NCBI RefSeq assembly: GCF_004104055.1
Contig: NZ_QOVJ01000002.1
Location: 496,001 to 560,000 of the forward strand
Direction: 5' to 3'
Source of the DNA: Leeuwenhoekiella aestuarii
GTDB taxonomy: Bacteria > Bacteroidota > Bacteroidia > Flavobacteriales > Flavobacteriaceae
DNA: 64,000 bases
A model generated the notes under the pieces. It saw nothing but the letters and a program-made list of their open reading frames with translations. It had not been told where the DNA came from and did no database searches. Position 1 is the stretch's first letter. Each line of letters opens with the position of its first letter. Made by a program: the position numbers and the translations under genes. Shown one piece after another: positions 1 through 64,000 of the stretch.

Positions 1-238
1 CTTCATACTTAGCTAACCAACCTGTAGTTCCAGAAACTACCGGGACACCAGCTTTTAAACAAGCAGAAATATTATTTACTGCTGCGTCTGGGACACTAAA
101 GTCTATCGCAACATCTGCCTCGTTAAAATCATAGTCATCATTTTGATCAATAGTCTTAACAACTGTATGACCACGTTCTGTAGCTAGTTTTTCTATGGTT
201 TTTCCCATGCGGCCATAACCAAGAAGGGCAATTTTCAT
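1..238 (-). CDS. dapB: 4-hydroxy-tetrahydrodipicolinate reductase, 3' part outside the window
   Basis: DapB reduces 4-hydroxy-tetrahydrodipicolinate with NAD(P)H in the cytoplasmic lysine and diaminopimelate pathway. Only the first 79 codons are present and the frame runs open off the left edge. Seen in the sequence: a dinucleotide-binding GYGRMG motif at residues 7-12, the DFS segment at 46-48 and the SGTTGW motif at 69-74, all in the order expected for DapB. The ATG at 238 lies only 3 bases after the stop of the DUF5683 gene, so the two are probably cotranscribed in the parA-parB-DUF5683-dapB order common in Flavobacteriaceae. The length cannot be compared with the family because the end is missing. 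Confidence 0.95.
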   Translation of the reverse strand, partial: MKIALLGYGRMGKTIEKLATERGHTVVKTIDQNDDYDFNEADVAIDFSVPDAAVNNISACLKAGVPVVSGTTGWLAKYE

Positions 239-241
239 AAT

Positions 242-832
242 CTAAAAAGTATAAGTTAACCGCATACCAAAGGTGTTGTTGTAATCAAATGTGTTGCGCT
301 CCATAAAAGGAGAAAAGCTCAAACGGTCTTCAACCTCATATTGAGAAAGGTGGGCGTCTACGTTTGCTTCTATAATCTGCAAAACATAAATTCCTGCGGT
401 AATTAATATTGAAAGTTCTTTATTTCTTCTGTAAAAATCCTGAGCACGGATTAACTGATCTTCTGTAAAAGTTTGAGTTATAGAGCCATCATCAGCTATA
501 ATTGTAAACTCATCAATTCTACCAGCTATACGATCTTTATAAGCCGTACGATATTTTTGAAAAAGGTCGTGATTGTAAACAGCAATACCCACTCCTGTAC
601 CTATAGCACCATATACGAGAGGCATTTTCCAGTAATCTTTATTGTACGCTTGACCTAGCCCCGGTAAAATGGCAGAGTAAAAAGCTGCTCTTGCAGGTTT
701 TAAAGGTTCGTATTCTTTAAAAGCTTCGTCTATTTCTTCAGCTTCTATTTTAGGAGCAACTGGCTCGGTTTCCTGAGCATAGCTTAACGAATATAGAAAT
801 AGAAATGAAAGTAGCAGGAATTTATTTGGCAC
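242..832 (-). CDS. DUF5683 domain membrane protein
   Basis: A 196-residue protein with an N-terminal signal peptide ending near SYAQ (residues 17-20) and at least two hydrophobic segments, about residues 50-85 and 139-160. The ILPGLGQAYN stretch around residue 55 is the conserved core of the DUF5683 family of Bacteroidota. Its function is unknown. It overlaps the 3' end of parB by 11 bases and sits directly before dapB; this arrangement is conserved in flavobacteria, which suggests shared transcription rather than shared function. Membrane or periplasmic location is inferred from the signal peptide and hydrophobic segments. Confidence 0.85.
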   Translation of the reverse strand: MPNKFLLLSFLFLYSLSYAQETEPVAPKIEAEEIDEAFKEYEPLKPARAAFYSAILPGLGQAYNKDYWKMPLVYGAIGTGVGIAVYNHDLFQKYRTAYKDRIAGRIDEFTIIADDGSITQTFTEDQLIRAQDFYRRNKELSILITAGIYVLQIIEANVDAHLSQYEVEDRLSFSPFMERNTFDYNNTFGMRLTYTF

Positions 833-1727
833 CAGAAATTAGTTTTTTAAGTCGCTTAAAGTCTTCTTCTGATGAAAACGGAATAATTAATTTTCCATTG
901 CCTTTGTTAGCAACTTTCACATCTACTTTAGCACCAAAATATGAGGAAAACTCCTTTTTTGCATTCTCAATATATTCTGGAGTTTTACTTTTTGCAGGTG
1001 TAGATTTACTAACACTTTTACCTTCTTTATAGCTTTTTACTAGGGCTTCGGTAGCACGTACAGATAAAGAGTTTTCTAATATCTTTTCATAAATATCTAA
1101 TTGATCAGAAGTGCTATCGATATTGATTAAAGCTCTACCGTGTCCCATAGATAAAAAACCGTCACGCATACCGGTCTGAATAATAGGATCTAGTTTTAAT
1201 AATCTCAGATAATTTGCGATTGTAGATCTGTTCTTACCTACGCGCTCACTCATTTGTTCTTGAGTAAGATTTATTTCTTCAATTAAACGTTCGTAGGAAA
1301 GTGCAATTTCAATAGGATCAAGATCTTCCCGTTGAATATTCTCAACAAGAGCCATCTCTAATGACTCTTGATCATTTGCAATACGTATGTATGCAGGTAT
1401 GGTTTCAAGGCCAACGAGTTTAGAAGCTCTAAAACGTCTTTCTCCGGAAACTAACTGATATTTATCAAAATCGATTTTACGTACTGTAATAGGTTGTATA
1501 ACCCCTAATTCGCGTATTGATGAAGCTAATTCTTTTAAAGCATCTTCGTTAAAACTACTTCGTGGCTGAAAAGGGTTGACTTCTATATTGTTAAGTTCTA
1601 GTTCAACAATATTGCCCACTACCTTGTCTGCACCTTTATCTTCGGCAGTTTTAATGTCATTATCGGGGTCTTTCAATAATGCAGAAAGACCGCGTCCTAA
1701 GGCTTGTTTTCTTACTGCTTTAGCCAT
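822..1727 (-). CDS. parB: Chromosome partitioning protein ParB
   Basis: ParB is the CTP-dependent DNA clamp that binds parS sites near the origin and works with ParA in chromosome segregation. The 301-residue protein has the GRGLSALL start typical of ParB, the GERRFRAS nucleotide-binding motif at residues 95-102, the ENIQREDL segment near 130, and a central helix-turn-helix region (about 150-210). Length is normal for a chromosomal ParB. It starts two bases after the parA stop, and the pair forms an operon. No full parS site was found in this window, so its binding sites are expected elsewhere near the origin. Confidence 0.96.
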   Translation of the reverse strand: MAKAVRKQALGRGLSALLKDPDNDIKTAEDKGADKVVGNIVELELNNIEVNPFQPRSSFNEDALKELASSIRELGVIQPITVRKIDFDKYQLVSGERRFRASKLVGLETIPAYIRIANDQESLEMALVENIQREDLDPIEIALSYERLIEEINLTQEQMSERVGKNRSTIANYLRLLKLDPIIQTGMRDGFLSMGHGRALINIDSTSDQLDIYEKILENSLSVRATEALVKSYKEGKSVSKSTPAKSKTPEYIENAKKEFSSYFGAKVDVKVANKGNGKLIIPFSSEEDFKRLKKLISGAK

Positions 1728-1729
1728 CG

Positions 1730-2497
1730 TTATGCGTCATTTTTTGTGATTATCTCCTGTGCTAAACTTAAGTAATTTGCAGCACCTTTACTGCCGGCAT
1801 CGTAATTAATTATGCTTTCACCATAACTTGGCGCTTCGCTCAAGCGCACGTTACGTTGTATTATAGTTTCAAAAACCATCTCGTTAAAATGCTTCTGAAC
1901 CTCATCAACCACCTGATTAGAAAGGCGTAAACGAGAATCAAACATAGTTAACAATAGGCCTTCTATATCTAAAATTTGATTATGGATTTTTTGTACACTT
2001 TTTATTGTGTTTAGAAGTTTTCCTAAACCTTCTAATGCAAAATATTCACACTGTATGGGTATAATTACAGAGTCTGAAGCTGTTAACGCATTAAGCGTTA
2101 ATAAGCCTAGTGATGGTGCACAGTCTATAAGAATATAATCATAAGAATCTTTAAGATGTCGTATTGCTTTTGCCATCATATACTCGCGTTGCTCCATATC
2201 TACGAGTTCAATCTCAATAGCAACCAGGTCAATATGTGCCGGAATCAAATCCAGATTTGGCGAATCTGTTTTGATAATAGTTTCTTCCGCTTTGCTCGAA
2301 TGTTCTAATAATTGATAGGTACCCAGTTCAACAGTTTCTACATCAATACCAAGTCCAGATGTGGCGTTAGCCTGTGGGTCTGCATCAATAAGAAGTACTT
2401 TTTTCTCTAAAACGCCTAAAGAGGCAGCAAGGTTTACAGAGGTTGTAGTTTTACCAACTCCTCCTTTTTGATTAGCAATTGCTATTATTTTACCCAT
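1730..2497 (-). CDS. parA: Chromosome partitioning ATPase ParA (Soj)
   Basis: ParA is a cytoplasmic deviant-Walker ATPase that drives segregation of ParB-parS complexes. The KGGVGKTTT deviant Walker A motif lies at residues 11-19, DADPQAN follows near residue 40, and a DCAPS motif is in the middle of the protein. I chose the ATG at 2497 (255 residues) because the protein then begins MGKIIAIANQ, as in ParA/Soj proteins; an upstream ATG at 2545 would add 16 residues not typical of the family and would overlap the likely promoter. It is the first gene of the parA-parB-DUF5683-dapB unit. Confidence 0.96.
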   Translation of the reverse strand: MGKIIAIANQKGGVGKTTTSVNLAASLGVLEKKVLLIDADPQANATSGLGIDVETVELGTYQLLEHSSKAEETIIKTDSPNLDLIPAHIDLVAIEIELVDMEQREYMMAKAIRHLKDSYDYILIDCAPSLGLLTLNALTASDSVIIPIQCEYFALEGLGKLLNTIKSVQKIHNQILDIEGLLLTMFDSRLRLSNQVVDEVQKHFNEMVFETIIQRNVRLSEAPSYGESIINYDAGSKGAANYLSLAQEIITKNDA

Positions 2498-2800
2498 AAA
2501 TTTTTGACTGAATTGTTGTGCGAAAATACAATTTATAACCCGCAAATGAAATGCTTTTTGTTAACAGGTTTTTAATGCTCTATGTAACTTATACTGTGAT
2601 ATTCTAAAAGTTTATGCTTAGTTATAAGCGATATTTTGGTATAAAATATTTTATATAGCTATAAATATCGTTTTTTTCGTGAATGATTATTTTACGTTAA
2701 TTACAAAAAAGTTTAGTCTATAGGAGATATCAATCTTCAGTAAATCGTGTTTTATAAATTCAAGTACTTATACACGAATAACTTTCTAGAAAAATTAACC
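2498..2800. other. Intergenic region upstream of parA
   Basis: About 300 very AT-rich bases between parA and the SDR gene. Apart from the weak -7 element for parA I see no open reading frame, tRNA, hairpin terminator or parS-like palindrome here. Confidence 0.6.
2521..2528 (-). promoter_or_regulatory. Possible -7 element for parA
   Basis: On the minus strand the octamer TATTTTCG lies 24 bases upstream of the chosen parA ATG, close to the Bacteroidota -7 consensus TAnnTTTG (one mismatch, the same variant as at the clcA gene). I found no TTG at the preferred -33 distance, so the call is weak. It supports the ATG at 2497 over the one at 2545. Confidence 0.3.
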
Positions 2801-3682
2801 TTACTTACTACGTTTAGCCTTAACCATAGCTTCCAGCTGGTCCCATAATTCTTCAGGAATGTCTTTAAGAAGATTGAATTGTCCTGCACCTTCTAGCCAT
2901 TCTCCACCATCAATCGTGACTACTTCGCCGTTAACATAAGCTGAAAAGTCTGAAACCAGATATGCCGCCAAATTAGCCAGTTCCTGATGATCGCCCACGC
3001 GACGTAGCGGCACTTTTTTGGAAAGATCAAATTTCTCTGCCAAATCTCCCGGAAGTAAACGTTCCCAGGCACCTTTAGTAGGGAAGGGGCCGGGGGCGAT
3101 CGCATTAGAGCGTATCCCGTATTTAGCCCATTCAACAGCCAGCGAGCGCGTCATCGCCAGCACGCCGGCTTTTGCCGTTGCACTGGGCACTACATAGGCA
3201 GAACCTGTCCAGGCATAGGTCGTTACGATGTTTAAAATAGTTTTGTTTTTTTCACCTTTATCAATCCAGTGTTTACCAAAAGCAAGCGTACAGTTTTTAC
3301 TACCTTTTAAAACAATATCAATCACCACATCAAAAGCATTTGCCGAAAGTCGTTCGGTTGGTGAAATGAAATTACCTGCGGCATTATTGAGTAAAACATC
3401 AATACTGCCGTATTTCTCAACAATCGAATCTCTCATGGACTCGACCTGTTCGTAATGGCGTACATCGCATTGAACGGCAAAACAGTTGCCTCCGGTATCT
3501 TCCTCAAGTTCCTGAGCAGTATTTTTTAGTTTATCTAAATTTCGTGAAGTGATTACCACGTTAGCACCCAGTTCGAGAAAGTATTTGGTCATTGATTTTC
3601 CCAGACCGCTTCCGCCGCCGGTGACAACAATAGTTTTTCCTTTTAGCGCATCATCGCGTAGCATTTTATGGGTATAATTCAT
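2801..3682 (-). CDS. SDR family oxidoreductase, 2,4-dienoyl-CoA reductase-like
   Basis: A 293-residue short-chain dehydrogenase/reductase. The TGGGSGLG cofactor motif is at residues 21-28 and NNAAGNF is near residue 99. In the catalytic segment the usual YxxxK tyrosine is replaced by serine (PSATAKAG), followed by the APGPF stretch; this S...K pattern is that of the 2,4-dienoyl-CoA / trans-2-enoyl-CoA reductase branch, as in peroxisomal DECR proteins. It would therefore act in oxidation of unsaturated fatty acids, using NADPH in the cytoplasm. It stands alone between parA and the TlpA-like gene. The substrate is inferred from family only. Confidence 0.85.
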   Translation of the reverse strand: MNYTHKMLRDDALKGKTIVVTGGGSGLGKSMTKYFLELGANVVITSRNLDKLKNTAQELEEDTGGNCFAVQCDVRHYEQVESMRDSIVEKYGSIDVLLNNAAGNFISPTERLSANAFDVVIDIVLKGSKNCTLAFGKHWIDKGEKNKTILNIVTTYAWTGSAYVVPSATAKAGVLAMTRSLAVEWAKYGIRSNAIAPGPFPTKGAWERLLPGDLAEKFDLSKKVPLRRVGDHQELANLAAYLVSDFSAYVNGEVVTIDGGEWLEGAGQFNLLKDIPEELWDQLEAMVKAKRSK

Positions 3683-3769
3683 TTTCGTTTCTTGTAATTC
3701 GTATCACTTTTTTTTTAAAAGTACATTTTTCAACACACGATTTAATCTACTAATTACAATTTTTCTAAG

Positions 3770-6001
3770 TTACTTATACTTCCCTAGGATTTTCGGTAAC
3801 TCCAAATCAAATGCATGCATTTGAAAATCAGCATCAACCACGTTACCAGCTTTGTCTAAAACAATGTATTGAGGAATCCCATTAAAACTGAACAAATCTC
3901 TAAAGCGCTGATAGGTACTCTGATCTACTCGATACACGTTTTCCAGTTCTTGTTCTTTGATAAAATCCTCATATTTAGGAGATGTACTACTTTCATCTGT
4001 AATAAAAATAAACTCAAAATTAGGGTTGTCTTTATATTTTTTACGTGTTTCCTTCATTCTTTCAATAGTACCTATGCAGGGACCGCACCACGTTGCCCAA
4101 AAATCAATAAAGAGAATTTTATCCTTAAATGGGTCAGTGATGTTACGGAAGGCAGTAGTGCCTTTCCCTTCAGGAAGAATAAGAGTATTTTCTTTAAAAG
4201 TTTCGGCTGTAGGAATGTCTGCATCTACAATCATTTCATTATCTGATACTTGAGGATACGTTTGTTCATAAATCCGTTGTCCTTCAGCTTTTAAAAACGG
4301 GTTACCTATATTTTCTTTAAGACTTGCCCAGACCAGCTCTGAAGTTTCTTTTCCCCAAAAATCAAAGAAAAATTTAAGACTGCGCACTTTAATAATGTCA
4401 CTGGCCAGATCTTTTTCAACACCAAAGAAATGGACCAGCAAACTGTCTTTTTGCTTCCATTTATCCAATACCACTTGCGCTTTGTCCTCGGGCGGGGCTT
4501 CTACATATTTTTTAAAATATGCTTGCGATTCTGTCTTATATTTTTCATTGAATTCTTTTGCCAACTTTATTCGCTCCAACGAATCAAGCTTCGATTTTTT
4601 GTCATTTGGTTTTAAAAAATTTTTATACTTTTCTTCTAAAGCAATACCTTCTTCTTCAAAATATTCCAGTATCGTTCTTTCTGGTTCCCGAAATCTTGAA
4701 AGTTGTGAATCGTGTTCTACTTTGCTAAATACATTGGTATACTCGAGACGGTTTATTAGAGTACTATATTGATTAGTAGCCAAAGCAGCAGTTTGATTTA
4801 CTGGTAATAAGGTCTGCATGCTCTCATAATAGGAATCAGGCACTTCAAGTTGAAGAATGGCATGGGTAGTATCTTTCCTTTTCAAATAATCCCTGCGATG
4901 TATGTAATTAAACATATAGGTACTGGCGATTAGCTTAATATTGGCTCGGTGAAAATCCTTCGCTTTTTTGGAGATGCTATTTTCAGATAAGAATATGTTT
5001 AGTTTGTCTTCATTTTGAGTATATAGATTAAAGATTTTAGATTGAAAATCTAGAGGAGCAAGAGTGCCTACCCATTTTTGAAATTCTTCTCGGTAATCAG
5101 GACGTAGGGGAGAAAATGCATTTAATTCCCGATTCATTTTAGCTAGCGGCCCTTGATATTCAATATTTTCAAATTCGTAACGGCGGTTGCGATAACGGTC
5201 TGCAAGCAAAAAATCTCCCCAATCCAGAATAAGGCCCAGAGTAGTTCCGGGTTCAAGATAATAGGTAAAACCTTTCTCATTAATGACCATATAGGTTTCT
5301 ACGGGATGTATCAACGGTATTTCGGCTTCAAATCGTCCATCAGGTGCAATTTCTACAACTGTAGGATATTCTTCCCGGGTTAGTTCATTGCCGATATAGA
5401 TCATTCCGGTTTCAAAACCCAGTCTGGGATCGTAGCCTTTAATATAACCCACAATACGCGCCATTTTTCTATTGAAAAAATTGTCCGAATCAAAACGCTT
5501 CAATGCTGGATCTGATTGTGCTATTTCATCCTGAATCCAGTTCATCACATCTGATGGTACTTCTTTTGTAGTTTCAGAACTGCTTTTAGTAAGTGAAACC
5601 CCAAAGATAGTATTGGAAGCATCTACGTAATCAATCGTTTGAGTAGAAGCGGGGAGCGGTTCAAAAATGAGCTCGTTGAATTGTTCTCCAGAATCGGGTG
5701 TCCACAGTTTTTCATCAAATTTGGCATCTATCACCTCTTTGATCATGTATTTTTTATCCGTAGCCGCATCCCGCAAATAGATGTCTTTTGTGAAATTGAC
5801 CCACCATCCTGGAATAAATTTGGAATGGATGGTGACGCGGGTTTCTTCAGGAGTGGTTTCTATACGCTGGATGTACGTGATTCCACTGGTGGTTACTTCA
5901 TAATCGGGATTTTCAATAACCCTCACCTTTTCCTGACCATTACAAAAGTTGGAAACGAATAAAAAAACGAAGAAGGTTAAGCTGTGAATACTAATTTTCA
6001 T
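3770..6001 (-). CDS. Large TlpA-like thioredoxin-domain protein
   Basis: A 743-residue secreted protein with a signal peptide (about residues 1-23). The C-terminal 117 residues form a TlpA/AhpC-like thioredoxin fold with a WCGPC active site at about 638-642 and the cis-proline loop GIPQY near 709. The roughly 600 residues before it have no domain I can name; they contain beta-rich segments followed by a Lys/Glu-rich helical stretch (about 430-560). Such proteins are widespread in Bacteroidota and are thought to act as periplasmic or outer-membrane-associated thiol reductases or respiratory maturation factors. The true partner is unknown. It is flanked by gaps of about 90-100 bases and is likely monocistronic. 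Confidence 0.85.
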   Translation of the reverse strand: MKISIHSLTFFVFLFVSNFCNGQEKVRVIENPDYEVTTSGITYIQRIETTPEETRVTIHSKFIPGWWVNFTKDIYLRDAATDKKYMIKEVIDAKFDEKLWTPDSGEQFNELIFEPLPASTQTIDYVDASNTIFGVSLTKSSSETTKEVPSDVMNWIQDEIAQSDPALKRFDSDNFFNRKMARIVGYIKGYDPRLGFETGMIYIGNELTREEYPTVVEIAPDGRFEAEIPLIHPVETYMVINEKGFTYYLEPGTTLGLILDWGDFLLADRYRNRRYEFENIEYQGPLAKMNRELNAFSPLRPDYREEFQKWVGTLAPLDFQSKIFNLYTQNEDKLNIFLSENSISKKAKDFHRANIKLIASTYMFNYIHRRDYLKRKDTTHAILQLEVPDSYYESMQTLLPVNQTAALATNQYSTLINRLEYTNVFSKVEHDSQLSRFREPERTILEYFEEEGIALEEKYKNFLKPNDKKSKLDSLERIKLAKEFNEKYKTESQAYFKKYVEAPPEDKAQVVLDKWKQKDSLLVHFFGVEKDLASDIIKVRSLKFFFDFWGKETSELVWASLKENIGNPFLKAEGQRIYEQTYPQVSDNEMIVDADIPTAETFKENTLILPEGKGTTAFRNITDPFKDKILFIDFWATWCGPCIGTIERMKETRKKYKDNPNFEFIFITDESSTSPKYEDFIKEQELENVYRVDQSTYQRFRDLFSFNGIPQYIVLDKAGNVVDADFQMHAFDLELPKILGKYK

Positions 6002-6101
6002 GATTGATGAATTTGTTAAAATAGAAAATTAGAAAATTTCTGCTTTATAGAATCTTAATTCACAGCATAATATATGTATTTATAACATTTAAAATAAAAA
6101 T

Positions 6102-8231
6102 CTATTCAAATGTCTGCAGTAAAATCTCTAAAATAGAAATTGCAGCCTCACTGATTTTTGATCCGGGGCCAAAAACGGCAACTGCTCCGGCTTCAAATAA
6201 AAACTGATAATCTTTACGCGGAACGACACCACCTACAATAACCATAATATCCTCGCGTTCGAGTGCTTTTAATTCTTGAATAACTTGTGGAACGAGTGTT
6301 TTATGTCCACCAGCTAAAGATGATATTCCCAATATATGAACGTCATTTTCTACAGCTTGCTTTGCGACTTCCTTGGGCGTTTGAAACAACGGACCAATAT
6401 CTACATCAAAGCCAACGTCAGCATAACCGGTCGCTACAACTTTAGCTCCTCGGTCGTGGCCATCCTGTCCCATTTTAGCAATCATAATACGGGGACGTCG
6501 CCCCTCGAGTTTGGCAAAACGATCTGCGAGTTGTTGGGCTTTAGCAAAAGCGGGATCTGTTTTTATTTCTTTACTGTACACACCACTAAATGATTTTATT
6601 TGGGCTTTGTGTCTGCCAAAAGCTTTTTCAAGAGCATCTGATATTTCTCCCAGAGTAGCTCTTTCTCGAGCAGCAGTTACAGCTAAAGTTAGCAAATTAC
6701 CGGTTCCTGTTTTTGCACATTCGGTTAAATCAGTTAAAGTTTTTGCAACTCCCTCAGCATTGCGATTGGCTTTTAAATTTTCAAGTCGTTGCAATTGAGA
6801 CGCACGTACTGCATCATTATCTACCTCAAGTGTAACGAGATCGTCTTCTTGGTCTAACTGATATTTATTAACGCCAATAATCAAATCATTACCACTATCT
6901 ATACGGGCCTGTTTACGAGCAGCAGCTTCTTCAATACGTAGTTTTGGGATTCCTTTTTCAATGGCTTTAGTCATACCGCCCAACTCTTCAATCTCTTCAA
7001 TATGCTTCCAGGCTTTTTTAGCAATTTCATGGGTCAAACGTTCCACATAAAAACTACCTGCCCAAGGATCAACTGTGCGTGTGATTTCGGTTTCTTTTTG
7101 TAAATAAAGTTGGGTATTACGTGCAATTCGTGCTGAAAAATCAGTAGGTAAGGCAATAGCCTCGTCCAGGGCATTGGTGTGTAAACTTTGAGTCCCGCCA
7201 AAAACAGCCGCTGCAGCTTCAATTGTTGTACGCGCAACATTATTGAACGGATCTTGTTCTGTAAGTGACCAACCGCTGGTTTGACAGTGAGTACGCAGGG
7301 AAAGCGATTTTTGATTTTTAGGGTTGAATTGCTTTACGATCTTTGCCCAAAGCATACGAGCAGCACGCATTTTTGCAATTTCCATAAAGTGATTCATCCC
7401 AATTCCCCAGAAAAAAGAAAGACGTGGTGCAAATTTATCTACATCCATTCCTGCATTGATACCGGTGCGCAAATATTCTAAACCGCCTGCAAGCGTATAA
7501 GCCAATTCAATATCACAAGTCGCACCCGCTTCTTGCATATGGTAACCTGAAATTGAGATCGAATTGAACTTAGGCATTTGCTTAGCTGTAAATTCAAAAA
7601 TATCTGAAATGATACGCATAGAAGGACTTGGCGGATAGATATAAGTATTTCTCACCATAAATTCCTTCAAAATATCATTCTGAATCGTGCCTTGCAGTTG
7701 CTCAGGTTTTATGCCTTGCTCTTCTGCAGCGACAATGTAAAATGCCATAATGGGCAGTACAGCTCCATTCATCGTCATCGAAACGCTCATTTTATCTAGC
7801 GGAATCTGGTCAAATAACAGTTTCATATCTTCAACCGAATCGATAGCCACACCGGCTTTCCCCACATCTCCTTCTACACGCTCGTGATCACTATCATATC
7901 CGCGATGCGTAGCCAGGTCAAAAGCAACAGAAAGTCCTTTCTGACCCGCTTTAAGATTACGTCTGTAAAATGCATTACTTTCTTCAGCGGTAGAAAAACC
8001 GGCATATTGTCTTATGGTCCACGGTTTGCGCACATACATGGTGCTGTAAGGCCCACGTAAATAGGGAGGAATTCCTGCTGCAAAATCCAGGTGTTCAACT
8101 TCTTCCAGATCAGCTTCAGAATATTCCTTTTTAATGAGAATTTCTTCTGCAGTACTCGCCACAGATGTATCAACCGATTTTTTGTTGGTAGATTTTTTAA
8201 GGCTAAGATGTTGCAGGTTTTTTCTACTCAT
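6102..8231 (-). CDS. mutB: Methylmalonyl-CoA mutase large (catalytic) subunit
   Basis: It interconverts methylmalonyl-CoA and succinyl-CoA using adenosylcobalamin, in propionate metabolism. The 709-residue protein has the TIM-barrel segment with [10 protein letters not shown] and QDPFNN in the middle and a C-terminal cobalamin-binding domain with GQDGHDRG around residues 588-595 (the DxHxxG ligand motif), followed by the SSLAGGH loop. Length is normal for the large subunit. It overlaps the small-subunit gene by 8 bases, indicating tight coupling. No cobalamin riboswitch was seen upstream. The first 40 residues are a low-complexity Ser/Lys/Thr-rich extension. Confidence 0.96.
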
Positions 8232-9585
8232 CTTCTAATCGTTTTTGTTCTAATGCTTCTGTCAGGCGTTTTGGAATAACAGGTTCTATTAAAGTTTTAC
8301 GCGGGTTTATTTTCAGAAATGGAAAAATCTCAAGCTCATTTTTCATTTGATCTTCGGTGTTCTGAAATACATTGCTGCCTATTACAGTCCTTTCTCCAGA
8401 ATCAAAAGCCTCTTGTTCTTTAACAGCTGATTCTTTAATTTTCTTCTGAATTTTCCCGTCTATAAGTTGCGTTATAAAACCACCGCCTGCTTCAATCTCT
8501 TTAAAAAGGCTGATTGCTTTCTCTGAGAATTGCTGCGTTAATTCTTCAATATAATACGCCCCATCTGCAGGATTAGCCACTTGATCAAAATAGCTCTCGT
8601 GCTTTAAAATAAGCAATTGGTTTCGGGCAATTCGTTGACCAAATTTGTTGGTCCTATGGTAAATCGCATCATAGGCCAGATTACAAAAGCTATCAGCCCC
8701 ACCCAGTATGGCACTCATAGCTTCTGTTGTGGTGCGTAAAAGGTTTGTATTGTAATCGTAAAGGGTTTTATTCCGCAAAGCGGAAACAGCAAGAATGTGG
8801 CAAGAATGTGGCAAATTATATGCCTCTGCAAGCGTTGCAAAAACCAACCGAAGTGCTCTTAATTTTGCAATTTCAAAGAAATAATTAGAACCTGTAGCAA
8901 TCTTAAACGTGATGGTCTGGGTTTTTAAAGCATCTCCATACTGGTTGAAATATTCATTGACGTGTGCCAACGTATAAGCCAATTGCTGAACCATGTTTGC
9001 GCCAGCATTGTGATAGCCTGTTAAATCAACACCTATAACGTTATCGTTTTCAGCGTTTAAAAAAACCTTTTCCAAACTTTGAAAATCATTTTTCTGGTTA
9101 GAAAACCAGTTTCCTGACAGTGCCAGATTGCCTACAATATCTGTATTTAAAAAAGCTACGTGATTTTTAGCTTTCAGTTTTAGGCTCAATTCGGTCAAGA
9201 AATCAGCATCCAAAAAACTAAAACTGAAATAGATCGTCAACTCTTGCTGTGGTAGATTATCAACCAATTCATCTACATTAAATTTCTCATCCGCTTTAAA
9301 AAGCAGGGATTCTGCACCTTTAGAAAGCGCAAGTGTAGCCGTTTTTGCAGAAACCTTTGGATCTAGAATAAAAATCTCTTCAACGATATTCCAGTTTTGT
9401 GGGTGACCGGGAATGGGGAGTGGAGTAGTGTCTTCGCTGTGATAAAAGGGTTTTATATGTATTCCTTCGGGAGCATTCCAGACGAGTGTTTTATTATAGT
9501 CCAGGCCATCAAGATCGTATTGTATCTTTTGCTTAAAAGCTTTGGCAGAAACCGGTTGAAATTCAGAAAATAAATGTTTACCCAT
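8224..9585 (-). CDS. mutA: Methylmalonyl-CoA mutase small subunit
   Basis: A 453-residue protein related to the TIM-barrel part of the mutase large subunit. It has equivalents of large-subunit segments (for example the [12 protein letters not shown] region and an [11 protein letters not shown] segment matching the [10 protein letters not shown] of the partner) but no DxHxxG cobalamin motif and no full B12 domain, as expected for a non-catalytic small subunit of the alpha/beta mutase. It overlaps mutB (8 bases downstream) and the DivIC-like gene (8 bases upstream), so udk, the DivIC-like gene, mutA and mutB probably form one transcription unit. Confidence 0.93.
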
Positions 9586-9913
9586 CTTTATCTGTTTTTA
9601 AGCTGTCTTCAAATTCAATGATAAAAATTTCTTCATTTTCTTTTTTCATCAAATACTCTTCACGCGCAAAGCGCTCCAGTTCTTCAGAATCTTTAAGCTT
9701 ATTGATCTGATTTCGGTCAGATCTAATTTCTTGTTTAAAATATGCACGATTTCCTTTTAACTTATCGATCTCATCGTTAAGTTCTTTGTGAATGAACCAC
9801 GAGTTGGTATCAAAAAACACCATCCAAACTGTGAAAATCACCAAAATAAGCACGTATTTATTTCCCAAAATACGAAACCACTTTTTCTGACGGAGTTTTT
9901 TTAATACAGACAC
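9578..9913 (-). CDS. Septum formation initiator (DivIC/FtsB-like) protein
   Basis: A 111-residue bitopic membrane protein: basic N-terminus, one transmembrane segment (about residues 20-38), then a coiled coil with regular Leu/Ile spacing (about 45-80) and an acidic tail. The EELERFAREEYLM stretch near residue 78 is the conserved end of the DivIC/FtsB family. These proteins join FtsL and FtsQ in the divisome to activate septal peptidoglycan synthesis. The start is GTG at 9913, in the right place for the family. It is coupled to mutA by an 8-base overlap, an arrangement shared among flavobacteria. Confidence 0.9.
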   Translation of the reverse strand: MSVLKKLRQKKWFRILGNKYVLILVIFTVWMVFFDTNSWFIHKELNDEIDKLKGNRAYFKQEIRSDRNQINKLKDSEELERFAREEYLMKKENEEIFIIEFEDSLKTDKDG

Positions 9914-9929
9914 AAGAAAGGTGTTAAGG

Positions 9930-10538
9930 TTAAACCAAACGTTGATTTATAATACTGCGAACGATATCTATAGCGACGTTGTTGTATCGGTTATAAGGTA
10001 TGATAATATCTGCATATTCTTTAGTAGGCTCTATAAATTGTTGATGCATGGGTTTTAACGTGGTCTGGTATCGTGTTAAAACTTCTTCCAAATCTCTTCC
10101 ACGTTCTGCAATATCCCGCTTCAACCTACGTATAAGTCGCTCATCAGAATCAGCATGTACAAAGATCTTGATATCAAACAACTCTCTTATTTCAGGGTGC
10201 GTGAGGATCAAAATGCCTTCTACAATCACAACCTTTCTAGGATGTGTAATCACCTTATCACTGGTACGGTTGTGCTTTACAAAAGAATAAACAGGCTGTT
10301 CAATAGTTTCCCCGTTTTTTAATAGCTCAAGATGCTTACACAGCAATTCAAAATCTATAGATTTAGGGTGGTCAAAATTTATTTTAACCCGCTCATCATA
10401 ACTGAGGTGTGAGGTATCACGATAGTAAGAATCCTGTGAGATGACAGTAACTTCACCTTCAGGTAATTCCTGCACAATTTGATTAACAACAGTTGTTTTA
10501 CCGCTACCAGTACCACCAGCAATTCCTATAATTAGCAT
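9930..10538 (-). CDS. udk: Uridine kinase
   Basis: Udk phosphorylates uridine and cytidine in pyrimidine salvage in the cytoplasm. The P-loop GGTGSGKTT is at residues 8-16 when the ATG at 10538 is used (202 residues), which gives the usual MLIIGIAGG start; a start at 10556 would add six residues without support. Other family features are the QDSYY motif, the NFDHP segment and the RRLKRD(I)AERGR region. It lies 16 bases upstream of the DivIC-like gene and probably heads the udk-divIC-mutA-mutB unit. Confidence 0.95.
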   Translation of the reverse strand: MLIIGIAGGTGSGKTTVVNQIVQELPEGEVTVISQDSYYRDTSHLSYDERVKINFDHPKSIDFELLCKHLELLKNGETIEQPVYSFVKHNRTSDKVITHPRKVVIVEGILILTHPEIRELFDIKIFVHADSDERLIRRLKRDIAERGRDLEEVLTRYQTTLKPMHQQFIEPTKEYADIIIPYNRYNNVAIDIVRSIINQRLV

Positions 10539-10715
10539 AAACTCACTTTTCGGCAAAAATAGGAAACTTACGCGATAATCGCGCTTAAAAGCATTGGGCC
10601 TTATTCTGGAATTTTAAGTATTTCAAGGTGAAGCTTTACACGCTTAATTCAGAGTCATTTAATCTTCTTGACTAAAACCTCCTTTAGAAAACTATCGAAA
10701 AGCTAAATAATTTCG

Positions 10716-11129
10716 CTAGTGTGGAAGTTTATCTTTGATCAAGCCATAAACAAAGGTGCCTAGCAATGCCCCGAAAATCACTACAAGTATCGAAACATAA
10801 CCTGCACCGGCAAGTACATACATAGGACCGGGGCAAGCACCTGCCAATGCCCACCCCAAGCCAAACAATAAGCCACCAATAGCATAGCGAGCAATGCTTT
10901 TATTTTTTGGTTTTAATTGCATCTCCTGTCCGCCAATAGCCTTGATATTGAATCGTTTGATGAGCTGTACGCCAACAATACCTAAAACCAGCGCAGAGCC
11001 AATAATGCCATACATATGAAAAGCTCCAAACTCAAACATTTCAAAAATACGAAACCACGAAGCAGCTTCAGATTTGTACATTAGGATACCAAAAAAAGTA
11101 CCTATAACTAGATATACAAGGGTTTTCAT
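10716..11129 (-). CDS. YeeE/YedE-type half transporter (DUF6691-like), second of pair
   Basis: A 137-residue integral membrane protein with about four hydrophobic segments and the conserved GACPGP cysteine motif near residue 98 of the YeeE/YedE (TsuA/PmpB-like) family. Full-length YeeE proteins take up thiosulfate through cysteine relays; here the fold is split over two genes, as in PmpA/PmpB pairs. Its ATG overlaps the stop of the partner gene (TAATG), so translation is coupled. The partner supplies the other cysteine motif. The CstB-like sulfur enzyme nearby supports transport of a reduced sulfur compound, but the substrate is inferred. Confidence 0.85.
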   Translation of the reverse strand: MKTLVYLVIGTFFGILMYKSEAASWFRIFEMFEFGAFHMYGIIGSALVLGIVGVQLIKRFNIKAIGGQEMQLKPKNKSIARYAIGGLLFGLGWALAGACPGPMYVLAGAGYVSILVVIFGALLGTFVYGLIKDKLPH

Positions 11130-11686
11130 TACGTGAAAATTAAGGGAAAAATAAAGTGAATCATTAACAGACCGCCTGCAAAAAAGCCAATTACTGCAAT
11201 AAGTGAAGGTAACTGAAGGTTGCTCAAGCCTGAAATGGCATGACCTGATGTACAGCCACCCGCATATCGCGCTCCAAAACCTACAAGAAACCCACCCATT
11301 AACAGAATTGCTATATTCCTAAGGCTTGATAATGCTTCTAAACTGAAAAGTTCCGTAGGTAGATAAGCTTCTCCGGCGCTGTTGATACCGTATACATTCA
11401 ATTTGGAAATGACATCTGGAGCGATTTCAACGGTGTTGTTTGAGAGGTATTGAGAGGCAATAAAACCACCTATTATTGCACCTACCATCACGGTAAGATT
11501 CCAGCGTTCTTTTTTCCAATTGAATTTAAAAAAGTCTGCTGCTTTACCTGCACCAGAAACAGAACACAGCGTTCTCAAATTAGAAGACATTCCGAATTGC
11601 TTACCTGCATACAGCAAGATAAACATGGTTAGTGAAATTAATGGGCCGGCTATATACCAAGGCCAGGGATCGTAAATCCAATTCAT
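11129..11686 (-). CDS. YeeE/YedE-type half transporter, first of pair
   Basis: A 185-residue membrane protein with about four to five transmembrane segments and the conserved GGCTSGH motif near residue 147, whose cysteine belongs to the sulfur-relay set of YeeE/YedE (TsuA-like) transporters. Together with the following 137-residue gene it forms a complete two-protein transporter of the PmpA/PmpB type. The ATG at 11686 is followed by a long N-terminal helix. A 14-bp perfect palindrome lies about 80 bases upstream and is a candidate operator. Confidence 0.87.
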   Translation of the reverse strand: MNWIYDPWPWYIAGPLISLTMFILLYAGKQFGMSSNLRTLCSVSGAGKAADFFKFNWKKERWNLTVMVGAIIGGFIASQYLSNNTVEIAPDVISKLNVYGINSAGEAYLPTELFSLEALSSLRNIAILLMGGFLVGFGARYAGGCTSGHAISGLSNLQLPSLIAVIGFFAGGLLMIHFIFPLIFT

Positions 11687-11700
11687 AGCTAGATTTAAGG

Positions 11701-11740
11701 GGTTCTTTTATATATTTTTTTTAAGGTTGTACAAAGAACC
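11701..11740. repeat. Inverted repeat in the leader of the YeeE/YedE pair
   Basis: GGTTCTTT at 11701-11708 and AAAGAACC at 11733-11740 are perfect inverse complements separated by 24 AT-rich bases. They lie just upstream of the first transporter start and could fold in the mRNA leader or be protein half-sites. No poly-U run follows, so it is not a simple terminator. Confidence 0.4.
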
Positions 11741-11761
11741 ACAAACTTCTAATAAGTCTAC

Positions 11762-11775
11762 GTAACACGTGTTAC
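11762..11775. promoter_or_regulatory. 14-bp perfect palindrome, candidate operator (Crp/Fnr-type?)
   Basis: GTAACACGTGTTAC is a perfect palindrome in otherwise AT-rich DNA, 76-89 bases upstream of the YeeE/YedE pair. Its size and the TAACA/TGTTA arms resemble sites for dimeric regulators such as Crp/Fnr-family proteins, several of which control redox or sulfur genes in Bacteroidota. The regulator assignment is an inference. Confidence 0.5.
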
Positions 11776-11997
11776 ATACTTATAAATAATTAGGCTTGAT
11801 GCATAACTAGAATTTATGGTTGTCACAATTTTTAAAACATCAGTAATATAAATCTTGATTAGGGGACTTTTATATTTATCTCAAAACCTCCCCCAGAAGC
11901 CATATAGATAACAAGGTTAGAAAAGCTTGTTATTTCATTTTAAGCTTTCCTGTAGTACAAACCCCTTTAGAAAAGTCCATTTCTATTGAATGAAACT

Positions 11998-12370
11998 TTA
12001 TTCAATGATTTGCTTCAGATCCCATAATTCAACAATTTTTTAAATTCTGAAATCTTAAAATGTGCACTACAGCTATTTGCATAGACTGTATAGTTATCAA
12101 AGAGGGTGTAATCACCTTATAAGCATCCTTAAAGCAGGATTTGATCTCTATCGCAATATGTGGTTTTGTATTGTAATCTTCTTGTATAGCACTCAATAAA
12201 GCTTCACGGGATCCTCTAAAATACAGATTGTGATGTATAAATTTTGTTACAATGTATTTTTCAAAACCTTCTTCAACACGCCCTAAACCTGCGGTTTTTA
12301 AAAAAGATTCTACTATTTCTTTATTGTATTTTATTGCAGACTGTTTTGATCTGTTGCAGGTGATCTGTAT
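11998..12370 (-). pseudogene. Remnant of a SnoaL-like (NTF2-fold) protein, frameshifted and without a start
   Basis: Reading the minus strand from about 12370, an open frame of some 110 codons gives segments typical of SnoaL-like/NTF2-family proteins: NKEIVESFLKTAGL, EKYIVTKFIHHN, REALLSAI, and IAVVHILRFQN. The frame then stops at 12029-12031. Shifting one base within the run of six A's restores the expected family ending, KIVELWDLKQIIE, with a TAA at 11998-12000. There is no start codon before the frame meets a stop overlapping the end of cydB. I read this as a degraded gene with a one-base indel in a homopolymer and a lost 5' end. A sequencing error could explain the frameshift but not the missing start. 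Confidence 0.7.
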
Positions 12371-13407
12371 TAATAACTATGATCATCAAGCTTGACCTTT
12401 CCTCTAAAAGTTCGATATACAAAAAAGGTGTAGCCTAATACAAGTGGTCCTCCAATGGCGACGAACAGGAGCATAATTCCAAGTGAACGTTGTGAGGAAG
12501 CCGATTCATAGACATCTAAACTGTATTTAGGATCTACAGTTGAGAATAACAGATTAGGATATAATTCAATTGCAACAAGAACCAAAAGCAAACTGATGGT
12601 CAACGATGAAAAGAAAAATGCCAGTTTGTAATTTTTTTTATTTGCCAGCCTAGGAACGTTTGCTATGGCCATAAAAGTTAATACAGGTATTATAAAAAGC
12701 AATGGATTACTTTTAAAATCATCAGATAAATGCGGAATATAAAGCAACGTGTAGAGTGTTGTAATCGCAAAGCTTACCATAAAAAAGATCATTCCCTTTT
12801 TGAGTAAAAAAGTGAGTTTGGCAAAAAGGCGTCCTTCGGTTTTAAGGAGAAGGTAAATAGCTCCATGAGACATAAATAAAGCCAGTGTAGTGATACCGGT
12901 CATTATTGCATAAGGATTTAAAAATTCAAAAAAACCGGCACCCTCATACTCAAAGTTTTCTCCAATAGCTATTCCTTGCAATACATTCCCCAGAACTACA
13001 CCAAGTAAAAAAGCTAACATTATACTTGAAATACTGTAACAAATATCCCAAAGTTTACGCCACCATAGCATTTCTTCTTTTCCGCGGAATTCAATAGCAA
13101 TCGCTCTAAAAATGATAAAGATTAAAAAGAGCATAAATGGAATATACATCGAAGAAAATAAGGTAGCATACATAATTGGGAAGCCGGCAAAAAGCGCTCC
13201 CCCACCAATAACCAGCCATACTTCGTTCCCATCCCAAACAGGTCCTACTGCGTTAAGAGCAATGCGTCTGCTGAGTTCTTTTCTAAAGAAGAGATGCCAG
13301 GCTCCTGCACCAAAGTCAAAACCATCTAAAATAGCATAGCCCGAAAATAAGCCTCCTATAACTAAAAACCACCAAGTGGGATAATCTATACCTAAAACTG
13401 TTTCCAT
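12370..13407 (-). CDS. cydB: Cytochrome bd ubiquinol oxidase subunit II
   Basis: CydB is the second membrane subunit of the bd-type quinol oxidase, which reduces O2 with high affinity without pumping protons. The 345-residue protein has about eight to nine transmembrane segments, the FDFGAG motif near residue 30 and the GPVWDGNEVWL motif near residue 55, both diagnostic of CydB. The gene begins 10 bases after the cydA stop and forms the usual cydAB operon. No CydX-like small reading frame was seen downstream; that space is filled by the SnoaL-like remnant. Confidence 0.96.
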   Translation of the reverse strand: METVLGIDYPTWWFLVIGGLFSGYAILDGFDFGAGAWHLFFRKELSRRIALNAVGPVWDGNEVWLVIGGGALFAGFPIMYATLFSSMYIPFMLFLIFIIFRAIAIEFRGKEEMLWWRKLWDICYSISSIMLAFLLGVVLGNVLQGIAIGENFEYEGAGFFEFLNPYAIMTGITTLALFMSHGAIYLLLKTEGRLFAKLTFLLKKGMIFFMVSFAITTLYTLLYIPHLSDDFKSNPLLFIIPVLTFMAIANVPRLANKKNYKLAFFFSSLTISLLLVLVAIELYPNLLFSTVDPKYSLDVYESASSQRSLGIMLLFVAIGGPLVLGYTFFVYRTFRGKVKLDDHSY

Positions 13408-13417
13408 AATATCTGTA

Positions 13418-14806
13418 TTAGCCGGTAACTACCTCTGAAATTTCTTTGGTTAATGGACGGTCATCGTCTCCGTCATCATCTGCAGCTTCCTCATACGGTC
13501 CGTGCTCTATTTTTTTATTTAAGAGATAAACAAAAAGCACGAAGAGTAAGGCGTAAACAGCCATAAATAATATCAGCGAAAACAGGATCTGGTTTGCTGA
13601 AACCGCTTGAGAGAATGCCTCGTCTGTGCGTAAGAGTCCGTATACCACCCATGGTTGCCTGCCCATTTCGGCAGCAAACCAACCGACCTGATTGGCTATT
13701 TGTGGTAATAATGCTGTAAAAACAAATACCCAAAGCAACCATTTTTTATCGAATATTTTTTTCTTTAAAAGTAAATAGGAGCCGAGTAAGGTTAAAGCTA
13801 TAAGAAACATACCTATCGCAATCATAATATGATAAAACTGAAAGACCGCATTGAGCTGTGAAGGGCGTTCATCTTCAGGGAAAGCATTTAAACCCGTAAC
13901 CGGAGTGTCAAAATCCTGATCTAACATAAATGAAAGCCCACCGGGAATTGCGAGACCGGTGACTTCTTGTTTTTCTTTATCTACCCAGCCAAAAAGATAT
14001 AGATCTGCAGGGGCCTTTTTTTCAAAATGACCTTCTAATGCAGCAAGTTTTGCAGGTTGATTTTTAGCAACACCATCTGCAGAAGCATGACCGGCAACAA
14101 GTTGAGCCAATGAAGCAACCGTAGCAACAACAAGCGTAATTTTAAAAGCCTTTTTAGAAATCGCTACAAAACGACCTTTTAAAATATAATAAGCGTGAAC
14201 GCTAAGAATTAAGAACGTACCCGCCAGGAATGCTCCCAGCCAAACGTGAGCAATACGTTCTACACTAGAAGGGTTGAAAACCATCGCCCAAAAGTCTGTA
14301 ATTTCTGCTCTTGCCATTAACCCTTCGCCAACGATGTGATACCCAGCCGGAGTCTGTTGCCAACTGTTAGCGACCACAATCCATATTGCAGAGAACATAG
14401 ACCCCAGGAAAACACCAATTGTTGAAACCAGATGTACCCACGGTTTTACACGATTCCAACCAAATAATAAGACTCCTAAAAACCCACTTTCTAAAGCGAA
14501 AGCAAATATACCTTCAGCAGCGAGGGCGCTTCCGAAAACGTCTCCTACATACCGTGAATAGGTTGCCCAGTTGGTGCCAAATTCAAATTCCATAACAATA
14601 CCGGTAACCACACCAATACCAAAAGTAAGCGCGAATATTTTAGTCCAGAATTTAGCAAGAATGTGGTAATCTTCTTTTTTAGTCTTTATATAGAGACTTT
14701 CAAAAACAACCATCAAAAGGCCAATCCCAATGCTTAAAGGAGGATAGATATAATGAAAGGCAATGGTAAAGGCAAACTGTAATCGGGCAAGTAATTCTAC
14801 ATCCAT
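13418..14806 (-). CDS. cydA: Cytochrome bd ubiquinol oxidase subunit I
   Basis: CydA carries the haems and the quinol site of the bd oxidase. The 462-residue protein has about nine transmembrane segments; the haem-ligand histidine is at residue 18 in FTIAFHYIYPP, and the GRQPWVVYG motif of the family lies near residue 390. It is shorter than E. coli CydA (about 520), consistent with the short Q-loop class. Bd oxidases resist sulfide inhibition, which fits the neighbouring sulfur genes, but that link is inference. The long upstream region may hold its promoter; I found only a TAATTTTA -7-like octamer without a clear TTG. Confidence 0.96.
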   Translation of the reverse strand: MDVELLARLQFAFTIAFHYIYPPLSIGIGLLMVVFESLYIKTKKEDYHILAKFWTKIFALTFGIGVVTGIVMEFEFGTNWATYSRYVGDVFGSALAAEGIFAFALESGFLGVLLFGWNRVKPWVHLVSTIGVFLGSMFSAIWIVVANSWQQTPAGYHIVGEGLMARAEITDFWAMVFNPSSVERIAHVWLGAFLAGTFLILSVHAYYILKGRFVAISKKAFKITLVVATVASLAQLVAGHASADGVAKNQPAKLAALEGHFEKKAPADLYLFGWVDKEKQEVTGLAIPGGLSFMLDQDFDTPVTGLNAFPEDERPSQLNAVFQFYHIMIAIGMFLIALTLLGSYLLLKKKIFDKKWLLWVFVFTALLPQIANQVGWFAAEMGRQPWVVYGLLRTDEAFSQAVSANQILFSLILFMAVYALLFVLFVYLLNKKIEHGPYEEAADDDGDDDRPLTKEISEVVTG

Positions 14807-15383
14807 TTTGTACGGGATTTATAACTATAAAATTACGACCCAAATCGCTGTTAATCCCTTTATTTAAAAGGAAAGTTTGTTAAATGTCTTTCATTTTAAA
14901 ATGAAAATAAAAGGAAGCTATGTGTGCTTTTTAAGATTCTTGAATGGTTTAGGAATTTTGTAAAGAATACGTGGTTATTAATAGATTTTTTTATAGTTAA
15001 GTAAAATACTAATCGATCTGCTTAATAGATTAATATGTTGCTGAAAAGCTGGTAAGAGATAGCTTTAAGCTATCATAAAACCGTTTAGGATTTAAGATTG
15101 AAAGTTGATCTGCATCTCAAAATCTGCCCTTTTTGTAACAGAATTTCTAATTATTACAAGTTTCAAGTTAAAAAAGTGGGAGTTTGGTAATCTAAGGACT
15201 CTGTATTAGCATTTATCTATTTAAAAATCAGTTTTTAAAGAATACAATAATAATTTATAATTCGTTAGATTTTTTATTTGTAAGCGCTTCATTTATTCGA
15301 TATTAGTTGAAATATTAATTTAATTATTCTCGATCTCAATACCTAATGAAGCAGTTGCTAATGGGTGCTTTTAACTTTGATCT
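14807..15383. other. Intergenic region between divergent cydA and transglutaminase-like gene
   Basis: 577 AT-rich bases that must hold both divergent promoters. It contains an inverted repeat GATAGCTTTAAGCTATC at 15058-15074 (eight-base arms around one base) and a CATTTTAAAATG palindrome near 14891. I see no reading frame of note, tRNA or clear terminator. Confidence 0.55.
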
Positions 15384-16166
15384 ATGCGTCTAAAAATAAG
15401 TTGTAATTTAAAATTTGAGATTTCAACACCCACTCCGTTTATTCTCATGTTAAGACCACGTAGCGGAAGTCAACAGTGGGTTGAACACCAGGAATATGAG
15501 ATTAAACCAGGTACACCTGTTTTTGAGTTTACAGACCATTATGGTAATCTTTGTCAACGTCTAATTGCACAATGCGGACTGTTCGCTATCAGCACGTCTT
15601 CAGTGGTAGTAACATCAGATTACAGCGATGAGGCTTATGGAGCAGAGTTTGTAGAAATTCAGAATTTACCTGATTCTGTTTTGAGCTATTTATTACCCAG
15701 CAGGTACTGTGAATCTGATTGCTTTAACGAACTTGCCGTGCATATTACACAGGATCAATTATTGGGATATAACCAAGTCGCTGCGATTACAAACTGGTTG
15801 CGTTCTACTATAAGCTATATACCCGGCAGCAATAATGAACCTTTATCTGCAATACAGGTAAATAATAACGGATATGGGGTATGTAGAGATCTTGCTCATT
15901 TAGGAATAGCGTTATGCCGAAGTTTGAGTATTCCGGCACGTATTGTAGTAGGTTATTTACACAACTTGCAGCCTATGGATATGCACGCCTGGTTTGAAGC
16001 ATATATAGGCAACCGCTGGTATACGTTTGATGCAACGCAGTTGGGTTCGCCTGGTGGTTATGTAATTCTTGGGCTAGGGAAAGATGCTGCTGATGTTGCT
16101 GTTTTTAATCAATTTGGTCCTTCTGTTTTTCCTATTGAACAGCAGGTGCGAGTTGAACAAATTTGA
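15384..16166 (+). CDS. Transglutaminase-like domain protein
   Basis: A 260-residue cytoplasmic protein (no signal peptide). The C-terminal half has the transglutaminase-like Cys-His-Asp triad: Cys in GVCRDLAHL (about residue 171), His in MDMHAWFEA and Asp in YTFDATQ. The N-terminal half resembles the beta-sandwich found before this domain in bacterial transglutaminase-like proteins. Such enzymes are usually presumed peptidases or amidases; the substrate is unknown. It is monocistronic and ends at a bidirectional terminator shared with the CstB-like gene. Confidence 0.85.
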   Translation: MRLKISCNLKFEISTPTPFILMLRPRSGSQQWVEHQEYEIKPGTPVFEFTDHYGNLCQRLIAQCGLFAISTSSVVVTSDYSDEAYGAEFVEIQNLPDSVLSYLLPSRYCESDCFNELAVHITQDQLLGYNQVAAITNWLRSTISYIPGSNNEPLSAIQVNNNGYGVCRDLAHLGIALCRSLSIPARIVVGYLHNLQPMDMHAWFEAYIGNRWYTFDATQLGSPGGYVILGLGKDAADVAVFNQFGPSVFPIEQQVRVEQI

Positions 16167-16221
16167 TTAGTACAGGTTTACAAATTCTAAGAATGATGTA
16201 TTTTCAAATTCCCGTAACAAC

Positions 16222-16262
16222 TAAAAAAGGAAGTAGGATTTTTTAAGCTACTTCCTGTTTCT
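16222..16262. terminator. Bidirectional terminator hairpin
   Basis: AGGAAGTAG at 16228-16236 pairs with CTACTTCCT at 16248-16256. A run of six A's precedes the stem and GTTTCTT follows it, so the hairpin has a U-rich tail on both strands. It lies between the convergent transglutaminase-like and CstB-like genes. Confidence 0.75.
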
Positions 16263-16267
16263 TAGGT

Positions 16268-17605
16268 TTATTTAAATTCGTTAACCGCTTCGCCTAAATC
16301 GTAAACTGGAGTTTTTAAGGCATCTGCGAGTATGCTGCTCCCCGTGGCACTGCGATAGCCTCCTGCACAATGTACCACAATAGGTTTTTCGGTTGGGATT
16401 TCGCCTGTACGCTCCCGCAATTCGTGAAGAGGAATTGTCAATGCGTGATCAAAAAATTTCCCGCTTTCGGTCTCACTGGTATTTCTTATATCTACTACCG
16501 TAAAAGCTTTTGGATCTTGTTTAAAAGCTTTAAGATCGATGAGTTCTTGGGTTAAACCAAAATTCGATTCAAGAGTTATTACTCGCTTTACCTGACTCTC
16601 ATAGCCTATTTTAGCAATACGATCGAGCACTTCGTGTACGTGTGCCGCATAGGATACAACTACACTAAATTCCTCTTCAGGCTTTACAATAGCCCCCAGC
16701 CAGGTTTCAAACTTGTGCTCTGGTTTTAGTGCCATAATATTAAAGCTGTTGCGTTTGTGACCCTTTTTGAAGTCTGCTTCGCTGCGTGTATCAATAACCA
16801 ATGCATCGCCATTAATTTCAGTTTCAAACAGATTGAAAGGAATATCTGCTACAGCATTTCTCAGGGTAGCAGCCCCTGTTTTATTGAGATCTACATTGTA
16901 GCCAAAGTAATGCGGGATAAAAGGCTGCGAATCGAGTAAATGATTGATAAACGACTCTTCTTCGTCTATTTTAAAAGCCCAGTTGGTCTCACGTTGTTCG
17001 CCAAGTGTACTCCAGGTCTGATCTGCGCTCATGCCTTTTCCGCAAAGTGAGCCTGCACCGTGTGCGGGATATACGAATGCGCTATCGGGCTGATCGTTAA
17101 ATTTTGTCATCATGGTATCAAACATAGACTTTGCCAGATCATTGCGTTTGGCTTTTTGATTACCGGCTTTTTCTCGCAAGTCAGGTCGTCCCACATCGCC
17201 AATAAATAAGGTGTCACCTGTAAATAAAGCAGTTTTATCTTTTGCTTTGGCTACAATCGTAATACTGTCTGGGCTATGACCGGGAGTATTGAGTGCACTA
17301 AAATTTACATTTCCCATTTTAAAATGATCGCCTTCATCAAAATGCTGATGTGTATAACCGGCCCCTAATTTTTCGCTATTGTATATAATAGCACCGGTTT
17401 CTTTATGTATTTGCAAGTGACTGCTGATAAAGTCAGCGTGCGGATGTGTTTCAAAAACCGCTACGATTTTAGCATTATATTCTTCTGCAAAAGCATAATA
17501 AGCAGCAGGATCACGCTCCGGATCTACAAGAGCGATTTTATCCTCACTTAAGATAGCATAAGAGAAATGTGCCAGAGGCTTGTATTCAAATTGTTTAATA
17601 GTCAT
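16268..17605 (-). CDS. CstB-like persulfide dioxygenase-sulfurtransferase
   Basis: A 445-residue cytoplasmic protein: an ETHE1-type metallo-beta-lactamase domain (THPHADF at residues 53-59, PGHSPDS near 108, DTLFIGDVGRPD near 131, PAHGAGSLCG ending at 189) followed by two rhodanese domains. The first rhodanese domain lacks a catalytic cysteine; the second has HCAGGYRSATG with Cys413. Length, domain order, the cysteine after the PAHG motif (Cys188) and the single active rhodanese match Staphylococcus CstB, which oxidises persulfides to thiosulfate. I chose the ATG at 17605 because MTIKQFEYK is the usual start; an upstream frame to 17665 has no family support. Confidence 0.9.
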   Translation of the reverse strand: MTIKQFEYKPLAHFSYAILSEDKIALVDPERDPAAYYAFAEEYNAKIVAVFETHPHADFISSHLQIHKETGAIIYNSEKLGAGYTHQHFDEGDHFKMGNVNFSALNTPGHSPDSITIVAKAKDKTALFTGDTLFIGDVGRPDLREKAGNQKAKRNDLAKSMFDTMMTKFNDQPDSAFVYPAHGAGSLCGKGMSADQTWSTLGEQRETNWAFKIDEEESFINHLLDSQPFIPHYFGYNVDLNKTGAATLRNAVADIPFNLFETEINGDALVIDTRSEADFKKGHKRNSFNIMALKPEHKFETWLGAIVKPEEEFSVVVSYAAHVHEVLDRIAKIGYESQVKRVITLESNFGLTQELIDLKAFKQDPKAFTVVDIRNTSETESGKFFDHALTIPLHELRERTGEIPTEKPIVVHCAGGYRSATGSSILADALKTPVYDLGEAVNEFK

Positions 17606-17680
17606 AACGTGAATTTTGATAAAAATAGTGAAGATTATAAGCTGTGGCTGTAACCTATGATACACAAAATAAACTATGAA

Positions 17681-18562
17681 TTAATTTTTCAGTTTATTTT
17701 TAAACGGATAGGTGATCTGGCCCGCAAAATCTTTGGGGAAGTTCTCATCACCTTCAAAACCTATTTCTATATTCTTTCCGCTTTGCGGAATATAAGCCGT
17801 ACCGAAAATATAATCCCAAATGCTCAGGCTTAAACCAAAATTCATCCCGTATTTATGTTCAGGTGGTAGTTTCTTAGCATGATGCCAGATATGCATACGC
17901 GGGTTGTTGAAGAGGTAACCCAAAGGACCGTAGCTCCAATCAAGATTCGCGTGATTTAAATGCCCTATAAATACCGAAAGCATATGCACCACAAAAAACT
18001 GCTCGATACCAAAACCGATCATCGCAAGTGGAATATATTGAATGCTTTTATAAACCAAGGTTTCTACAAAATGAAACCGGAACTGCGCCGCAAAACCCAT
18101 TTCTTTTACACTGTGATGTACTTGATGAAATTTCCACAGCCAAGGAACTCTGTGCAACATGCGGTGCACATTCCACTGTATAAAGTCGGCTATGATAAAC
18201 ATAATGACTAGCTGTGCCCAAACGGGAAAACTCTGAATCTCTACAGCTACCAGATTATTGATTCCAAAGAGTCCCAGAAAGTCATTAAAAAGTTCAACTC
18301 CTACATTAGAAAGTGCATTGTAGCCGATAAGGGAAAATAGAAAAAAATTGAAAAGTATATAAAAAGCGTCTAGCCAAAAGCCCTTTCTTATAACGGGTTG
18401 TTTCTTTCGCCACGGAATTAATATCTCTAAGGCAAAGACCAATAAAGATAAACCTAAGAGCCAATAGAAGTAGTTGGTCCATCCCGGGTTTGTGATCTCA
18501 TCAATCAGATAATTAAAATATCCGGAAAATGAATCTTGTATGATCTTTAAATACTTTTCCAC
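17681..18562 (-). CDS. Fatty acid hydroxylase / sterol desaturase superfamily membrane protein
   Basis: A 293-residue membrane protein with about five hydrophobic segments. It carries the histidine boxes of the di-iron fatty acid hydroxylase superfamily: HRMLH and HQVHH around residues 130-150, HLNHANLDW near 195, and HIWHHAKK near 225. These enzymes hydroxylate or desaturate lipids at the membrane using O2. The real substrate (fatty acid, ornithine lipid, carotenoid or sterol-like) cannot be told. It precedes the CstB-like gene by about 75 bases in the same direction and could share its transcript. Confidence 0.88.
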   Translation of the reverse strand: MEKYLKIIQDSFSGYFNYLIDEITNPGWTNYFYWLLGLSLLVFALEILIPWRKKQPVIRKGFWLDAFYILFNFFLFSLIGYNALSNVGVELFNDFLGLFGINNLVAVEIQSFPVWAQLVIMFIIADFIQWNVHRMLHRVPWLWKFHQVHHSVKEMGFAAQFRFHFVETLVYKSIQYIPLAMIGFGIEQFFVVHMLSVFIGHLNHANLDWSYGPLGYLFNNPRMHIWHHAKKLPPEHKYGMNFGLSLSIWDYIFGTAYIPQSGKNIEIGFEGDENFPKDFAGQITYPFKNKLKN

Positions 18563-18632
18563 ATTGATTAGGTCGGTTTTATAACTATAACATTACGAGT
18601 TTTCTCGGAGTAATTATAAGAGCATTTCCTGT

Positions 18633-19094
18633 CTATTCTTTCTTAAGTAAAAGCGTTATTTGCCCGAGATGATAATAACTGTGCTCAATTAGTGCTTCTA
18701 TATTTCTTGCGTAAGTTCCGTATTCTTGTTTTACAAAAACCGCGTTCAGTTTTTCGTCAGATAACTGGGTTATCAATTCGCATAGTTCAGAAGTATCTTT
18801 CCAAAATCTATTAAGAAAAAAATCCCAATCTTTTTGCGTTTTAATAGGAGGGAAATCAAAGCTATACCGGTCTTGTATTGTTAACTTTCCACCGTTAAAA
18901 ACCTGTTTTATGCCGTTAATATAGTAGTGTATATGCTGAGCAAGGTCTGCAACGGTATTATAATTTTTAATCTTTTGAGTAACAACTTTGAAACTCAAAG
19001 TTTCTAATTGGTTTTTAAAATTTGTATTGGCAATCCAGGTACCATCTATAATAACTTCTTGTAAACGATTAGAAAGTTCACGGGATTTTGACAT
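18633..19094 (-). CDS. DinB/DUF1572-like four-helix bundle protein
   Basis: A 153-residue cytoplasmic, mostly helical protein. Histidines in LAQHIHYY near residue 53 and in IEHSYYHLGQ near residue 138 are placed like the metal ligands of the DinB (YfiT-like) family, whose members include thiol-dependent transferases, although most are uncharacterised. I chose the ATG at 19094; the frame also has a TTG two codons upstream. It stands alone between the hydroxylase-like gene and a divergent LpxR-like gene. Confidence 0.75.
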   Translation of the reverse strand: MSKSRELSNRLQEVIIDGTWIANTNFKNQLETLSFKVVTQKIKNYNTVADLAQHIHYYINGIKQVFNGGKLTIQDRYSFDFPPIKTQKDWDFFLNRFWKDTSELCELITQLSDEKLNAVFVKQEYGTYARNIEALIEHSYYHLGQITLLLKKE

Positions 19095-19226
19095 AAACAA
19101 TTGTTTAAACTGAGTATAAAGTTAATGAATAAGCATTTTGCGCATCTTCAAATTCTAAAATAGAGACTAGCTCTATATTTTTAAAAAGCTTTTGTACAAT
19201 TTTATAAAAGAACTTAGCTTGCAAGA

Positions 19227-20180
19227 ATGAAAAAACAGGCTGGTTTAGTCTTCTTACTTTTAAGTTTTTGCTTTTCAAAATTACAAGCGCAAGCCGAGCC
19301 TGTTTACCGTTATGAGGTTTTGGTAGGTCACGATAACGATTTTACCATTTTTGGGACACGCACTGACTGGCATTACACTTACGGAATACATCTTGGAATG
19401 GGATGGAGGCCCAATTCTGAAAATTTTATTTCCAAACTTTTTCCTGAAAAGAAAGCTTTTAGTCATCATATAGGTGCACATATACAGGCTTTCACACCAG
19501 ATTATGCACGTACGTATCAGATTGTAAAAACCAGACAACCCTATGCCGGTTGGGGATATTTTGATTTTGTGACCAACTATGGTTTTACACGCTCTTATCT
19601 TCAGTTGAAAATTGACCTGGGAATTTTGGGACCAGCTGTGCAGGCAGGAGAAATACAGAATTTTATTCACGAATACTTCTCAAAAGATATCTTTGTGGAT
19701 CAATGGGAGCAGCAAATTCCGAATCAATTTGGGTTCAATTTAAGAGCCAATTATGCCCAGGATATTTTTACTGAAAACTGGCTGAATATTTATGGAATAA
19801 CTCGCGTTTCAGCTGGTAATATTTTCACATTTATTGAACCGGGAGTATATTTTAGGTTCGGAAAATTTGAAACCATCTCAAAATCTGTCGCGCGCCAGCA
19901 AAGTCTTTTAGGTAACGGAAATACAGAGATTTTTATTGAGGCCGGTTTTAATATGAATTTTTCAGTATTTAATGCTACTATTGAAAATGCGAACGCCTAC
20001 GGCGAAAAAGTTGTACCCAGAGATTTAGTAGATCACAGTATTCTCAACGGCCACGTGGGTTTATTTTTTGCTAAAAAACGCTTTACAATGGGTTTAAAAT
20101 GGAATTATACCGAGGGTGAAATAGAGGACAATAAACCGCATCGGTTTGCAGTATTAGCCGGCACCTATAAATTCAATTGA
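19227..20180 (+). CDS. LpxR-like lipid A deacylase family outer membrane protein
   Basis: A 317-residue beta-barrel protein with a signal peptide ending at LQAQA. The HDNDFTIF and TDWHYTYG motifs (about residues 36-55) match the NDN...TD..YT.G pattern of LpxR (DUF2219), the outer membrane enzyme that removes the 3'-acyloxyacyl group of lipid A. Alternating amphipathic strands follow and the protein ends in TYKFN, a typical barrel C-terminus. Activity on lipid A is inferred from the family. Its TGA directly abuts the stop of the convergent SulP gene. Confidence 0.82.
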   Translation: MKKQAGLVFLLLSFCFSKLQAQAEPVYRYEVLVGHDNDFTIFGTRTDWHYTYGIHLGMGWRPNSENFISKLFPEKKAFSHHIGAHIQAFTPDYARTYQIVKTRQPYAGWGYFDFVTNYGFTRSYLQLKIDLGILGPAVQAGEIQNFIHEYFSKDIFVDQWEQQIPNQFGFNLRANYAQDIFTENWLNIYGITRVSAGNIFTFIEPGVYFRFGKFETISKSVARQQSLLGNGNTEIFIEAGFNMNFSVFNATIENANAYGEKVVPRDLVDHSILNGHVGLFFAKKRFTMGLKWNYTEGEIEDNKPHRFAVLAGTYKFN

Positions 20181-21917
20181 TTAATATTTTTGACGAGAAA
20201 CGCGGTCTTCAATTTCTGTTCTGGGGTGTACACCGTCTACATATTCTACAGCCTCAACTACCCGAACAAATAAATTCTCTTGACCCAGAAGATCTACAAC
20301 ACCAGTTTTAAATAGTATATCACGCGTAGGACCCGTTGCCGCAGCGATCATCAAGGTTAATTCGCGTTGGCGCAATTCAAGAATGAGAAATTTTAAAATA
20401 TAAATAGCGCTGCTGTCTATATAATTTATGGCTTCTGCATTGATGATTATTGTTTTGAGATCATAGCCTTTTGCCTTGATGTGACGTTTAAGTTGTTTGT
20501 AGAAATAATCTTTATTCCCAAAGAATAATTGCGCATCAAAACGAACTACGAGAATGTCTTTTCTATCTATGATATCTGTTGCAAAACGGTTGATGTTCTT
20601 AAAATAAGTAGTTCCTTTAATCTGACCCAAAACAGCCATATGCGGTTTTGAAGTGCGGTAAACCATCAGCAGTAATGAGAATAAAACACCCAGAATAATT
20701 CCTTCCTGAATACCCACAAACAGCGTGATGAAAAACGTAGCCATCAATAAGAGGAACTCGTCTTTCTGATTTTTATAAAGTTCTTTAGGGTATTTTAAAT
20801 CAATCAAACTTCGTATTGCAAGCATTATGATTGAAGCCAAAATCGCATTAGGTAAATAGTAAAATACCGGCGTTAAAAAAAGTAGGGTTAATGCAACTAA
20901 AGCGGCGCTTATAAAAGCTGCAACACCCGTTTTTGCACCGGCTTGAAAGTTAACCGCCGTACGGCTAAAACCTGCTGTTGTAGGATAGCATTGAAAAAAA
21001 GAACCTAGAATATTTCCGGTTCCCAGCGCGATGAGTTCTTGATTGGCATTAATATTATTAGACTTCAACTTTTCTTCTAAAGCCTTTCCTATTGAAACAA
21101 CTTCCATAAAAGCAATTAAAGACATCGCCAGTGCAAGCGTAAATAGTTCGCCAAGACTCGTCCACGGAATATCTGGTATTTTAAAAGCGGGAAGCCCTTC
21201 TGGGATTTTCCCGACTAATTTTAATCCGTAGTTTGTAATTGGTGTAAAATAGGCTAGCGCGATACCCAAGATAACCACAACTATTGCTGCCGGTATCTGA
21301 CTATGAATGCGTTTTACGAGCAACATCATTCCTATGCCACTTAAGCCTACAAGCAAGGCCATAGGATTAATCGCATCAAGTTGATTAAATGTTTGTTGAA
21401 AGATCTGTAAAGTTTTGTTACTGGTCACGGTGATTCCCAATAAATGCTTCAGCTGACTGATGCCTATAATTAAGGCCGCGGCAGAAGTAAAGCCACTAAT
21501 GACAGGTTTTGATAAAAAATTAACCAAAAATCCCATCTTTAAAAAACCAAGCAAAACTTGTATAACCCCAATGAATAAGGCCAGAAATATAGCCATCGAG
21601 ATGTATTCATTTATTCCTGTAATCGCAAGTGCTCCCAGACCACTTGCGATTAATAATGAGTCCATTGCAACGGGGCCAATTGCCAGTTGGCGCGAGGTTC
21701 CCATTATCGCATAAATAACTTGCGGAATAAGCGCAGCATACAGTCCAAAAACCGGTGGTAAGCCAGCAATCATTGCATAGGCCATTCCCTGTGGGATCAA
21801 CATGATCCCAACGGTTATTCCGGCAGAAATATCACCTGATAAATAACTTTTTTTATAGTTAGGTAACCAACTTAAGATGGGAAAATACCGTTTCAATATC
21901 TTTTGTTTTGCGGTCAA
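20181..21917 (-). CDS. SulP family anion transporter with STAS domain
   Basis: A 578-residue protein: a SulP membrane domain (about residues 20-420) with the signature GLPPVFGLYAALIPQ near residue 50 and GTSRQLAIGP near 72, followed by a cytoplasmic STAS domain (about 440-560). SulP proteins carry sulfate, bicarbonate or other anions. Sulfate would fit the sulfur genes nearby, but bicarbonate is equally common, so the substrate is open. The start is uncertain: TTG at 21917 gives 578 residues, while the family often begins at the KRYFPILSW segment, where another TTG (21896) is available. Confidence 0.9.
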   Translation of the reverse strand: MTAKQKILKRYFPILSWLPNYKKSYLSGDISAGITVGIMLIPQGMAYAMIAGLPPVFGLYAALIPQVIYAIMGTSRQLAIGPVAMDSLLIASGLGALAITGINEYISMAIFLALFIGVIQVLLGFLKMGFLVNFLSKPVISGFTSAAALIIGISQLKHLLGITVTSNKTLQIFQQTFNQLDAINPMALLVGLSGIGMMLLVKRIHSQIPAAIVVVILGIALAYFTPITNYGLKLVGKIPEGLPAFKIPDIPWTSLGELFTLALAMSLIAFMEVVSIGKALEEKLKSNNINANQELIALGTGNILGSFFQCYPTTAGFSRTAVNFQAGAKTGVAAFISAALVALTLLFLTPVFYYLPNAILASIIMLAIRSLIDLKYPKELYKNQKDEFLLLMATFFITLFVGIQEGIILGVLFSLLLMVYRTSKPHMAVLGQIKGTTYFKNINRFATDIIDRKDILVVRFDAQLFFGNKDYFYKQLKRHIKAKGYDLKTIIINAEAINYIDSSAIYILKFLILELRQRELTLMIAAATGPTRDILFKTGVVDLLGQENLFVRVVEAVEYVDGVHPRTEIEDRVSRQKY

Positions 21918-22140
21918 ATATACTGTCTTGATCCAAACTCAAAAGTAACTCAGGTTACTTAGGACTGATTTTAAAAATACAATAATTATTAAGCCACTCC
22001 TTTTAAATACCTATCTCAATTTCTATTTTATTTATCATAAAGGCATTACAAACTCCACTCAAAGTCTGTGAACTCTTGGAGCCTAAAATTGTATATTTAC
22101 GGCTTTGGCGGAAATTGGCTCCGCATTGTTTATACTACGT

Positions 22141-23454
22141 ATGATTACTGCTTTTAAAGAACATTTAGAATCCCAATTTTTTAAGCTTAAAAACAAGCGA
22201 GTTTTGTTAGCGGTAAGCGGAGGTTTAGATAGTGTTGTTTTGGCGCATCTTTTCAGTAAAAATGACTGGGATTTTGAGATTGCTCATTGTAATTTTTCAC
22301 TTCGCGGAAAAGAAAGCGATGCAGATGCTGTTTTTGTAGAACAATTAGCTGCTAACTTAAACGTGAAATTTCATATTCAAAAATTTGATACCGAAGCCTT
22401 CGCTAAAGCCGAAAAAGTTTCAACCCAAATGGCTGCTCGTGAATTGCGTTATACTTGGTTTGAAGAAGTATGTATAGAAAACCAATTGAGTTATGTAGTT
22501 ACAGCGCATCACGCTAAAGATGATCTGGAGACATTTTTAATTAACCTTAGCAGAGGCAGTGGCATAGAAGGTTTCACCGGTATGGAAGCTAAAGGTGATT
22601 TTATTATAAGGCCTTTATTGCCTTTTAGCCGAGAGGAAATTGCCAAATATGCGCAGGAACACAACATCAAATGGCGAGAAGACAGCAGTAATAGTGCTGA
22701 TAAATATTTACGGAATCATTTGAGACATCACGCGATCCCGGCATTAGAGGAGGCTGCACCACAGTTTCTAACCCAGTTTAAAAAAAGCCAACAGCATTTG
22801 CAAGAATCGGCAAATCTTCTGGAAGACTATACCGCACTGCTATTTTCAAAAATCGTAACGCAATCTTTTAAAGGTTATGATCTCAATATTGCGCAGCTTA
22901 AAGCCACTCCTAATACTAAAGCGGTATTATACCAACTTTTAAAGAATTTTGATTTTACAGCCTGGGACGATATTTATGAGTTATTAGATGCCCAACCCGG
23001 AAAGTACGTAGCTTCAAAAAGCTACCGACTGATTAAAGATCGGGATGTGTTGATATTAATTAAAAATACAGAACGAGAAAATTCAGTATATAAATTTGAA
23101 AGTGCACAACACGAATTGCAGTTACCCGATTTAAAGCTAAAAAAAGAAAGCGTACACGATTTTAAACGACCCAATACTAATGAAGCTTATTTTGATCTCA
23201 ATCTTTTAGAGTTTCCATTAATGATACGCAAGTGGGAGGAAGGTGATACTTTTTATCCATTTGGTATGAAGGGTAAAAAGAAACTGAGCAAGTTCTTTAA
23301 AGATTTAAAATACTCAACAATTCAAAAAGAAGCTGTTTGGCTTTTATGTTCTCAAGAAGATATTATCTGGGTAATAGGTGAACGCACCGATGACCGCTAT
23401 AAAATAAATTCAACAACCTCTAATCTTGTAAAATTTACAGCAGAATATGATTAA
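22141..23454 (+). CDS. tilS: tRNA(Ile)-lysidine synthase
   Basis: TilS ligates lysine to C34 of the CAU-anticodon tRNA-Ile, changing its reading to AUA. The ATP pyrophosphatase PP-loop SGGLDS is at residues 26-31, followed by the AHCNFSLRG segment and TAHHAKDDLET (around 130), and the C-terminal domain has the GDTFYPFGMKGKKKLS signature near residue 385. With ATG 22141 the protein has 437 residues, normal for bacteroidetal TilS; an upstream frame from 22105 would add 12 residues. It overlaps the dsbD-like gene by 8 bases. Confidence 0.95.
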   Translation: MITAFKEHLESQFFKLKNKRVLLAVSGGLDSVVLAHLFSKNDWDFEIAHCNFSLRGKESDADAVFVEQLAANLNVKFHIQKFDTEAFAKAEKVSTQMAARELRYTWFEEVCIENQLSYVVTAHHAKDDLETFLINLSRGSGIEGFTGMEAKGDFIIRPLLPFSREEIAKYAQEHNIKWREDSSNSADKYLRNHLRHHAIPALEEAAPQFLTQFKKSQQHLQESANLLEDYTALLFSKIVTQSFKGYDLNIAQLKATPNTKAVLYQLLKNFDFTAWDDIYELLDAQPGKYVASKSYRLIKDRDVLILIKNTERENSVYKFESAQHELQLPDLKLKKESVHDFKRPNTNEAYFDLNLLEFPLMIRKWEEGDTFYPFGMKGKKKLSKFFKDLKYSTIQKEAVWLLCSQEDIIWVIGERTDDRYKINSTTSNLVKFTAEYD

Positions 23455-25459
23455 ATACCTATTACTATTAAGTGTTTTACTTTGTAATTTAACGAGCAAT
23501 GCTCAAGGGTTTGGAGGCCCCAACAGTTCTATTGATCCTGTGCTGTGGAGCGCTCAAGTAGAGGCCGGGGAAGCTGATACCTATACATTGGTTTTAAAAG
23601 GACAAATAGAGCCAGAATGGCACGTGTACTCCCAGTTTACAGATCCTGATGGTTCGTTGCCTCTAGAGCTAGAATATTTAAAAGCGGATGAAGCTTACAC
23701 GTTAGAAGGTCCTACTGTAGAAAGTGAGACAGAGACTGTTTACAGCGATATCTTTGAGGTTGATGAAACTTTTTTCAGTAATGCTATGAGTCTGACTCAA
23801 AAGATTAAGGTGTCTGATAAAAGTGTAAATCTTGTTAAACTGATACTTAAATATCAGGTTTGTAAAGAAGTTTGTATCAATGAAGAACGCTATGTGATTT
23901 TTGATATTGAAAATAAAAGCGGAAACGTTTTAACCGATTTTAATACGTTTCAATCTTATGGAGAAATTCAGGAAAAGGTTGAAGAAAAAGTAGCAGAGAT
24001 CAAACCGGCTGCTGAAGTAGTAAAGCAAGAAGAAAAGCAAGACCTGTGGACAATCTTCTTTCTAGCGTTTGCATCTGGGTTTTTAGCTTTATTGACACCG
24101 TGCGTGTTTCCAATGATCCCAATGACGGTTAGCTTTTTTACAAAACAAAGTAAAAACCTTGCTGTGGGCCGCAGAAATGCCATTTTGTATGGAATTTTCA
24201 TTGTTGTAATATATGTGCTTTTGGGAACCCTTGTAACTGGTGTTTTTGGCGCAGATGCCTTAAATGCTTTATCTACAAATGTTTGGTTCAACATCATTTT
24301 CTTTATTCTACTTGTGGTATTTGCCATTTCATTTTTTGGCGCTTTTGAAATAATGTTGCCCAATTCATGGGCAAATGCAGTAGATCGTAAAGCAGATCGT
24401 GGGGGTATTATCGGGATTTTCTTTATGGCGCTGGCACTTGCAATTGTTTCTTTTAGTTGTACAGGACCCATTGTAGGAACACTTCTGGTACAAGCAGCTG
24501 CAGAAGGTGGTCTGGCTCCAATTTTAGGAATGCTGGGCTTTTCATTAGCCATCGCTATCCCGTTTGCATTATTTGCGTTGTTCCCCGGTTTGATGAATTC
24601 ATTACCCAAATCTGGAGGCTGGTTGAACTCTGTTAAAGTGGTTTTAGGATTTTTAGAACTCGCATTGGCTTTTAAATTTTTATCTAATGCTGACCTTGTT
24701 TTACAGGCTCATTTACTAGAACGTGAAGTATTCTTAGCAATCTGGATTGCCATTTTTGGAGCGTTAGCATTATACTTATTTGGGAAAATAAGAACTTCAC
24801 ACGATACACCGGTAAATTCTATTTCTTCGGGCAGAATGATACTGGGTGTTTTTGTTTTAGCATTTACTATTTATCTCATTCCAGGTCTTTGGGGAGCGCC
24901 ACTTAAATTAATTAGTGGTTTCCCACCACCTATGAATTACAGTGAGTCACCTTTTGGTGTGGGGTATATGAAAGGTGGTTCTGCTGGTACTGTTTCAGAA
25001 TTACCGGAAGAAGCAGAATACGGTCCGTATCAATTGATAACTTTCACAGATTATGATGCCGGTATGGCTTTCGCAAAAGCAGAGAACAAACCGGTGCTTT
25101 TAGATTTTACAGGTAAAGCCTGTGTTAATTGTCGTAAGATGGAAGAACGCGTTTGGGGTGAACCTCAGATTTTAGGTAAACTTCAAAATGATGTTGTGCT
25201 TATTTCACTTTATGTAGATTTGAAAGAGGAGTTATCAGAAGCTGAGCAATACGTAAGTGAAACTACCGGAAAACGTGTACAAACTATAGGTAATAAATGG
25301 AGTGATTTTCAGATTAAAAACTATAAAATCAATGCTCAACCGTATTATGTATTACTGGATACAGATGAAAATGAACTTAATCAGCCTGTAGGTTATACAC
25401 CAGATGTAGGTGAATTTGAAGCCTGGTTAGCAGAAGGTATAAGCAATTTTAAAAATTAA
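23447..25459 (+). CDS. dsbD: DsbD-like thiol:disulfide interchange protein
   Basis: A 670-residue inner membrane protein with the DsbD layout: signal peptide (to about residue 20), periplasmic alpha domain with a CKEVC pair near 143-147, an eight-helix membrane domain with the redox cysteines in TPCVFPMIPM and SCTGPIVG, and a C-terminal thioredoxin domain with a CVNC active site near residue 562. It passes electrons from cytoplasmic thioredoxin to periplasmic acceptors, possibly including the TlpA-like protein at 3.8-6.0 kb. It is translationally coupled to tilS. Confidence 0.93.
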   Translation: MIKYLLLLSVLLCNLTSNAQGFGGPNSSIDPVLWSAQVEAGEADTYTLVLKGQIEPEWHVYSQFTDPDGSLPLELEYLKADEAYTLEGPTVESETETVYSDIFEVDETFFSNAMSLTQKIKVSDKSVNLVKLILKYQVCKEVCINEERYVIFDIENKSGNVLTDFNTFQSYGEIQEKVEEKVAEIKPAAEVVKQEEKQDLWTIFFLAFASGFLALLTPCVFPMIPMTVSFFTKQSKNLAVGRRNAILYGIFIVVIYVLLGTLVTGVFGADALNALSTNVWFNIIFFILLVVFAISFFGAFEIMLPNSWANAVDRKADRGGIIGIFFMALALAIVSFSCTGPIVGTLLVQAAAEGGLAPILGMLGFSLAIAIPFALFALFPGLMNSLPKSGGWLNSVKVVLGFLELALAFKFLSNADLVLQAHLLEREVFLAIWIAIFGALALYLFGKIRTSHDTPVNSISSGRMILGVFVLAFTIYLIPGLWGAPLKLISGFPPPMNYSESPFGVGYMKGGSAGTVSELPEEAEYGPYQLITFTDYDAGMAFAKAENKPVLLDFTGKACVNCRKMEERVWGEPQILGKLQNDVVLISLYVDLKEELSEAEQYVSETTGKRVQTIGNKWSDFQIKNYKINAQPYYVLLDTDENELNQPVGYTPDVGEFEAWLAEGISNFKN

Positions 25460-25541
25460 ATCTTGATGCGACTCTGGTATACCTCGGAATGAAATCAATT
25501 TTGAATTCGACAATCGAATACTAATTTTAATAAACCTCTAA

Positions 25542-27386
25542 ATGAAGAACCTTAAAAGATGCATTGTCCTAATGCTATTGTTTGTTGTTTGTTCCATACA
25601 GGCGCAGACTGAAGAATATGTAAGAGCACATTACGACAAGAAAGAAGTAATGATAGAAATGCGTGATGGTGTCTCTTTGCATACCACTATTTATTCTCCA
25701 AAAGATAAAACTCAGGAGTATCCTATTTTAATGATGCGTACGCCATACAGTTGCGCACCTTATGGAGAAGATAATTTTAAAGGCAGAATAGGCCCTAACC
25801 AGTTTATGGTTGAAGAGGGAAATATTTTTGTACAACAGGATGTGCGTGGTCGCTGGAATAGTGAGGGCGTTTACGATAATATGCGCGCTTATATTCCTAA
25901 TAAAAAAGGAAAACAAGTTGACGAGGCTAGTGACACCTATGATACGATTGACTGGTTAGTTAAAAACGTAATTAACAATAACGGAAATGTAGGAACCTGG
26001 GGAATTTCATACCCTGGTTTTTATGCGACCTATTCGTTGTTAAGTGAGCACCCGGCATTAAAGGCAGTATCTCCGCAAGCGTGTATTTCAGATTTCTTTT
26101 TTGATGATTTTCATCATAATGGTGCATTTTTAGAAAGCTATTGGAGAGCTATTTCGCTTTTTGGTTATCTGAAAGACAAACCGGTGACCAAGCCGTGGTA
26201 TGCATTTCCTGATTTGCCTAGTGAAGATCAATATCAGTTTTTTTTAGATGCAGGTCCGTTGACTAATCTTGATGCGTATTATAAAGAAGATAACGTGTTC
26301 TGGCAGCAGATAAAAGACCATCCTAATTATGATGAATTCTGGAGAAGCCGTGGTATTATTCAGCATTTAAAAGATATCAAACCGGCAGTGATGGTTGTAG
26401 GTGGCTTATTTGATGCAGAAGATTTATACGGTCCCTTTAACACCTACAGAAAGATAGAAGAGACTAGTGATAATTACAATATTTTAGTTTACGGTCCATG
26501 GAGTCATGGCGATTGGGCGCGTTCTAGTGAGCGTCAAGCGATAGGAAATGTATATTTTGGAGACCATCTTTCTAGAGATTTTCAAAAGGATTATGAGACT
26601 AAGTTTTTCAATCATTTTCTAAAAAACAATGGTAAGGGTGCTATTGATTTCCCTGAAGCGTCAATGTATGACAGTGGCTCTCGAGAGTGGGATAGCTATG
26701 CACAATGGCCTCCAAAAGCTGCTGAAACTAAAACTTTTTATTTAGGCGAAAACCAAATGCTTACCGAAACAGCTTCGGCAGATTATGCAAATGCATTTGT
26801 GAGTGACCCCTCTAAACCGGTTCCGTATTCAGAAGATATAAAAATGGTGTTTACACCTCGAAAATATATGACCGATGATCAGCGTTTTGCTGCCAGAAGA
26901 CCAGACGTTTTAGTTTATGAAACCGAAGTGTTATCCGAAGATATGACTCTAAGCGGAGAAATACTGGCAACACTGCAAGTGGCTACAACAGGTACTGCTG
27001 CAGACTGGGTCGTAAAAGTGATTGATGTATATCCTCCTGACGCTGAAGATTTCCCAGAAACTCAAAAGTATCTTAAAATGGGAAATTACCATATGATGGT
27101 GCGTAGTGAAGTAATGCGGGGGCGTTTTCGGGAAAGTTTCAGTGAACCTAAAGCCTTTGAAGCTAACAAGAAAACCGAAGTTGCTCTAACCCTACAAGGT
27201 GTGAATCACACGTTTTTAAAAGGACATAAACTTCAGATACAGATTCAAAGCACGTGGTTTCCCTTAATAGATCGAAATCCACAGACATTTGTTCCTAATA
27301 TTTATAAAGCTAGAGCAGAAGATTTTACTAAACAGACGCATACGGTTTTTGGTGATTCAGAAATTCAGTTTAGTGTTTTAAAATAA
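25542..27386 (+). CDS. CocE/NonD family (peptidase S15) hydrolase
   Basis: A 614-residue secreted alpha/beta hydrolase with a signal peptide ending at IQAQ. The nucleophile serine is in WGISYPGF (about residue 145), GGLFDAEDLYGP near 290 carries the acid residue, and YGPWSHGDW near 325 the histidine. The C-terminal beta-jelly-roll domain (about 380-600) is that of the X-Pro dipeptidyl peptidase / cocaine esterase / alpha-amino acid ester hydrolase group. Its length fits alpha-amino acid ester hydrolases, but glutaryl-acylase or peptidase activity is equally possible. It is 9 bases upstream of the DUF885 peptidase gene, suggesting a peptide-degrading pair. Confidence 0.9.
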   Translation: MKNLKRCIVLMLLFVVCSIQAQTEEYVRAHYDKKEVMIEMRDGVSLHTTIYSPKDKTQEYPILMMRTPYSCAPYGEDNFKGRIGPNQFMVEEGNIFVQQDVRGRWNSEGVYDNMRAYIPNKKGKQVDEASDTYDTIDWLVKNVINNNGNVGTWGISYPGFYATYSLLSEHPALKAVSPQACISDFFFDDFHHNGAFLESYWRAISLFGYLKDKPVTKPWYAFPDLPSEDQYQFFLDAGPLTNLDAYYKEDNVFWQQIKDHPNYDEFWRSRGIIQHLKDIKPAVMVVGGLFDAEDLYGPFNTYRKIEETSDNYNILVYGPWSHGDWARSSERQAIGNVYFGDHLSRDFQKDYETKFFNHFLKNNGKGAIDFPEASMYDSGSREWDSYAQWPPKAAETKTFYLGENQMLTETASADYANAFVSDPSKPVPYSEDIKMVFTPRKYMTDDQRFAARRPDVLVYETEVLSEDMTLSGEILATLQVATTGTAADWVVKVIDVYPPDAEDFPETQKYLKMGNYHMMVRSEVMRGRFRESFSEPKAFEANKKTEVALTLQGVNHTFLKGHKLQIQIQSTWFPLIDRNPQTFVPNIYKARAEDFTKQTHTVFGDSEIQFSVLK

Positions 27387-27395
27387 AATGATTTT

Positions 27396-29219
27396 ATGAA
27401 AATAGTATCCCGTTTACTCTTGTTCATATGTTTGATACTGGTAATTTCATGCAATACCAAAAAAACTGATACCTATACTGAAGTTGAGATCGCATCATCT
27501 AGTGCGGCACTTAATGCGTGGTTTGATGAGCAGTTTGATGCAGATGTGGCGCTATCGCCACAATGGCAAACGAGTTTAGGCTTTAAAACTAATTATGGTA
27601 AATGGGATGATATTTCTTCAGGTCAAATGGCCGAAGAACTGGATCGAGCTAAAGAGCGTTTGCGATATTTAAATAATGAGGTTAACGTTGAAGCGCTTGA
27701 TACGGTTACAGCAATCAGTTATGAATTATACAAACTCAATCTGGAGCATACCATTGAGGATTATGAATACCGATTTTACAATTATCCGGTGAATCAGATG
27801 TTTGGTTTACACTCGACTGTACCGGCATTTTTAATAAATAAGCACCGTATAGACAGCATCAGTGATGCTAAAGCGTATATTGAACGTATCAGAGGCGTGA
27901 AGCCTTTATTTAAGGAGCTTCAGAATCAGTTAAGTATTCGCGAAACCAATCAGATTATTCCTCCTAAATTTGTTTTGGACCGGGTTTTAGATGACAGTAA
28001 AAACATTCTAAAGGGAAGACCATTTGAAAAATCTACAGAGCAAATGCCCATTCTGGCCGATTTTCAGTCTAAAATTGAAAAATTAAAGTTGGATGAAGAG
28101 ACTCAGAATATGCTGATCAAAGAAGCTTCTGAAGCTTTAATAGACAGTTTAAAACCTGCGTATGAAGAGTTGATTGCTTTCGTAGATAATCAAAAGATTA
28201 GAGCTACTACAGATGATGGCGCTTGGAAGTTTCCTCGTGGAGATCAGTACTATGCCGTTGCTTTAAACAGGTCTACAACTACACATATGAGTGCAGCAGC
28301 GATTCATCAGTTAGGCTTAGACGAAGTTGCTCGTATTCATGCCGAAATGGAAATGATTAAGAAAAATGTGGGTTTTGAAGGTAGCTTACAGGATTTCTTT
28401 GAGTTTATGCGAAGTGATGATCAATTCTATTATGAAGATTCTGATGCAGGAAGAGCAGCTTATATGAAGCAAGCAAAAGCTATTATTGATGGGATGCGTA
28501 GTCGTCTTGATGAATTATTTATCACCAAGCCTAAAGCTGAAATTGTTATTAAGCGCGTAGAGGCCTTTAGAGAGAAAAGTGCCGGTAAAGCCTTTTATAA
28601 TTCGCCAGCTTCAGATGGATCACGGCCGGGTATTTATTATGCAAATCTTTATGACATGAAAGCTATGCCTAAATACCAGATGCAAGCTTTGGCTTATCAT
28701 GAGGGAATTCCTGGTCATCACATGCAATTGGCAATAGCTCAGGAACTAGATAGCTTGCCGAAGTTTAGAAAATTTGGTGGTTACACGCCCTATATAGAAG
28801 GTTGGGGACTGTACTGTGAGTATTTACCTAAAGAAATGGGAGCTTATAAAGATCCGTATGCCGACTTTGGACGTCTTGCAATGGAATTATGGCGTGCCTG
28901 CCGACTGGTTGTTGATACCGGTATTCATGATAAAAAATGGACTCGTGAAGAGGGGATTACTTATTACAAAGAAAATACACCCAATGCAGAAAGTGATTGT
29001 GTAAAAATGGTAGAGCGCCATATAGTGATGCCGGGCCAGGCAACTGCTTATAAAATAGGAATGAATAAAATTCTTGAATTGAGAACAAAAGCTGAAAAAG
29101 AACTGGGTAAAAGCTTTGACATTCGTAAATTTCATGAGGTTGTACTTGGTCAGGGAGCGTTACCACTTGCTGTTTTAGAAGATCGCGTGATTGAATATAT
29201 AGAAGCCTCTAAGGAGTAG
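27396..29219 (+). CDS. DUF885 family metallopeptidase lipoprotein
   Basis: A 607-residue protein with a lipoprotein signal: the lipobox cysteine is at residue 20 (VISCNTKK). The HEGIPGHHMQ motif near residue 436 is the zinc-binding segment of DUF885, a family related to gluzincin-type carboxypeptidases. It is probably anchored in the cell envelope and acts on peptides. It follows the CocE-type hydrolase by 9 bases and ends in a terminator hairpin, so these two genes form an operon. Confidence 0.9.
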   Translation: MKIVSRLLLFICLILVISCNTKKTDTYTEVEIASSSAALNAWFDEQFDADVALSPQWQTSLGFKTNYGKWDDISSGQMAEELDRAKERLRYLNNEVNVEALDTVTAISYELYKLNLEHTIEDYEYRFYNYPVNQMFGLHSTVPAFLINKHRIDSISDAKAYIERIRGVKPLFKELQNQLSIRETNQIIPPKFVLDRVLDDSKNILKGRPFEKSTEQMPILADFQSKIEKLKLDEETQNMLIKEASEALIDSLKPAYEELIAFVDNQKIRATTDDGAWKFPRGDQYYAVALNRSTTTHMSAAAIHQLGLDEVARIHAEMEMIKKNVGFEGSLQDFFEFMRSDDQFYYEDSDAGRAAYMKQAKAIIDGMRSRLDELFITKPKAEIVIKRVEAFREKSAGKAFYNSPASDGSRPGIYYANLYDMKAMPKYQMQALAYHEGIPGHHMQLAIAQELDSLPKFRKFGGYTPYIEGWGLYCEYLPKEMGAYKDPYADFGRLAMELWRACRLVVDTGIHDKKWTREEGITYYKENTPNAESDCVKMVERHIVMPGQATAYKIGMNKILELRTKAEKELGKSFDIRKFHEVVLGQGALPLAVLEDRVIEYIEASKE

Positions 29220-29245
29220 TAAAAGATGCCTTTTCAAATACGTTT

Positions 29246-29275
29246 AAAGCGGGTCATGTTGACCTGCTTTTTTAT
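29246..29275 (+). terminator. Rho-independent terminator after the DUF885 gene
   Basis: AAAGCGGGTC (29246-29255) pairs with GACCTGCTTT (29261-29270) with one G-U pair and a five-base loop, followed by TTT. It lies 27 bases after the DUF885 stop. Confidence 0.75.
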
Positions 29276-29392
29276 GGGGTTTAAATCCCTAAGCTAAACA
29301 CGATTCAAACAGCAGAAGAATCTTCTTCTAAAAAAGGAAACTGATTTTAATATATGCATGGCAGATTTACCGTGCAAATTGAGTAGTTTCAG

Positions 29393-29644
29393 GTGTCTAA
29401 CTTTACAATAAAGCCTCTTTTGAGTTTGATATACCTTCGAATTTTATTTATTATACTGGTAATCTTTGAGTTGCGTTATAAAAAATTTAAATCAACACAA
29501 GAATTGATTTTCTGGGTCGCGCTCGTGGGTATTTTTAGTTGGTTTGGCTATATTATTTTCCTGTTATTTAGAAAACGTACGCTGATACGCAGAGATCGTT
29601 TTAATCTGGAACTGAAGAAGCCTAAAGAGAATCAGTTGGAGTAG
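29393..29644 (+). CDS. Small membrane protein, PLDc_N-like
   Basis: An 83-residue protein with two hydrophobic segments (about residues 12-27 and 38-58) and a basic tail. The WVALVGIFSWFGYIIFLLFR stretch resembles the phospholipase-D N-terminal membrane domain (PLDc_N) found in many short bacterial proteins. The start is GTG at 29393. No function can be assigned. It stands alone after the DUF885 terminator. Confidence 0.65.
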   Translation: MSNFTIKPLLSLIYLRILFIILVIFELRYKKFKSTQELIFWVALVGIFSWFGYIIFLLFRKRTLIRRDRFNLELKKPKENQLE

Positions 29645-29964
29645 GTTAGGAGGCTGGTTATGTATTGATAAAATTAAATTGATCAGTTTAATGTATTCAT
29701 CTGAACGTTTAATTATTGTTTTACCAAGTTAGTGTTTAGCGATCTTCTTTCTTTCGATATTTTCTGTAATTTCGTTTACTTAATACGATTTCAGTGATCG
29801 TTCAATCTTAGTATTTTAATCGTTGCTTAGCCTTTTTTTAAAGGTTTGCATAGCTTTTCACGCTGTACTTTCGCACATTGGTTAAGCTAAGATGCTATCA
29901 CTTTAATTTGAAACCGAAAAAACTCAAATCATTGAGATTAGGGAATGTAAAAAAGAAATGACCG
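29645..29964. other. Intergenic region upstream of the CLC gene
   Basis: 320 AT-rich bases with no reading frame of note. It holds the clcA promoter listed separately and a TTAGC/GCTAA-rich stretch near 29881 with no obvious role. Confidence 0.5.
29846..29873 (+). promoter_or_regulatory. Promoter for the CLC gene
   Basis: TTG at 29846-29848, a 17-base spacer and TACTTTCG at 29866-29873 match the Bacteroidota promoter (TTG, then TAnnTTTG) with one mismatch. Transcription would start near 29880, about 85 bases before the GTG start. Confidence 0.6.
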
Positions 29965-31317
29965 GTGAAGCTCAATCTTAAAAATCCTGTTAAACGTTCA
30001 GCCATTAATAAGCAATTTCATATTGCTAATGCCGAAAATTACCGGCTTTTAATTCTCGCTTTTGGTATTGGTAGTATTGTAGGAATATTGGGATCAGGCT
30101 TTAGACTTATTCTAGTGTATCTGGAAAATTATCGTAAAGTCATACAGATAAGTGCCCAAGCCGGAAACATACTACCTATTTGTTTTATAGTATTGGGTGC
30201 CGTTTGCGCCATTGCTTTATCCCTTTACTTAATTAAAAAATATGCTCCTGAGGCTTCCGGTAGTGGAATACAGGAAATTGAAGGTGCGTTGGATAACGTG
30301 AGACCTGTTCGTTGGAAGCGGGTAATTCCCATAAAGTTTATCGCTTCTATATTGAGTTTGGGAAGTGGTCTTTTATTAGGCAGGGAAGGACCTACCATTC
30401 AAATAGGCGCTAATATTGGCAGAATGGTCAAAGACCTGACCCGACAACCTGATGTTGAAGATAATTCACTTATTTCAGCTGGAGCTTCAGCAGGTCTTTC
30501 TGTGGCTTTTAATGCGCCCTTATCAGGTATCCTATTTGTGATTGAAGAAATGCATGAGCATTTTAAATTCACGTTTTTTTCGGTTGCAACTATAATGATA
30601 GGAGCGGGAACAGGAGATTTTGTAAGTCGCTTGATTTTAGGAGACAATCCAGAGTTTGTGCTTCAATCCTTTGCTGCTCCACTTTTAAAAGAATACTGGT
30701 TGTTTAGTGTATTAGGTATTGTTTTTGGTATTATAGGGCTGGTTTTTAATAAAATGCTGATCTCAAGTATGAATTTTGTGCAGCATTATCTAAAGTCTAG
30801 AATACTACCAGTTGCGCTAATCTCCGGATTATTGATTGCAGGTGTAGGTATTTTATATCCTCAATTAATAGGTGGTGGCTATGATTTGATAAATTCAGTT
30901 TTTACAGATAGCCCGGGTCTTGTCGTTTTATTTTTTTTATTTAGCATACGTTTTTTACTGTCAATATTTAGTTACAGTACAGGAACTTCTGGTGGAATAT
31001 TTCTTCCGCTACTCACACTGGGCGCATTACTGGGAATGCTTTTGGGTATTGGTTTTAACACGCTGTTTCCTGATTTAGGCATTAACCCTTTAAGTTTTGC
31101 TATTGCGGGTATGGCAGCTATTTTTGCAGCAACCCTAAGAGCACCGTTAACCGGTTTAGTTCTGGCAGTAGAAATGACAGCAAATTATGGGATGATGCTT
31201 CCTTTGATCATAACGAGCGTTTCTGCCTCTATAATCACCGTTTTAGTAGGAAATGAACCTTTATATGCCACATTGTTAAGAAGGATCTTAACGAATAGTG
31301 CAGCAGATAAGCTATAA
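29965..31317 (+). CDS. CLC family chloride/proton antiporter
   Basis: A 450-residue membrane protein with the CLC pattern: GSGIQEIEGAL near residue 93 (anion-binding serine; E. coli ClcA has proline where Q stands here), GREGP near 139 with the gating glutamate, VIEEMHEH near 192 with the internal proton glutamate, and GIFLP near 345. Both glutamates argue for a Cl-/H+ antiporter, not a channel. No CBS domains are present. Translation starts at GTG 29965; no ATG in frame upstream is closer to the family start. Confidence 0.93.
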   Translation: MKLNLKNPVKRSAINKQFHIANAENYRLLILAFGIGSIVGILGSGFRLILVYLENYRKVIQISAQAGNILPICFIVLGAVCAIALSLYLIKKYAPEASGSGIQEIEGALDNVRPVRWKRVIPIKFIASILSLGSGLLLGREGPTIQIGANIGRMVKDLTRQPDVEDNSLISAGASAGLSVAFNAPLSGILFVIEEMHEHFKFTFFSVATIMIGAGTGDFVSRLILGDNPEFVLQSFAAPLLKEYWLFSVLGIVFGIIGLVFNKMLISSMNFVQHYLKSRILPVALISGLLIAGVGILYPQLIGGGYDLINSVFTDSPGLVVLFFLFSIRFLLSIFSYSTGTSGGIFLPLLTLGALLGMLLGIGFNTLFPDLGINPLSFAIAGMAAIFAATLRAPLTGLVLAVEMTANYGMMLPLIITSVSASIITVLVGNEPLYATLLRRILTNSAADKL

Positions 31318-31339
31318 ATCGACAGGTAACAAAAGGGTT

Positions 31340-31387
31340 AAAAAAGAAAAACACCTTGCTCGCGCAAAGTGCCTTTCACCCCTAAAT
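31340..31387 (-). ncRNA. Structured RNA-like element, copy 1, ending in a terminator hairpin
   Basis: On the minus strand this 48-base unit reads ATTTAGGGGTGAAAGG, then a hairpin CACTTTGC-GCGA-GCAAGGTG with a GNRA tetraloop, then TTTTTCTTTTTT. It is a good Rho-independent terminator, but no minus-strand gene precedes it. The pair at stem position 4 is G-U on the minus strand and would be a C-A mismatch on the plus strand, which points to the minus strand as the transcribed one. A TAGCTTTA octamer (-7-like) lies 14 bases upstream of the unit on that strand. A short sRNA is the favoured reading. Confidence 0.55.
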
Positions 31388-31486
31388 TGTCAATGACATT
31401 GTAAAGCTACAAAATAATTTTACAATTCATTATGTTAATTTTATACTAAATCGTTTTAAGATTTTTCAATTTCTTACAAAATATCT

Positions 31487-31534
31487 AAAAAAGAAAAACA
31501 CCCTGCTCACGCAGAGTGCCTTTCACCCCTAAAT
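31487..31534 (-). ncRNA. Structured RNA-like element, copy 2, ending in a terminator hairpin
   Basis: This copy lies 147 bases from copy 1 and differs from it at three of 48 positions. Two changes are compensatory (a U-A stem pair becomes C-G, hairpin CACTCTGC-GTGA-GCAGGGTG) and the third keeps the loop of GNRA type. The upstream ATTTAGGGGTGAAAGG and the U-rich tail are identical. The flanking sequences between copies are unrelated, so only the structured core has been kept. A TATATTTT octamer lies 13 bases upstream on the minus strand. The function is unknown. Confidence 0.55.
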
Positions 31535-31683
31535 CATTAATACGTTTAAAATATAATTCCCCTAATAATTAGAAATTAAACGGTATCAATCATTGATTAA
31601 TACAAGATAAAATTACTTATAAACTTCTATGTTATAAAGGGGAAAAACACCCGTTTTACAAATAACTTGATTTAATCGTTTTA

Positions 31684-31700
31684 ATTTGCTAAACGCAAAT
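31684..31700. repeat. Short inverted repeat upstream of the GH13 operon
   Basis: ATTTGC (31684-31689) and GCAAAT (31695-31700) flank five bases just before the TTG start at 31712. It could be an operator for a carbohydrate regulator or a weak leader hairpin; no regulator gene lies nearby. Confidence 0.35.
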
Positions 31701-31711
31701 GTTGATGTATC

Positions 31712-33556
31712 TTGAGAACGTTTGTTATCAATAACCTGAAGCATTTGAAAGCTAGTCATGTCTTAAAAAGAGTTGAGCCCCCGCACTGGTGGGCTGGTAT
31801 GTACATAAAAAAGCTTCAACTGCTTTTTTATGGCGACCGTATTTCAGAATATAATATTACCTGTTCATCTGATCTGAATATACTACAGGTCGAGAAGACT
31901 CAAAATTCCAATTATCTTTTTGTGACTCTTGATACCTCAGAAGTTCAAGCAGGAATGTATTTTTTTAAATTTCAAAAAGAGAATTTTCCAGAATTTACAA
32001 TTTTCTATGCGTTTAAATCAAGAGTTGAAGATTCAGCAAACAGAATAAGTTTTGATAGTTCTGATGTTTTTTACCTTTTGATGCCAGACCGTTTTGCTCA
32101 TGCAAATCCGTTGATCAATTCAGTTAAGCAACTTTCTGAAAAAGCTAATCCGTACGATCTTAATGGAAGACACGGTGGAGATATTCTGGGGATAATTAAT
32201 AATCTCGATTATTTAAAAGATTTAGGAATTACTACGTTGTGGTGTACACCTTTGTGCGAAAATAATAGTGCCACTGGTTCGTATCACGGATATGCACAAA
32301 CAGATGTTTATAAAATAGACGCACGTCTGGGTACTTTAGAAGATTATAAAAGACTTTCTCATGAGCTTCACGGGCGAAATATGAAATTAGTAATAGATTA
32401 TGTTATCAATCATTGGGGTAGTGAGCACTGGCTTATTAAAGATATGCCTAATGATGGTTGGCTAAACCAATGGGAGCATTTCACTAATACAACTCACAAA
32501 ACGACAACGCTTATTGATATGAATGCATCGGTATTTGATAAGGAACAGCATGAAAAAGGCTGGTTTGTATCTACAATGCCAGATCTCAATCAGCAAAATC
32601 CTTTAGTTTTAAATTACCTCATTCAGAATGCGATCTGGTGGATAGAAGAAGTAGGTTTAGACGGAGTTCGCGTGGATACCTTCACCTATAACGACAAAGA
32701 AGCGGCTGTAAAATGGCTGCTGGCCATTAAATCGGAATACCCTAACCTCAACATTGCAGGTGAAGTATGGCTGCATAATTCAGCTCAGCTTGCTTATTGG
32801 CAAAAAGACAGTAAAATAGGCCAAATGGCAAAGTATAATTCTCAATTACCATGTCTCACAGATTTTCCGTTACACAACGCACTTCAGGATATTTTTTATA
32901 TAAAACATAAAAAAGTAAAAGGCTTAGAGAGTTTATACGAGACTTTTGTAAATGACTTTTTTTATCCCAGTCCGCATAATTTGATGCGTTTTATAGAAAA
33001 CCACGATACACAGCGTTTTAATACGCAAAGTGGTGGTGATCTCAATGCTTATAAACTGGCATTGACTGTTATTTGCACCACTAGGGGAATTCCACAGTTA
33101 TATTACGGTAGCGAGATCGGGATGCAAGGCGACAAGAATAATGGAGATGGCGACATACGACACGAATTTCCCGGAGGTTGGAAGCAGCATAAGCAAAATG
33201 CATTTTTGCCTTCAACAGCTAAAAATGGCCGCAATGCCTACCAAGAACGTTTTCATGCTTTCACTAAAAAACTTTTAAATTGGCGGAAAGATAAACCAGT
33301 AGTACATTATGGTAAATTTTTACATTTTGTTCCTGTTGATAATGTGTATGTTTATTTTAGGTATCTAAAGGAAGAAAAACGGGTTATGGTAATTATAAAT
33401 AACGCGAAGACAAAAAAAATACTAGCATTACAAAAATTTGCAGAAGGTTTAAACGGAAGTAAAGCAGGAAATGAGATTTTGTCAAACCAAGTATTAGATT
33501 TATCAATAAAATTGTCTGTACCTGCCAGAACTCCATATATTATAGAACTAACCTAA
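31712..33556 (+). CDS. GH13 alpha-amylase/cyclomaltodextrinase-like enzyme
   Basis: A 614-residue glycoside hydrolase. It begins with a cyclomaltodextrinase-type N-terminal domain (VEPPHWWAGM at about residue 21) as in SusA-like enzymes, then a GH13 barrel with the nucleophile in GVRVDTF (about 325), the acid/base in IAGEVWL (about 352) and the third acid in ENHDTQRF (about 432). It should cleave alpha-1,4 links of maltodextrins or cyclodextrins. The frame starts at TTG 31712; an upstream stop prevents extension. Unlike most SusA-like relatives it shows no signal peptide, suggesting cytoplasmic action or a mis-set 5' end. It is one base upstream of the second GH13 gene. Confidence 0.9.
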   Translation: MRTFVINNLKHLKASHVLKRVEPPHWWAGMYIKKLQLLFYGDRISEYNITCSSDLNILQVEKTQNSNYLFVTLDTSEVQAGMYFFKFQKENFPEFTIFYAFKSRVEDSANRISFDSSDVFYLLMPDRFAHANPLINSVKQLSEKANPYDLNGRHGGDILGIINNLDYLKDLGITTLWCTPLCENNSATGSYHGYAQTDVYKIDARLGTLEDYKRLSHELHGRNMKLVIDYVINHWGSEHWLIKDMPNDGWLNQWEHFTNTTHKTTTLIDMNASVFDKEQHEKGWFVSTMPDLNQQNPLVLNYLIQNAIWWIEEVGLDGVRVDTFTYNDKEAAVKWLLAIKSEYPNLNIAGEVWLHNSAQLAYWQKDSKIGQMAKYNSQLPCLTDFPLHNALQDIFYIKHKKVKGLESLYETFVNDFFYPSPHNLMRFIENHDTQRFNTQSGGDLNAYKLALTVICTTRGIPQLYYGSEIGMQGDKNNGDGDIRHEFPGGWKQHKQNAFLPSTAKNGRNAYQERFHAFTKKLLNWRKDKPVVHYGKFLHFVPVDNVYVYFRYLKEEKRVMVIINNAKTKKILALQKFAEGLNGSKAGNEILSNQVLDLSIKLSVPARTPYIIELT

Positions 33557-33557
33557 T

Positions 33558-35435
33558 ATGGTAAAACAAGTACTTTTTTATACCGTATTAACGCTTAGTT
33601 TAACGGCTTGTAAAAATCAAACAAGCGAAGAACCAATACCAACTATGAAAACTGAAAACACATCAAAAAAAGAAGTTGTTTATCATGTATTTACACGCCT
33701 ATTCGGAAATACCAATACAACAAATAAACCCTGGGCAACGCTAGAAGAAAATGGGGTGGGTAAGTTTAACGACTTCACGGCTAAAGCCTTAAAATCAATA
33801 AAAGATCTCGGAGTTACATATGTGTGGTATACCGGGGTACCCCATCACGCAGTTATCACAGATTATACAGAATTTGGTATTTCTAATGATGACCCTGACG
33901 TGGTAAAAGGTCGTGCAGGATCGCCTTATGCAGTTAAAGATTATTATCAGGTAGATCCTGATATGGCTGTAAATCCTGCAAAACGCCTGCAAGAATTTGA
34001 AGCTTTAATCAAACGCACTCACAAAAACGGATTGAAAGTAATCATCGATATTGTACCCAATCACGTTGCGAGAAAGTATGAAAGTCTGAATACTCCAAAA
34101 GGTAGTTTTGCTTTTGGTACTAAAGATGACGATAAGGTTGCCTATGTAAAGGACAATAACTTTTATTACATTCCTGGTGAGGATTTTAAAGTTCCACAAT
34201 GGCAAAATGGGTATCAACCTCTAGGCGGTGAAGAGAATCCACTAGCAGATGGAAAATTAAATGAATCGCCAGCAAAATGGACAGGCAACGGTAGCCGTGC
34301 TGCTCAACCGGATCAGAACGATTGGTATGAGACGGTAAAAATCAATTACGGGATTAGTCCTGATGGTCATAAAGATTTTGATGAGTTACCTGCAGACAGC
34401 GGGCACTGGGATTTTGAGCAGCATGCCAATTTCTGGAAAGACAAAGAAGTTCCTGCTTCCTGGATACAATTTAAGGATATCGCCTTATTCTGGATTAAAA
34501 AGGGTGTAGATGGTTTCCGTTTTGATATGGCAGAAATGGTTCCTGTTGAATTCTGGAGTTATATGAATTCAGCAATAAAAATGAAAAATCCAGATGCGTT
34601 TTTGATGGCTGAAGTTTACAATCCGTCATTATATAGAGATTATATTTTTAAAGGAAAGATGGATTATCTCTACGATAAAGTTGAATTATACGATACTATA
34701 AAACACGTGATGCAAGGTCATGGGAGTACCGATCATTTTGCTCCAATTATTGAACATCAGCGAGACATAGAGATCAATATGTTGCACTTTTTAGAGAATC
34801 ATGATGAGCAGCGTATTGCGAGTCCTGATTTTGCAGGTACTGCAGAAAAAGGAAAACCAGCGATGGTAGTTTTGGCTTTGATCAGTAAATCACCGGTGAT
34901 GATCTATTTTGGTCAGGAATTGGGAGAACCGGCTGAAGAAGATCTGGGTTTTGGCGACCCTACGCGGACTTCGATTTTTGATTATGGTAGTGTTCCTTCA
35001 GTTGCGAGATGGGTAAATAATAAAAAATTTGATGGCGGAACGTCTACAGATGACGAACTAAACTTGCGTGATTTTTACAAGCGTCTCTTGAATTTTAGTC
35101 TAGAAAATTCTGCTGTGATGGGAGACTATGCAGATATTCATTGGCATAACAGGCAAAATACAGAATGGTATAATGATCGGGTGCACTCTTTTGTACGCTG
35201 GTCTGAAACAGATAAATTAATAGTGGTTACTAATTTTGATGCTTACGATACATTTGGATTTGAATTGCAGGTTCCACAGCACATTATTGAAATCTGGGGA
35301 TTCGTTGATGGCGATTATGATGTACTGGATCAACTTTATAAAAAACAAACCGGCAGCTTGAAAGTAGAGAATGGTTTGGGAACAATTCGTGTGGATATAA
35401 AACCTCTAGAATCTTTTGTTTATAAATTAAACTAA
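33558..35435 (+). CDS. GH13 alpha-amylase family lipoprotein
   Basis: A 625-residue GH13 enzyme with a lipoprotein signal (LTACKN, cysteine at residue 18). Catalytic segments are GFRFDMAEM (nucleophile, about residue 321), LMAEVYNP (acid/base, about 351) and FLENHDEQRI (about 412). The protein is probably anchored at the cell surface or in the periplasm and hydrolyses alpha-glucans. It follows the other GH13 gene by one base, and the two likely act in sequence. No SusC/SusD transporter pair or regulator accompanies them here. Its last four bases overlap the convergent aquaporin gene. Confidence 0.9.
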   Translation: MVKQVLFYTVLTLSLTACKNQTSEEPIPTMKTENTSKKEVVYHVFTRLFGNTNTTNKPWATLEENGVGKFNDFTAKALKSIKDLGVTYVWYTGVPHHAVITDYTEFGISNDDPDVVKGRAGSPYAVKDYYQVDPDMAVNPAKRLQEFEALIKRTHKNGLKVIIDIVPNHVARKYESLNTPKGSFAFGTKDDDKVAYVKDNNFYYIPGEDFKVPQWQNGYQPLGGEENPLADGKLNESPAKWTGNGSRAAQPDQNDWYETVKINYGISPDGHKDFDELPADSGHWDFEQHANFWKDKEVPASWIQFKDIALFWIKKGVDGFRFDMAEMVPVEFWSYMNSAIKMKNPDAFLMAEVYNPSLYRDYIFKGKMDYLYDKVELYDTIKHVMQGHGSTDHFAPIIEHQRDIEINMLHFLENHDEQRIASPDFAGTAEKGKPAMVVLALISKSPVMIYFGQELGEPAEEDLGFGDPTRTSIFDYGSVPSVARWVNNKKFDGGTSTDDELNLRDFYKRLLNFSLENSAVMGDYADIHWHNRQNTEWYNDRVHSFVRWSETDKLIVVTNFDAYDTFGFELQVPQHIIEIWGFVDGDYDVLDQLYKKQTGSLKVENGLGTIRVDIKPLESFVYKLN

Positions 35436-36238
35436 AGCTGTTGGCTTGCTTTATCGTGCATTGCCGGTTCTACGATTTTAGTGAAAAATAGCCCAGCAAT
35501 CACGCCACCAACAGTAGGTGCGAGAATATAAACCCAGAAAAATCCGCCTACTTGATCGGGAAAAGCAGCGCTTCCCCAGCCCATCATCCAGGCGACTAAT
35601 CTGGGACCAAAATCTCGTGCAGGATTAATTCCGCATTGCGTTAAGGGTGCAAGTAAACAAATGATAATTGAAACTGTAATACCTATAAAAACAGGTGCCA
35701 TTGTGTGATGCGGCCTGCCTACATTGCTTCCTTCGGTAAAACCAAAAATGAACAGCAACAGTAAAAAAGTACCAAAACCTTCTGCAAAAATGGCCAGGGG
35801 TAAACTCACAACAGCAGTACTACCGGCCTGTGTGTAGAATTCACCAAACATTTTTGCCGTAGCTACACTTTCAGGAGTTCCGCGTAGAATTTCGTTTGTA
35901 CTTTCAAAAGCAACAATGGATGGATTAAAGAGGAGATAGAGTAAAAGCCCGGCACAAAATGCACCTAAGAATTGTGCTAAAATATAAGGAACTAATTTTC
36001 CGACAGGCATCCGCTTACTTGCAATCATAGCGACTGTTACAGCCGGATTGAGATGCGCATTAGAAAGATGCCGGGTGAGGTAAATAGCCAGCGTTACAGC
36101 AATTCCCCAGGCAAGTGCAATTTGTAATATACTTTGATATCCATCAAATAAAATAGTCACCGCTACAGAACCAATACCAAAAAGTACCATTACAAACGTA
36201 CCCAATAGCTCACCTAAAAACTCGCGCTTTTTAATCAT
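35432..36238 (-). CDS. Aquaglyceroporin-type MIP channel
   Basis: A 268-residue membrane channel of the major intrinsic protein family with six transmembrane helices and the two NPA boxes: HLNPAVT near residue 66 and GINPARDFGPR near 206. The aspartate after the second NPAR is typical of glycerol facilitators, so glycerol or similar polyols are likely substrates. No glycerol kinase gene lies beside it. It converges on the GH13 lipoprotein gene with a 4-base overlap. Confidence 0.9.
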   Translation of the reverse strand: MIKKREFLGELLGTFVMVLFGIGSVAVTILFDGYQSILQIALAWGIAVTLAIYLTRHLSNAHLNPAVTVAMIASKRMPVGKLVPYILAQFLGAFCAGLLLYLLFNPSIVAFESTNEILRGTPESVATAKMFGEFYTQAGSTAVVSLPLAIFAEGFGTFLLLLFIFGFTEGSNVGRPHHTMAPVFIGITVSIIICLLAPLTQCGINPARDFGPRLVAWMMGWGSAAFPDQVGGFFWVYILAPTVGGVIAGLFFTKIVEPAMHDKASQQL

Positions 36239-36442
36239 AAAAAGTTTATTCTAAACGAGCTAAGATATTAAACCTAACTAAAATTAACACTCTTTAATTT
36301 ATTAATTAAATGTTGTTATTCTAAAAGCTTAGTTTTATGATAATCTTAATAGGTTTGAATCCAGGGTTTAGCGGCTGAGATCGCTGTGAATTGTACCTTT
36401 ACAAAACGTATTTACCCAATAAAAAACATCTGAATCTATACT

Positions 36443-38170
36443 TTGTCAAAACTTTATAAAATTGCAATCGTAGGCGTGGGTCCGAGAGGTCTAGCCGCTC
36501 TTGAGAGTCTTTATCTCGCAAAGAAAAACTCTAATTCAAGTAAAAAGTTGAAAGTTGTTTTATTTGAAGCTTCTGCATATCCCGGGGCTGGACAGATCTG
36601 GACACCTAATCAAGTAAGAACCAATTTATCTAATGTTCACGAGCGCAATTTGTCTAATAATTTAGCAGGAAGAGAGGCTTTGTATTTTGATGATGTTTTT
36701 ATTCCGGAGTTCCCCAGTTATAAAAAATGGTTAACCAATACTGATGATGATTATTCTGAAAAAGATGTTTTTCCTGCAAGAGCAAAACTTGGTAGTTATT
36801 TGAATGAGCGATTTAATACGTTTAGAGAAGCTTTAGTAGGTTCTGATTTGGTCGATTTTTATCAGAAAGAGGTAATTAAAATTGAACCATCAGAAACCGG
36901 GTGTATTGTTTATACTAAGGATGAGCAGCAGATTGAAGTGGATGAAGCTGTTTTAACCATTGGTCACCAGCCTACCTATGATTCAAAACAATTGAAAACC
37001 TGGGGTGATCATGCTGAAGAAAATAATCTAAAACTATATGAAGATCCTTACCCTGTAGGAGCCTTAGAAACCGATTCAATTTCTGCTGAAACAACTGTCG
37101 CTTTGCGTGGTTTTGGATTATCTATGGTTGATCAGGTAAGAGCATTGAGTATTGGTTTTGGCGGTTATTTTATAAAAAAAGAAAACTCTATTAAGTGGCA
37201 GTATATTCCTTCTGAGAAAGCCCCTAAACAATTAATAGCTTTCTCCTTAAATGGGTTGCCACCTGCACCAAAACCTGTAAGTGCAACTATAGATAATTGG
37301 TTTAAACCGAATGCTCAAGAAAAGCAATCTTTTATACGTGCTATTGAAAAAGCCGAGCAACGTGCAGCATCTATAAAAGATGCCTCCTTTTTAATCGAAG
37401 CACTTGCAGACATGACGGCTTCAGTTTATATAAGAATGTCTGCGCATAGTAGAAAACATAAGCTTTCTTTTCAAGAATTATCACAACTCACTGTACAGTT
37501 GATCAAAGATGCAGATACGGCTCACGAACTTATTTTAGAGCATGATTTACCGGCACTGGAAGCCATGGAGCATTTACTGAAAATGGCTTTTGGTAAGACC
37601 GCTATTAGTCTTGATTACTGTTTAGGACAAGTCTGGCGGTTTGCTTTAGGAATTTTATACCACGATTATACGTATTTAAATTTACCAGATGAGGCAATGG
37701 TTGATGTTGTAAACTATATAGAGGCGAGTAAACGCTACTCTTATGGACCGCCCGTGAAGAGTTTACAACAGTTAATTGCATTGGTAGAAGCCGGTGTTCT
37801 CAATCTCGATTTTGTAAACAACCCGACAATTACACCTGTAGAAAACGGATGGAAATTAGAGAAGAACAACCAATCTATCATCGCTCAGGTTATGGTAAAC
37901 TCAGTGATCGATGCCCCTCAACTCGTTGCTGTTTCAAGTCCGTTGATTCAAAATTTGCTTGAAGATAATCGCGTTGACCCCGTGAGTTATAAACTGGGGT
38001 TGCACACCCTTGAAGATGGAAGCATTATTAGCAAAAACGGAAATAGTCATCAGCATATTTCTCTTTTAGGCCGTCTGGCTAAAGGAAGCATTATAGGAGT
38101 TGATGATTTGATAGAATGCTTCGGAAAACCAGCTCATAAATGGGCAGATTCTCTAATTGAACGTTTATAA
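36443..38170 (+). CDS. FAD/NAD(P)-binding protein (NAD_binding_9 type)
   Basis: A 575-residue cytoplasmic protein. Its N-terminus has the VGVGPRGLAALESL motif (residues 11-24), the GxGPRG variant Rossmann fingerprint of the NAD_binding_9 (FAD-NAD(P)-binding) family; the second conserved stretch is TIGHQPTYD near 175. These proteins resemble flavin monooxygenases but their substrates are unknown. The start is TTG at 36443, three bases before a plausible Ser-Lys start. It stands alone upstream of yifB. Confidence 0.8.
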   Translation: MSKLYKIAIVGVGPRGLAALESLYLAKKNSNSSKKLKVVLFEASAYPGAGQIWTPNQVRTNLSNVHERNLSNNLAGREALYFDDVFIPEFPSYKKWLTNTDDDYSEKDVFPARAKLGSYLNERFNTFREALVGSDLVDFYQKEVIKIEPSETGCIVYTKDEQQIEVDEAVLTIGHQPTYDSKQLKTWGDHAEENNLKLYEDPYPVGALETDSISAETTVALRGFGLSMVDQVRALSIGFGGYFIKKENSIKWQYIPSEKAPKQLIAFSLNGLPPAPKPVSATIDNWFKPNAQEKQSFIRAIEKAEQRAASIKDASFLIEALADMTASVYIRMSAHSRKHKLSFQELSQLTVQLIKDADTAHELILEHDLPALEAMEHLLKMAFGKTAISLDYCLGQVWRFALGILYHDYTYLNLPDEAMVDVVNYIEASKRYSYGPPVKSLQQLIALVEAGVLNLDFVNNPTITPVENGWKLEKNNQSIIAQVMVNSVIDAPQLVAVSSPLIQNLLEDNRVDPVSYKLGLHTLEDGSIISKNGNSHQHISLLGRLAKGSIIGVDDLIECFGKPAHKWADSLIERL

Positions 38171-38261
38171 TTTAAAATTTTGTAATCCTCTAAAAATGAG
38201 CGGTATAATTTTTTATAAAATGGAAATAATATTGTTTCTTTAAAATTCCAACTTAGAAATT

Positions 38262-39800
38262 ATGCTTACAAAGGTTTATGGCTCAGCGGTTTTTGGCGTT
38301 GAAGCATCTACGATTACTATCGAAGTTAATATTGACAAAGGCATTGGTTATCATCTTGTAGGATTGCCTGATAATGCGATTCGGGAAAGCAATTACCGTA
38401 TTGCCGCTGCACTTCAAAACAACGGATTTAAAATTCCCGGAAAGAAAATTACACTCAATATGGCTCCTGCAGATTTACGCAAGGAGGGAAGTGCTTATGA
38501 TCTCACCCTTGCAATTGGAATTCTAGCAGCCAGCGGACAAATTAAGGCTGAGAATCTGGATGAGTATATCATTATGGGCGAACTCTCTCTAGATGGGAGT
38601 CTGCAGCCTATTCGGGGCGCTTTGCCCATAGCAATAAAAGCTCAGCAAGAAGGTTTTAAAAAATTTCTATTACCTAGTCAGAATGCTCGAGAAGCCGCTA
38701 TTGTAAAAGATCTGGAGGTTTACGCGATTGATAGTATTGCACAAGTCATTGATCACTTTGATAATGATGCGGAACTCGAGCGTACGATTGTAGATACGCG
38801 AACTGAATTTTTCAATGCCTTAGAGCATCCGGAGTTTGATTTTGCCGATGTAAAGGGTCAGGAATCTATCAAACGCTGTATGGAAATTGCCGCTGCTGGT
38901 GGTCATAATATCATATTAATAGGTCCACCTGGTGCAGGAAAAACCATGCTAGCAAAGCGCCTGCCGTCTATACTACCGCCAATGACCTTAAGAGAAGCCT
39001 TAGAAACTACTAAGATACACAGCGTTTCGGGTAGAATGCGCGAACATGTGGGATTAATGGCACAACGGCCATTTCGCAGTCCACATCACACCATCTCTGA
39101 CGTCGCGTTAGTTGGCGGCGGTGCCTATCCACAGCCGGGAGAAATCTCACTGGCTCATAATGGCGTATTGTTTTTAGACGAGTTGCCCGAATTTAAGCGT
39201 ACCGTGCTCGAAGTAATGCGCCAGCCTTTGGAAGACCGGGAAGTAACCATTTCAAGAGCCAAATTTACAGTGACCTATCCCAGTAGTTTTATGCTGGTCG
39301 CCAGTATGAATCCCAGTCCCGGAGGCTATTTTAATGATCCCGGTGCTCCCGTGACCAGTACTCCCGCAGAAATGCAACGCTATCTGAGTAAAGTTTCCGG
39401 TCCGTTATTAGATCGTATAGACATTCACATAGAAGTTACACCTGTTCCGTTTGATAAATTGTCTGATGAACACAAAGCAGAAAGCAGCATTGCAATACGC
39501 AAACGCGTTACCGAAGCCCGAAAATTGCAAACAGAACGTTTTCGAGAAAGCGAAAACATTCATTATAATGCACAAATGAGCGTAAAACAAATAAGAAAGC
39601 ATTGTGCATTAGATTCTGGTTCTAAAGAGCTATTGAAAAACGCTATGGAAAAACTGAACCTTTCCGCAAGAGCGTATGATCGTATTTTAAAAGTATCCAG
39701 AACAATAGCAGATCTGGAAGCTACATCTGATATTGAATCACACCACATTACCGAAGCGATTCAATATCGAAGTCTGGATCGTGATGGTTGGTTGGGGTGA
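38262..39800 (+). CDS. yifB: YifB/ComM family Mg-chelatase-like AAA+ ATPase
   Basis: A 512-residue protein with the N-terminal ChlI-type domain (about residues 1-165), an AAA+ domain with Walker A GPPGAGKTM near 227 and Walker B FLDELPEF near 305, and a C-terminal Mg-chelatase domain. ComM homologues are hexameric helicases that promote branch migration in natural transformation; bacteroidetal YifB is presumed to work in recombination. The last 81 codons (39558-39800) are repeated in decayed form at 40780-41022. Confidence 0.94.
   Translation: MLTKVYGSAVFGVEASTITIEVNIDKGIGYHLVGLPDNAIRESNYRIAAALQNNGFKIPGKKITLNMAPADLRKEGSAYDLTLAIGILAASGQIKAENLDEYIIMGELSLDGSLQPIRGALPIAIKAQQEGFKKFLLPSQNAREAAIVKDLEVYAIDSIAQVIDHFDNDAELERTIVDTRTEFFNALEHPEFDFADVKGQESIKRCMEIAAAGGHNIILIGPPGAGKTMLAKRLPSILPPMTLREALETTKIHSVSGRMREHVGLMAQRPFRSPHHTISDVALVGGGAYPQPGEISLAHNGVLFLDELPEFKRTVLEVMRQPLEDREVTISRAKFTVTYPSSFMLVASMNPSPGGYFNDPGAPVTSTPAEMQRYLSKVSGPLLDRIDIHIEVTPVPFDKLSDEHKAESSIAIRKRVTEARKLQTERFRESENIHYNAQMSVKQIRKHCALDSGSKELLKNAMEKLNLSARAYDRILKVSRTIADLEATSDIESHHITEAIQYRSLDRDGWLG
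39558..39800 (+). repeat. 3' end of yifB, intact partner of a diverged duplicate
   Basis: This 243-base stretch of the yifB 3' end matches 40780-41022 at roughly 88% identity, with one 1-base gap. The copies lie in the same orientation 1,222 bases apart and flank the Cys-motif membrane protein gene. Confidence 0.85.
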
Positions 39801-39929
39801 AATATAAATCACTTGTTTACAAGTTGTTAATCTTAATGGATTAGAATTCCTGAAATTATTGCTAAACGTTTTTTTGATATTGTTAACGATTTTCGCCATT
39901 ATTGTTAAATATTCTTAAAAATCATAACA

Positions 39930-40610
39930 ATGAATCGAGATGCTCAACTGGCTTTTTGTAAAAAATGTACCAATCGCGAAATGAATTTGAAAGAAGGTTT
40001 ACTTTGCGGAATCACCAGTCAAAAAGCCTCTTTTGAAAGTACGTGTATAGATTTTAAAGAAGATCCTTCAGTAAAAATTGTTGCTCACGAAACAGAAGGT
40101 TTAGAGCTAAGTCAGGTAATAGAAAAACTTTCTGAAGAAGATTTAGATTATATAAAAAGTCAGGAGAATTTAATTCCGGCGGTCATATGCGGTGCAATAG
40201 CGGGCTTAATAGGTGCTATTTTATGGGGGATGATCACGGTAGCTACAGATTTTCAAATAGGCTATATGGCTGTTGCTATCGGAGCAGGGGTTGGTTACAC
40301 TATTAGATTAGTTGGTAAAGGTGTAAGTCAGATCTTTGGTTTTTGGGGAGGAGCGATTGCTTTTGTTTCAGTTGTTTTAGGAAATATCTTTAGTATTATG
40401 GGGGTGATTGCAAATGCTCAGGATATCAGCCTTCTGGAAACAATGTTATATTTAGATTACACTTATCTTCCAGAATTGATGTCAGAAACGTTTAGTCCTA
40501 TTGATTTGCTTTTTTATGGTATTGCTATTTATGAAGGTTATAAGTTTTCATTTCGCGTTCTTACCCAAGAGGAATTAGAGAAAATTAGAATTGAAAATTC
40601 TAATCAATAA
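39930..40610 (+). CDS. Membrane protein with N-terminal Cys motif
   Basis: A 226-residue protein. The N-terminal cysteines at residues 10, 13, 26 and 39 (CxxC-x12-C-x12-C) look like a small zinc-ribbon that occurs in several flavobacterial membrane proteins. Three or four transmembrane segments follow (about 82-110, 115-135, 140-165 and 190-205). I do not recognise the function; membrane anchoring of a zinc-ribbon sensor or scaffold is a guess. The gene is bracketed by the yifB 3' end and its decayed copy, so it may have arrived with that rearrangement. Confidence 0.75.
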   Translation: MNRDAQLAFCKKCTNREMNLKEGLLCGITSQKASFESTCIDFKEDPSVKIVAHETEGLELSQVIEKLSEEDLDYIKSQENLIPAVICGAIAGLIGAILWGMITVATDFQIGYMAVAIGAGVGYTIRLVGKGVSQIFGFWGGAIAFVSVVLGNIFSIMGVIANAQDISLLETMLYLDYTYLPELMSETFSPIDLLFYGIAIYEGYKFSFRVLTQEELEKIRIENSNQ

Positions 40611-40779
40611 ATATCGAATTACTACTAGATTGCTTTTGTTTTAATTAGACAGGTACTTTTCACTTTTTTTGTAACCTGGTATTGTAGGTTGTAAGACACT
40701 CAATTATATTTTTTCATTGCGTTGAAACTAATTTTAAAACTCAGTTATCATCCCTATAATAAGGAAGAACTAGACCCCA

Positions 40780-41022
40780 CATTGAAAATAATGCACCAAT
40801 GAGCGTAAAACAAATCAGAAACTATTGTGCGTTAGACTCTGGTTCTAAAGAGCTATTGAAAAGCGCTATGGAAAACTTAATCTTTCCGCAAGAGTGTATG
40901 ATCGTATTTTAAAAGTATCCAAAACAATAGCAGATCTGGAAACTTCATCTCAAATAGAATCACACCACATTACCGAAGCAATTCAAGATTGAAGCTTAGA
41001 TCGTGATGGTTGCTTGTGGTTA
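40780..41022 (+). pseudogene. Decayed duplicate of the yifB 3' end
   Basis: The stretch repeats the yifB codons for the C-terminal segment starting at MSVKQIRKHC. A one-base deletion in the run matching GAAAAACTGAACC shifts the frame, and a TGA replaces the arginine codon of the IQYRS segment, so it cannot encode the C-terminus. Of about 26 differences, several are third-position synonymous changes (ATA/ATC, GCA/GCG, GAT/GAC, CTG/TTA), which suggests divergence as a working gene before decay, for example in a related strain. There is no start region or rest of the gene, so it is a fragment only. Confidence 0.85.
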
Positions 41023-41078
41023 ATAATTTTTTTTGATGAATGTGCATCAAAATTCAAAAATCGTTAAATAAAACCTAA

Positions 41079-41086
41079 TACTTTTG
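41079..41086 (+). promoter_or_regulatory. -7 promoter element for the M16 peptidase gene
   Basis: TACTTTTG matches the Bacteroidota -7 consensus TAnnTTTG perfectly, 80 bases before the ATG at 41166. No TTG was found at the usual distance upstream. Confidence 0.4.
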
Positions 41087-41165
41087 TAACTTTTAAACTT
41101 TAAATGCGTCTTTTCTAAAAGTTTTAGGAACGTATTCAACATTTATTAATCAAAAATTAAGATCA

Positions 41166-44033
41166 ATGATCAAAACAAAATGGACTCCGCTGGCGCTAAT
41201 GCTGTCGTTGTTTGTGGCAACCCTGGTTTCTTGTGAAGATAAAGAAACCGATAAGGATGTCGCAGATGCAAAGCTATCTATCGACTATGAAAAGTATGAA
41301 CTTGAGAACGGCTTAAATGTAGTACTTCATCAAGACAAGAGTGACCCTATTGTTTCTGTAGCTATTCAGTATGGTGTAGGATCTAACCGTGAGAAAAAAG
41401 GGCGTACCGGATTTGCTCACTTATTTGAGCATATGCTTTTTCAGGAATCTGAAAATGTTCCGCAAGATCAATTCTTTAAGACCATTCAGGATGTAGGTGG
41501 TACTCTAAATGGCGGTACCTGGCAAGATGGTACTGTTTATTACGAAGTTGTACCTAATAATGCACTTGAGACTGTTCTTTGGTTAGAATCAGATCGTATG
41601 GGTTTCTTAATCAATACAGTTACAGAATCTGCTTTTGCTAATCAGCAAGAAGTAGTTCAGAATGAAAAACGTCAGCGAGTAGATAACAATCCTTACGGGC
41701 ATACCAGTTGGGTAATTGACAAGAATTTATTTCCTGATGGGCACCCATACAGCTGGCAGGTAATTGGTGAACTTGAAGACCTTCAGAATGCGACCGTAGC
41801 AGATGTCAAGGAGTTTTATGATAAATTTTATGGTCCTAATAACGCTACTCTGGTTATTGCCGGAGACTTTGAAGAAGGAAAAGCTAAAGAACTTGTAGAG
41901 AAGTATTTTGGTGAAATTAAAAAGCGTCAAGAGGTTACTCCTTTAGATGTTATGAATGTAACGCTTGATGAAACCAAGCGCCTGTATCATGAAGATAATT
42001 TTGCTACAGCGCCTCAACTCAATATGGTTTGGCCTACCGTGGAGCAGTATACAGACGATGCGTATGCATTAGATTTTTTAGGTGAGATTCTTTCTGATGG
42101 AAAAAATGCACCGCTATATCGCGTTCTGGTTGAAGATATGGAATTGGCCTCACAGCCTTATGCGTGGAATGGTTCTGACCAGATCGCCGGAAAATTTAGA
42201 ATTTCGGTTACTGCAAATTCTGGTGTGGATTTAGACAGTGTAGAAACCGGTATTACTAAAGCATTTGCACTTTTTGAAGAAGAAGGTGTAAAAGAATCAG
42301 ATATTGAACGTATAAAAGCAGGTTTAGAAACCGATTTTTATAACGGAATAAGTAGCGTTTTAGGTAAATCTTTCCAACTGGCACAATATGATGTATTTAC
42401 CGGTGACCCTGGTTTTATTGAGAAAGATATCGAGAATATTAAAGCAATTACCGCTGAAGATGTAATGCGCGTTTATGATAAGTATATTAAAGGAAAACCT
42501 TTTATACTAACCAGTTTTGTACCTAAAGGTCAAGTGGAATTAATAGCTGAAAATTCTGAAAAAGCAGAAGTTGTAGAAGAGGAAATCACAGAAAATGTTG
42601 AAACAGAGGTTGTAGATGCTGATGTAGAGATCGAAAAAACACCTTCTAAATTTGATCGTTCTGTAGCTCCTAAAATGGGTGAAACTCCAAAACTGAACAT
42701 TCCGGATTCCTGGACAGCTAACTTACCCAATGAGATGGAAGTTTATGGTATTGTTCAGGATGAGCTGCCCTTGGTAAACTTTAGTTTGGTAATAGATGGG
42801 GGACATTTATTAGATGACCTTAGTAAAAATGGTGTTGCAAATCTAATGAGCGACATTATGATGGAAGGTACAGCGACAAAAACACCGCTTGAGCTTGAAG
42901 AAGCGATAGATCGTCTTGGAGCAAGTATTAACATGTACACAACAGATGAATCTATAGTTTTAAGAGGAAATACCCTTGCTCGTAATTTTGATGCAACAAT
43001 GGCACTGGTACAGGAGATCTTATTAGAACCACGCTGGGATGAAAAAGAATTTGCACGTATCAAAACCAGCACCATCAATGGGATCAAACGTTCTGACGCA
43101 AACCCTAATGTGATTGCAAACCGCGTTTATAATAAAATGCTGTATGGGGAGAATCATCCGCTTGCACAACCTACTTCAGGTACAGTTGAGTCTGTCGAAG
43201 CGATTACTATTCAAGATTTAAAAAACTACTATAACAAGTATATTTCACCATCTGTGAGCCGTTTCCATATAGTAGGAGATATTTCAGAAAGTCAGGCGCT
43301 AGCTGCTTTAGACGGATTGAAAGAAAACTGGGAAGCCAAAAAAGTTACAATTCCTGAGTTCCCTATTAAGAATGATCGTGATAAAGCATCTTTATATTTT
43401 GTAGATGTTCCTAACGCAAAACAATCTGTTATTAATATTGGTTATATAGCGATGCCTCGCACAGATAAAGATTTCTATCCTGCCGAAGTAATGAATTATA
43501 AATTAGGAGGTTCCTTTAGCGGTAATGTGAATCTGATTCTACGTGAAGAAAAAGGATATACCTACGGTGCCCGTTCCGGGTTTAGCGGAACAAAAATCCC
43601 AGGTACGTTTACTGCTTCTTCAAGTGTAAGAACCAATACGACCGGTGAATCTGTTTCTATCTTTAAAGATGAAATAGCTAACTATAAAGCAGGGATTTCT
43701 GAAGAGGATCTGGCATTTACTAAGAATGCGTTAATCAAATCAAATGCAAGACGCTTTGAAACACAAGGTTCATTATTGGGAATGCTTCAGGAACGTAGTG
43801 CTTACGATCTTGACCCTAATTACATCGCTGAAGAAGAAGCTACAATCAATAATATGACTTTAGAGCAGCACAAAGAATTGGCTAACAAATATCTTGATGA
43901 GTCTAAAATGGCTTATCTGGTTGTGGGTGATGCAGCAACGCAGTATCAGCAATTTAAAGATATGGGCTTTGATGAAGTGATGCTTTTAGATAAAGAAGGA
44001 AACGAAGTAACGCTTGAAGAAATTAAGAAGTAA
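41166..44033 (+). CDS. M16 family zinc peptidase, two-domain lipoprotein
   Basis: A 955-residue protein with a lipoprotein signal (LVSCED, cysteine at 23). The first M16 half has the inverted zinc motif HLFEH (about residue 89) and the downstream glutamate in QQEVVQNEKRQR (about 163). A Glu/Val-rich linker (about 460-490) leads to the second half (about 520-950), which has no HxxEH and should be the structural half, as in pitrilysin-like peptidases. It acts in the periplasm, probably on peptides. The gene is monocistronic and ends in a strong terminator. Confidence 0.93.
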   Translation: MIKTKWTPLALMLSLFVATLVSCEDKETDKDVADAKLSIDYEKYELENGLNVVLHQDKSDPIVSVAIQYGVGSNREKKGRTGFAHLFEHMLFQESENVPQDQFFKTIQDVGGTLNGGTWQDGTVYYEVVPNNALETVLWLESDRMGFLINTVTESAFANQQEVVQNEKRQRVDNNPYGHTSWVIDKNLFPDGHPYSWQVIGELEDLQNATVADVKEFYDKFYGPNNATLVIAGDFEEGKAKELVEKYFGEIKKRQEVTPLDVMNVTLDETKRLYHEDNFATAPQLNMVWPTVEQYTDDAYALDFLGEILSDGKNAPLYRVLVEDMELASQPYAWNGSDQIAGKFRISVTANSGVDLDSVETGITKAFALFEEEGVKESDIERIKAGLETDFYNGISSVLGKSFQLAQYDVFTGDPGFIEKDIENIKAITAEDVMRVYDKYIKGKPFILTSFVPKGQVELIAENSEKAEVVEEEITENVETEVVDADVEIEKTPSKFDRSVAPKMGETPKLNIPDSWTANLPNEMEVYGIVQDELPLVNFSLVIDGGHLLDDLSKNGVANLMSDIMMEGTATKTPLELEEAIDRLGASINMYTTDESIVLRGNTLARNFDATMALVQEILLEPRWDEKEFARIKTSTINGIKRSDANPNVIANRVYNKMLYGENHPLAQPTSGTVESVEAITIQDLKNYYNKYISPSVSRFHIVGDISESQALAALDGLKENWEAKKVTIPEFPIKNDRDKASLYFVDVPNAKQSVINIGYIAMPRTDKDFYPAEVMNYKLGGSFSGNVNLILREEKGYTYGARSGFSGTKIPGTFTASSSVRTNTTGESVSIFKDEIANYKAGISEEDLAFTKNALIKSNARRFETQGSLLGMLQERSAYDLDPNYIAEEEATINNMTLEQHKELANKYLDESKMAYLVVGDAATQYQQFKDMGFDEVMLLDKEGNEVTLEEIKK

Positions 44034-44056
44034 TTATCTCCAAAATAATTCATTTG

Positions 44057-44097
44057 AAACCCCAAAGCTTCGCAAGAATCTTTGGGGTTTCTTATTT
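44057..44097 (+). terminator. Rho-independent terminator after the M16 gene
   Basis: AAACCCCAAAG (44057-44067) pairs perfectly with CTTTGGGGTTT (44080-44090), 12-base loop, followed by a T-rich tail. Confidence 0.85.
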
Positions 44098-44146
44098 ACT
44101 GCATATGTATAGATAATACTAAGACTTTGATGATTGTAGACTTTTA

Positions 44147-44569
44147 TTATTTTACCTTTTGATATTTATAACTACAGCCCTCGGTACAAATGGGACCGCT
44201 AGTAGGAGTAAGTAAAAAAGTTTTTGATTCATATGCTATAGAATAAGTTATTAATCCATCTTCATTTGCTGCTGTAGGCTCAAAATCAGGACAAACATAT
44301 TTTAAAGTCAATGTAGAATCTTCTATTGAAAAAGTTCCCCGAGTACATTCTGTATAACGATTAGAAGAAAAGGTGCCATTTGATAGAAATTGAATTTCTT
44401 CTCCATCTTCTATCTCAATCCAATATTGAGGTCCACCTGAACTTATAAAAGCTTCTGTGTTTTGCCAGATACCATTTATTAGCTCTTCAGACTCATTTTG
44501 AGTTTCATTTTCCACATCGCATCCTATGAACATAAATAGTAAAGCGATTATTGACAATTTTAGATTCAT
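44147..44569 (-). CDS. Small lipocalin-like lipoprotein
   Basis: A 140-residue protein with a lipoprotein signal (FIGCDV, cysteine at 17). The mature part starts with INGIWQNTEAF and alternates short beta strands, including FLSNGTFSSN and LTLKYVCPD, the layout of flavobacterial lipocalin-like proteins of unknown role. Three or four further cysteines (in TECTRG, YVCPD, ICTEGC) may form disulfides. It is not clearly in an operon. Confidence 0.7.
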   Translation of the reverse strand: MNLKLSIIALLFMFIGCDVENETQNESEELINGIWQNTEAFISSGGPQYWIEIEDGEEIQFLSNGTFSSNRYTECTRGTFSIEDSTLTLKYVCPDFEPTAANEDGLITYSIAYESKTFLLTPTSGPICTEGCSYKYQKVK

Positions 44570-44675
44570 CTTTTGCGTTTCATTAAAGATGCCTTATAAG
44601 GTTAAAGGTTGTGTCTAAGGGACTTTAGAAAAAATAATTATTTTATAAGATCTAAATACTGTTCTTCATTACCCT

Positions 44676-45500
44676 TTAATTTTGAGGCCATTCAACCCGA
44701 AATTTGATTTCAAAATTTACAGATTCATCTTTTAGAATGATTTCACTAGGGCGAATCATATTATATTCTTTTAGGTCTAGAATTCTATAATCAGGAAAGT
44801 CAGGGAATAAAGATTGTCCCATATTTCCGCCATCATCGTCTCCAATACCTACCCTAATTTGTTTATTTAAATCTATATAAAGTTCTTCTTCACTAAAATC
44901 AAAAAAGAGATTAGATTGATTCGGGTAGGAGTCTGATGTAAACCATCTGTAATTTGAATACTCTGTGCCGCCAAAACGATCGTTAAGTTTTGATCTGTGA
45001 AGTGCAATCCCAACATCTGCGAGCCTATTTATATCTGTATCTGTAAACTCCGGATCCCAGGTCTCATTCATTCTGTAGAACGAGATCACTTCAGCAGACA
45101 AAATGCGTACGGCGTTTCCACGAGTAACAGTAATGGTTTCACTAAAGGGTACAACCTGGCCGTAAATATCTGTGACCAAAAAATCAAGATTGCGCGTTCC
45201 TAATGTTGTATAGCTAAAATAAAGCTTAACCGAAGTTCCTAAACCATTGGGTTCTCCTGATGATTTTGCTGAATTGGATACATTGCCATCATCAGTTACC
45301 TCAATTTCTTGAATAGGATTTGACGTTGTAATCTCTACTTCTAATATATAATCAATAAAAGGAGTAGCAGTATTGGTTTTAATTTGTACAACTAGTGCAG
45401 GATTTTCAGGTACAGAAATTTCTTCTGAATCGTCAGAAGTATCGCAACTTATAAATAAAATTATAACTAAAAGTGACCAAAGTAAAGGGCTATTCTTCAT
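44676..45500 (-). CDS. Uncharacterised lipoprotein
   Basis: A 274-residue protein whose lipobox cysteine is in FISCDTSDD (about residue 19), followed by an acidic spacer. It is rich in Thr, Ser and beta strands, consistent with one or two Ig-like folds (about 30-130), and a C-terminal domain of unknown type that includes DIGDDDGGNMG-like acidic turns. I chose the ATG at 45500; the frame also allows TTG at 45503. No family was recognised. Confidence 0.65.
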   Translation of the reverse strand: MKNSPLLWSLLVIILFISCDTSDDSEEISVPENPALVVQIKTNTATPFIDYILEVEITTSNPIQEIEVTDDGNVSNSAKSSGEPNGLGTSVKLYFSYTTLGTRNLDFLVTDIYGQVVPFSETITVTRGNAVRILSAEVISFYRMNETWDPEFTDTDINRLADVGIALHRSKLNDRFGGTEYSNYRWFTSDSYPNQSNLFFDFSEEELYIDLNKQIRVGIGDDDGGNMGQSLFPDFPDYRILDLKEYNMIRPSEIILKDESVNFEIKFRVEWPQN

Positions 45501-45566
45501 CAAACTATTTTATATTTCTAGCTCGAAAAGTAATTCTTAATCGACAATAATTATTCTTAATAATTG

Positions 45567-46310
45567 TTAATTCGGTTTATCTCCCATAATGGCTTCTCCT
45601 TTTACCAGCCAACTGAAACCAAAAGCTTCAACCGCTAATGCTTCCATCCAGAATGTAAGTTTTAATCGGTTGTAAGTTTCCGGAGATATAATGTCAGTCA
45701 ATCCTAAAATAATAACAACAAGCGCAACGATCATAACGATTCCGCAGATGCGGTAGACTTTATTGCGACGTACTTTCTCTTCGCAGCGTTTCCCTTTTGG
45801 GATCTTTGATTTTACAAACAAAAAGAGCGACATAAAAGCCAATGAAACTAAAAATACAGCTGCGGCTACATAATGAAAAGTCGATCTCCAACCTTCTTGT
45901 GATTCGTCAAAATATGTGACTGCATAAGGCATTGCTGCATCGCAACACAACTCTGCAAGATTATTAGTAGGGAAAAATGCAACACACAATGCAGCAACCC
46001 CTGCGATATTAGAAACCCAAAAATCAACCGGTTCTTCACCGCTGTAAACAATTAGAAAAATACCTATAAGACTAACAGTCACCGTAAATAGAGTAGCAGC
46101 GCGTGTGTAATAATAATGACTTATAGATTCTAACGGTCCGGTCATTTCAAATACCGTTAGAGAGCTTGCTAATAATAAAACAGGAAGCAGCATCCCCGCT
46201 GTACCCACAATTTTACGCAGCGTTTTACCCTGGTGTAACCAAACTCCATTATCTGAAGCGTAATTGAGGTTGAGCGATTCACTTAGCGTTTGTGACTTTT
46301 GATCTTTCAT
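45567..46310 (-). CDS. Seven-helix membrane protein, DUF998-like
   Basis: A 247-residue integral membrane protein with about six to seven hydrophobic segments from residue 30 onward. Conserved-looking features are the SISHYYYTRAA stretch near 62 and the AFFPTNN segment near 115, which resemble DUF998-type membrane proteins. Its function is unknown. It is divergent from the Nramp-pxp operon. Confidence 0.65.
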   Translation of the reverse strand: MKDQKSQTLSESLNLNYASDNGVWLHQGKTLRKIVGTAGMLLPVLLLASSLTVFEMTGPLESISHYYYTRAATLFTVTVSLIGIFLIVYSGEEPVDFWVSNIAGVAALCVAFFPTNNLAELCCDAAMPYAVTYFDESQEGWRSTFHYVAAAVFLVSLAFMSLFLFVKSKIPKGKRCEEKVRRNKVYRICGIVMIVALVVIILGLTDIISPETYNRLKLTFWMEALAVEAFGFSWLVKGEAIMGDKPN

Positions 46311-46378
46311 TAGCGCATGTTTTTACTTTTCCTTTCTAAATTAAGGATTTAAAATTGAGTAAGTTATATCTAAAATGC

Positions 46379-46405
46379 AAGGTTTTTCAATTATTGTAAA
46401 ACCTT
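46379..46405. repeat. Inverted repeat in the divergent region before the Nramp gene
   Basis: AAGGTTTT (46379-46386) and AAAACCTT (46398-46405) flank 11 bases. Position between divergent genes suggests an operator, though a weak hairpin is possible. Confidence 0.35.
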
Positions 46406-46468
46406 TTATAGCCTTATCATTAGTCCTGTAGCTTCATAATTTTTATATTTAAGAGCTTAAGCCTTTAT

Positions 46469-47692
46469 ATGCGAAATCCTTTAAAAAATATAGGTCCGGG
46501 GGCATTAGTTGCCGCGGCATTTATAGGTCCTGGGACTGTAACCGTTTGTACCCTAGCGGGGATTCAGTTTGGTTTTGCGCTTTTGTGGGCGATGACACTT
46601 TCTATTATCGCGACAGTAGTTTTGCAAGAAACATCTGCTCGTATAGGTCTGGTGACGCAAAAAGGGCTTTCTCAAGTTTTAAGAGCGCAATTACCTGATG
46701 GGATTTTACGCAAGTTTATTTTAGGATTGGTATTAGCAGCGATTGTTATAGGAAATGCCGCTTATGAGGGCGGAAACATCAGCGGTGGGGTTTTAGGCTT
46801 ACAAGCCCTTGGAAATAATGGTGTTCTTAACATGGGTTCATTTTCGATCAATTGGTATAGTTTATTGATAGGGGCTATAGCGTTTGTGTTATTATTTATA
46901 GGAAATTATAAAGTTTTAGAAAAAGTCTTTCTGATTATGGTCATCTTGATGAGTGTGTCTTTTGTGGTAACCGCCATCCTGACAAAACCTGATCTTTTAG
47001 CATTATTAAAAGGAAGCTTGATTCCTTCATTTCCTGACGGAAGTATTTTGATGATCGTGGCTTTAGTAGGGACTACTGTAGTGCCTTATAACTTGTTTTT
47101 GCATGCATCTCTCGTTAATCAAAAATGGAAAAATAAAAAGGATTTACCAGCAGCAAGACGTGATACCATTGTCGCCGTTATTTTGGGTGGTTTGGTCTCT
47201 ATGTGTGTCATTGTAGCAGCTTCAGCTTTAAACGGTTCTGCCGTTACCGGAGCAACGGGTCTCGCGCAGAGCCTGGAGCCTTTATATGGGAGTGCGGCAA
47301 GGTATTGCATAGGTTTAGGCTTATTTGCAGCCGGTATAACCTCTGCAATAACAGCACCTTTGGCGGCAGCTTATGTGGCTCAGGGATGTCTCAAATTGGG
47401 TGAAGGTTTAAAGTCTACTTATTTTAGAATGACCTGGATGATCATTTTGATTTTGGGAGTTGGTCTGGCAGCTTTTGGAATCAAACCTGTTGAGGTCATA
47501 CAGTTTGCTCAAGTTGCTAACGGAATTTTACTTCCCGTAATCGCCGGTATTCTGATCTGGTTGGCAAACAGAAGTGAACTACTGGGATCTTATCGAAATT
47601 CTAAATTAAAAAATACAATCAGTATTTTTATTTTAGTAGTAACTGTTATTTTGGGTGGAAGAGCAATTCTAAATGTATTTGGATTGATATGA
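46469..47692 (+). CDS. Nramp-like transporter lacking the canonical metal ligands
   Basis: A 407-residue membrane protein with the LeuT-type Nramp fold (about 11 helices). In TM1 the usual DPGN is replaced by GPGT (residues 22-25), and in TM6 the MPH motif is replaced by VPY in VGTTVVPYNLFLH. The Asp, Asn and Met that bind Mn or Fe in Nramp are therefore all missing, so divalent metal transport is unlikely. The gene overlaps pxpA by four bases (ATGA). B. subtilis has the same link: ycsG (Nramp-like) beside the pxpA homologue ycsF. I infer a role in 5-oxoproline or related substrate uptake. Confidence 0.85.
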   Translation: MRNPLKNIGPGALVAAAFIGPGTVTVCTLAGIQFGFALLWAMTLSIIATVVLQETSARIGLVTQKGLSQVLRAQLPDGILRKFILGLVLAAIVIGNAAYEGGNISGGVLGLQALGNNGVLNMGSFSINWYSLLIGAIAFVLLFIGNYKVLEKVFLIMVILMSVSFVVTAILTKPDLLALLKGSLIPSFPDGSILMIVALVGTTVVPYNLFLHASLVNQKWKNKKDLPAARRDTIVAVILGGLVSMCVIVAASALNGSAVTGATGLAQSLEPLYGSAARYCIGLGLFAAGITSAITAPLAAAYVAQGCLKLGEGLKSTYFRMTWMIILILGVGLAAFGIKPVEVIQFAQVANGILLPVIAGILIWLANRSELLGSYRNSKLKNTISIFILVVTVILGGRAILNVFGLI

Positions 47693-48444
47693 GTATAAGG
47701 ACGACAATAGATGTCAATTGTGATTTAGGAGAAGGTATAGGTAACGAAGCAGATTTAATGCCGTTTATCAGTTCGTGTAACCTCGCTTGTGGAGGTCATG
47801 CTGGGGACGAAGCAACAATTGATAAAGTTGTCAAGCTGGCTAAGTGCAATGCTGTTGGAGTAGGAGCCCACCCTTCTTTTCCTGATCGAGCTAATTTTGG
47901 ACGTGTTGAACTCAAAATACCTTTTTATCAACTTGAAAGCTCTTTAAAAGAACAAATAGATCGCGTTAAGAAAGCTTGTCAAACTCATAAAATCGAGATG
48001 CATCACATAAAAGCACACGGTGCTCTTTATAATTTGTGTGCCAGTCACGCAGTTTATGCTGAATTTTTTATTGATTTTATAGCTCGTTTTTATCCTGATA
48101 CACCGGTTTATGTGCCATTTAATTCTATACTATCTCAACGGGCTCAGGGAAAAATCAAACTGCTCTTTGAAGCATTCGCAGATCGGAATTATGAAGCAGA
48201 CGGAAGCCTTGTTTCTAGAGCCAAACCCCACGCGTTAATCAAAGATGAAAAAAAGCTTTTTAAGCACGTTTTAAACATGGTGAAAAGGAATGAAATTCAT
48301 ACCGTTTCTGGGACTGTTTTGAGTACAAAAATCGATACAATTTGTGTTCATGGAGATACTCCAAAAGCGGTAACTCTTGCGTGTTATTTAAAGCAACAAT
48401 TAGAGAAAAATAACCTGAAAATACAAACAGTAATTTGCAAATAA
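47689..48444 (+). CDS. pxpA: 5-oxoprolinase subunit PxpA
   Basis: PxpA (LamB/YcsF family) is one of three subunits that hydrolyse 5-oxo-L-proline to glutamate with ATP. The 251-residue protein opens with DVNCDLGEGIGNE (about residues 7-19) and has the SSCNLACGGHAGD metal/substrate region near 30 and GAHPSFPDR near 62. The ATG at 47689 overlaps the transporter stop. It is cotranscribed with the transporter and pxpBC. Confidence 0.95.
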   Translation: MSIRTTIDVNCDLGEGIGNEADLMPFISSCNLACGGHAGDEATIDKVVKLAKCNAVGVGAHPSFPDRANFGRVELKIPFYQLESSLKEQIDRVKKACQTHKIEMHHIKAHGALYNLCASHAVYAEFFIDFIARFYPDTPVYVPFNSILSQRAQGKIKLLFEAFADRNYEADGSLVSRAKPHALIKDEKKLFKHVLNMVKRNEIHTVSGTVLSTKIDTICVHGDTPKAVTLACYLKQQLEKNNLKIQTVICK

Positions 48445-49163
48445 AACCAAGCATAAACAGACTGGGGGAAAAGGCGATTTTATTGCAGTGGGACTTCAAT
48501 ATAACGCCAGAAAACTTAAACTGGTTGTTGAGCGTAAAACAAATTTTACAGCAACAAATAGTTAAATCAAAAGTTCAAGTGGTGAACACATATAATTCAT
48601 TATTAATAATTTACAACTATTCAATAGAAAATATTTATAATGATTTTAGAGCTTTAAAAAGCTATGACTTTACAGGGATTAGTTCTGAAGATTTTAAAGG
48701 CAAGCTTTACAGACTGCCGGTTTGTTATGATGTTGAATTTGGGTTGGATTTAGATGAACTTGCGCGAAGAAATTCATTAACTATATCAGAAATAATACAC
48801 TTGCATACACAGCCTATTTATACACTTTATTTTATGGGCTTTTTACCAGGATTTTTATATCTGGGTGGGATGAATGAACGGCTTAAGATTTCACGTAAAA
48901 ATGAGCCTAGAAAATCGGTGTTAAAAGGTGCTGTGGGAATCGCCGAAAATCAAACAGGAATTTACCCGAATAGCAGTCCGGCGGGATGGCAAATTATAGG
49001 AAATTGCCCTGTGGAATTATTCAATGCACACACTGAAAATCCGTGTCCATTTAAAGCTGGCGATCAAATTCAATTTTATTCAGTTTCCAAACAGGAATAC
49101 GCTAAAATTAAACAGAAAATAGAGGATGGAATATTTGAATTAAAACCAGAATCTCATGCCTAA
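48435..49163 (+). CDS. pxpB: 5-oxoprolinase subunit PxpB (KipI-like)
   Basis: The 242-residue KipI/AHS1-type subunit. Typical motifs are the Asn-Ser pair in VVNTYNSLLIIY near 53 and the GFLPGFLYLGG segment near 137 followed by PRKSV. The start is TTG at 48435, overlapping pxpA by 10 bases; there is no closer ATG. It overlaps pxpC by 8 bases. With PxpC it forms the carboxylate-phosphorylating part of the 5-oxoprolinase. Confidence 0.93.
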   Translation: MQIKPSINRLGEKAILLQWDFNITPENLNWLLSVKQILQQQIVKSKVQVVNTYNSLLIIYNYSIENIYNDFRALKSYDFTGISSEDFKGKLYRLPVCYDVEFGLDLDELARRNSLTISEIIHLHTQPIYTLYFMGFLPGFLYLGGMNERLKISRKNEPRKSVLKGAVGIAENQTGIYPNSSPAGWQIIGNCPVELFNAHTENPCPFKAGDQIQFYSVSKQEYAKIKQKIEDGIFELKPESHA

Positions 49164-50013
49164 AATTGAACTCATAAAAGCTGGTTTTTACACTACGATT
49201 CAAGATTTAGGGAGGTTGCATGCTGCTCAATATGGTGTGCCCAAGAGTGGTGTTATGGATAGTTTTTCAGCAAAAAAAGCAAACTTACTTCTTAATAATG
49301 AATCAGATGCTGCTGTTCTAGAGATAACGATGACTGGCCCAACATTGAAATTTCAATCTAAAACACAAATAGCGGTCTGTGGAGCCATCTTTGACATGTA
49401 TTTAGATGAGGAGCCCATAACAAATGCTAAAGCATTTCAGGTTAATTCTGGTTCTGTTTTACGTTTTGGCGGCTTAAAAAAAGGATTGCGTTGCTATTTT
49501 GCTGTGCAGGGAGGTGTCAAGACTGAGGTAGTTTTAGAAAGTCGAAGTCAATACCCCACCATAACTTCTGCTTCACGACTTGTTAATGGTGATGAATTAG
49601 AAATAGATTCCCTTGGGAATTTAGCTATTGCGAGCGCTCGAGTTAATTTTGAGGATCAAGAATTATTCAGCAATACTATACCCGTTTTTAAAGGACCTGA
49701 ATTTGAGTTATTACCTCAAAAACTTCAGAAAAAACTCTTTACTGATAATTTCACATTAACTCCAGAAGGAAACCGGATGGCAATTCCATTTAGGGAATTA
49801 TTTAAAAACGATCTTAAAGGTATTCTAACCGGGCCGGTGATACCGGGAACGGTACAGCTCACACCAAACGGGAATCTTATCGCATTGTTGAGAGATTGTC
49901 AAGTTACTGGTGGTTATCCGCGTGTGCTTCAAATTTCAGAAATGGGAATTTGCAAACTTGCTCAAAAGAAACCGGGAGATCGGGTTAATTTTCACCTTAG
50001 TGAACTTGACTAA
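49156..50013 (+). CDS. pxpC: 5-oxoprolinase subunit PxpC (KipA-like)
   Basis: The 285-residue AHS2/KipA-type subunit of the 5-oxoprolinase. Recognisable segments are TTIQDLGRLHAAQYGVP near residue 14, SGVMDSFS near 33 and the C-terminal GGYPRVLQI near 253. It ends the Nramp-pxpABC unit; the convergent 45-residue gene follows 17 bases later. Together PxpA, PxpB and PxpC salvage 5-oxoproline formed from glutamine or glutathione turnover. Confidence 0.94.
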   Translation: MPKIELIKAGFYTTIQDLGRLHAAQYGVPKSGVMDSFSAKKANLLLNNESDAAVLEITMTGPTLKFQSKTQIAVCGAIFDMYLDEEPITNAKAFQVNSGSVLRFGGLKKGLRCYFAVQGGVKTEVVLESRSQYPTITSASRLVNGDELEIDSLGNLAIASARVNFEDQELFSNTIPVFKGPEFELLPQKLQKKLFTDNFTLTPEGNRMAIPFRELFKNDLKGILTGPVIPGTVQLTPNGNLIALLRDCQVTGGYPRVLQISEMGICKLAQKKPGDRVNFHLSELD

Positions 50014-50030
50014 AGTTTTAGGTTTAAATT

Positions 50031-50168
50031 TTAGAAAACCTTAAAAACGTATCCCAATAACCAGTAAAGTATTGCAAAAACTACAATTGTACCAATACAA
50101 CCGCATCTTCCACCACCAATTTTCTTTGCACCATAACCGGCGATTAAAGCTCTGATTATATTTTTCAT
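50031..50168 (-). CDS. Small 45-residue membrane peptide
   Basis: An open frame of 45 codons plus stop: MKNIIRALIAGYGAKKIGGG, then a CGC motif and one strong transmembrane segment (about residues 26-42), ending KVF. The Gly/Lys-rich N-terminus with two cysteines before a single helix looks like a conserved small membrane protein, not a chance frame. It is convergent with pxpC and divergent from the aldo/keto reductase gene. Its function is unknown. Confidence 0.6.
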   Translation of the reverse strand: MKNIIRALIAGYGAKKIGGGRCGCIGTIVVFAILYWLLGYVFKVF

Positions 50169-50315
50169 AATGTCTATTAATTAGTTAAGTAATCCGCTAA
50201 TATAATATCATTCTATTAGTGGTTGCTATGTTTTATACAGATTAACAATACTTTATATAAGCCTTATGTAGGCAGTTATAGGCATTTCGTAATTTTAAAA
50301 TTCAAATATGAAATT

Positions 50316-51284
50316 ATGGAATTGAAACAATTGGGAAATTCATCTTTATACGTACCGCCGATAGTTTTTGGTGGCAACGTATTTGGGTGGACGGCAGATA
50401 AAAAAACGTCTTTTTATTTATTAGATGCATTAGTAGAGCGTGGTTTAAACTTTATTGATTCTGCCAATGTGTATTCTTATTGGGCTGAAGGAAACGAAGG
50501 AGGAGAGAGTGAAGCCATACTAGGCGAGTGGATGAAAGAACGGAAAAACCGCGATAAAGTTATTGTTGCAACTAAAGTAGGAAGCCCTATGGGAAAGGGA
50601 AGTCCAGACCTTTCTAATGCGTATATCAATGAGCAAATAGATTTAAGTTTACAGCGTTTACAAACAGATTATATCGATCTGTATTTTAGTCATAAATATG
50701 ATGACAGTACGCCACAACTCGAAACCTTAAAAACCTATAACTCGCTGATCAACTCTGGTAAAGTTCGTGAATTGGGCGCTTCTAATTTTCCGTTGGCAGT
50801 TTTACGAGAAGCTTTACAGATTTCTGAAGATGAAAACCTGCCACGATATGAAGTTATTCAACCAGAATATAATTTACTGGAGCGTTCTCATTTTGAGGGG
50901 GAATATCAGCGCTTTTGTATTGAAAATAATCTTGGGGTAATTAGTTATTTCACTCTGGCAAGTGGTTTCCTTACCGGTAAATATACTGATACAGCTGATG
51001 CTTCGGGAAAAGAGCGAGAGCGTTTTATAAAGAAATATTTTAATGATGAAGGAACAGCTGTTTTAAAAGCTTTAAAAACACTTTCAGATAAATACAATTG
51101 CTCTCAAGCTGGCGTAAGTATTGCGTGGACCATGGCTCAACCCGGAATCTCCGCACCCATTGTAAGCGCTACTAAAGAATCTCAATTAAAAGCATTTGAT
51201 GAAGCTCTAAAATTGAATTTTGATGCTGAAGACTTACAGATTTTAGAGAAAGTAAGTCGTGAAAAAAATACCGTTGGTCGCTAA
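50316..51284 (+). CDS. Aldo/keto reductase
   Basis: A 322-residue cytoplasmic NADPH-dependent oxidoreductase of the AKR fold. The tetrad is visible: Asp in FIDSANVY (about 46), Tyr at the end of that segment, Lys in VATKVG (about 81) and His in YFSHKYDD (about 115). The substrate is unknown; its family also includes potassium-channel beta-like proteins. I use the ATG at 50316 because MELKQLGNS is the usual start; the frame can be read back to 50223 without family support. Confidence 0.93.
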   Translation: MELKQLGNSSLYVPPIVFGGNVFGWTADKKTSFYLLDALVERGLNFIDSANVYSYWAEGNEGGESEAILGEWMKERKNRDKVIVATKVGSPMGKGSPDLSNAYINEQIDLSLQRLQTDYIDLYFSHKYDDSTPQLETLKTYNSLINSGKVRELGASNFPLAVLREALQISEDENLPRYEVIQPEYNLLERSHFEGEYQRFCIENNLGVISYFTLASGFLTGKYTDTADASGKERERFIKKYFNDEGTAVLKALKTLSDKYNCSQAGVSIAWTMAQPGISAPIVSATKESQLKAFDEALKLNFDAEDLQILEKVSREKNTVGR

Positions 51285-51350
51285 AAAGATTGTAGAAAAT
51301 TTATTTTAAGCGTATAAAACTGTTAAAAATTACATTTTATTAAATTTAAG

Positions 51351-51387
51351 AAACGCTGTTAAGAATTTCTTAACAGCGTTTCTTTTT
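51351..51387 (+). terminator. Rho-independent terminator after the aldo/keto reductase gene
   Basis: AAACGCTGTTAAG (51351-51363) pairs perfectly with CTTAACAGCGTTT (51369-51381), five-base loop, followed by CTTTTT. Confidence 0.9.
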
Positions 51388-51424
51388 GCTGAGTCTTAAA
51401 TTGGCGCAACTCTAATATAAAAAA

Positions 51425-53887
51425 ATGAAATTAAAACTTTACCCTATTGCAGCTTTTACGTTTGCAATGCTTACGGTTGTTTCATGCGCCAGTACTAAAC
51501 AAAATAAAAAGAACGGTACCGCAGCAACTTCCGAAGAAAAAAAAGACAAAAAAGATGACTTAAAGCCTTACGATAAAGTCATAACCAAAGAAGCTGTCTC
51601 AGATTCTGGTCTTTTTACTATTCACAAAGTAGATGAAGATTACTTCTACGAGATACCAGATAGCCTATTTACTCGTGAGATGCTCATGGTAAGCCGTATT
51701 GCTAAGACCGCATCAGGCTTAGGTTTTGGTGGAGGAAAAGCAAATACTCAGGTTCTACGTTGGGAAAAACGCGACAAGAAGGTTTTATTGCGTGTTGTCT
51801 CTCATCAGATTTTTGCTGCAGATTCATTACCTATTCATGAGGCTGTAAACAATTCTAATTTTGAACCGGTACTTTTTTCTTTTGATGTAAAAACAGTAGG
51901 AAAAGATTCAACGAGTACGGTAATTCAGGTTAATGATTTATATACCGATGATGTTCAGGCAATGGGCATTCCTAGCTATTATCGGGAAGAATATAAAGTG
52001 CGTAATGTAGATAAAGGAAGAGGCTATATTGAAAGTCTAAAAAGTTATCCTTTAAATATTGAAGCACGGCACGTAAAAACATACAATGCTGGTAACCCTC
52101 CAAGTAATGAAAGTGTAGGTTCTATTACTGTAGAAATGAGTAACAGTATGGTGTTATTACCTAAAAAACCTATGGAGCGTCGTTATTTTGATAAGAGGGT
52201 AGGTTGGTTTGCACGTGGTCAGGTAGATTATGGTCTTGATGCTCAAGAAAGTAAAACAGTGCGTTACTTAGACCGCTGGAGGTTAGAAGTAAAACCAGAA
52301 GACGAGGCTAAATTTAAAGCTGGTGAACTGGTAGAACCTAAGAAGCAGATCGTTTATTACATAGACCGTGCAACTCCAAAAAAGTGGATTCCATTTATTA
52401 AGCAAGGGATCGAAGACTGGCAGGTAGCTTTTGAAGCAGCCGGATTTAAAAATGCGATAATTGCAAAAGAGGCTCCTTCTGTAGCAGAAGATCCAGAATG
52501 GTCTCCGGAGGATGTTCGTTTTTCTACAGTACGTTACTTAGCATCACCTATCCCTAATGCAAATGGACCACACGTAAGTGACCCTCGTAGTGGTGAGATC
52601 TTAGAATCTGATATCAACTGGTATCACAATGTTATGACGCTTTTGCGTAACTGGTATTTCGTTCAAACCGCAGCAATTAATCCTGAAGCACGCGGTGTGG
52701 CCTTTAAAGATGAGATTATGGGACGTTTAATTCGTTTTGTTTCTTCTCACGAAGTAGGACATACACTCGGTTTACCTCACAATATGGGTAGCAGTGTTGC
52801 TTATCCTGTAGATTCATTGCGTTCTAAAAGTTTTACAGAAAAATATGGGACAGCGCCTTCAATTATGGATTATGCACGCTTTAACTACATCGCACAACCG
52901 GGTGATGAGGGCGTTTCTATGATGCCTAACATTGGTATTTATGATAAATATGCTATCAACTGGGGTTATAGACCTATCCTTGATAAAAAAGGAATGGAAG
53001 AAAAACCCATCCTGGATCAGTGGATTTTAGAACATGCCGGTGACCCTATGTATCGTTTTGGAGCACAGCAGTGGGATATAGTTGACCCAAGCTCTCAGAC
53101 TGAAGATCTTGGTGATGATGCTGTTAAAGCCAGTAATTATGGTATTGAGAACTTAAAACGTATTGTTCCTAATTTGATAAAGTGGACCGCTGAAGATGGT
53201 AAAAATTATGATGATTTAGAAACACTTTATGGTCAGGTTTTAGCTCAGTTTAACCGCTATATGGGACATGTGAGTAATAATATAGGTGGTGTTTATGAGT
53301 ATAACAAAACCTACGATCAAGAAGGTGTAGTTTACATACCAGTACCAAAAGAACGACAGAAAGAAAGTATGGAGTTTTTACAAAACCAACTTTTTACAAC
53401 ACCAGAGTGGATGGTAGATACCCAAATTTTAAATCGAATTGAAAGTGACGGAAATCTTGAGCGCGTTAGAAGCGTACAGGAGCGTACATTGAACAATGTT
53501 CTAGATTTTGGAAGAATGGGGCGTATGATTGAAAATGAAACCTTAAACGGAAAATCTGCATATACGCTAACTGAAATGATGAATGATCTAAGAAGTGGTA
53601 TTTTTAGTGAATTACGTAGTGGTAAAAAAATAGATACGTATCGTCGTAATTTACAACGTGCTTATGTAGAACGTCTGGAGTACTTATTGACTAAAGAGCA
53701 AGAGGGCCGTAGCAACGCAACTCGTGTAAATGTGAGTCAGTCTGATATTAGAGCAGTTTCTCGTGCAGAGTTAAATACGTTAAGAAGTTTAGTAACTCGT
53801 GCTATTAGCCGCACAGGTGATAGCTTAAGTCGTTATCATTTACAAGATTTGAGAGAGCGTATAGATCTTATTTTAGATCCGAGATAA
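51425..53887 (+). CDS. Zinc metalloprotease lipoprotein, DUF5117/DUF4953 family
   Basis: An 820-residue protein with a lipoprotein signal (VVSCAS, cysteine at 21) and a Lys-rich spacer. A DUF5117 domain (about 80-270) is followed by a metzincin-like catalytic segment HEVGHTLGLPHN at about 444-455 (HExxHxxGxxH). The C-terminal part is helical and Arg-rich. Proteins of this type are common in Bacteroidota and are presumed envelope proteases; targets are unknown. A shared terminator follows. Confidence 0.92.
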   Translation: MKLKLYPIAAFTFAMLTVVSCASTKQNKKNGTAATSEEKKDKKDDLKPYDKVITKEAVSDSGLFTIHKVDEDYFYEIPDSLFTREMLMVSRIAKTASGLGFGGGKANTQVLRWEKRDKKVLLRVVSHQIFAADSLPIHEAVNNSNFEPVLFSFDVKTVGKDSTSTVIQVNDLYTDDVQAMGIPSYYREEYKVRNVDKGRGYIESLKSYPLNIEARHVKTYNAGNPPSNESVGSITVEMSNSMVLLPKKPMERRYFDKRVGWFARGQVDYGLDAQESKTVRYLDRWRLEVKPEDEAKFKAGELVEPKKQIVYYIDRATPKKWIPFIKQGIEDWQVAFEAAGFKNAIIAKEAPSVAEDPEWSPEDVRFSTVRYLASPIPNANGPHVSDPRSGEILESDINWYHNVMTLLRNWYFVQTAAINPEARGVAFKDEIMGRLIRFVSSHEVGHTLGLPHNMGSSVAYPVDSLRSKSFTEKYGTAPSIMDYARFNYIAQPGDEGVSMMPNIGIYDKYAINWGYRPILDKKGMEEKPILDQWILEHAGDPMYRFGAQQWDIVDPSSQTEDLGDDAVKASNYGIENLKRIVPNLIKWTAEDGKNYDDLETLYGQVLAQFNRYMGHVSNNIGGVYEYNKTYDQEGVVYIPVPKERQKESMEFLQNQLFTTPEWMVDTQILNRIESDGNLERVRSVQERTLNNVLDFGRMGRMIENETLNGKSAYTLTEMMNDLRSGIFSELRSGKKIDTYRRNLQRAYVERLEYLLTKEQEGRSNATRVNVSQSDIRAVSRAELNTLRSLVTRAISRTGDSLSRYHLQDLRERIDLILDPR

Positions 53888-53908
53888 TTGGATTTAACTA
53901 TCAATATT

Positions 53909-53940
53909 AAAAGACCGGCAATTTGCCGGTCTTTTTGTTT
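53909..53940. terminator. Terminator hairpin between convergent genes
   Basis: AAAAGACCGGCA and TGCCGGTCTTTT are perfect inverse complements around a three-base loop, with A's before and T's after, so the hairpin can end transcription on both strands between the metalloprotease and the AEC transporter genes. Confidence 0.85.
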
Positions 53941-53969
53941 TCAAAAGATTTAGCATAGCATCTTTAAAA

Positions 53970-55118
53970 TTAATTTTCAGAAACTCTTTTAAGGTTATAT
54001 AGCTGCTCAGCTTCCGTTACATTAGGAAGCTCTTCGGTATTCTTTTTTTGATTGAATTTTGTAAATAGGGGGTATATGAGTCCGCATCCTAAAAGCCCTA
54101 AAGCTAAGATAACCAAGGTATAGAGGTCTGCTATCTGATTTCCGGCAGATAAAATTCCTAAAATCAAAACAACAGAAAGCGGAAACGACAATGCCAGAAT
54201 ATTAATCGCAAAATTCTGATTGAATGTTTTTCTGCTATTCAAAACCCGCTTTTCCTGAGCGTCAACTGCAGCTATATGTGCAAATGGCCAAAAGCTACAA
54301 GCGCTCAATCCAAAAGCCAAAAGCAGCAATCTATCTTCAGCTATACCTATATCTGCAAATACTATTAATCCTATAGCTAAAAAAACTACGATACCAGCTC
54401 TTACAAGAAGTAAAGAAATAATTTCAGCAAATTGACGTTTTTTGATGTTTACTGAAAGTCCAATAAATAACAAAACAAGCGGAGTCATTAATAAACTCAA
54501 TCTGCTTAAACTCTCACTGAATAAAAAGGGAATACTGTTCATATTTATTCCTAAAAACAAAAGGATTAGCGCAGCAGCTATAAAAAGATTTACAGGCTCA
54601 GAGACCATTGCCATACAAAGGCTTTTAAATTTTGCTCCGGTAGATCTATTTGTGATGTTCTGGGTTTTATAATGCCAATTCATCGCCACCAAATACAATA
54701 TTAAAAGCACAAATAGTTTATTCCCAAGATCTGCCATTGCTGCTTTAGCAAGAAAGCCTTCGCCCAGATACTCCAATATAAAAGGAAAACAACTCAACCC
54801 CGGTGCTAAAGAGGGGATAAGCATTTGTGCAGTTCTGTAATTAGGACTGTCTTTTTTTATTCCAATAAATGGAAAAAGAAAAGGGGTGACAAGAAATAAA
54901 AAAAAATTGAGTACTAATGCTATACCGGGTAGAACAAGTAGAGATACCTCTACATTTACCGAAAGCAGTGCTATAAAGATTGTAGCCGGAAGTGCCAGAT
55001 TTAAAATAATCATCTTGATACCGGCTAGTTCTTTTTTCTCCTTAATTTTTAATTTTAGAAGTAAACCTAAACCTATAAAAAGTAAGAAAAGCAATGTCTT
55101 TTGTACATTGACATCCAT
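53970..55118 (-). CDS. AEC family (auxin efflux carrier-like) permease
   Basis: A 382-residue membrane protein with about ten transmembrane segments of the Mem_trans (AEC) family, whose bacterial members carry organic acids such as malate. I chose the ATG at 55118, giving MDVNVQKTL; the longer frame from 55208 would overlap the aminotransferase gene and lacks support. It starts two bases after the stop of that gene, so the two are coupled and may handle the same substrate. Confidence 0.85.
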   Translation of the reverse strand: MDVNVQKTLLFLLFIGLGLLLKLKIKEKKELAGIKMIILNLALPATIFIALLSVNVEVSLLVLPGIALVLNFFLFLVTPFLFPFIGIKKDSPNYRTAQMLIPSLAPGLSCFPFILEYLGEGFLAKAAMADLGNKLFVLLILYLVAMNWHYKTQNITNRSTGAKFKSLCMAMVSEPVNLFIAAALILLFLGINMNSIPFLFSESLSRLSLLMTPLVLLFIGLSVNIKKRQFAEIISLLLVRAGIVVFLAIGLIVFADIGIAEDRLLLLAFGLSACSFWPFAHIAAVDAQEKRVLNSRKTFNQNFAINILALSFPLSVVLILGILSAGNQIADLYTLVILALGLLGCGLIYPLFTKFNQKKNTEELPNVTEAEQLYNLKRVSEN

Positions 55119-55120
55119 AA

Positions 55121-56311
55121 TTAAACCAGTATATCGTCTATAGCATCCGTAAAATATTTCATTTCTTCCATAGTACCCATACTTACACGACACCAGTTTT
55201 GATCCCAAAATTTAAAAGCTCTCACGACAACGCTTTTATCATATATTTTTTCTAAAAATACATCACCTTCCATATCTATTGGAAAGATGATAAAGTTTGT
55301 TGAAGAAGGCATATAGTCAAAGCCTTTTGAGTCTAAATACGCAGTAGTATGCTCTCTTGCTTCTTTGATTTTTTCTTTACACATGGTCAAATATTCAGAA
55401 TCATCCATACTGGCAGAAGCTGCATCAATGGTAGGTCCCGTAATACCCATACCGCCACGCGTAATTTCATTTATAGCTTCAAGTGACTCTTTTTTACCTA
55501 GCATGTACCCCATTCTAAGGCCTGCCATACCGTGAATCTTAGAAAAGGTACGTGTCACAAAAACATCTTTCCCTTCAGCAACTAATGGAGCCATACTAGC
55601 GTCTAAACCTTCTGGAGCTAATTCCAGATAGGCTTCATCGACGAAAACAGGGACTTTATCAGAAACTCTTCTACAAAAATCTTTCAGTTTTTCGGTATCA
55701 GTTAAGGTAGCAGTAGGGTTGTTAGGGTTCGTGATGTAAACCAACTTAGTATCCTCGTCAATTGCAGCTTCCATTGCATCAAGGTCGTGCTGATAATCTG
55801 CAGTTAATTTGATAGCTTTCCAGGAACCTCCTGCAGCTTTTGCCACGCTTACCAGCGACATATAGCTAGGATCTGCACTGATCACATTTCCGCCATCTTG
55901 AAATAATACCAATGCTGTTTTTTCTAAAAGATCAGAAGAACCAGGCCCCATCATAATATGATCTGGAGTAACCCCTTCTTTATCTGCAATTTTTTGCACT
56001 AAGCTCCCTAAAGAAGACCATGAATAGTGATTGCCATCCCAAACCCCTTCCTGAAATGCTTTTGCAGCAAGTTTAGAAGGACCGTACGGATTCTCATTCC
56101 ATACTAAACGAGCTTTAACCGTGCTCAGATCTGGGAATTTAGGCGGTGTAAACTCATCAAATACAGTGTTTTTATATAAGAATTTTTGATTATTTCGTTG
56201 TGCTTGTTCTACAGTTGATGCCCATAAAGCAGTAGGGGCAACGGCAATTGCGCCAACAGAAAACGCCATTTTCTTTAACCAATCTCTTCTAGGATTTTGA
56301 GAAGTGTTCAT
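55121..56311 (-). CDS. Tat-exported HisC-like PLP aminotransferase
   Basis: A 396-residue class I/II aminotransferase of the histidinol-phosphate aminotransferase type. The first 35 residues form a twin-arginine signal (PRRDWLKK, hydrophobic core, WAS). Then follow a NPYGPS segment (about 76), the NPNNPT motif (about 196) and the PLP-lysine in TFSKIHGMAG (about 258). Export through Tat means it probably folds with PLP in the cytoplasm and works in the periplasm. The substrate is unknown; it is not in a his operon, so a role in histidine synthesis is unlikely. Confidence 0.88.
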   Translation of the reverse strand: MNTSQNPRRDWLKKMAFSVGAIAVAPTALWASTVEQAQRNNQKFLYKNTVFDEFTPPKFPDLSTVKARLVWNENPYGPSKLAAKAFQEGVWDGNHYSWSSLGSLVQKIADKEGVTPDHIMMGPGSSDLLEKTALVLFQDGGNVISADPSYMSLVSVAKAAGGSWKAIKLTADYQHDLDAMEAAIDEDTKLVYITNPNNPTATLTDTEKLKDFCRRVSDKVPVFVDEAYLELAPEGLDASMAPLVAEGKDVFVTRTFSKIHGMAGLRMGYMLGKKESLEAINEITRGGMGITGPTIDAASASMDDSEYLTMCKEKIKEAREHTTAYLDSKGFDYMPSSTNFIIFPIDMEGDVFLEKIYDKSVVVRAFKFWDQNWCRVSMGTMEEMKYFTDAIDDILV

Positions 56312-56459
56312 AATTCACAATTTATTTTGGATTCCTTTAAATTTATGAAAATGAAATTATGATTATTGTATTAAATCCGTAAAAAACAACCTTTTAAATG
56401 TTTATTTAAAAAATATGCTAAGTAATTATTGAATAATTAATAATGTGTTTAGGGTGTTT

Positions 56460-56510
56460 AAAAAAATAAAAAAACCTCTAATAATTGAAAATCAATCGTC
56501 AGAGGCTTTG
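56460..56510 (-). terminator. Terminator after the DUF2383 gene
   Basis: On the minus strand CCTCT...AGAGG (56501-56505 with 56475-56479) encloses an inner ATTGA/TCAAT stem and is followed by a long T-rich tail, ending transcription of the DUF2383 protein gene. Confidence 0.7.
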
Positions 56511-56531
56511 GTATTATATTTTAAAATAAGG

Positions 56532-57002
56532 TTATTGCAATTTAGAAATATCTTCTAGTTGCTGCAAATCTTCAATAGTTCTATAGATTTTAGAAAGTTG
56601 ATTATTTATTAGTGTACGCAGGTGCGTAGAGAATTCAAAATCTTTTAAAGCGTTCTCATATTCTTCAGCACTTATTTTTTCACCTCTTAGACATTCCTCT
56701 AAAACGGAAGAAATATCATCTTTACTCACAATACTCTTTACATCAATCCAGAACCTATGAAGATTAGCGGCAATGCTGCCTTCATTTTCAGGACTAGCAT
56801 TAATGGCGTGTAATTCTTTGTCGAGTTCATTTGCAAATTGATTGCGCTTAGCGGCCTGGCGTTGCATAAAACCTTTGAGTTCAGTGTGATTTATTTCTTG
56901 CATTGCTTTTATAAAACCTTTCTCGGCGTCATAATTTTTTACGAGTAATTTTTGAAGAGTATTTACGAGCTCTTCATGGTGTTTTTGCTTATCAACGTTC
57001 AT
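56532..57002 (-). CDS. DUF2383 (PA2169-like) four-helix bundle protein
   Basis: A 156-residue cytoplasmic, all-helical protein. Its regular helices and the ELVNTLQKLL and QAAKRNQFANEL stretches match the ferritin-like DUF2383/PA2169 family, which is often stress-induced. No clear di-iron ligand set is evident. It is transcribed on its own and ends in a terminator. Confidence 0.78.
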   Translation of the reverse strand: MNVDKQKHHEELVNTLQKLLVKNYDAEKGFIKAMQEINHTELKGFMQRQAAKRNQFANELDKELHAINASPENEGSIAANLHRFWIDVKSIVSKDDISSVLEECLRGEKISAEEYENALKDFEFSTHLRTLINNQLSKIYRTIEDLQQLEDISKLQ

Positions 57003-57178
57003 GGCTTTACTTTAATGAAATGTAATTTAATCGAAACCTTTTAAATTAGGTATAGTAAAGGTAGTTATCCAAACAGATATTTATTTAACCTTTGAATCTT
57101 TTTGCAATAACTTAACACCAGTAGCAGAGTTAGTTTCTAATTTAGGAGAAACGATATGCTCATTTCTAATAAAACTTT

Positions 57179-57646
57179 ATGTCTATCACTTTTTCTGAAT
57201 TTAAAAAGCTACTAAGTAAGTCCTATAAAATAGGTTTTGAATTGCCTAACGGAAAATTAGTTCCCAATCATTTTACTATAACAGAAATAGGGGAGCAGAT
57301 CACTAATAGTATTGATTTAAATGGAAAATTTCAAAAGCAGAGCTATCTAGTTCTACAGCTAAAACCTTTTGGAACTTTTAACCACAGATTGCATCCGGAG
57401 AAACTCTTAGAGCTTTTAAAGCTGGCTGAACAATCATTTGATGTTGAAAAGTTAACGGTCTTAATTGCTTACGAAGCTGAAAGCACAACTTTATATAAAC
57501 TTGAAGGGTCAGAAACGTATTTTAAACTTCTACCAGTGCTAGATGAGTCTAAAACTAATGAAAAACAAAAAGTTAATCGTAAACAAACAACACCTTTAAT
57601 GGATGCAGCTTCAGATCCTTGCATTCCGGGGAATGGTTGCTGCTAA
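57179..57646 (+). CDS. DUF6428 family protein
   Basis: A 155-residue cytoplasmic protein matching the DUF6428 family of Bacteroidota: FELPNGKLVPNHFTITEIG (about 20-38), then LQLKPFGTFNHRLHPEKL. In some flavobacteria this family lies near arsenic-resistance genes; the C-terminal CIPGNGCC motif with three cysteines could bind metalloid or metal, which is inference only. It is upstream of an MFS exporter gene. Confidence 0.75.
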   Translation: MSITFSEFKKLLSKSYKIGFELPNGKLVPNHFTITEIGEQITNSIDLNGKFQKQSYLVLQLKPFGTFNHRLHPEKLLELLKLAEQSFDVEKLTVLIAYEAESTTLYKLEGSETYFKLLPVLDESKTNEKQKVNRKQTTPLMDAASDPCIPGNGCC

Positions 57647-57679
57647 AAACTTGTCACGATTTACTTTAGCGTTCATAAT

Positions 57680-57708
57680 TTGAGCGCTAATTTCGCAAAA
57701 TATATTTG
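57680..57708 (+). promoter_or_regulatory. Promoter for the MFS gene
   Basis: TTG at 57680-57682, 18-base spacer and a perfect TATATTTG at 57701-57708. The ATG is only eight bases after the -7 element, so the message would be leaderless or nearly so. Confidence 0.7.
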
Positions 57709-57715
57709 AGCTATT

Positions 57716-58984
57716 ATGGCAAAGAAAGATCCGTATGCCGCACTTAGGTATCGTGAGTTTAATGTGTTTCTGTTGATGCGATTTGCCATGGTTTTTGCGT
57801 GGTCTATGCAATTTGTGGTCATCGAATGGGAAGTATATAGTATTACAAAAAATCCGCTATCTCTTGGAATTATAGGCTTGATGGAAGTTATACCAGCAGT
57901 ATCTCTTGCATTATTTGCCGGTCATATCGTAGACCAAAACGAAAAGCGCTCCTTACTTTTTAAATGTTTATTAGGTTTTTCGGTAATTAGCATGGGCTTG
58001 TTTTTGTTGACCTGGCCGCGGTTTACCCAATTCTTGGATACTCACAACACGCTGTATTTTATTTATTTTCTTGTTTTTTTAGGGGGGATCGTAAGAGCAT
58101 TCCTTGGCCCAACGATCTTTTCCTTATTCGCCTTGATCATACCCAAAAAGATTTATCCTAATGCAGCGACCTGGAGCAGTTCAGTTTGGCAAATGGGAGC
58201 TGTGGTTGGTCCTGCGGCAGGAGGTTTTACTATAAACTTAATAGGAGTACACTGGTCGATGTGTGTCATATTTGGTTTTTCACTATTTGCTTTAATTTGT
58301 TTGTCTCAGATTGAAAGAAAACCTATAATGAATACTAAACTAGGAGAGCCTATTCTTCAAAGTCTAAAAGAAGGTATTCATTTTGTGAAAAATAGTAAAG
58401 CTGTTCTTGGAGCACTGAGCCTTGATATGGTTGCTGTTCTCTTTGGTGGGGCTGTGGCTCTGCTGCCGATTTATGCACAAGATATTCTTGAAGTAGGCCC
58501 TGAAGGTTTTGGAATCCTTAGAGCAGCACCAGCTGTAGGCGCATTGATAACTATGTTTACTTCGGCTTATTTTCCTTTATACAAAAATGCGGGAATGAAA
58601 TTGCTTGCGGCAATCTTTGGTTTTGGAGTTTGTATTGTCGTATTTGGTTTATCTACCACATTCTGGTTGTCTGTAGCAGCCTTATTTATGAGCGGTGTAA
58701 CCGATGGGATTTCTATGATCATCAGGCAAACCATACTTCAGCTAAAAACACCAGACGCTATGCGCGGACGCGTAGCTTCTGTTAATTCTATGTTTGTAGG
58801 TAGTTCTAATGAGTTAGGCGCTTTTGAGAGCGGATTGACTGCAAAATTAATGGGAACGGTTACAGCAGTTGTTTTTGGAGGAAGTATGACTCTTATTACC
58901 GTTGTTTTTACAGGAATCATTTCTCCAAAATTCAGAAAATTAGACCTCCAAAAAGATTTAGAAGAACACGAAGCTTTAGCGTGA
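57716..58984 (+). CDS. MFS transporter, EntS-like exporter type
   Basis: A 422-residue major facilitator with 12 predicted helices. It resembles the EntS/MFS_3 group (drug and siderophore exporters) in length and in segments such as GIIGLMEVIPAVSLALFAG near 45 and DQNEKRS, a loop 2-3 motif. The substrate is unknown. Its stop is one base before the stop of the convergent tandem-paralogue genes. The promoter implies a leaderless transcript. Confidence 0.88.
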   Translation: MAKKDPYAALRYREFNVFLLMRFAMVFAWSMQFVVIEWEVYSITKNPLSLGIIGLMEVIPAVSLALFAGHIVDQNEKRSLLFKCLLGFSVISMGLFLLTWPRFTQFLDTHNTLYFIYFLVFLGGIVRAFLGPTIFSLFALIIPKKIYPNAATWSSSVWQMGAVVGPAAGGFTINLIGVHWSMCVIFGFSLFALICLSQIERKPIMNTKLGEPILQSLKEGIHFVKNSKAVLGALSLDMVAVLFGGAVALLPIYAQDILEVGPEGFGILRAAPAVGALITMFTSAYFPLYKNAGMKLLAAIFGFGVCIVVFGLSTTFWLSVAALFMSGVTDGISMIIRQTILQLKTPDAMRGRVASVNSMFVGSSNELGAFESGLTAKLMGTVTAVVFGGSMTLITVVFTGIISPKFRKLDLQKDLEEHEALA

Positions 58985-58985
58985 T

Positions 58986-59630
58986 TTAGAAGCCTGATGG
59001 TAATTCAGCGGTTCCATTTATCTTGTTCTCTAAATCGACTTCAACAGCGTTCATTTCTTTAGCTAAAAGCCCTTTTCTAAATATGATAAGGTTAATATAA
59101 ATATCAACTTTTATGTCATTATTTCCAGCTACTCTGAAAATACTATTGTTGACAAATACTTTAATATGCCAAGTTGTAGAACCTTTATACGCGTACGCTT
59201 GAAAGCCTTCAATTTTATCGTCACCATTTGTACTCTGCGTGATAACTGAGGTTCCATTATTATTATTATCTAAAAAATAGTATCCTTGCAGTGTAACATT
59301 ATAAGGGTCTATAGGGATCTTAGTGTCAAAATCTTCTACTCCATTCTTGTTTGTTGCTTTTAGAACAAGTTCTGCATAGTTTATTGGTCCATATTTACTT
59401 ATATCGAGATTGTATTGGACTATGGAGTTATCTGTACGCTGAATTAGAAGCCGAGAACCTCTAATCTGAGTTGATTCACCAGGATCTTCGAGGTATAGTT
59501 TTTTTTCAATAATAGTAAAACCATTAACATCTACATCTGTACTCGGATTAGTTGTATTAATCCCTACCTGTGCAGAAACTTTTAATGCAGCGCAAATACA
59601 AGTGACGAGTATGAATATTTTATAATGCAT
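58986..59630 (-). CDS. Secreted protein, third of three tandem paralogues
   Basis: A 214-residue protein with a signal peptide ending near VSAQ. The mature part starts VGINTTNPS, followed by DVDVNG, the pattern of flavobacterial secreted proteins with VGIGTxNP repeats, seen in T9SS-related or tail-fibre-like proteins. A TWHIKVF segment is shared with its neighbours. Unlike them it ends in IINGTAELPSGF-like sequence. It follows the second paralogue with a TAATG overlap. The function is unknown. Confidence 0.75.
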   Translation of the reverse strand: MHYKIFILVTCICAALKVSAQVGINTTNPSTDVDVNGFTIIEKKLYLEDPGESTQIRGSRLLIQRTDNSIVQYNLDISKYGPINYAELVLKATNKNGVEDFDTKIPIDPYNVTLQGYYFLDNNNNGTSVITQSTNGDDKIEGFQAYAYKGSTTWHIKVFVNNSIFRVAGNNDIKVDIYINLIIFRKGLLAKEMNAVEVDLENKINGTAELPSGF

Positions 59631-60247
59631 TAATTTAAGTTTTCAGGAGCCGTAGTGCTCCCTGTATTATTACCTTTTAAATCCACTCTAATTGTAGGAA
59701 GCTCTTTATAATACGATTTATCATAAACTATAAGTGTAAGTCTATACTCAACACTCTTAGTATCTGCCAGATCAAGAAAGCGGTTTCTAATTTCTAAATG
59801 CCATGTGTTATTTTCCTGAAAAACACGCGTTACAAATGCTCCTATACTGTTACTAGGTCCCTTATCGATGCCGTCACCAATATATTGAAAATTTGATATA
59901 GCAATCACATACTTGCTTGTATCGTATTGTAAATTAACATTTTCAAGATTATCGCTATTTATATTAAAAAAACGGTAGTTAACAATATTTATAGGGGCTA
60001 CAGTTAAATCATCAGGATCCAAATAGGTCACTTCTCCTATAGGAGTTGAGTTTGTTAAACGTGTTAACAGCTTAAATTCCTCATCGGTAGCAGTAACTTC
60101 ATCTATCTGACTTCTAATCAATTCTTTTTGGATGAGCATATCGCCGTTAATATGCAAAGCTGCTTCGGGATTAGTTATGCCTATACCTACCTGACTATAG
60201 GTAACAAAACTGCTCAAGCATAGTATATATAATAGAGGTTTAGGCAT
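59630..60247 (-). CDS. Secreted protein, second of three tandem paralogues
   Basis: A 205-residue secreted protein with signal peptide to about residue 19 and the conserved VGIGITNPEAALHING start. Middle section contains NTWHLEIRN, and it ends GNNTGSTTAPENLN. I chose the ATG at 60247; the frame also allows TTG at 60253. It overlaps the next gene's start by one base (TAATG) and follows the first paralogue with a 2-base gap. Confidence 0.75.
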   Translation of the reverse strand: MPKPLLYILCLSSFVTYSQVGIGITNPEAALHINGDMLIQKELIRSQIDEVTATDEEFKLLTRLTNSTPIGEVTYLDPDDLTVAPINIVNYRFFNINSDNLENVNLQYDTSKYVIAISNFQYIGDGIDKGPSNSIGAFVTRVFQENNTWHLEIRNRFLDLADTKSVEYRLTLIVYDKSYYKELPTIRVDLKGNNTGSTTAPENLN

Positions 60248-60249
60248 AA

Positions 60250-60885
60250 TCAATTAATAATAGGGGTTGAAACGCTTCCGGTAGTCGTATTATTCATATT
60301 GTACTCTATTTTGCCCAGTTGCTTTGATAAATCTCTGGAGTAAATTAAAGTTGTTATGGTCCACGTTCCTATTTCATCACTATCCAGGTTGTTTGCTGCG
60401 GGAAAATCAGCAGTAATATGCCAAGTTGAAGATCCATCAGAATTTGTTTTTATGATAGCCGCGAAATAAGGTATCGTTGAATAATTACCAATATCGAGTT
60501 CTCGGTCATAATTTGCAGAAATAGTATTTACTACAAAATCATTGGCATCAATACTAGTATCGAGATCTCGCACCCAGTCTTCATTTGGATTGTAAATCTC
60601 ATATTTTTGAATATAACCCAAAGCTGCACCGGTAGGATTACTAACATCTAATTTTCTAATATTGGAATTATTTTCTTGCATCAAAAACGAAGATTTGTCT
60701 TCATCGGTTAATGGTTCAATCACTTTGATATCAAAACCATCTCTCAATGTAGCAGCACCAGCAACCTCAAGGGTAGCACGTGGTTCTAATGTACCAATAC
60801 CAACTCCACGATCCTGTGAAAAAGAAGCGGTAGCTATAAATACAAAAACAATTGTTAAAATTTTTGACAAGGTAGTGTTTTTCAT
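60250..60885 (-). CDS. Secreted protein, first of three tandem paralogues
   Basis: A 211-residue secreted protein with a signal peptide ending FSQD and a VGIGTLEPRATLEVAG start. It contains the shared STWHITADF segment and ends SVSTPIIN. A good promoter lies upstream on the same strand, so the three genes form an operon. The likeness between the three suggests duplication and divergence. Confidence 0.77.
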   Translation of the reverse strand: MKNTTLSKILTIVFVFIATASFSQDRGVGIGTLEPRATLEVAGAATLRDGFDIKVIEPLTDEDKSSFLMQENNSNIRKLDVSNPTGAALGYIQKYEIYNPNEDWVRDLDTSIDANDFVVNTISANYDRELDIGNYSTIPYFAAIIKTNSDGSSTWHITADFPAANNLDSDEIGTWTITTLIYSRDLSKQLGKIEYNMNNTTTGSVSTPIIN

Positions 60886-60909
60886 CGATTGAATTGGGTT
60901 TTAAACTTG

Positions 60910-60939
60910 TAAAATTAATATAAATAAGCTTATAAACAA
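60910..60939 (-). promoter_or_regulatory. Promoter for the three-paralogue operon
   Basis: On the minus strand TTG (60937-60939), 19-base spacer and TAATTTTA (60910-60917) match the Bacteroidota promoter with one mismatch, 25 bases upstream of the first ATG. Confidence 0.65.
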
Positions 60940-61045
60940 GTTTTTATGGTTAATATCAAATATTGAGCCTAAATCTAATGTCTTTCTATAATTGTAGTAT
61001 TTTAATCTATATTGAGAGTTCTGTCAATGTGAAGCTTAAAAAGCG

Positions 61046-61198
61046 TATCTTTACATCAGTTTGAGTTTTATAAGCATTCCGCTTAAGCAGTTCTTGACAG
61101 CATCAGATATTAGATCAGTCTCCAATTTTTCAAAGTATCCACGTTTCAGTACTTTTCAATTCTCTCAAACTAATTTATTTATTCACCTAAAACAGATA
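61046..61198 (+). promoter_or_regulatory. Promoter and long leader of the cold-shock-domain gene
   Basis: A TATCTTTA -7-like octamer at 61046-61053 would start a leader of about 140 bases. AGTTTGAG at 61058-61065, at the predicted 5' end, is a perfect inverse complement of CTCAAACT at 61164-61171, about 28 bases before the ATG. A long stem could close the leader, as in temperature-responsive cspA-type leaders. No TTG lies at the right distance. The thermosensor idea is inference. Confidence 0.4.
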
Positions 61199-61663
61199 AT
61201 GGCTAAATCACAACAGACCTATAGTAAGACAGAACGAGAAAAAAAACGTATTAAAAAGCGTGAAGAGAAATTGAAGCGCAAAGAAGCACGTAAAGCAAAC
61301 TCAACAGGAGGAAATTTTGAAGATATGATTGCTTACGTTGACCACAATGGAAATCTAACTGATACTCCTCCAGATCCAGCAATGAAAGTTGAAGTAGATA
61401 TCGAAGATATTCAGATTAGTGTTCCTAAAACTACTGAAGAAGATAAAATCGCAGCTGAAGAAGCTAAATTTAGAAAAGGTAAAGTCTCTTTCTTTGACCA
61501 TTCTAAAGGTTTTGGTTTTATCATAGATACAGAAAATCAAGAAAAGTATTTTGTTCACGTTAGTGGAATTCTTGAAGGCGAACTTAATGAAAATGATAAA
61601 GTGGCTTACGAATTGGAGCGTGGTCAGAAAGGGATGAATGCTGTACGTGTAAGTAAAATTTAG
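61199..61663 (+). CDS. Cold-shock domain protein with basic N-terminal extension
   Basis: A 154-residue protein. Residues 1-40 are very rich in Lys, Arg and Glu (KKRIKKREEKLKRKEARK), then an acidic linker, then a cold-shock domain from about residue 94 with the RNP-like KGFGFI motif and YFVHVSGI. It should bind single-stranded RNA or DNA, perhaps as a ribosome-associated factor. I chose the ATG at 61199; the frame can be read back to TTG 61061, but that stretch is better explained as leader. It ends one base before the DUF1853 stop. Confidence 0.88.
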   Translation: MAKSQQTYSKTEREKKRIKKREEKLKRKEARKANSTGGNFEDMIAYVDHNGNLTDTPPDPAMKVEVDIEDIQISVPKTTEEDKIAAEEAKFRKGKVSFFDHSKGFGFIIDTENQEKYFVHVSGILEGELNENDKVAYELERGQKGMNAVRVSKI

Positions 61664-62482
61664 TTACCACCACGTGGCAAAATGTCTCTGGACTTTAGTA
61701 TCAGATTCAAAAACCCAAAACATACACGAACGCTGTTCTTTTAGAGCAGCGTTTATTTTTTTATAAAAAACTGAAAAGCGGTCTGTTTGTGTTGTTTTTA
61801 AAATAGGAGCGGAGACCCAGTCATTTTTAGACGGTATATAAAAACTAAAATCAGTTTTGTTGAAAAATTTCAGTTCTTCTAATCTAAAATAAAAACCTTG
61901 TATAGGGTCTTTTGAGATTTTCACCTCATTTATTTTATGATTTAGGGGTAAATATATTTGAGCCTTAAAGCTCATCTGTTGAAGTAATTTTTCAGCTTTA
62001 AGATCTAAAGTTTTCAAGTAGTTTGCTGTTTCTGTCCTATAAAGAATAGGGAACTGATGAGATTTCAGTTTATTTAATTTAAAACGCAACGCGTCTTTAG
62101 CATTGGGACCTATAAGCTTATCAATCCAACTTCCGGTTAGTTCAGGTCTGTAGAAGTAGAACTTGTAAACCATTTCTAGATGAATGGTCTTTTTTAAAGT
62201 AAGATCTTTAACTATAAAATCGAGCTCGCCCAGCGTTTGTTTTTTGGCAATAACCTGAAGATTTTTTGATAAAATCTGATATCTGTGAGAACTTAATGCC
62301 GCTTCCATCAAAACTTCCATACGCTGACCCAGTCGAATAGAGTCTGGCATTTTAAAATCTTTTGGAAGATTTTCTTTTACTTCAGTTAGTTGAAAATTTG
62401 AATACGGAAATTCATCCGGGTTAAACAGTAACTGCGGAGTGTTTAAAAATCCTATATATTGTTGTTGCAGAGAACTGATCAA
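61664..62482 (-). CDS. DUF1853 family protein
   Basis: A 272-residue cytoplasmic protein. The TLGELDFIVKD stretch near 83 and LEMVYKFYFYR near 98 are typical of DUF1853, a PD-(D/E)XK-like family whose role is unknown. The start is TTG at 62482, overlapping the cysM stop in a TTGA arrangement; no better start is near. It is coupled to cysM but a link to cysteine synthesis is not established. Confidence 0.82.
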   Translation of the reverse strand: MISSLQQQYIGFLNTPQLLFNPDEFPYSNFQLTEVKENLPKDFKMPDSIRLGQRMEVLMEAALSSHRYQILSKNLQVIAKKQTLGELDFIVKDLTLKKTIHLEMVYKFYFYRPELTGSWIDKLIGPNAKDALRFKLNKLKSHQFPILYRTETANYLKTLDLKAEKLLQQMSFKAQIYLPLNHKINEVKISKDPIQGFYFRLEELKFFNKTDFSFYIPSKNDWVSAPILKTTQTDRFSVFYKKINAALKEQRSCMFWVFESDTKVQRHFATWW

Positions 62483-63363
62483 TCAAAAAGATCTGAAGAT
62501 AAATAGCGATCTCCGCGATCACAAATAATCGAGACGACAATACCTTCTTCTAGCTGTTCACAAAGGCGTAAAGCTGCTACAGTAGCCCCACCGCTGCTCA
62601 TTCCACTAAAAATGCCTTCTTCTTTAGCCAGTCGCTTAGCCATCTCACGAGCATCTGCTTCACTAACTTCAATAACCTGATCTACTTTTTCAGCATCAAA
62701 TATCTTTGGTAAATATTCTTGAGGCCATTTACGAATACCGGGAATGCTGGACTCATCGGTAGGTTGTACGCCTACAATTTGTATGAATTCGTTTTGTTCT
62801 TTCAAATAAGTAGAAGTCCCCATAATTGTTCCTGTAGTCCCCATAGAAGAAACAAAATGTGTTACTTTCCCTTCGGTATCATTCCAGATTTCAGGACCAG
62901 TTGTTTTATAATGTGCTTTCCAATTATCAGGATTCGAAAACTGATTGAACATAAAATAGCCTTCATTTTTTACTTTTGCTTCTGCGAAATCCCGTGCTCC
63001 TTCAATACCCACATCTTTTGGAGTTAAAATCACCGTTGCACCATAAGCACGCATCGTCTGTACGCGTTCTTTAGTTGCATTTTCGGGCATTACAATCTCA
63101 AGATCTAAACCATACATAGCGGCGATCATTGCCAGAGCAATTCCCGTATTTCCACTTGTGGCTTCTATAAGTTTAGTCTCCTTATTAATTTCTCCGCGTT
63201 CCATTGCAGCGGTTATCATATTAAATGCCGCGCGGTCCTTTACGCTACCACCGGGATTTTGACCTTCTAGTTTAAATAATAGTTTAACTTTTGGGTTGGT
63301 CTGTAAGACTTTAGATTCAACTAAAGGTGTATTGCCAATAAGGCGTTCTATAGAATAGTTCAT
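62479..63363 (-). CDS. cysM: Cysteine synthase B
   Basis: A 294-residue PLP enzyme that makes cysteine from O-acetylserine and sulfide. GGSVKDRAAFN holds the PLP lysine (about residue 42), EATSGNTGIAL (about 68) binds the substrate, and GTTGTIMG binds the phosphate. Family fit and length support CysM over CysK, although the distinction is not firm from sequence alone. It lies 21 bases downstream of cysE and its stop overlaps the DUF1853 start. Confidence 0.93.
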   Translation of the reverse strand: MNYSIERLIGNTPLVESKVLQTNPKVKLLFKLEGQNPGGSVKDRAAFNMITAAMERGEINKETKLIEATSGNTGIALAMIAAMYGLDLEIVMPENATKERVQTMRAYGATVILTPKDVGIEGARDFAEAKVKNEGYFMFNQFSNPDNWKAHYKTTGPEIWNDTEGKVTHFVSSMGTTGTIMGTSTYLKEQNEFIQIVGVQPTDESSIPGIRKWPQEYLPKIFDAEKVDQVIEVSEADAREMAKRLAKEEGIFSGMSSGGATVAALRLCEQLEEGIVVSIICDRGDRYLSSDLFD

Positions 63364-63384
63364 GAAATTTAATTTAAAAGACCC

Positions 63385-64000
63385 CTATTTTTTTTCCAGT
63401 TCTCTAATAAGAATTTCGGGTTTGTGAGAAACCAGAGAGTAGGGCGGTACCGATTTAGTAAGCCAGACATTACCACCTATTAAACTGTTTGCTCCTATAA
63501 CGGTGTCTCCGCCAAGAATAGTAGCGTTTGCATAGATTGTTACGTGATCTTCAATGGTAGGATGACGCTTAATAGCCTGCAAGTCTTTTGCAACACTTAA
63601 TGCGCCTAAAGTCACCCCTTGGTATAATTTCACGTGATCTTTTATGATAGCAGTTTCACCAATTACTATTCCGGTTGCGTGATCCATAAAAAAGTGTTCT
63701 CCAATTACCGCTCCCGGATTGATGTCTACACCGGTAACGTGATGTGCATATTCGGTCATAAGACGGGGAACTATAGGGAAGCCTTTTTTATACAACGCGT
63801 GGCTCAATCTGTAAATAGCAATCGCGTAAAAACCAGGATAGGCCAAATAAACTTCTTCAATGGTAGTTGCAGCAGGGTCGTTTTTATAGATAGCTTCTGC
63901 ATCGAGATTCAGTTTTCTTAGTATTTCAGGGAGCTGAGCAACATAATCATCCCAGACTTTACTGCATTTTTTATCGAGTTCCCAGCAAGCAAGCTCTACA
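63385..64000 (-). CDS. cysE: Serine O-acetyltransferase, N-terminus outside the window
   Basis: The C-terminal 204 codons of a serine acetyltransferase; the frame runs open to the right edge. It has the SAT N-terminal helices ([16 protein letters not shown]), [15 protein letters not shown], the catalytic segment [20 protein letters not shown], and left-handed beta-helix repeats with [12 protein letters not shown] and YQGVTLGA. It acetylates serine with acetyl-CoA for CysM. The reading frame includes a TTG at 63846 that is not the true start. Confidence 0.94.

Follow-up and report, generated by a model that had tools for sequence, protein, structure and literature searches.

Two tandem candidate small RNA genes with a nearly fixed motif in Leeuwenhoekiella and related flavobacteria

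What are two nearly identical structured elements, lying in tandem between two genes of the opposite strand, likely to be in a flavobacterial genome? The question is raised by the window, a 64-kb stretch in contig C2 of the Leeuwenhoekiella aestuarii genome (G000 in the set used here). A first-pass annotation placed two 48-base units on its minus strand at 31340-31387 and 31487-31534, 147 bases from start to start, and these positions proved exact. The minus-strand readings of the units are TTTAGGGGTGAAAGGCACTTTGCGCGAGCAAGGTGTTTTTCTTTTTT and TTTAGGGGTGAAAGGCACTCTGCGTGAGCAGGGTGTTTTTCTTTTTT, each consisting of AUUUAGGGGU and a hairpin of 14 bp, which has GAAAGGCA / UGUUUUUC at its base and is followed by six U. 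The three differences between the units had been described correctly (a U-A stem pair replaced by C-G, hence two bases, and a loop changed from GCGA to GUGA), as had the presence of G-U pairs specific to the minus strand. The flanking genes, a ClC channel (29965-31317) and an alpha-amylase (31712-33556, or with a start at 31799), both lie on the plus strand. Within the window no ORF of at least 60 aa runs into the units on their own strand, as the annotation had it.

The reading favored here, which is held to be on balance probable, is that two small RNA genes, RNA-A and RNA-B, lie in tandem on the minus strand, each with a promoter of its own and each ending 3' in one of the units, and that they belong to a paralogous family of three genera whose motif pairs with mRNAs. 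The annotation had spoken of paired small RNAs not tied to a CDS, and that description is favored by tandem conservation in three genera and by stem pairs whose changes are compensated; further support comes from a promoter-like box ahead of each unit and from a window with no coding sequence leading into them.

The extent of the two genes follows a conservation profile of ten Leeuwenhoekiella genomes, in which the loci were cut at the exact motif 12-mer and identity was taken per ten bases; G006, whose units lack the exact 12-mer used for cutting, was omitted from this alignment and profile. Outside the RNA blocks identity is 0.07-0.49 upstream of 31685 and 0.33-0.41 past 31335, and the spacer stands at 0.50-0.60 apart from a CGATTTAG block at 0.87. 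Each conserved block has a TAnnTTTA box at its start and ends just after the U tract. The DNA between the units, first described as unrelated, is not featureless: it holds the putative promoter and start of the second RNA as well as the conserved CGATTTAG block. The parts recognized, with transcription and RNA ends predicted from sequence, are these:

31488 to 31602, minus strand: RNA-A, predicted small RNA of about 115 nt with both ends predicted; TAnnTTTA box before it, hairpin and U tract at its end
31615 to 31486, minus strand: conserved block of RNA-A; mean pairwise identity 0.75-1.0 per 10 bases in ten Leeuwenhoekiella
31608 to 31615, minus strand: TAATTTTA, putative -7 promoter box of RNA-A; TAnnTTTA in 10/10 Leeuwenhoekiella aligned
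31536 to 31590, minus strand: putative helix-closed 5' domain of RNA-A; 31590-31583 with 31543-31536 (AUUGAUAC / GUAUUAAU) in the minimum-energy fold of locus L001
31487 to 31542, minus strand: 3' module of RNA-A (AUUUAGGGGU, 14-bp hairpin, U tract); 78.1 bits with model R1, which this unit helped to build; pair counts; fold
31341 to 31396, minus strand: RNA-B, predicted small RNA of about 56 nt with both ends predicted; TAnnTTTA box just ahead of it, hairpin plus U tract closing it
31415 to 31336, minus strand: conserved block of RNA-B; identity 0.71-1.0 per 10 bases in ten Leeuwenhoekiella
31402 to 31409, minus strand: TAGCTTTA, putative -7 promoter box of RNA-B; TAnnTTTA in 10/10 Leeuwenhoekiella aligned
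31340 to 31395, minus strand: 3' module of RNA-B; 74.0 bits with R1, which this unit likewise helped to build; fold
31446 to 31453, minus strand: CGATTTAG box upstream of the RNA-B promoter; block 31455-31446 at identity 0.87, neighbors at 0.50-0.60
31671 to 31678, minus strand: CGATTAAA, a like box upstream of the RNA-A promoter, read by eye; weakly conserved (0.51-0.59)
31639 to 31652, minus strand: short GGG...CCCC hairpin before the RNA-A promoter, in ten Leeuwenhoekiella and the second alignment; identity 0.77-0.93; probably a terminator or insulator

The TAnnTTTA box of RNA-A is also present in 10/10 sequences of the second alignment, and the boxes are near to the promoter consensus TAnnTTTG given in a published study (PMC9723704). 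Several members of Dokdonia, the genus of G232, carry TATATTTG before RNA-B, a box that L041 and L111 lack. A helix directly before the motif occurs in minimum-energy folds of RNA-A (L001, L076, L111, L114, L115) and of RNA-B (L031, L038, L041, L106, L111, L113), in neither case in all relatives, and these helices, read from the folds without pair counts, differ in sequence among relatives; the 5' part of RNA-B aligned poorly over eight sequences (alignment A2).

How far the pair extends was first a matter of blastn against 40 genomes, in which both units are strong in the window's own genome and in nine relatives of the same genus, and G006 carries a diverged pair (E 9.8e-4 and 0.044). With R1, both units score at least 72 bits in 11 of the 13 Leeuwenhoekiella genomes, the window's own included; G007 and G012 had no pair by blastn (40 genomes) or by R1 (the 13 genomes of the genus). 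The family-wide search that the annotation had suggested was run with R1 over 397 genomes and gave matches of at least 55 bits only in G000, G009, G011, G232 and G216, the next match lying at 42.4 bits (stricter filter settings). In Dokdonia, a match at E up to 1e-6 is present in 16 of 18 genomes, and 13 of these 18 show a tandem of two; the single matches in G430, G431 and G435 all lie within 1.2 kb of a contig end. G428 has no match at E 1e-6 and retains a decayed copy (28.8 bits) after a CocE-like gene. G216, the sole genome of the third genus in the set, carries two units.

The tandem arrangement is conserved at loci that sequence comparison identifies as orthologous. Proteins homologous to those of the window lie at 28 of the 29 loci tested (24 genomes, some represented twice), L040 having none. 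At Leeuwenhoekiella loci the homologous neighbors include a CocE-like hydrolase (25542-27386; Pfam Peptidase_S15), DUF885, ClC, amylases or a Mg-chelatase-like gene (38262-39800), and at most Dokdonia loci the pair lies between CocE-like and Mg-chelatase-like genes; in G423, G434 and G436 a CocE-like gene flanks it on one side, and the opposite flank matches an amylase weakly. Genes between the pair and the shared neighbors vary among loci, and the shared neighborhood itself argues for vertical inheritance. The GGG...CCCC hairpin at 31639-31652 is kept in both genera despite differing neighbor genes.

On the minus strand the two units fold at -19.1 and -21.2 kcal/mol (z -4.9 and -5.2; 0/200 shuffles as good); the plus strand beats its shuffles too, more weakly (-9.3 and -11.4 kcal/mol; z -3.0 and -4.7; 0/200). 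Covariation was scored on alignment A1, 18 distinct units picked with a pattern demanding AGGGGTGAAAGGCA and TGTTTTTC; the unit patterns used for A1, for the folds and for the comparison of A and B stems pass over more deviant units. This picking pattern by itself makes the motif and the eight basal pairs of the 14-pair stem (144 of 252 cells) invariant in A1. The six variable stem pairs are paired in 108 of 108 cells, and with sequences that are related and hence not independent the covariation score of the whole structure is 0.398 vs 0.193 in shuffles (0/500 reach it), falling to at most 0.147 when the structure is slid. Cells changed on both sides number 29 vs 11.1 in shuffles (0/500). Two other counts do not exceed the shuffles: pairs that show a double change (5, reached in 111/500 shuffles) and further pair types (12, reached in 65/500). 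The stem is compensated as a whole, and the case for true constraint on the motif rests more on looser matching, outside A1: nearly all loosely matched units keep the motif, which is slightly altered in G434 and G438 and also in the second units of G423, G434 and G436. The GNRA loop noted at the outset holds as a feature of Leeuwenhoekiella, and is not kept in most Dokdonia units.

The pair is not the whole of the family. A third predicted RNA lies at G000:C1:282221 (L132, from 1503), where AUUUGGGGUGAAAG stands before a compensated hairpin and an upstream stretch of some 45 bases hardly differs between Leeuwenhoekiella and G232. It was read in 9 of 13 Leeuwenhoekiella genomes, G007 and G012 among them, as well as in G232 and G422, and match positions suggest it in the other four Leeuwenhoekiella genomes. 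A single genome thus carries several structured non-coding genes that have one core in common and differ in their flanks, as in a paralogous small RNA family. Repeats around AACGCTTCACTTCGG adjoin the third RNA gene in L070 and L073. Single extra copies of GGGGTGAAAG with the hairpin occur at other places, in L130 (G438) and in L087 (G222, of another genus), near 1511; among the 25 R1 loci listed from outside the clade, L087 is the one with GGGGTGAAAG, and the rest look like generic terminators. A search with the pattern GGGGTGAAAGN{8,36}YTTTCNTT found 18 of the 397 genomes, 12 of them other than G000, G009, G011, G232, G216 and G222; these 12 look like chance, since a reversed control matched nine genomes (some sites were read).

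Within a genome, the variable stems of A and B are alike, with a mean score of 0.81 (21 genomes; identical in four) vs 0.60 between genomes, a likeness reached in 0/2000 permutations. This suggests concerted evolution of A and B, short of proof since close relatives are not independent. A broader proposal, possible but doubtful, is that AUUUNGGGGUGAAAG and the hairpin form a portable 3' module of otherwise unlike small RNAs in bacteria where Hfq and RRM proteins go undetected, a new docking or pairing platform that concerted evolution keeps alike where the genes are neighbors.

No family of Rfam 15 (4227 models) reached its gathering score in the window and eight loci. A lenient Rfam search of 31300-31750 gave nine matches, none of which came near its gathering score; the highest were BTnc231, with 25.0 of 80.4 bits (E 0.0046), and PyrR, with 24.1 of 54, and they rest largely on the terminator. 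A supposed likeness of GGGGUGAAAGGC to 23S rRNA was abandoned: the 12-mer occurs three times in the window's own assembly, a draft that may lack rRNA copies, twice in the pair and once in a place that does not look ribosomal. In the literature searched, no description of RNA-A or RNA-B was recognized.

Several known systems nevertheless invite comparison. Adjacent paralogous small RNA genes with a common core, like the present pair, are familiar from PrrF1/PrrF2 and AbcR1/AbcR2, which are proteobacterial and linked to Hfq, whereas Hfq (PF17209) was found here in 0/7 genomes (5/14 control genomes matched). Closer in phylogeny is Bacteroides thetaiotaomicron, a member of the same phylum as the present bacteria. 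FopS is described as a paralogous small RNA family of that species, for which an Rfam model was deposited; as in the present family, its several members join a conserved single-stranded segment to the hairpin of an intrinsic terminator (PMC11697453). FopS differs in having 14 members, whose seed lies in a 5' stretch, and in its association with the RRM protein RbpB (PMC11697453). The present family comprises a tandem pair of genes plus a third, its motif lies immediately ahead of the hairpin, and RRM_1 (PF00076) was found in 0/5 genomes, with 2/14 control genomes matched, one of them a Bacteroides. Compared by description, FopS is the nearest documented parallel found (PMC11697453), and by analogy with it trans-acting pairing would be the likeliest role. 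Rfp18 of Flavobacterium psychrophilum is likewise a conserved, independent flavobacterial small RNA with strong predicted structure and predicted mRNA targets; in its published description its pairing is predicted for the third stem-loop and its conservation is given for its genus (PMC9723704). RNA-A and RNA-B would make up a new family of a kind already known.

If the motif does pair with mRNAs, complementary sites might be in excess. In six genomes there are 139 TCACCCCNAA sites, of which 17 are the RNA genes themselves, vs 106 when the pattern is reversed; G216 (38 vs 15) and G001 (29 vs 13) account for the excess, and the other four genomes together have 72 vs 78. The sites analyzed were 61 of the 139, from these four genomes and including the third RNA gene (L251), the remainder being the 67 of G001 and G216 and 11 RNA genes. 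G000 and G008, two species of one genus, both carry GTCACCCCAAA 60 bases ahead of the start of a gene (L211/L228, near position 1000); the two genes are orthologous, with products 56.6% identical over 316 aa, and the gene preceding the site resembles a sigma factor by eye. This upstream site is a candidate target, or may as well be a promoter element. Sites inside coding sequence occur in two homologous gene pairs, antisense in L209/L223 and sense in L237/L252, and further sharing of sites consists of paralogue matches among L235, L236 and L247 and one weak pair, L204/L255.

Other accounts of the same elements have to be weighed. The least remarkable, that they are ordinary intrinsic terminators of flanking genes or short transcripts whose RNA has no role, draws on the hairpin and U tract of the window units, on the many generic terminators of the family that score 25-42 bits with R1, and on the apparent same-strand coding sequence upstream in some relatives (a CDS end read by eye in G002, G003, G004 and G008, beyond a separate conserved hairpin). 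It is nevertheless quite improbable, given that over 397 genomes the members stand at 55 bits or above and everything else at 42.4 or below, that conservation extends some 60-130 bases upstream of the U tract, and that in the window no minus-strand ORF of the length given above leads into the units. The hairpin followed by a U tract that defines an intrinsic terminator is, moreover, not found in the first unit of G216, G423, G434 and G436; there motif and hairpin persist although no U tail follows, and the hairpin is therefore more than a terminator. Somewhat less improbable, and still unlikely, is that the G-rich motif binds a protein or the ribosome and that the RNAs are sponges or decoys that pair with no mRNA. 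A motif common to RNAs with unlike 5' parts and complementary sites without clear excess both agree with this, and GGGGUGA can pair with the 16S 3' end, the motif forming a duplex of -11.1 kcal/mol with the 16S tail; but 65/1000 motif shuffles pair equally well with that tail, a full complement reaches -28.4, and no binding protein was identified.

Two further accounts have far less in their favor. A leader or attenuator of a downstream gene would be a structured RNA with a terminator, and there are weak matches to PyrR leaders, but these score 24.1 and 21.8 bits vs a gathering score of 54 (E 0.36 and 0.99). In the window, transcription of the units would run toward a convergent gene, and the matched window-homologous downstream neighbors in relatives are also on the opposite strand, though in some relatives unmatched genes may intervene; this account is highly improbable. 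It is scarcely credible that the units are a mobile-element repeat or a short plus-strand coding sequence (...NTLLAQSAFHP). Both copies can be read, by eye, as one short open frame whose two versions differ by a pair of silent changes and a single replacement, but unit length varies by single bases (57-60 with flanks), a variation that breaks such a frame. As to mobility, the window's own genome has two strong copies only, the neighborhood is constant over genera, and viral contigs gave no match; in phage records the matches were weak and at two places (E 0.2 and 0.7).

The small RNA pair therefore remains the preferred reading, and its working might be pictured as follows. Each RNA would begin with a 5' part of its own, continue into a single-stranded AUUUAGGGGU, and close with the hairpin on its base GAAAGGCA / UGUUUUUC. 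In Leeuwenhoekiella the hairpin probably ends transcription, because a U tract comes after it. The exposed AUUUAGGGGU would suit pairing with ACCCCUAAAU, and the G-rich stretch is most likely a common pairing site for several mRNAs, to which the 5' part of each RNA may add specificity or control. If this is true, marine flavobacteria in which neither Hfq nor RRM_1 is detected would possess a conserved small RNA family, and the pair, the separate third member, the two genomes that lack the pair (G007 and G012) and the decayed copy of G428 would together offer a compact system for finding its targets and partners.
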